A stretch of 20,123 bases of DNA from a virus. Where the stretch lies: IMG/VR virus record IMGVR_UViG_3300020450_000131, positions 1-20,123 of that record, one strand, 5' to 3'. Under the pieces are notes generated by a model, which saw only the letters and a list, made by a program, of their open reading frames with translations, searched no databases and was not told the DNA's origin. Shown here piece after piece: positions 1 through 20,123 of this stretch. The translations under genes were made by a program, and so were the position numbers. Position 1 is the first letter of the stretch. Every line of letters begins with the position of its first letter.

Positions 1-191
1 GTAGAAGAAGTACCACCGCCGCCGCCACCGCCGCCACCGCCGCCACCGCCGCCGCCTTGTACGTTTAGAGATAAGTTATTTGCGATTTCTTGCGCTTTGG
101 TAAGTTGTGCGACGATATGATCAATGGATGCAACGGCTTCTGCATCGTCTATTTTGATCTCTATTCTAGTCTTATGTTCGCTTGACGCCAC
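1..191 (-). CDS. Probable tape measure protein, N-terminus only (runs off the left edge)
   Basis: Only 63 codons are present. I chose a GTG start at 191 because AAAGGGA lies 8 bases upstream (200-206), and the frame is open from there to the edge of the window. It overlaps the end of the preceding chaperone extension by 20 bases. The visible protein begins MASSEHKTRIEIKIDDAE and is predicted helical up to residue 45, then runs into 15 consecutive glycines (residues 46-60, bases 12-56) followed by TSS. Beginning with a charged strand of the RIEIKIDDAE type, directly after a tail chaperone gene, is typical of tape measure proteins, which set tail length and occupy the tube lumen. The assignment rests mainly on position, because the long body of the protein is outside the window. 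The glycine run is unusual and may be a flexible linker. Confidence 0.6.
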   Translation of the reverse strand, partial: MASSEHKTRIEIKIDDAEAVASIDHIVAQLTKAQEIANNLSLNVQGGGGGGGGGGGGGGGTSS

Positions 192-444
192 GAGCTAATT
201 CCCTTTCCCATTCATCGGCTATCGGATCGCCCGTAACAGGTACCCCGTCTTCGTCGTAACTAACTTGTGCAGCGTTTAGGCGATATGTTTCGTCGTCTAT
301 CCGCAAACATATCGCCTCATACAGATCTAAGCCATTTAACTTTGGCTGTATCGGGTTTACCTCACTCATTTCCAAGGGGGGCAATACCTGTCTCAACAAT
401 TCGTATCCTGGCTCCTGTCTCGCCTTCTGTACCCTCTTGTCCAC
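172..444 (-). CDS. Tail assembly chaperone C-terminal extension ORF (likely made by frameshifting)
   Basis: This frame is open from a GTG at 444 and overlaps the end of the upstream chaperone gene by 83 bases in the +1 register. It has no good ribosome binding site at 444. An internal ATG at 369 overlaps the upstream stop as ATGAGTGA but also lacks a well-placed site. The part most likely translated starts near the six-C run (376-381 on the plus strand) and includes MSEVNPIQPKLNGLDLYEA through to ELARGVKRT. Tail chaperone genes of lambda (G/GT), Mu (41/42) and many other phages are paired this way, with the second ORF appended to a minority of molecules by ribosomal slippage. The extension is thought to help recruit the tape measure protein during tail assembly. 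Its place directly before the presumed tape measure gene fits. It could alternatively be translated separately from the 369 ATG. Confidence 0.65.
   Translation of the reverse strand: MDKRVQKARQEPGYELLRQVLPPLEMSEVNPIQPKLNGLDLYEAICLRIDDETYRLNAAQVSYDEDGVPVTGDPIADEWERELARGVKRT
200..206 (-). promoter_or_regulatory. Ribosome binding site that decides the tape measure start
   Basis: AAAGGGA lies 8 bases before the GTG at 191. No ATG in this frame precedes the visible coding region, so this site is the main support for the non-ATG start. It lies inside the chaperone extension, which implies translational coupling. Confidence 0.5.
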
Positions 445-826
445 TTCTTTTGTACCATCGGTCGTCGTGACCTCGGCACGACGTAAACAACATTACTGCT
501 AACTCTTCGTCTTCTTGTGCAGCGTTTAGTACCCAATCAGGACAATCACGCAACTGTACCGCTATAGTGCCTAGACTTACAGCATGTACTTGAACATTAA
601 CAGGCAAGAGATTCCACGGTCTGCCTGCTATGTCTGCCGCAATCCTAGATGCCTTAAATCTTTCGTCCCCCGTCATTACCCTAGAAGTCAAAACGGCTTC
701 TCTTTCCCCTGCTCCTGAGTCATAAAGCAAAGTGAACTGGATCTCTCTAGACGTTAGTGGTTTTTCCGCTTTCTTAACAGACTGTTGTGGTTCATCTGCG
801 TTGTCGGCTATTTTCCTTAGATCCAT
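362..826 (-). CDS. Tail assembly chaperone (lambda gpG-like by position)
   Basis: A 154-residue protein with a strong AAAGGAG site upstream of an ATG at 826. The central part, with SRIAADIAGRPWNLLPV followed by a DCPDWVLNAAQ-type segment and an acidic EDEEL stretch, has the pattern I associate with tail assembly chaperones: a short alpha/beta core, a Pro-Asp-Trp motif, then an acidic helix. It lies between the tail tube gene and the presumed tape measure gene, the usual place for this function. It ends four codons after a GCC CCC C slip site, with an overlapping ORF in the +1 frame. These proteins bind the tape measure and tube subunits during tail assembly and are absent from the virion. No enzymatic motif is visible. 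The identification rests on context plus the frameshift arrangement rather than strong sequence recognition. Confidence 0.7.
   Translation of the reverse strand: MDLRKIADNADEPQQSVKKAEKPLTSREIQFTLLYDSGAGEREAVLTSRVMTGDERFKASRIAADIAGRPWNLLPVNVQVHAVSLGTIAVQLRDCPDWVLNAAQEDEELAVMLFTSCRGHDDRWYKRSGQEGTEGETGARIRIVETGIAPLGNE
376..381 (-). other. Putative programmed frameshift site (six C on the minus strand)
   Basis: On the minus strand the chaperone reads ATT GCC CCC CTT GGA AAT GAG TGA. The six-C run allows a proline tRNA on CCC to re-pair perfectly after a +1 or a -2 shift. Either shift enters the TTG GAA ATG AGT frame of the extension ORF. A -1 shift meets TGA within six codons. Mu uses -2 slippage and Listeria phage PSA uses +1 slippage at proline codons, so both modes have precedent. 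The direction cannot be decided from sequence. Confidence 0.6.
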
Positions 827-850
827 GCGGGGGTACTCCTTTTATGACAT

Positions 851-1300
851 TTATTGTTCACCCAACTGTGCCGATCCTTGCTCGTCATGTAATTTACGAG
901 CTTGATACGATACACTACCTGTCATAACACCACTACGGTCTACCCGCCAAGACCTACTTTCAGATTTCGCGCCTTCTACGGTCCATCTAATAGTATCGGA
1001 AATGTCGTCGAAAACTTCAAAGGTCAACTCTTCAAATGTAATTACCGCCTCAGTACCCCCTCTAGGGAAAATACCTTGCTCTTGTAGCGAGTTGTCCAAC
1101 ATTCGGACATAATCACAAGTGAACGATACCGTTCTACCTACAGGTTCAATTTCCGTCGAATCAATGTCGCCAAGCACATCAATTCGCTGTAGCTGAATGT
1201 TTTCTTGTCCATTTACACCTGTCGCAAAACCTACTTCGACGCGCCCTTTAGCACCCTCGGCAAAGATTTTGGCTCTTGCCCCTGCAAAAGTCCTAGCCAT
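851..1300 (-). CDS. Tail tube protein
   Basis: A 149-residue protein starting MARTFAGARAKIFAEG, preceded by TAGGAGT six bases before the ATG. The sequence is mostly beta-strand-like, with alternating hydrophobic residues through FTCDYVRML and EAVITFEELTFEVFDDIS, and ends in a charged tail. It comes directly after the sheath gene (10-base gap) and before the tail chaperone, the canonical place for the tube protein in contractile-tailed phages. Tube subunits form stacked hexameric rings through which DNA passes, and are related in fold to gpV, Hcp and T4 gp19. Length (about 150 residues) suits this family. No catalytic motif is present. Confidence comes from size, beta character and strict context. 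Confidence 0.8.
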   Translation of the reverse strand: MARTFAGARAKIFAEGAKGRVEVGFATGVNGQENIQLQRIDVLGDIDSTEIEPVGRTVSFTCDYVRMLDNSLQEQGIFPRGGTEAVITFEELTFEVFDDISDTIRWTVEGAKSESRSWRVDRSGVMTGSVSYQARKLHDEQGSAQLGEQ

Positions 1301-1310
1301 TTTTAAACTC

Positions 1311-3242
1311 CTATCCTGGGATTCTTACGACGTTTGCCGTGATTTTAATGAAATTTAACGGTTCAACCGCCGCAACCTCGTAGGAAATATCGAACCTATC
1401 CCCCATGTCATCAATTACAACATTTTGAAACGCCTTAATAACACCGTCTTTAACCTGCTTTGCTAAGTTAATACGCACGGAACTCTGAATTTTGGCACGG
1501 GTACCTGCTATGGCAGGATTTCCAATCTGACTTGCCAATCTTGCACGTAAAGTACGCACAGATGCGTTTACACTTTCGTTAGCCGATACTTCACTGAAAA
1601 TTGGATTGTCGTCGGTTTGATACGTTGTAATAGAACGCTCAATCCGTAAACCTAAACTGTCTAAAGACAATGCCAAAATACCCTTAGAAAGAACATCGTT
1701 AGCACTTGTAACTAAATTCCAAGATGGGTTCTGTTCACACCCTAAAATATCAGGTCGCTTACGTGTTAAAGGTGTGGCTACAGGAGTACCCGCCTGCATA
1801 CATGCCACCATTAAGGCAAAAAACTTAGGATCAAGTGTTTTGCTTGTTCCATCAGGCAATGTGTACAAAATCGACTGTCCCACTAGAGCCATGTGCCTGC
1901 TGTTTAGCTGCCCACTACGAACAGACAAAGCCGCAATGTCTTCATTAGGTGCAGCACCCGCATACCCGCATCTTTCGCGCCCATAAAGCTGCGCGTCTTT
2001 ACAATGGGATAGAACCTCTTTATGCACTGCAAGGGTATCGTCTAAAGCGGTAACGATTTGCACATCCTCAGATAAAAGTTTTTCTAACGCCGCTTTGTAT
2101 CCTGCGGTATCGGGTACTGCTTGTGTGCCTCCTGACAAAAACCCGTTCGCCGTTAGTGCAGATGCAGGATCGAGTCTATTTGTGCGACTTGCCGTTATTA
2201 TCTGAGATGTCCCTAACTCACGAACAACGGTAAATATCAAGGCATGAAAAGCGGTAGCTGCCGTAATTACAGACGATTGTGCGTCCATTTCATTCGCGGG
2301 AATGCTGCCCAAACCAGGGGCTATTTTTACAATTTCGAGATTAGGTAGTGAATTAAGAGCATCTAGTATCTGGGCTAAAGAAGCAAAATCTTCTGTGTTA
2401 AGGTCTAGCAGATCAGCGGAAATGGTGAAAACGGTAGATTCCCCTTGTCCACTTGCTGCCTTTGTACTCGTTGCGACTGATCCAAAGGTCTTTGTAGACG
2501 ATGCTGTGGTTGAACCTGCTGCGATTACAACCGCTTCCGATTGCGCCGCTCCATCTGCATCCGTACCTGAGATTGTAATAGTATGATCATTTGCGTATGC
2601 TGCCGCACCTGTTACCTTAATGGTTCGAGGGGCAGGCAAAGAAAAGGTAGTAGCAACCGCTTGCTCGTTTGCGTTGTCTGCCGTTTGGAAACTCTCAGTA
2701 AGAGTAAAGGAGTTTTCGCTAACCGTTAGTTTGCCTACTCCGTCCCCGCTCCATTGTGCCGTGAATAGCTCACCACTTGAAATAGCAGGATAATTCTCTA
2801 CAACGCTCCCCTTACGCACTATAATATCAAATGCCTCTGAGCCTGGTGCAGTGAACCGTATGTCAAAACTAACTTTGTTACCTTCGGTGCCGAATAGCTT
2901 TGACCTTATTTGTACAGGACCAAGATCCCCCGATGCCTGTGTAGATACCCCCGCATTTACCAAAGTAAGAATGGACGCGCCGCCTCCTACTCTATCATCC
3001 GAAGATGGAGAAAATGCAATTTTAGCTAACAAGAGCATGTTCGGATCGCCAAGGAAATAATCACTCATTGCTCTGGCAGAAGAAAATGATTTTGGAACAT
3101 ATTGTTCAAGTGAAGGAAAGTCCCCTACTATCGCCACGTTCCCCGTGCTAATTCCACTGCCGCCAAGTGCAGATGCGTCGATTACGGCATAGACGCCAGG
3201 GCGAAAAGTCCTAACGCCATTAAAGCTAATTGATGATGGCAT
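1311..3242 (-). CDS. Contractile tail sheath protein
   Basis: A sheath protein of 643 residues if it starts at the ATG at 3242. A longer version from the ATG at 3260 would add six residues (MKGVDT), but that ATG has no ribosome binding site, whereas AAAGGGG sits 8 bases before 3242. The N-terminus ISFNGVRTFRPGVYAVID is the typical opening of sheath proteins. The C-terminal region has the usual conserved pattern: RLASQIGNPAIAG, then NLAKQVKDGVIKAFQNVV and a closing strand ending NFIKITANVVRIPG. The middle, about residues 100-330, is Ser/Thr/Ala-rich and probably forms surface-exposed inserted domains. Sheath subunits wrap the tube and contract at infection. This gene is the best evidence that the phage is a myovirus. 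It is followed after 10 bases by the tube gene. Confidence 0.92.
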   Translation of the reverse strand: MPSSISFNGVRTFRPGVYAVIDASALGGSGISTGNVAIVGDFPSLEQYVPKSFSSARAMSDYFLGDPNMLLLAKIAFSPSSDDRVGGGASILTLVNAGVSTQASGDLGPVQIRSKLFGTEGNKVSFDIRFTAPGSEAFDIIVRKGSVVENYPAISSGELFTAQWSGDGVGKLTVSENSFTLTESFQTADNANEQAVATTFSLPAPRTIKVTGAAAYANDHTITISGTDADGAAQSEAVVIAAGSTTASSTKTFGSVATSTKAASGQGESTVFTISADLLDLNTEDFASLAQILDALNSLPNLEIVKIAPGLGSIPANEMDAQSSVITAATAFHALIFTVVRELGTSQIITASRTNRLDPASALTANGFLSGGTQAVPDTAGYKAALEKLLSEDVQIVTALDDTLAVHKEVLSHCKDAQLYGRERCGYAGAAPNEDIAALSVRSGQLNSRHMALVGQSILYTLPDGTSKTLDPKFFALMVACMQAGTPVATPLTRKRPDILGCEQNPSWNLVTSANDVLSKGILALSLDSLGLRIERSITTYQTDDNPIFSEVSANESVNASVRTLRARLASQIGNPAIAGTRAKIQSSVRINLAKQVKDGVIKAFQNVVIDDMGDRFDISYEVAAVEPLNFIKITANVVRIPG

Positions 3243-3250
3243 TGTGTCCA

Positions 3251-3257
3251 CCCCTTT
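3251..3257 (-). promoter_or_regulatory. Ribosome binding site favouring the inner sheath start
   Basis: AAAGGGG lies 8 bases before the ATG at 3242 and inside the extra codons that would follow an ATG at 3260. The 3260 ATG is preceded by TTACATTGTAGAC, which has no purine-rich element. The shorter protein is therefore preferred. Confidence 0.6.
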
Positions 3258-3264
3258 CATGTCT

Positions 3265-3280
3265 ACAATGTAAGATAATA
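3265..3280 (-). promoter_or_regulatory. Candidate late promoter-like element before the sheath gene
   Basis: Read on the minus strand, this is TATTAT CT TACATTGT. The first hexamer matches a -10 box at 5 of 6 bases. The 8-mer is identical to one before the scaffold gene, with the same 2-base spacing. No -35 consensus is seen 16-18 bases upstream. A 6-bp inverted repeat (3265-3270 with 3286-3291) overlaps it. Promoter activity is inferred. Confidence 0.35.
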
Positions 3281-3294
3281 TACGTCATTGTGTG

Positions 3295-3951
3295 CTAATC
3301 TGCTAGATCTACTTTACCAGTAGCCGTCGCCCCTGGTTGAATTGTTATTCCTACTCTGGCTACCGCATCATGTATCCCCACGTTCCACGGTAAAATTGTA
3401 GGTTCTGCTAATTGCGGAATATCCGCGAAACTTAACGCCTCGTACCTTTGTCTTCTGACGTAAATACCTAATTCTTCTGCTAAAAGGTTATCGTCGGGGG
3501 ACAAATCCGCTGCGTCCAAATACTTAACGTCGTCATAGTATTCTAAGAACGCCTTGTTCATTCTGGTAGCCGCTGCACGGCACACTATATGTAGGCATCT
3601 TGTAATTTCGGGATGTTTTGAAAGAATTGTTACGGATACTCTTTGCGTAAGTAACACCTTTTCTACATCGCGGTTTTGTGTAACTGTGTGAGAAAAACGT
3701 CCTAATGGGTGTCCTGGGTTTGATGTGTTTTCGCTTTCTAATTGGATTGCAATTACAGGAAAATCATCGGCACCTGGGCTAAAGGATGCCTTGATCGTAG
3801 GTTTTTGGTCGTTCAAGCTAGAAAACCATGTGCCTAACAGATCGTTAGAAACACCCTTAAATAATTCTTTGAAATTGTTTTCATTTCCGAGGTATTCCGC
3901 GACACCTGCTTGCATACCTTGGAGTAGATGAAGATCAAACAAACCTGCCAT
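3295..3951 (-). CDS. Probable tail terminator / head-tail joining protein
   Basis: A 218-residue protein whose ATG at 3951 overlaps the previous stop as TAATG, so translation is probably coupled. It starts MAGLFDLHLLQGM. The core holds a likely beta sheet (FPVIAIQLESEN, VLLTQRVSVTILSK) and then a helix, followed by a PTILPWNVGIHDAV strand region. Position directly before the sheath, and the length of about 200 residues, fit tail terminator or neck proteins that cap the tube and join it to the head. I do not recognise a specific family signature, so the exact neck role is inferred from gene order alone. No cysteine cluster or enzymatic motif is seen. Confidence 0.5.
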   Translation of the reverse strand: MAGLFDLHLLQGMQAGVAEYLGNENNFKELFKGVSNDLLGTWFSSLNDQKPTIKASFSPGADDFPVIAIQLESENTSNPGHPLGRFSHTVTQNRDVEKVLLTQRVSVTILSKHPEITRCLHIVCRAAATRMNKAFLEYYDDVKYLDAADLSPDDNLLAEELGIYVRRQRYEALSFADIPQLAEPTILPWNVGIHDAVARVGITIQPGATATGKVDLAD

Positions 3952-4736
3952 TATACCAACCCCGCCTGGGCTAGAATATCGGGAATCGCTTCCATGACCG
4001 TCTGCCCTATGTTCTTTGCTTCTATACCCTTAGTTCGCCATGCCATAGGGTGTGTATTTGCCATGCTCGCCGTTCTAAAGGTTTTGTACGACGATGTTTG
4101 CATTTTGCCCGAAGCCCCCGAAACTGCTCCCATTCTTACCATACCCGCCGCTTGTGTGTTTGCATGGTGTTCTTTGAGCTTAAAACCCATTGACGTAGGT
4201 AATCGTGTTCCCCATAGCGTTCGTCCTTTTTCTTGAGAAGACGTAGAGAAAACTTTTTTTCCGTCCTTTGCTGCTAGGTTTTGAAACAAGGTCGCGGCAC
4301 CTCTACTTTTGTTTGCTGTATCCGCTGCTACACTCGCTTCGGCAGTATTGAAAGAGAAAGGGATAACAAGGTAAGGTCCGTTTTTTCCCTGCTTTACCTT
4401 CTTACTGCTCAAGAGTTTCTGCCCTGCCACCCGCATATCGTACTCACCTTGCGTACCTATGCCGCCAGGTCCAAAGCCAAATTCCTGCATCCTAGCAATC
4501 ATTGACTGTTTACCTGTAGCGTTTTTGGGTAACTCGCAGACCACTAGATCGTCCGAAACAGTAAGTCCCAAGGATTTAACGTAGGGTCCATAGGTCGAAT
4601 TTAAAACTTTTGCCGCTTCGCTTGTCCATGTCTGCAACAAAAGTCGCCCCACGGTTTTCGCACGGTTGTACTGTCCTTGGAAATTTGTCCCATAAATTTT
4701 GTCCTTTATCTGGTTTAGTCGCGTGTACTCTGCCAT
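3951..4736 (-). CDS. Probable tail completion / neck protein
   Basis: A 261-residue basic protein with start ATG at 4736 overlapping the upstream stop as TAATG, and its own stop overlapping the next start the same way. The N-terminal 50 residues are likely helical. The middle contains a glycine-rich FGFGPGGIGTQGEYDMR segment, and the C-terminus has a Ser/Thr-rich and basic region ending EAIPDILAQAGLV. Sandwiched between connector and terminator genes, it most likely fills the head-tail joining or tail-completion role played by HK97 gp10-like proteins in other phages. I do not see a decisive family motif. The strict coupling to both neighbours suggests matched stoichiometry. Confidence 0.45.
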   Translation of the reverse strand: MAEYTRLNQIKDKIYGTNFQGQYNRAKTVGRLLLQTWTSEAAKVLNSTYGPYVKSLGLTVSDDLVVCELPKNATGKQSMIARMQEFGFGPGGIGTQGEYDMRVAGQKLLSSKKVKQGKNGPYLVIPFSFNTAEASVAADTANKSRGAATLFQNLAAKDGKKVFSTSSQEKGRTLWGTRLPTSMGFKLKEHHANTQAAGMVRMGAVSGASGKMQTSSYKTFRTASMANTHPMAWRTKGIEAKNIGQTVMEAIPDILAQAGLV

Positions 4737-5554
4737 TAGATGCCCCGATCACTGTTCAAAAACTCTAATCGAGCGTTACACTGAATAGGTAATGGTCTAA
4801 AATCTACGGTAGGTGATTTTGTCTTGACGAAAGTATCACGAAAAGCATGAGGATGATCTACCACCACAAAACGAGGATGCGCGTAATAGCTAACTGCATA
4901 GCGCGTACCGTTTGAAGGAGCATTGCCGTTAGCGTCCCCTAAAGTAAAATCTAAATCCCCGTTTGCGTCTACTGTAAAGTCTACATCTTGGACTAACGCC
5001 CCCGCATCTGTACAAGTGCCATCGGCATTTGCCCGATGTAAGTTCAAAACACCTACTTGTGTGCTGCCTGTGCTTAAATCTAATTCTCTTGTAACTACAG
5101 GGAATCTTGTTTTTTCTATGGCGTCAAAACCTCGCACCTTAGTTTCACGAAACAGAAGTACGGAATCTGACATTGTAAATCTGTCGCCATAGGACGGTAA
5201 GTGTTCGGGCAAAAGGGAAATGTTAATCATGCCTGTAGCAAATTCCCCGTACTGCCTGAATCTTTCGGGATTTTCAGCCGCACTTGTGACAATAGCGCGT
5301 ACCGTCTGCGGGGAATGGTAAAAGTACCCTTTGCCTTTACACTGTTGGCAATCTAATCGCGCCTCATGCGTCCGTGCCGTGGAATTTAACGACACCTCTA
5401 ACGTGTAGTCTGCTGTAGCGCGTTTGCACGGACATTCTTGCGCTTGTTCCCATGTGAGATCTAACCCTGCCTTAAAGAAAAACTTGCGAAACTCTTCGGG
5501 ACGAAAGTCTACCCTCGGACCTAATTTAACAGGTTGACGACTCGGCAACTGCAC
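4736..5554 (-). CDS. Neck-region structural protein with cysteine zinc-ribbon-like motif
   Basis: A 272-residue protein with a GTG start at 5554 that shares one base with the upstream TAG stop (TAGTG). A CGGGGT purine-rich stretch lies just upstream. Residues 41-43 are CPC and residues 69-72 are CQQC followed by KGKGYFYH, so four cysteines could bind one zinc ion. The rest is beta-rich, including an Asp/Gly/Asn-rich stretch (VDFTVDANGDLDFTLGDANG) typical of a surface beta hairpin domain. Position between the connector and tail-completion genes suggests a neck or baseplate-proximal adaptor. The cysteine motif may stabilise a small fold; an enzymatic role is not supported. I do not recognise the family by name. 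Confidence 0.5.
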   Translation of the reverse strand: MQLPSRQPVKLGPRVDFRPEEFRKFFFKAGLDLTWEQAQECPCKRATADYTLEVSLNSTARTHEARLDCQQCKGKGYFYHSPQTVRAIVTSAAENPERFRQYGEFATGMINISLLPEHLPSYGDRFTMSDSVLLFRETKVRGFDAIEKTRFPVVTRELDLSTGSTQVGVLNLHRANADGTCTDAGALVQDVDFTVDANGDLDFTLGDANGNAPSNGTRYAVSYYAHPRFVVVDHPHAFRDTFVKTKSPTVDFRPLPIQCNARLEFLNSDRGI

Positions 5555-6504
5555 TACAGTACCCCGACATTCATCATTTTGTACTTAGCTTTTAATGCAG
5601 GCATAAGGGCTTTTAACTCGCGTTCAAATTGTAAAACACGCGCCCCGTAACCGCTATTTGTTGCACTTGCTGTTGTATTCAAACTTTGATGGATACCGTC
5701 TACGCCTACACTAAGGGATGCGATACCCGCACCTGCGATCAAGTCACCCGCTACATCTAAAGGTAACAGTGCTGCCTTGTATCCTATTGCTTGCTTAATG
5801 TCGGCAGGCAAGGTAGACACCGTGTATGTAATTGTTGTGTCTTGTGCCTGAATATCGGCTAAGGTGACTTCAAAACCGCCATGTCCCCGCTCGCTCAAAA
5901 AACTGGCTACATCCGAAGACAATTCCACTTCGTATTTCATTAATAGATCGTTCTCAAAAGCCACTTGCGCTTTTATAGATCCTTGAGGCACGACAACGCT
6001 ACCTGTAATCGTTTCAAAGCCACTTGTGTAATCGAAGTAGAAGTAACCAGGGACATACCTTTGTGGTTGTAGAATATCACCTGTGATTAAGGGTACGCCC
6101 CTACTGAAACGATAACTACTCATTAGACCCTTTTGAGAAGGGATTAAGTGAATTTGTCCATGTGCAGGGGAAACTAAGTTAGCCCAATCATAAGGTAACT
6201 CTGCCGCTTCAAAAGCCCCAAATTTAACTTGTATTTTGTCAATAGAACGAACAGGTCTATGATCAAGTCGAAAAGGCCAAAAGCCCGATCTTAAAGGCTC
6301 ATAAGCATCATGTCTTTCGTTCTTAACTTTGAATGTAGAAAGACTAATGCCTAACTCGTGTTCAAGGTAAGTAATGCCTGCCTGTATAGACGCTTTAAAG
6401 ATAGAGTCGGGATAAGGGGAACCGTCGTCAAGCGTTAAATCTACGCCAAGTAAGAACCTAGATTTCAACCAAGCTGGTGTCAACTCGGACAATGTACTTG
6501 ACAT
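5554..6504 (-). CDS. Head-tail connector (adaptor) protein
   Basis: A 316-residue protein with ATG at 6504 preceded by AAAGGTG. The N-terminus contains SPYPDSIFKASIQAGITYLEHE, the helix-loop-helix opening seen in HK97 gp6-like and SPP1 gp15-like connectors, in which a YPD turn precedes a helix bearing A..A...LE. The C-terminal helices (DIKQAIGYKAALLPLDVAG and a closing REL KALMPALKAKYK region) also fit a helical bundle. A beta-rich insertion of about 150 residues (roughly 70-220) separates the two, making it longer than classic gp6-like proteins. The connector attaches below the portal and leads into the neck. Location right after the capsid cluster and before other neck genes is as expected. 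Confidence 0.6.
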   Translation of the reverse strand: MSSTLSELTPAWLKSRFLLGVDLTLDDGSPYPDSIFKASIQAGITYLEHELGISLSTFKVKNERHDAYEPLRSGFWPFRLDHRPVRSIDKIQVKFGAFEAAELPYDWANLVSPAHGQIHLIPSQKGLMSSYRFSRGVPLITGDILQPQRYVPGYFYFDYTSGFETITGSVVVPQGSIKAQVAFENDLLMKYEVELSSDVASFLSERGHGGFEVTLADIQAQDTTITYTVSTLPADIKQAIGYKAALLPLDVAGDLIAGAGIASLSVGVDGIHQSLNTTASATNSGYGARVLQFERELKALMPALKAKYKMMNVGVL

Positions 6505-6516
6505 AATACCGCACCT

Positions 6517-6717
6517 TTATCTTTTGCCCCTAGATCTCTTTGTTGTTTTAGGGGCAGGTTTACTTGCCTCTGTATCCTCAAAAACACCTGTAGCTAATAG
6601 CAGGGCAATCTGTGTAGCATCAGGGCAAGGGGTCAAACTCCCGTCGTTTTCCACAGAGAAGATCGCTCCTGATATTACAAAGGTACCTTCTGTCTGTGTT
6701 TTATGACGTATACTCAC
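6517..6717 (-). CDS. Small protein with basic tail, paralogue of the upstream gene
   Basis: A 66-residue protein with a GTG start that overlaps the upstream TGA stop (GTGA), so it is probably coupled. The sequence begins MSIRHKTQTEGTFVISG, has a central LTPCPDATQIALLLATGVFED segment, and ends in a Lys/Arg-rich tail (KTTKRSRGKR). It aligns along its length with the preceding 80-residue protein: M-x-IR-x-K near the start, a G-x-F strand, an acidic turn, L-x-P-x-P, then LL and FE. That suggests tandem duplication. Small proteins between capsid and connector genes are often head decoration or head-completion proteins. The basic tail could contact DNA or the capsid. The function is unknown. Confidence 0.55.
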   Translation of the reverse strand: MSIRHKTQTEGTFVISGAIFSVENDGSLTPCPDATQIALLLATGVFEDTEASKPAPKTTKRSRGKR

Positions 6718-6956
6718 TTGCTTGACTTCCGTTTTGCCTTCGGTGCTGCCTTCGGTGCTGCCTTCGGTGCTGCCTTCGGTGCTGCCTTCGGTGCTGCCTT
6801 GGGACGTTCCGCTCGTTCAAACCAATCAGTGTCCCTTAACAGAATTGCTTCTTGCTCAGGGGTCGGGTCGGGATTAAGAAACATATCGTCACCTATGGTA
6901 AAAAAGCCAAAGTTCGTACTAACAGAACCTTTAGGTTTTTTTGATCTGATTGCCAC
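6714..6956 (-). CDS. Small protein with KAAP-repeat basic tail, first of two paralogues
   Basis: An 80-residue protein starting with GTG at 6956, supported by a perfect AGGAGG six bases upstream (6963-6968). The folded part (about 50 residues, MAIRSKKPKGSVSTNFGFF onwards) resembles its downstream neighbour. It is followed by a tail of repeated Lys-Ala-Ala-Pro units and then KAKRKSSK. The repeat is encoded by five perfect copies of the 12-mer TTCGGTGCTGCC (plus strand, 6739-6798). Such Ala/Pro/Lys tails recall histone H1-like proteins and bind nucleic acid non-specifically in other settings. Position after the capsid gene suggests an abundant head-associated protein. That role is inferred. Confidence 0.55.
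   Translation of the reverse strand: MAIRSKKPKGSVSTNFGFFTIGDDMFLNPDPTPEQEAILLRDTDWFERAERPKAAPKAAPKAAPKAAPKAAPKAKRKSSK
6739..6798 (-). repeat. Five tandem 12-bp repeats encoding KAAP
   Basis: Five identical copies of TTCGGTGCTGCC on the plus strand (GGCAGCACCGAA on the minus strand), in frame in the small head protein. The 12-base unit keeps the reading frame, so copy number can change without breaking the gene. Confidence 0.9.
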
Positions 6957-6987
6957 CTATAACCTCCTAAACAATGCAAATGTACAA

Positions 6988-7020
6988 ATACCCTGCCCTC
7001 TAAAACAAAGGGCAAGGTAT
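6988..7020 (-). terminator. Hairpin after the major capsid gene
   Basis: Arms 6988-6999 and 7009-7020 form a 12-bp stem with one G-U pair in the minus-strand RNA and a 9-base loop. On the minus strand the stem is preceded by six A and followed by TTTGTACATTT, a poor U tract. It may act as a weak terminator or as an mRNA-stabilising structure that keeps capsid mRNA abundant relative to downstream genes. The six T that follow it on the plus strand (7024-7029) would suit plus-strand termination, but no plus-strand gene exists. Confidence 0.5.
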
Positions 7021-7035
7021 ATGTTTTTTCGTCAA

Positions 7036-8424
7036 TTATGCGGTTAAACCAACATTCTTAATGACGTGACACTTGCTTGGTACCGAAACAATCGGTGCGC
7101 CAAAAAGCATAAGCAAGAACGGTCGAGTTGTCTTGACTTCTGCCAACGGGCGTCGAATGAAGTCGAGCAATCGAGCAAAGCGCATAACGTCTGGGCTATG
7201 CTTCACCATAACGATGTCGCTTGTCCCTGGTACCTTAGCGTTGGTGTCTTGGAATTTAACAGTTAGCGCACCATTAGCCGCAATCTGACCAATCAGTTTG
7301 CAAGTATCCGCTGCCCCGTCTTTGTCAGAACGGTAAACTCGGAAAAAGTCTACATCAGCCGCCGCTACGTTAGGCGTACAACTAACCTCTACCTTCTTAC
7401 CTTGTGCAACCGTAACTGCACCATTAAGGGTAGCAGGTGCAGAGTACCCTTTGGTGTTACTAACTGCTACAACTTTGTAGAAATAGTCGCCTGCGGGAAC
7501 GGCACCTTCGCCTGCTGCTGCATCTGCTGCTGCTGCTGCTGCGGAAGGTGTTCCGAGACTACCACTTGCTTCGGAAGGTGCATCCCAAGAATTGAAAAGG
7601 AAAGGTGCTGCCTTAACCGCGATAGGACCGTATGGACCCATGATTTTAAGGTCGCCTGCACCAAAGGTGAAGGAACCATCAGACTGGCTAATTGTATTGA
7701 AACGACCAAAATCGTTTGTCTGCTTAATCAAGTCGCCGTGGATCTTAGGTTCAACGTAGATGGTGTCGGGCGCACCGTAACGTGGTGCCGCGAAAACATC
7801 AGACAACAACTCTTGAAGGAACTTAGGACTAGCCGCCTCACCTGCGCGATCCGTCACGCTCTTGCTATCAGCACTAATCTGCTTGATGATACCATCAAAA
7901 CCAAGAGCGTTAGCGTCTTCGTCACCGTGCCACAATTCCCGCTCTACCTTCTGCATCAGACGAAGTGTACCGCGCTCGGTTTCTTCGGCAAGTGCCGTAG
8001 GATTAGGACCGACAAGCGGATTAATCGTACTGGCAATGTCCGTGATTTCACGTAATTCTGCCATGTACTTAATCTTTACGAATTTTCGCTCGTACTCAGA
8101 CTTGTTAGCGGCAGGTACTTCGCCTTCTGCCATAAAAGGCGAAAGATCCATACCGTGATCCTTGATCACATTGTACTCATGTACAGTCTGACCGACTTGG
8201 ATTTTAGGAATGTTACGCCAAAGCTGAATGGCGTCCATGCTGTAAGTAGCAGAAGCAAGAACATTCTCAAGACTCTGAGGTACGAGGGGGCTAAGGGAAC
8301 CTGCTTCGGAACCAACAACACCCGATGTCGTCTGATAGCCTGCGGTGGTTGATTTCCGCAATGCTTCGTTTAGTTTCGCCAAGTCCTCAACTGGGACCAT
8401 ATCGTTAATACCTGGGACGTTCAT
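7036..8424 (-). CDS. Major capsid protein with inserted Ig/FN3-like domain
   Basis: A 462-residue protein with an ideal AAGGAG site 7 bases before ATG 8424. The first 280 residues read as an HK97-fold capsid protein: a disordered N-terminus, LVPQSLENVLASATYSMDA, an extended loop with EYNVIKDHG, a spine-like helix with ALAEETERGTLRLMQKVERE, then WHGDEDANALGFDGII. Residues about 283-400 look inserted: an Ala-rich linker, then GDYFYKVVAVSNTKGYSAP and FFRVYRSDKDG, the strand pattern of an Ig/FN3-like domain. The capsid fold then resumes at DIVMVKHSPDVMRF (M406) and ends PSKCHVIKNVGLTA. Ig-like domains on capsid proteins project from the shell and may bind surfaces or glycans. It lies 11 bases after the scaffold gene and follows the protease, as expected. 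Confidence 0.85.
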   Translation of the reverse strand: MNVPGINDMVPVEDLAKLNEALRKSTTAGYQTTSGVVGSEAGSLSPLVPQSLENVLASATYSMDAIQLWRNIPKIQVGQTVHEYNVIKDHGMDLSPFMAEGEVPAANKSEYERKFVKIKYMAELREITDIASTINPLVGPNPTALAEETERGTLRLMQKVERELWHGDEDANALGFDGIIKQISADSKSVTDRAGEAASPKFLQELLSDVFAAPRYGAPDTIYVEPKIHGDLIKQTNDFGRFNTISQSDGSFTFGAGDLKIMGPYGPIAVKAAPFLFNSWDAPSEASGSLGTPSAAAAAADAAAGEGAVPAGDYFYKVVAVSNTKGYSAPATLNGAVTVAQGKKVEVSCTPNVAAADVDFFRVYRSDKDGAADTCKLIGQIAANGALTVKFQDTNAKVPGTSDIVMVKHSPDVMRFARLLDFIRRPLAEVKTTRPFLLMLFGAPIVSVPSKCHVIKNVGLTA

Positions 8425-8435
8425 TGATTAACTCC

Positions 8436-9035
8436 TTAAATCCCGAATTGATTTCTAACGGTCGCAACTGGTACGCCGCACTCTAGTTGTGTAATTGCTT
8501 TGCGAAGTGTCGCCTGTCGTGAGCTATCCACGTTAGACGTTTGTAACTCGCCAAGTGCCTTAGTAATCATTTCCGCACGAGGATCTACCGTTTCCGTAGC
8601 CTCGTAAGGACTTTCTACCGAAGTAGCCGTTACTGACTTTTGCATCGTAGGCTCGTTAAGAGATTTCTTGACAGTTTCTACCTGCTCAGTTACCTGGGCA
8701 ACGGCGGTATACTGAGTGTTAAGGAAAGTACGCACTGCTCGCATTTCCTCACCGATAGCCAACAACCCCTTGGCAAGAGCATCGTTCTGCTCTCTAACCT
8801 CGGCTAGAAGCGCATCAGCACCTCTTGTTACCGCTTCGGCAACATCCTGTGCCTCGGCAATAGCCGCATCTGTATCGGTAGTGTCGTTTTCTTGCATTGC
8901 TGCTGCAATACCGTCTAACGCCTTCTGTAGAGTCTCAGTATCTACTGTTGCTTCTTCTTCGTAAGACGCCGCAATTTTATTAGCGGTGTCTTCTTCGATC
9001 CCATTTTGGATCAAGTGCTTCACCAAATCTTCCAT
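8436..9035 (-). CDS. Scaffold-like protein
   Basis: A 199-residue acidic protein with AAAGG 8 bases before ATG 9035. It is predominantly helical: residues about 1-60 are rich in Glu/Asp/Ala, and residues about 60-130 have heptad-like hydrophobic spacing (ALLAEVREQNDALAKGLLAI). A Ser/Thr/Pro-rich hinge follows, then a C-terminal helical piece with KAITQLECG. Small acidic coiled-coil proteins encoded between the prohead protease and capsid protein are typically assembly scaffolds that leave or are cleaved during maturation. I see no sequence signature beyond that. The single cysteine (near residue 188) is not part of a motif. An internal head protein is an alternative. Confidence 0.6.
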   Translation of the reverse strand: MEDLVKHLIQNGIEEDTANKIAASYEEEATVDTETLQKALDGIAAAMQENDTTDTDAAIAEAQDVAEAVTRGADALLAEVREQNDALAKGLLAIGEEMRAVRTFLNTQYTAVAQVTEQVETVKKSLNEPTMQKSVTATSVESPYEATETVDPRAEMITKALGELQTSNVDSSRQATLRKAITQLECGVPVATVRNQFGI

Positions 9036-9077
9036 TTCGACGCCCTTTCACGAGGTCTTTGGTTGTAATACTAATAC

Positions 9078-9098
9078 ATACATTCTCGCACAATGTAT
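9078..9098 (-). promoter_or_regulatory. 7-bp inverted repeat upstream of the scaffold gene
   Basis: ATACATT (9078-9084) and AATGTAT (9092-9098) are perfect inverted arms around a 7-base loop. It lies 43 bases before the scaffold start and overlaps the shared TACATTGT motif. It could be an operator or a 5'-leader hairpin. No experimental basis. Confidence 0.4.
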
Positions 9099-9105
9099 CA
9101 TTATG
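9090..9105 (-). promoter_or_regulatory. Candidate late promoter-like element before scaffold/capsid
   Basis: On the minus strand this reads CATAAT GA TACATTGT. The first six bases match a -10 box at 5 of 6 positions, and the last eight are identical to those before the sheath gene at the same spacing. No -35 consensus is seen upstream, so a phage-encoded activator or sigma factor would be needed if it is a promoter. Confidence 0.35.
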
Positions 9106-9117
9106 CAAGATAGATTG

Positions 9118-9151
9118 TCCCTGCATGTAGGGAGTACCCTATATGCAGGGA
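9118..9151 (-). terminator. Strong hairpin between protease and scaffold genes
   Basis: Arms 9118-9132 and 9137-9151 pair over 15 bp with a single wobble or mismatch position and a 4-base loop (AGTA on the plus strand). No U tract follows on the minus strand. It may be an RNA processing or stability element, or a rho-dependent or partial terminator separating early-head from capsid expression. Confidence 0.45.
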
Positions 9152-9153
9152 AA

Positions 9154-9172
9154 TAAACGGACCTGCCGTTTA
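9154..9172 (-). terminator. Weak hairpin just after the protease stop
   Basis: TAAACGG (9154-9160) pairs with CCGTTTA (9166-9172) around a 5-base loop, followed on the minus strand by TTTCCC, giving a TTTATTT stretch across the stem base. It could be a weak intrinsic terminator for the upstream head genes. Confidence 0.35.
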
Positions 9173-9174
9173 AG

Positions 9175-9909
9175 TTACCTAATAGATTGAGAAATTTTAG
9201 TAGCATACCGTAACGCATCAGCAAACGGCACTCCTGGGAAACTATCCGATAACATCGTAGCAAGTCGTCTTACACTAATCATAGGACGTTGCCTTAGTGC
9301 TTCCATAGCTGCACTTGTAAGTCTGGGAGACATTGATTGTGGCACCAACGCTGCCATAGACCCGCTGCCCATACCTGCTGCTGACTGGTACCCCACGGAT
9401 GCCGCTGCAAGTGATTTCAGAACGTCAAAACGTGCTTCCGCATTTACGGGATGTGCAGTAATCGCAACATTTAGGACTTTGGACTTCACGATACGTTCTT
9501 TATCACGCATCATTACTTGCCCTTCAACACTAAACCCTAACCGCCTAGACGACTGCGCTTTTTCTAATGCCATCGCCGTTTGGTAGATTTCTCGCGCTAA
9601 AGGTTTATGTAAGTACAAAACCCCTTCGATTCGCGTTGCAGGACTTCCGTTATGGGTAGTCGGCTCGATGGTATCGGGATGTCCTAAAACCGCGTCTGGT
9701 CCCTGTTTGTGTTCGTAATTGAACCATCCTTTAGACAAAGCGTAGGTCCAATCAATGCCGCCTTGTAGAACCTTGTCACCCTGCTGATCTTTGCCCTCAG
9801 TGGAAACGATACCTCCAATCCTAGCGGTCATAGGCTCCGCATCGTTGGCTTCGCTTTTGACAAGGCTAAAGGGCGTCCAAACTGAAAAATAATCTTGCGT
9901 CTTATCCAT
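9175..9909 (-). CDS. Prohead maturation protease (HK97 gp4-like)
   Basis: A 244-residue protein with ATG 9909 preceded by AAGGA and overlapping the upstream stop by 8 bases. The fold pattern matches HK97 gp4-like (herpesvirus assemblin-like) serine proteases. A strand with ARIGGIVSTEGKDQQGDKV is followed by WFNYEHKQGPDAVLGH, with the likely catalytic His67. Next comes RRLGFSVEGQV, with the likely nucleophile Ser127. The VAITAHPVNAEARF strand supplies a possible third residue, His153. The C-terminal 70 residues (SMAALVPQSMSPRLTSAA onwards) are an extension that may be removed or may interact with scaffold. Such proteases act inside the prohead, cleaving scaffold and capsid N-termini, then themselves. 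Placement between the MuF-like gene and scaffold supports the call. Confidence 0.82.
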   Translation of the reverse strand: MDKTQDYFSVWTPFSLVKSEANDAEPMTARIGGIVSTEGKDQQGDKVLQGGIDWTYALSKGWFNYEHKQGPDAVLGHPDTIEPTTHNGSPATRIEGVLYLHKPLAREIYQTAMALEKAQSSRRLGFSVEGQVMMRDKERIVKSKVLNVAITAHPVNAEARFDVLKSLAAASVGYQSAAGMGSGSMAALVPQSMSPRLTSAAMEALRQRPMISVRRLATMLSDSFPGVPFADALRYATKISQSIR

Positions 9910-10966
9910 CTTCTTTCCTTACCATTTTTCCGTCCTTTATCGTAAAACCAGGGGGGACAATTACGGTGTCACACCTACAATTAGGATGCAGGGGGAAAAT
10001 TGTCGGCTTCCAATCCCGCCGTTTCTTACCTACATTTGTACCATTCTCGAATAACTCTTGCACACTAAACACCACTGGATTTTGTGACGAACCAAACAGG
10101 TTTATACACTCGTTGCATGCTCCCGCTTCATGTATCCGTGCAATTTGTGTATCAGGACCATAATCCTCTACACCCGCAATTACCCTTGCGTCGTTGTATG
10201 CCGCTTGTAATTCCGTTCTCGCGATTCGTTCCCAATTATGTGCATAATCCCCTGTCCGTTCTGCTAAACGTCGTGCTAATGCCCTTGCGTCTTTCGCGCC
10301 TACAATTTCTTTAGCAGTTTCTTCACGAATAATATCTAGTTGCTCTGCTCTCTTGGCAGGATCTACCTCTTGCAAAATGGTTTCTTCATGCCAATCCTCC
10401 ATGACCATGTGTTCTAGGTCGGCACCCATTTCTTGACCTAGCCCTCTAGCAAACTCCCCTGCCCTTGTTACTGCCTGTTGATACCCGTATATCTCGTAGT
10501 CTCTTACGCCTTCGGGAATATCAGGTTTTAGGGTGTTCTCTGTCGATACAGGGGGAAGCGGTTTAGGTAACGCGCCTGGGAGTTTAATTTCAACTCTGCC
10601 TCCTGCAAATTCGGGTTCGGGGGTAGGTCGGTCTTTCAACTCGTTTACCCGCTCTGAAACAATGCCCGTCCATTGGGCAAGATCCCAAGACCGCATATCG
10701 TCAATTTTGTCTAAGTCTTCGTGATTTTCGGATATATGATGGTTTACGTGCATCAAAAATTCTAAGTAATCGCACTCTGCCCCTGGCACCATGACCTTAT
10801 TGAGTTCGTGGGGCTGTATAATCCCCTGATCTATTAAGTCTTGCATCCTTTGATTGCCAAGGTTTGCTGCGCTTTCTCCAAACATTTCTACTAGAAAAGC
10901 ATCATGGTGTGCCGTGCATAAATCCCGCACCATTCTACCTATAATGTCACGTCCCCGCCTACTCAT
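9902..10966 (-). CDS. Mu gpF-like head morphogenesis protein
   Basis: A 354-residue protein with ATG 10966, GAGGA five bases upstream, overlapping the preceding stop by 8 bases. The C-terminal third carries the MuF signature: a WERIARTELQAAYND helix near residue 247, a CNEC pair (Cys284, Cys287), and PLHPNCRCDTV with His327, Cys330 and Cys332. The Cys/His set probably binds metal. The first 200 residues are helical and acidic (HVNHHISENHEDLDKIDDM), without a recognised domain. MuF-like proteins (SPP1 gp7, Mu gpF) are minor head proteins associated with the portal and needed for correct DNA handling. Its place directly downstream of the portal is standard. No toxin domain is fused to the C-terminus, which ends soon after the MuF core. 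Confidence 0.9.
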   Translation of the reverse strand: MSRRGRDIIGRMVRDLCTAHHDAFLVEMFGESAANLGNQRMQDLIDQGIIQPHELNKVMVPGAECDYLEFLMHVNHHISENHEDLDKIDDMRSWDLAQWTGIVSERVNELKDRPTPEPEFAGGRVEIKLPGALPKPLPPVSTENTLKPDIPEGVRDYEIYGYQQAVTRAGEFARGLGQEMGADLEHMVMEDWHEETILQEVDPAKRAEQLDIIREETAKEIVGAKDARALARRLAERTGDYAHNWERIARTELQAAYNDARVIAGVEDYGPDTQIARIHEAGACNECINLFGSSQNPVVFSVQELFENGTNVGKKRRDWKPTIFPLHPNCRCDTVIVPPGFTIKDGKMVRKEDG

Positions 10967-11240
10967 TTAAGTCCTCTATTTTCTCTACAATATCGGACTT
11001 TAATTTACGTAGACGTTCCTCGTATAACGCCGAAAACATTTGGGTAAGGTCTTCAATAACCTGTACTTCCCCTATCCTGTCTTTATTTTTGGCTGTAAGG
11101 GACTTTTCTAGTCCCCCGCAACACGAAGATACCCCCGCCGCTTTTAACGCTGTCTGTAACGCCCATGCTGCCTTGTCACGTACCTTTTGTGCATGTTCCT
11201 CTAGCTCGCCTTCATAGCTTTCTTTGATTTCGAGTTTCAT
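10959..11240 (-). CDS. Small helical protein between portal and MuF genes
   Basis: A 93-residue protein whose ATG overlaps the portal stop as ATGA, with AGAGG just upstream. It is almost entirely helical and charged: an N-terminal helix (ESYEGELEEHAQKVRDKAAWALQ), a SSCCGGLEKS turn with two adjacent cysteines, and a C-terminal helix ending KSDIVEKIEDLNE. I do not recognise the family. The tight overlaps with both neighbours imply co-production with portal and MuF protein, so a minor head or portal-associated role is plausible but unproven. Confidence 0.6.
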   Translation of the reverse strand: MKLEIKESYEGELEEHAQKVRDKAAWALQTALKAAGVSSCCGGLEKSLTAKNKDRIGEVQVIEDLTQMFSALYEERLRKLKSDIVEKIEDLNE

Positions 11241-12832
11241 AGCACCTCTACACGAACGGTTTTGAACATTCCCTTTTCTAGTTCCTCTTCGGGTTCGGGT
11301 TCGGGTTCGGGTTCGGGTTCGGGTTCGGGTTCGGGTTCGGGTTCGGGTTCGGGTTCTGCTTCGTCCCCCGCTAAGAAAGCATCAATGTCAAAATCAGGGT
11401 CCGAGTCCGAATCTGGGTTCTCTGCCTCTTCGTCTTGTGCTTCCTGCTGCTGCACTGCGTTAATGTAAGTTTGATCCAAAATCATATCTGCCGCTTTAGT
11501 ATCCAACGGCTCTAAGTCCCAACGCGCACGTACTTCGTTAATCGTCATGTAGTGCTTAACTCGCTTTAACTCTTGTTCTAGCTTGTCTGCTTCGGACTTT
11601 ACGCTAAGACCCCCAAAGGTGATTTCAAAGTCTTCGTCAATCTTATGTATAACCCAACGATTCAGCCATGTCTGCTGCGCTCTTAGCAGGGGACGTAAGC
11701 CCTTTTCCTTAGACGCAATAATCCTTTGCTCTGGGTTCATGCTACCCATGCTGCTAGACTGCCCCTCGGCACCAAACACAAAACCCAATTCGGACGCATC
11801 CATTTGAAACATGGCGCATGCAATTTTAAGCAAGTAACTTGTCCATTGCTGATAGTCCTGCCAGTTTCGGTTTTCATTCATATTGATACTTTGCAGTTCT
11901 TCGTTTGCTTCTGGATCAAGCTGGATAATTGGGGTACGTCTACTGTTTTGCGCCCCCGATAGCATTGCATAAAACTCGCGTCGGAAACTGCGGAAAAGCT
12001 GCGGATTCATCTTGGACTTAACCGCTAGGATACCTGCGGTACTTAGTCCTACAGAATAATCGTTAGCCTTGTGCATATCTGCGTTTAGAATTGCGGTGAT
12101 AACTCGAATCAACTCTTCTAATTCAGGAAAGCCGTAACCGTTCGCTTTAATCCAAGACCGTGGACGACGGATACCAAAGCCCATTTCGTCTTGTTCAAAA
12201 GTGACCACTTTCTTCTTGTCGATGATCTGTATGTAGCCGTCGCGTTTCATGTCACGACGCCCCGCCTTTATCTCGGCTTCTGTCAAAGTAGCGCGTCGGA
12301 TGGTACTTGAATCAACGGGGATAATAGCAGACGGTTTGCCCCCTCGCGTTTTGATTATTTCAAAGGTCGCTTGGTCGTAGACTAGACTGTCTCGCGTGAT
12401 CATTCTCAGGAATGACTCGAAAGTTAAATTTCCCGTTACCCGTTCATCTCCGCACGTTTGGAGCCAATCGGATATGTCCCTTGCCTTTCGTTTTGCTGCG
12501 GGGGTCATTTCCTGATCGGGATCACGTAAACGAATTTGATACCCAAGGGAATACGGATCGGGTTGTGGAACCGCAAACTCGGCGACTTGGTTTACACGAG
12601 TGTTAATAATCGCGGCAATAACAGGCGTTCGCGCCATGTTCTGCAAGACTGTATAAGAAAGACCGTTGCCCCTCGTGTAGTAGTCCTCGGACATAAATTC
12701 GTCGGACAATGCCCCCATAGAAAAATCTTGGGGGCTTAACTCGTATGCCTGCGGTTTTGCGGGGGTTTTTGGTAAATCTAATGCTTTAGACAATTCCTCT
12801 TCACGCCCGAAAAATTTTGACCAAAAACCCAT
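11237..12832 (-). CDS. Portal protein
   Basis: A 531-residue protein with ATG 12832, GGGGG about 10 bases upstream, 6 bases after the giant gene's stop. Diagnostic segments include PVIAAIINTRVNQVAEFAVP near residue 70, a stretch reading ATFEIIKTRGGKPSAIIPVDSS (the portal wing), a helical MHKANDYSVGLSTAGILAVK region, and MNENRNWQDYQQWTSYLLKI with MDASELGF (crown/stem area). These match the HK97/SPP1-type portal pattern. The dodecameric portal is the DNA entry and exit channel and nucleates prohead assembly. The C-terminus is acidic and ends with eleven Pro-Glu dipeptides before ELEKGMFKTVRVEVL. Such a tail is unusual for a portal and would be disordered, probably inside the head or at its neck. 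Confidence 0.85.
   Translation of the reverse strand: MGFWSKFFGREEELSKALDLPKTPAKPQAYELSPQDFSMGALSDEFMSEDYYTRGNGLSYTVLQNMARTPVIAAIINTRVNQVAEFAVPQPDPYSLGYQIRLRDPDQEMTPAAKRKARDISDWLQTCGDERVTGNLTFESFLRMITRDSLVYDQATFEIIKTRGGKPSAIIPVDSSTIRRATLTEAEIKAGRRDMKRDGYIQIIDKKKVVTFEQDEMGFGIRRPRSWIKANGYGFPELEELIRVITAILNADMHKANDYSVGLSTAGILAVKSKMNPQLFRSFRREFYAMLSGAQNSRRTPIIQLDPEANEELQSINMNENRNWQDYQQWTSYLLKIACAMFQMDASELGFVFGAEGQSSSMGSMNPEQRIIASKEKGLRPLLRAQQTWLNRWVIHKIDEDFEITFGGLSVKSEADKLEQELKRVKHYMTINEVRARWDLEPLDTKAADMILDQTYINAVQQQEAQDEEAENPDSDSDPDFDIDAFLAGDEAEPEPEPEPEPEPEPEPEPEPEPEEELEKGMFKTVRVEVL
11288..11353 (-). repeat. Eleven tandem hexamer repeats encoding (Pro-Glu)x11 in the portal
   Basis: Eleven uninterrupted TTCGGG units on the plus strand (CCCGAA on the minus strand). 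The unit is two codons, so length changes stay in frame. Such perfect identity suggests recent slippage expansion. Confidence 0.95.
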
Positions 12833-12838
12833 TTGTGT

Positions 12839-15800
12839 CTAACCCCCAAAAACTTCGGTGTACCTAGCATCACCCGCAAGCATTGTCTTATTTGTTTTCT
12901 CAAACAACGCCTGGGCAAGCTGCCTGCCTGCGTCATTATCACTCGGCAAATGTACGCCTCGGTCAATACGGCTATCCGCTACCTGATTCGCTAATTTGTC
13001 TAGTTTACTCTGCATCTCAGGATAAATTGCGCCCAAAACCTTTGCTAAATACGCTGCCTGTGCCGTATGCCCACTAGGATATGATGGTGTTTGCGCCGAC
13101 TCTAAATAGTCGTAGGCAAACTCTATTCCGTGCCGTTCGGCTAGAACATTCGGACGCAACGCCCCAAAGTAGTCTTTATGTATCTTAATAGAAGGCACAA
13201 TACTACGACTGATACCCGCGATCATGTACATGCTGCTCGGTAATCCTGCGTCCATCAACACGCCGTTAAACAAAGCATCCATGTCGCTATCTAACACATC
13301 CTGCATCTGCTCTGGGCATTTTCTATTACGGTATTGATCGGACACCTTAGACAATTCCGCAACACGCTCCATTTCCGATGGTGGTGGCGGTATTAGAATA
13401 GCTAAGTCCTTGTTTCGCAAGGATTTCATGCCTTTTGAAAACGAGTCCCCCCAAACAAGTGCTTTGCCCATTTCCGTAGTAAACAAGACGTTCATTAGTC
13501 TACCCATTGCGTCTACAATTTTCTTGCGCTCTTCGCCGTGGGGGTAGGGTTGCGCGAATCGTGAACTATCTTGTTTCAGCGCACTTGCCGCACTTCTTCT
13601 CTTTTCCTTTACCTCATTTAGCACCTTTTTTGCTGCTACAACGTCTCGCCACTTTTCCCTTGCTTCTGGCGATTGTTTAGCTCGTTCCAAACGCGCATCC
13701 GAGTACATTCCCCATTTGTTTTTCTTTGCTTTGGGATCTCTCTCAATAATTTTGTCAAGTAGTTGTGCATAACTTGATCTAGCTGCATCCGACTGTGCAT
13801 ACGCAGCGTCGTACTCTGGCTTCATTCGTTCAAACAAAGCATCAACGTCTTTGTTTACATCCTCTTGGGCGCGAAGCGTAGGTAGTAGTGTGGCTAAGGG
13901 ACGATCTGTACCTTGAACAAGATAAGTGTTTTTCCTGCCGTTGCTTGCCAATGTGTCTTGAATGTAAGTCTCAAACGCTCGCGCAAACATTTCTTCGGAG
14001 GTTGACCAATACGGCATACCTTGTTCAAACATTATTGCGTCTCTGTAGAACTGACTGCTGCCTTCCGCAACGTCAGCAGCACCTTGTTTTACTGCGTTTT
14101 TGATAGCTATATTGGCTATTTGAACTTTGCTTTTTGCTTTTTTTATCTCGCTCTTAGCCCGTGAGAAATCACCAAAATTTGTTCTGGCTAATGCGTTAAG
14201 GTCTACACCTTCGTATTTCTTCTCAACCGCATCTAATTCGTCCTTTGCTTCCTTGTAGGATATTTTTAATTCGGCTAAATGCTCTTCTTGGGCAATAATA
14301 CTTTCGCCTTTTATTGCCACCATTACATCGTTTACGGCTTTTTTGATCTCAGGATTCGTTATATTTCTACTGGTACTAAGGTACTCGCCAGATTCTATCT
14401 TTGTGGCTAGAACATTGTCTAAGAAATGTCCCCATTCATGTGCTAACGAGCCGCCACCTGACATATTTGTAAGGTTTATGATTTTCGCTTTTGGTTCGTA
14501 ATGTGCCGCCGCTGCTCCCTCTTTGAATCCTCGCGCCCCTACGCCTCGCGCCCCTAAAGCTATCGCTAAAGGTTTGTCCGTTAGATGCCCCAATCCCATT
14601 TTATCAGGGGGTATATTTAACATATCTGCCAAGTCTAGCATCGAACTGTACGCCCACCCTAAATGTTGTTCCCTAGCACTATGCGCCATGTTCTTACCAA
14701 ACTGCACATTGCGAAGACCACACGCCTCTAAGAAATCTTGACTGTCTGCCTCTCCTACCGCTGTACCCCCTACACGCTCTAGGGCGTCTGTACGCGCTCT
14801 TGATAGTCTAAACACCTCGTCTTGTGCTTTTTTCTTAGCCGCAATCTGATCGTCTACCGTACCCCACCCTGTTTCTTCTAACGCTTTAGCTTCTCGTAGT
14901 TTCTTACGGAACCCGTCCGTAGGGTAGTTGCCTTTTGCTAAATTAAATAGCCCCTCGCCCAATGGGGATATAAGACGTACCGCTTCTTTCCTTCTCTCTT
15001 CATCTCTAAACCTGAAACGATAACCAACGTGCTTACGCTCACCGTCTACCTTTTCGTACACATACTCCGTGCCTAATACGGACATACTAGATCCTGGGTT
15101 TTCCCTTTGGATCTTTAAGGCGGCATCCATTTTATTCCGTGTTTCCTCTCTAAGAGAAACAGAATAATCTTCACTAGACTTTGTGTACGTTTCAGAATAA
15201 TGAACCGCTTGGGTGTAGTCTTTAAGCTCTTTAAGCAAAGTCATTCCGTCTTCGTAGGTACGAACATTGTCCAACGCTTTACTTATGAATACACACGACT
15301 TGTGAAACTGTTTGTTAAGAACTTCTCTTTGCGCTTCGGACCAAGACGTTGGTTTGTTCATATCAGATAAAGCAACGCCATCAGGGGACGACATATTACG
15401 TAACATGCGTTTCCAGCTATCAGAACGCCCACCAAAAGGGTGTTTAGATATTAAGTTGTAAATAGCGACTTTCATTGAATGCCCACCCGCTGTTACACCC
15501 GCTTCTCGATCTGCTTCCATACTAGGTCGCTTAAATAAACTTTGCTTTGTAAACGTGCCTGTATAGTCTACATTATCGCCAGTGCCATGCGCGTAAGTGC
15601 CTCCCGTAGCTCGAAACAAATCCGCTTCATCTGCGCGAGATCCGTAGACGTGTTCCCCTGCGTCTAGTATTTTCCTTTGAGGAACACTAGGCTCTGATAC
15701 CTGTTCCACCTGGGGCTTTTCCTCAGACGGTTCTACTGCTCTCTCTACTTCGGGAGTTTCTTCTACAGGGGGGTCTTCAAGCTCAGGTATTCGCTCCGAA

Positions 15801-17845
15801 TCGGGCATCGTATCAAAGTTGTCTTCGGACTCTGTTATAGGCTCCGCGTCGGGCATCGTATCAAAGTTGTTTGCATCCTCAGACGCTTTATCCGCTCTAG
15901 CTGCCCTTTGTTCGTAATATATACCCCCGCGTTCGTGTATACCTATACGGGCTATCTCATGGGCTTTTGCCGCACTTAAATGTGCTTGCTTTTCTTCGGA
16001 TGATCGAGCCTTATTCGCCTTGTCTTTATGTTCTTCAATCTTAGCGTTATGATTTTCGCGTCTTTGTAAGTTGGCTTTTTGCCTGGGGGTCTTCTCTCCC
16101 GATGCCAAGGGCATTTTGTCTTGCACATCAGCAAGTAGCTTTTGTACCCTTTCTTCTAGTTTTTGCTTTGAACGAGGAGAGTCATCAGTTATTAGCATAT
16201 TCGATAAAACATCAGCTATTTCCCCTAAACGACGTTCCCCTACAGACGCCAAGTTGCGTAGTCCTACACTACTGCCCTTACGCCTACGCATAATATTTAA
16301 CACTAATTTATACGCATCACGTAGGGGCTTATCCTTTAGCTCCAACTCTTCTGCCATCTTAAACGCGGATTCTATTGCGTTTCTACGAACGTCTACCGCT
16401 ACTTTTCTGCCTTTATCTGTAATTTTAAAAAAGGTTTCTCGTCCAACTTGGTTTCCGATAGCACTTCTAACGCTGCCTCGCTCCAAAAATCCTTGCTCTA
16501 CCAGTTTCAAGGTCATTTTTGTACCATAAGGACCATCGGGTAATTCGTCTTGATCGGACTGCACGTAACGGAATAACGCCGTTGCCGCTGCTAAACTCAG
16601 TCCCTCTTGTTTCAAAATCTCTTTGGTGCTTGGTCTAGGGGGATGCTCATACGCATCATAACGGCTTTTGGCGTCACTTACGGACTCAGGCATCGTATCA
16701 AAGTTATCTTCGGATTCTGCTACAGTCTTATCTATTCTTTGCTGCTCGAAAACATCCCTATCAGGGGTTACAGATAATATAAGTCCTCTGGGGTTATTTA
16801 TTGGGTTTAAGGCATCCGATAACTTGCTTATCCTTTGCCAGAACGTATTCATGTATGAATTACCTTCATACACATACATAGTCACTGAATGTTTTTCCGC
16901 ATAGTACGCCGCACTAACAAGGGATTCGTGCAAACTTCCGTTAGTTCTAGCGAATAGTTTTTTCTGGTTCTTTAAGATATTTGAAAAATCTTCATTCTTA
17001 ACAGGATCGCTTATCTCTTTACCTTGAGACTCAGGCTCCACGTCGGGCATTGTATCAAAGTTATCTTCGGATTCTGACTCTGCTACTTCGTCTACAAATT
17101 CGCGCCCCTTATCTGAGATAAGCCACCCTTTTACCGAAGTGAAAAACGCCAATGCTGCCGATTCTAATGCGTCCACCACTGCGGGGAACTCGATACCAAT
17201 TTGCCGCCGTGCCTCTTGATCGCGTGTTGCCGCCATCTTACCTAGCACTTCAAACGCCGCTTTATCTAAGGGAAAACCTTCGGGTACGTCTTCACGCTCG
17301 TGTAGATGGTCGCTGTCGGGTTTTTCTTGGGTATCAGGGGTAGACACCTTACCCGTGTCCATATCGACCGCTACAGGGGCTTTATCTGCCTCTTGTTCTT
17401 TCTTCTTGCCTTCTAGGAAAGCAATTCTGCGATCAATCAGCGCAAGCATCTGTCTAGGAGATAATTCTGTCTTGGTTTTATCTTGGTTTTGATACCCGTC
17501 CCTTGTTCTCTTCGACGGTTCACTTGTCCCCTGTTTCTTCTCTTTAGGGGTACGCACGTCTTCATCTACGTGTGCCGCGAAGATTGCGCGGAATTTCATT
17601 AGTGTAGAAAGGCTATTAGACTTTGAGATCAAAAGCCCAAAGTCCTTTGTGAGCAATCCTCGAAGCATCCCCCGCGACTTGGTACTAGGTTTGTCCTTTT
17701 TAGGACGAAACTTAAAGTCCCTCAAGATACTTAGAAGGCTACGTTTCTTCTCTGTTTGCCAAGGTATTTTGTGCTGTGGGTCTGCCCATTTGCCCCCGCG
17801 TGGACCAATGTACGGACCTCCCTTAACGAGATCTGAGAAACGCAT
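12839..17845 (-). CDS. Giant polyvalent-type protein: LPD1/HEWGH zincin-like region plus C-terminal PAP2 phosphatase
   Basis: A 1668-residue protein with ATG 17845 and GGAGG about 8 bases upstream. Residues 10-23 are GPYIGPRGGKWADP, a motif I associate with the N-termini of large phage proteins. Residues about 190-250 and 405-480 end in SDKGREF and TDKGRKV and look like winged-helix units. Residues about 1033-1145 match the large polyvalent protein-associated LPD1 pattern (FGARG-like, AAHYEPKAKIINLT), ending in HEWGH (His1136, Glu1137, His1140). EEMFARAFETY (1284-1294) supplies a possible third zinc ligand. The C-terminus carries a complete PAP2 signature: Lys1557/Arg1564-Pro, PSGH with His1593, and SR-x5-H-x3-D with Arg1626, His1632 and Asp1636. 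There is no signal peptide. Four SEDNFDTMP-type linkers separate regions. Polyvalent proteins are thought to enter the cell with phage DNA; delivery here is inferred. Confidence 0.85.
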   Translation of the reverse strand: MRFSDLVKGGPYIGPRGGKWADPQHKIPWQTEKKRSLLSILRDFKFRPKKDKPSTKSRGMLRGLLTKDFGLLISKSNSLSTLMKFRAIFAAHVDEDVRTPKEKKQGTSEPSKRTRDGYQNQDKTKTELSPRQMLALIDRRIAFLEGKKKEQEADKAPVAVDMDTGKVSTPDTQEKPDSDHLHEREDVPEGFPLDKAAFEVLGKMAATRDQEARRQIGIEFPAVVDALESAALAFFTSVKGWLISDKGREFVDEVAESESEDNFDTMPDVEPESQGKEISDPVKNEDFSNILKNQKKLFARTNGSLHESLVSAAYYAEKHSVTMYVYEGNSYMNTFWQRISKLSDALNPINNPRGLILSVTPDRDVFEQQRIDKTVAESEDNFDTMPESVSDAKSRYDAYEHPPRPSTKEILKQEGLSLAAATALFRYVQSDQDELPDGPYGTKMTLKLVEQGFLERGSVRSAIGNQVGRETFFKITDKGRKVAVDVRRNAIESAFKMAEELELKDKPLRDAYKLVLNIMRRRKGSSVGLRNLASVGERRLGEIADVLSNMLITDDSPRSKQKLEERVQKLLADVQDKMPLASGEKTPRQKANLQRRENHNAKIEEHKDKANKARSSEEKQAHLSAAKAHEIARIGIHERGGIYYEQRAARADKASEDANNFDTMPDAEPITESEDNFDTMPDSERIPELEDPPVEETPEVERAVEPSEEKPQVEQVSEPSVPQRKILDAGEHVYGSRADEADLFRATGGTYAHGTGDNVDYTGTFTKQSLFKRPSMEADREAGVTAGGHSMKVAIYNLISKHPFGGRSDSWKRMLRNMSSPDGVALSDMNKPTSWSEAQREVLNKQFHKSCVFISKALDNVRTYEDGMTLLKELKDYTQAVHYSETYTKSSEDYSVSLREETRNKMDAALKIQRENPGSSMSVLGTEYVYEKVDGERKHVGYRFRFRDEERRKEAVRLISPLGEGLFNLAKGNYPTDGFRKKLREAKALEETGWGTVDDQIAAKKKAQDEVFRLSRARTDALERVGGTAVGEADSQDFLEACGLRNVQFGKNMAHSAREQHLGWAYSSMLDLADMLNIPPDKMGLGHLTDKPLAIALGARGVGARGFKEGAAAAHYEPKAKIINLTNMSGGGSLAHEWGHFLDNVLATKIESGEYLSTSRNITNPEIKKAVNDVMVAIKGESIIAQEEHLAELKISYKEAKDELDAVEKKYEGVDLNALARTNFGDFSRAKSEIKKAKSKVQIANIAIKNAVKQGAADVAEGSSQFYRDAIMFEQGMPYWSTSEEMFARAFETYIQDTLASNGRKNTYLVQGTDRPLATLLPTLRAQEDVNKDVDALFERMKPEYDAAYAQSDAARSSYAQLLDKIIERDPKAKKNKWGMYSDARLERAKQSPEAREKWRDVVAAKKVLNEVKEKRRSAASALKQDSSRFAQPYPHGEERKKIVDAMGRLMNVLFTTEMGKALVWGDSFSKGMKSLRNKDLAILIPPPPSEMERVAELSKVSDQYRNRKCPEQMQDVLDSDMDALFNGVLMDAGLPSSMYMIAGISRSIVPSIKIHKDYFGALRPNVLAERHGIEFAYDYLESAQTPSYPSGHTAQAAYLAKVLGAIYPEMQSKLDKLANQVADSRIDRGVHLPSDNDAGRQLAQALFEKTNKTMLAGDARYTEVFGG
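15806..17067 (-). repeat. Four dispersed SEDNFDTMP-type repeats in the giant protein
   Basis: The segment (S)EDNFDTMP recurs with its Met at residues 266, 385, 664 and 680 (bases 17048-17050, 16691-16693, 15854-15856 and 15806-15808). One copy is SEDANNFDTMP. Each is in an acidic, probably disordered linker. The DNA copies are nearly identical (GCATCGTATCAAAGTT on the plus strand with small changes). Confidence 0.85.
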
Positions 17846-17868
17846 TATGTTGCCTCCGTAGGACGCTA

Positions 17869-18282
17869 TTAGTTATTTAGCCATCCCATAAGAGCATCAC
17901 GCCCACGGGTTGCAGGTGCTTCGGCTACAAGTGCTTCGGCTACAAGTGCTTCGGCTTCAACGACGATAGCCTTTGACATTCCAGGCAATTCCATTTGGTC
18001 TTTGCTAACCTCATCTTCATCGCTGTCTTCGTCCATCATCTTACGCATCATCTTGTACATCATCTTGGACATTGCAGAATCCTCGTCTTCCATCATCTTG
18101 GATAGACCCTGCTCCATCATCTTGTACATCATCTTAGATAATTCGTCTTCGGATGCTTCGGCTTCAACATCAGCCATATCGCCTTTTTGAATGCCGTAAA
18201 AATCAAGTTGATTAGTATCCGCACTCGCCATCTGCGCTTTTTCAAAGTCGTTCAACTCTCGCGCTTCTTCTTTCTTTAGCAT
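17869..18282 (-). CDS. Small acidic methionine-rich protein
   Basis: A 137-residue protein with ATG 18282 and AAAGGGG just upstream, ending 23 bases before the giant gene. The N-terminal 55 residues are acidic and helical. Residues about 46-85 contain repeated SKMMYKMM and SKMMEDEDS units: many Met-Met pairs alternating with Asp/Glu clusters. The C-terminus has AEALV repeats from a 15-base DNA unit (17916-17960), then RDALMGWLNN. I do not recognise the family. Met-rich amphipathic helices are flexible, hydrophobic binders or metal (copper) ligands in other proteins, but here neither is shown. Position directly before the giant gene in the same direction suggests the two are co-transcribed and perhaps functionally linked, for example as a chaperone or packaging partner. 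Confidence 0.7.
   Translation of the reverse strand: MLKKEEARELNDFEKAQMASADTNQLDFYGIQKGDMADVEAEASEDELSKMMYKMMEQGLSKMMEDEDSAMSKMMYKMMRKMMDEDSDEDEVSKDQMELPGMSKAIVVEAEALVAEALVAEAPATRGRDALMGWLNN
17916..17960 (-). repeat. Three 15-bp repeats encoding AEALV in the Met-rich protein
   Basis: Two identical units (GTGCTTCGGCTACAA on the plus strand) and a third with one change, in tandem. The unit is five codons and preserves frame. Confidence 0.85.
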
Positions 18283-18425
18283 TATTGCCCCTTTGGTTTT
18301 CGGAAATACAATGGTCCGATTGTCAAGGGAATTGTATAGGGTCTGCGACTAATTTGGAAACAAAAATTGTATCCGATAGTCGCAGACCCACCTACAGGTA
18401 GGATATATAGGGAAGGGTTAGGTTA
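18283..18425. other. Intergenic region with repeats between fibre and Met-rich genes
   Basis: This 143-bp gap contains a perfect 13-bp inverted repeat, three copies of ATTGTAT (plus 18331-18337 and 18366-18372; minus 18306-18312), two copies of TCCGAT, and CCTACAGGTAGG (18391-18402). It is the longest gap in the window and probably holds transcription signals separating the fibre gene from the head operon. Confidence 0.5.
18339..18389 (-). terminator. Perfect 13-bp inverted repeat after the fibre gene
   Basis: GGGTCTGCGACTA (18339-18351) is matched exactly by TAGTCGCAGACCC (18377-18389), with a 25-base loop. A second 5-bp stem can form within. On the minus strand it is followed by TATACAATTCCC, so there is no U tract. 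It may be a terminator of a non-canonical type, an RNA processing hairpin or a protein-binding site. Confidence 0.5.
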
Positions 18426-20123
18426 TTATACCAGTTTCCAACAAGTGATAGCACCCGTAGCGGTCGAATCTTGTCCTCTAATCGCAAGTACCTTAACCAC
18501 CTGCATCGGTTGGCTCAGGACTACACTGTCCAAACCATCAATTTGTCCCGCGAAAGTACCGCCACTTCCCGCGAAAGTACCCGCGTTAATGGTCAACTGG
18601 TTCGCAGATGACATATCGCCTAAAACGATGAATTTAACTTCCCGTCCAACGTCTGATGCTTCTGGTGCAGGTAGTGTCAAGGATTGTGCCTGCGAAGAAC
18701 CGCCAAGGCTCGGAGAACCTGCCTTAGCACTCAAGTCAAAGGAATAGCACTCTTTGAGACTAGACGCCGAAGTAGGCAGTGAAGACAAATCTGCGTCCTC
18801 TGCAAGTACCTCGGTCGCGTCCATTGCCCTACGTGGAGCGAAAACAAACCCGCCTTCCGTGAACTGAACGGTATTACCCGCTGCATCCAAGTAAAAAAGC
18901 TCGTCTGCATGTGCGCCACTGAAATTAACAGGACACTGCTTCACATACAATGCACTGTCACCCGAAACGCCTGAGTTAAGAGTAGGTGCTGTATTAGACC
19001 CAATGCTCTGGATACGCATTGCTCGTTTCGCAGAAACGTCTTGAAAGTACCTTACGTCTGTGGTTCCCGATGTCGCAAAACCGCTGTCTCCTGAATTATA
19101 AGAAGCAGGTGTGGAATTGAAAGTTACATCGAAGTAATAGCTTGTGCCGTAACTTTCCACCACTGTAGAACTTAATGTAACGGATGAATGTGCATACGTA
19201 ACAGGGGAACCATAACTTCCTAGCTTAATTGCCGTAATATCCGATGCCTGGGTAGGTCCAGTATACCCATAACCGCTATCGTAGAACTTCATGCGAAGAT
19301 ACTGCGAAGGAATATCATTGTCCGAAAACTGCAAGCTAGGCGACCCGCTCTGATTATTTGCAGGTACATCCGATCCTAATGTAATTTGGAAAGTTTGCCC
19401 GCTTGTCAAAGCGACTGAGGAAATTGCTACCGCACTACCGTAGCTATCGGTGAAAGACGCACCTGATACTGCCGCTGCATCCAGACCTTGATCTGAAAGG
19501 AAAGTCATTTCCACGTAAGGAGAAGCAATCTGTGTGTTTTGTAGATTTATAGCAGACGAAAGCCAACTGCTATCAATTAGCTGACTTGTGCTTCCAAAGT
19601 CTATTCTTGCTTGGTAGTTAGACACATCCCATGTGAAACCACTGACTGCCATGCTGCTGTACTTATCAACGAATCGCACTCGATTCCATCTAGCACCATC
19701 CCCTGCTCGCTCTGCCGCATCAGGATAAGTAGATGCAGTCCACGTCAAAATCACCGCGTTCATGCTTCCGCTGCCTGTGATCTGCGTAGAGAAAGTGTTG
19801 TCCGTATACGCCGCAAAGGAACTTGGGTTATTCGTCGTGTTTGAATCGTAACTTGGGTTTTCTACACTAAACGCAGCATCCTTGTAGTAGGTGTACAGAT
19901 TCATGCCTGTATTGCTATCTACTGCCGCCTGAATGTACACGTTCGATCCTTCTGACCTGTCGCTAAACGCAGAATCCTCGAACCATATCAATTCGGACGC
20001 TTGGTTGTCGGCTGTAGACCCTTGCAAACCGCCAAGGTCTACATTTTGACCCGATGCAGGAAAAAGCCCCGCTGAAAAGGTAGACTCGCCTGTTACCGCG
20101 AGAGTGCTACTAAGTGCCGCCTC
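18426..20123 (-). CDS. Fibre-like virion structural protein, C-terminal 565 residues (start outside window)
   Basis: The frame stays open to the right edge, so the true start lies beyond 20123; a TTG at 20027 is only an internal codon. The visible N-terminal part reads STLAVTGESTFSAGLFPASG, a pattern common in repetitive phage fibre and appendage proteins. The composition is rich in Ser, Thr, Gly, Asn and Tyr with predicted beta strands throughout. Three D-x-[AT]-F-S units recur near 19976-19788. The C-terminus (EVKFIVLGDMSSANQLTIN, then a glycine-rich segment and ITCWKLV) resembles the closing beta domain of phage fibres. It could be a head or tail fibre or another surface appendage. I see no enzyme motif. 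Placement upstream of head genes rather than after the tail genes is less usual for a tail fibre. Confidence 0.55.
   Translation of the reverse strand, partial: EAALSSTLAVTGESTFSAGLFPASGQNVDLGGLQGSTADNQASELIWFEDSAFSDRSEGSNVYIQAAVDSNTGMNLYTYYKDAAFSVENPSYDSNTTNNPSSFAAYTDNTFSTQITGSGSMNAVILTWTASTYPDAAERAGDGARWNRVRFVDKYSSMAVSGFTWDVSNYQARIDFGSTSQLIDSSWLSSAINLQNTQIASPYVEMTFLSDQGLDAAAVSGASFTDSYGSAVAISSVALTSGQTFQITLGSDVPANNQSGSPSLQFSDNDIPSQYLRMKFYDSGYGYTGPTQASDITAIKLGSYGSPVTYAHSSVTLSSTVVESYGTSYYFDVTFNSTPASYNSGDSGFATSGTTDVRYFQDVSAKRAMRIQSIGSNTAPTLNSGVSGDSALYVKQCPVNFSGAHADELFYLDAAGNTVQFTEGGFVFAPRRAMDATEVLAEDADLSSLPTSASSLKECYSFDLSAKAGSPSLGGSSQAQSLTLPAPEASDVGREVKFIVLGDMSSANQLTINAGTFAGSGGTFAGQIDGLDSVVLSQPMQVVKVLAIRGQDSTATGAITCWKLV

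Follow-up and report, generated by a model that had tools for sequence, protein, structure and literature searches.

The window, that is, the whole stretch of DNA analysed here, is a 20,123-base IMG/VR virus record, and its source is an uncultured tailed phage. On the minus strand, its genes run in the order of a long repetitive open reading frame (ORF), a small ORF, a giant gene, the portal gene, another small ORF, a MuF-type minor head protein, a maturation protease and the capsid protein, with the tail sheath gene further on. The giant gene starts with an ATG at 17845 and encodes 1,668 residues with zero internal stop codons, while only 6 bases separate its stop codon from the portal start. 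A GGGGG run in the last codons of the giant gene (FGG-stop) is placed as the Shine-Dalgarno sequence of the portal, and sequence reading finds the same arrangement in the related contigs L160 and L002. The initial annotation of this DNA had described a single 1,668-residue chain encoded directly before the portal gene, without giving its minus-strand orientation, and both statements hold, the chain being uninterrupted and repeated in the second contig L002, and the portal being recognised by both Pfam and PHROG profiles. Among cultured phages, the portal comes closest to those of SPO1-like phages and further myophages infecting Gram-positive hosts, with an identity of just ~34%. The portal C-terminus (window 11285-11362) ends in a long Glu-Pro repeat tract. 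The features of the locus are as follows.

17869-18282, minus strand: small ORF upstream of the giant gene, with homologues in L160, L177 and L291, syntenic in sister phages
12839-17845, minus strand: giant polyvalent-type gene, 1,668 residues, with Shine-Dalgarno sequence GGAGG at 17853-17857
17756-17836, minus strand: N-terminal tag, residues 4-30, SDLVKGGPYIGPRGGKWADPQHKIPWQ, recurring at ~70-90% identity in other viral loci
17045-17074, minus strand: acidic linker repeat 1, ESEDNFDTMP, residues 258-267, DNA near-identical to the other copies
16688-16717, minus strand: acidic linker repeat 2, ESEDNFDTMP, residues 377-386, DNA near-identical to the other copies
15803-15883, minus strand: acidic linker repeats 3 and 4, SEDANNFDTMP...ESEDNFDTMP, residues 655-681, both retained in L002
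14405-14812, minus strand: zincin-like MPTase core, residues 1012-1147 (H1136, E1137, H1140, D1143, upstream AAAHYEP), from polyvalent-type PHROGs, invariant columns in 12 relatives and a model
13820-14023, minus strand: LPD1, residues 1275-1342, including EEMFARAFE at 1284-1292 (Pfam PF18796)
12842-13438, minus strand: soluble PAP2 module, class A acid phosphatase-like, residues 1470-1668, from Pfam, PDB sequence matches and an AF2 model
13151-13177, minus strand: PAP2 motif 1, K1557-x6-R1564-P1565, invariant in 60 viral sequences
13067-13078, minus strand: PAP2 motif 2, PSGH, residues 1590-1593, invariant in the same 60
12938-12973, minus strand: PAP2 motif 3, SR-x5-H-x3-D, residues 1625-1636, invariant in the same 60
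12843-12847, minus strand: GGGGG, placed as the portal Shine-Dalgarno sequence by sequence reading
11237-12832, minus strand: portal gene directly downstream of the giant gene (Pfam PF04860, E 1.6e-15; PHROG portal, E 7e-41)
9902-10966, minus strand: MuF-type minor head protein (PHROG 115, E 1.7e-11)

Peptidase half and phosphatase module of the giant protein

Disparate domains, namely an MPTase/LPD1 region and PAP2, are joined here in one long chain, and the gene lies among virion genes, since portal, MuF, maturation protease and capsid come after it. The best reading is that of a phage polyvalent protein expressed together with the portal, and this assignment, already made in the initial annotation, is upheld by the Pfam match to LPD1 (E 6.9e-20) and by polyvalent-type PHROGs, four of which, all of huge phage proteins, match the zincin core with E down to 6e-29. 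Both motifs reported earlier are intact, HEWGH at residues 1136-1140, where it continues as HEWGHFLD, and EEMFARAFE downstream. Across 12 sequences AAAHYEP, HE-x-x-H and E-x-FAR-x-FE are conserved, both Glu residues of the last being invariant, and the Asp after HExxH is nearly so. A widely distributed phage-type MPTase has a conserved His before a helix, an Asp three residues past HExxH and a Glu ligand from a later helix (PMC5512222). The window protein has the same residue pattern, and therefore the third zinc ligand of one single peptidase most likely comes from LPD1. Thus, the LPD1/HEWGH region of the initial annotation stands as to its motifs and its Pfam domain, but LPD1 is not separate from the zincin, as it holds the Glu expected to complete the site. 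The AF2 model of the zincin has a pLDDT of 81. Foldseek ranks a solved M34-type gluzincin first, but with a weak match (E 0.016, with Z 9.4 over 181 residues), and generic helix bundles score just as high in Z, the list being dominated by the long helical insert of the zincin. As this fold match is weak, the zincin claim rests on motif and family evidence.

The zincin-LPD1 half is an already known phage polyvalent-protein peptidase. By analogy with the proposal of Iyer et al. that a zincin processes P1 DdrB before packaging (PMC5512222), it is best read as a processing peptidase, and we put even chances on processing being its main activity. Four ESEDNFDTMP-type linkers lie at apparent module boundaries of the chain and, among the compared viral loci, occur besides the window only in L002; they are candidate cut sites for the zincin. 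A stretch resembling a winged-helix DNA-binding domain by eye (GPYGTKMTLKLVEQGFLE...TFFKITDKGRKVAV) lies at window 16346-16603 (residues 415-500), where Pfam gives no match. The zincin-LPD1 module finishes at YPHGEER, as it does in the contig L003, which continues differently, and PAP2 starts ~30 residues on.

The initial annotation had read a complete PAP2 set (K-x6-RP, PSGH, SR-x5-H-x3-D) in a soluble C-terminal module, and had suggested HMM searches of both regions as well as structure prediction as checks. Pfam places PAP2 at residues 1553-1642 (E 1.1e-8), its 35.3 bits exceeding the cut-off of 27.2. All motifs are found at the expected spacing, with inter-motif gaps of 24 and 31 residues, satisfying the published class A rule K-x6-RP-x12-54-PSGH-x31-54-SR-x5-H-x3-D (PMC12356135). 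Across 60 aligned viral PAP2 rows, down to ~25% identity, one Asp and the full catalytic set K, R, P, Y, PSGH, R, H and D are invariant. PDB sequence matches of the module are class A acid phosphatases (E 7e-10), and its AF2 model (pLDDT 88) has a class A fold, matching these enzymes with Foldseek E 3e-6, Z 17.2 and rmsd 3.4 over 181 residues; it also aligns with PgpB-type and LpxE structures at Z 10-15. In agreement with a soluble enzyme, no membrane helix was found in the PAP2 region, where the 19-residue Kyte-Doolittle maximum is ~1.06. A comparison of the window with L002 gives dN/dS of ~0.09 for PAP2, and thus the module is under purifying selection. As judged from its motifs and model, it is a class A-type enzyme, and very probably an active phosphatase. 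A class A enzyme is at least 100 times as fast on 3'-AMP and 5'-AMP as on pNPP (PMC12356135), and for this reason nucleotides or nucleotide signals rank first among the possible targets of the window PAP2. By this analogy, we tentatively suggest that it may act on a nucleotide-type substrate.

Relatives of the locus, the phosphatase and the N-terminal tag

The independent contig L002 has the same fusion, with 72% identity over about 1,200-1,250 residues (its N-terminus is absent from the contig), an adjoining portal and a low zincin dN in comparison with the window. In the syntenic sisters L177/L290, L160 and L291, whose portals are 77-85% identical to that of the window, the same slot holds a solo PAP2 only, of 219-228 residues and 68-73% identity, which starts directly at the domain and, on sequence inspection, has no signal-peptide-like start. 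Thus, the phosphatase is the constant element of the slot, and the 1,450-residue polyvalent part is the variable one. In the PAP2 tree the fused pair and the solo trio are sister groups, so that the direction of fusion is unreadable from it. PAP2 as a standard partner of zincin/LPD1 was rejected, as only L002 of 80 retained zincin loci has it, and a database search turned up no cultured phage in which this PAP2 neighbours a zincin.

Pattern and profile scans found relatives of PAP2 encoded in at least 405 viral loci, and the idea of a one-off was therefore rejected. Among 149 distinct PAP2 ORFs examined most are solo, and at least about 24 carry >160 extra residues. Partners identified by Pfam include topoisomerase IB (L181), DUF192 with a poly(A)-polymerase head, a nucleotidyltransferase (L103), and Fic (L205 and L095); Fic is also present in the PAP2 proteins of L193, L150, L194 and L186 by its HPFxxGNGR motif. 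These six PAP2-Fic fusions are proteins of ~420 residues. In L199 (931-3657), the PAP2 ORF sits between the portal and the major head protein, and in L154 (2042-5413), it lies just before the major head protein, its own downstream part weakly matching a head PHROG. A 220-residue segment in each of the two, with GIASST...D-x-x-G, GQSIGG and AIT-x-x-P-x-N-x-D, is collinear with the maturation protease profile of the window in a weak match (hhalign E 0.0014, probability 17.6%); when the L199 segment was compared with the window protease by BLAST, the result was uninformative (E 0.31). In L345 (5955-8240), PAP2 is fused to a capsid-assembly ORF with a scaffold-like tail. PAP2 thus physically belongs to capsid-assembly ORFs in other lineages. 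Among the 92 scanned neighbours of solo viral PAP2 genes, RusA/Holliday resolvases and HNH nucleases are the most frequent of the named matches, and a 5'-deoxyribonucleotidase occurs once. Given these neighbours, a separate, probably metabolic use of solo viral PAP2 exists, and a virion role for all viral PAP2 was rejected. The initial annotation had considered a C-terminal PAP2 an unusual combination; unusual it is, since the main text of PMC5512222 contains neither "PAP2" nor "phosphatase", but PAP2 itself recurs in phages, usually solo, and stands alone at the sister locus.

Several further architectures were observed. L298 (6963-9911) encodes a 983-residue chain in which an acetyltransferase-like N-terminus and PAP2 are followed by a different HExxH region (HELVH); PAP2 may be combined with a metallopeptidase here as well. 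L368, L103 and L123 contain arrays of unrelated ~200-residue proteins with common N-terminal tags, M-K-x-LR-x-YIR-x-x-L-x-E or MKITKRQLRRIIKEE; some PAP2 proteins bear one of these tags, which are possibly another head-targeting tag. In L142 (2113-3651, minus strand), the PAP2 protein begins MAIKSYDEFLNEGKP, recalling T4-type capsid-targeting starts, and the next ORF opens alike.

The N-terminus of the giant protein carries a 27-residue tag, (K)GGPYIGPRGGKWADPQHKIPW, with the consensus GGP[FY]IGPRGGKWAD[AP]xHTIPWKE. Among the compared viral loci (L003-L012 and L210-L289 beyond the window), it occurs in 131 distinct contexts in 127 ORFs, with 1-4 copies per ORF; the tag loci overlap and are related, so that counts of them are not independent. 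Positions outside the search pattern are also conserved (G 86%, P 79%, H 95%, W 94%). Most copies are internal rather than N-terminal, and the tag is repeated between unrelated modules, in chains with zeta toxin, topoisomerase IB and others. Of 92 tag loci, again not independent, 77 hold in the same stretch a homologue of the window portal, MuF, protease or capsid, and 22 tag ORFs match MuF within the same chain; among PAP2 loci, such matches are confined to the window's own relatives. Relatives of the window MuF protein carry the tag and further modules. No copy was seen in the solo-PAP2 sisters, nor in L002, whose N-terminus is missing. There was no Pfam match at the tag positions and no tblastn match in cultured phages, the latter a weak negative as the 31-residue glycine-rich query may be filtered, and the tag is not described in the open-licence papers searched. 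As expected of a capsid-targeting signal, it is a short sequence common to otherwise unrelated putative head cargo. Such recurrence suggests a tag for loading or processing and, should this hold, the phage proteins that are carried in virions could be predicted from it.

Proposed role of the giant protein and its alternatives

In the mechanism that we propose, the giant protein would be made late with the portal, enter the head by means of its N-terminal GPRGGKW tag and be injected along with the DNA, and the zincin-LPD1 peptidase would cut its own chain or a partner, freeing modules before or after injection. By family analogy, the C-terminal PAP2 would hydrolyse phosphomonoesters via a phospho-histidine at H1632, with H1593 as the acid and K1557, R1564 and R1626 holding the phosphate, and its target early in infection would be small cytoplasmic phosphorylated molecules, for example nucleotides. 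Delivery in the virion, raised as a possibility in the initial annotation, gains support from the position beside the portal and expression with it, from the tag common to MuF-borne modules and from the repeated fusion of PAP2 to head ORFs. Packaging, cleavage, timing and the nucleotide substrate are steps that we infer; we consider the giant protein to be probably packaged in the virion, and for the explanation as a whole, a packaged polyvalent protein with peptidase processing and a phosphatase payload for nucleotide-like molecules, the balance is about level. The replication and nuclease neighbours of solo viral PAP2 genes count against PAP2 as a general virion protein.

These same neighbours would suit a protein that stays unpackaged in the late cytoplasm, with PAP2 as a nucleotide or phosphate salvage enzyme, an auxiliary metabolic gene lying near the portal by chance. 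Such an enzyme would also agree with the good use of AMP by class A enzymes (PMC12356135) and with the retention of PAP2 without tag or zincin in sister phages, but the coupling or fusion of PAP2 to head genes in this lineage and in L199, L154 and L345 is hard to square with metabolism, and the giant chain has a tag and a polyvalent peptidase too; we regard salvage as unlikely, yet as a serious reading. That stop-codon loss or an assembly chimera merely joined neighbouring genes might be surmised from the separate PAP2 gene at the same site in the sisters. This accidental origin is largely refuted by L002, where the same chain is found with the identity and the low PAP2 dN/dS and zincin dN given above, and it was rejected, its probability being close to nil.

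The PAP2 superfamily includes lipid phosphatases, and the enzyme could dephosphorylate envelope lipids, undecaprenyl among them, during entry, or alter the envelope for superinfection control. The alignments with PgpB-type and LpxE structures would be in keeping with this, but membrane helices are absent, the module comes closest to the soluble class A acid phosphatases in both fold and sequence, and the solo sister forms lack a signal-peptide-like start. A membrane lipid phosphatase is thus disfavoured, and we judge a lipid target improbable. PAP2 or the zincin might, finally, be a processing or structural factor of head assembly that does not act in the infected cell. We know of no head-assembly step requiring a phosphatase, and many related head modules do without PAP2, which is present in 0 of the other 79 retained zincin loci. 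The fusion of PAP2 to scaffold- and protease-like ORFs speaks for an assembly factor, as does the proposed zincin processing of P1 DdrB (PMC5512222), but we give this account little weight.

Virion delivery of the phosphatase, which we prefer, would mean that phages bring a finished phosphatase into the cell, through which nucleotides, alarmones or nucleotide defence signals could be controlled early on. As a soluble, assayable enzyme, it would also offer an activity-based handle on the largely untested polyvalent proteins. A broader proposal is speculative and, in our estimation, doubtful: soluble class A-type PAP2 would be a general, hitherto unrecognised class of virion-delivered effectors, moved between carriers (zincin/LPD1 giants, prohead-protease/scaffold polyproteins, Fic/topoisomerase fusions) and dephosphorylating nucleotides or phosphorylated signals at the start of infection, and GPRGGKW would define a tag family of its own, new to phages, that serves many such effectors in head loading or in processing.

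Comparison with known systems

The class A non-specific acid phosphatases (PhoN 2akc/2a96, E. blattae 1d2t, P. aeruginosa 7f17) share with the window module the full motifs, a PPPP N-terminal element and the all-helical fold (Z 16-17, 22-25% identity). They are free enzymes, for which secretion by a signal peptide is usual, if not strictly defining, whereas the window PAP2 closes a phage chain that begins with the tag and apparently lacks a signal peptide. Like the polyvalent proteins of Iyer et al. (PMC5512222), the giant protein is a huge multidomain chain encoded by virion genes, with an HExxH zincin that has an upstream His and an Asp and is followed by LPD1; unlike them, it ends in PAP2, carries the GPRGGKW tag and has linkers repeated at the DNA level. 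The zincin-LPD1 half is therefore known, and what is new is the phosphatase payload and its recurrence, which the sources searched do not record; in the open-licence literature searched, the combination of PAP2 with polyvalent proteins, virions or prohead protease is unreported. Effector modules are likewise placed on head proteins in the MuF polymorphic toxins of temperate phages, described in PMC5576092 with no mention of PAP2 or phosphatase in its main text, and the tag occurs in MuF chains of related phages, but the carrier in the window is a separate giant gene before the portal.

In P1, DarB is a 250-kDa virion protein that adjoins the portal in the P1 ORF list and whose first 30 residues suffice for packaging (PMC9024508), while DdrB has a C-terminal MPTase (PMC5512222). 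DarB is an antirestriction protein of other content, and the likeness to its signal is one of position. The window gene, like that of DarB, encodes a giant protein beside the portal, and the N-terminal packaging signal of DarB thus offers a possible mechanism for the tag.
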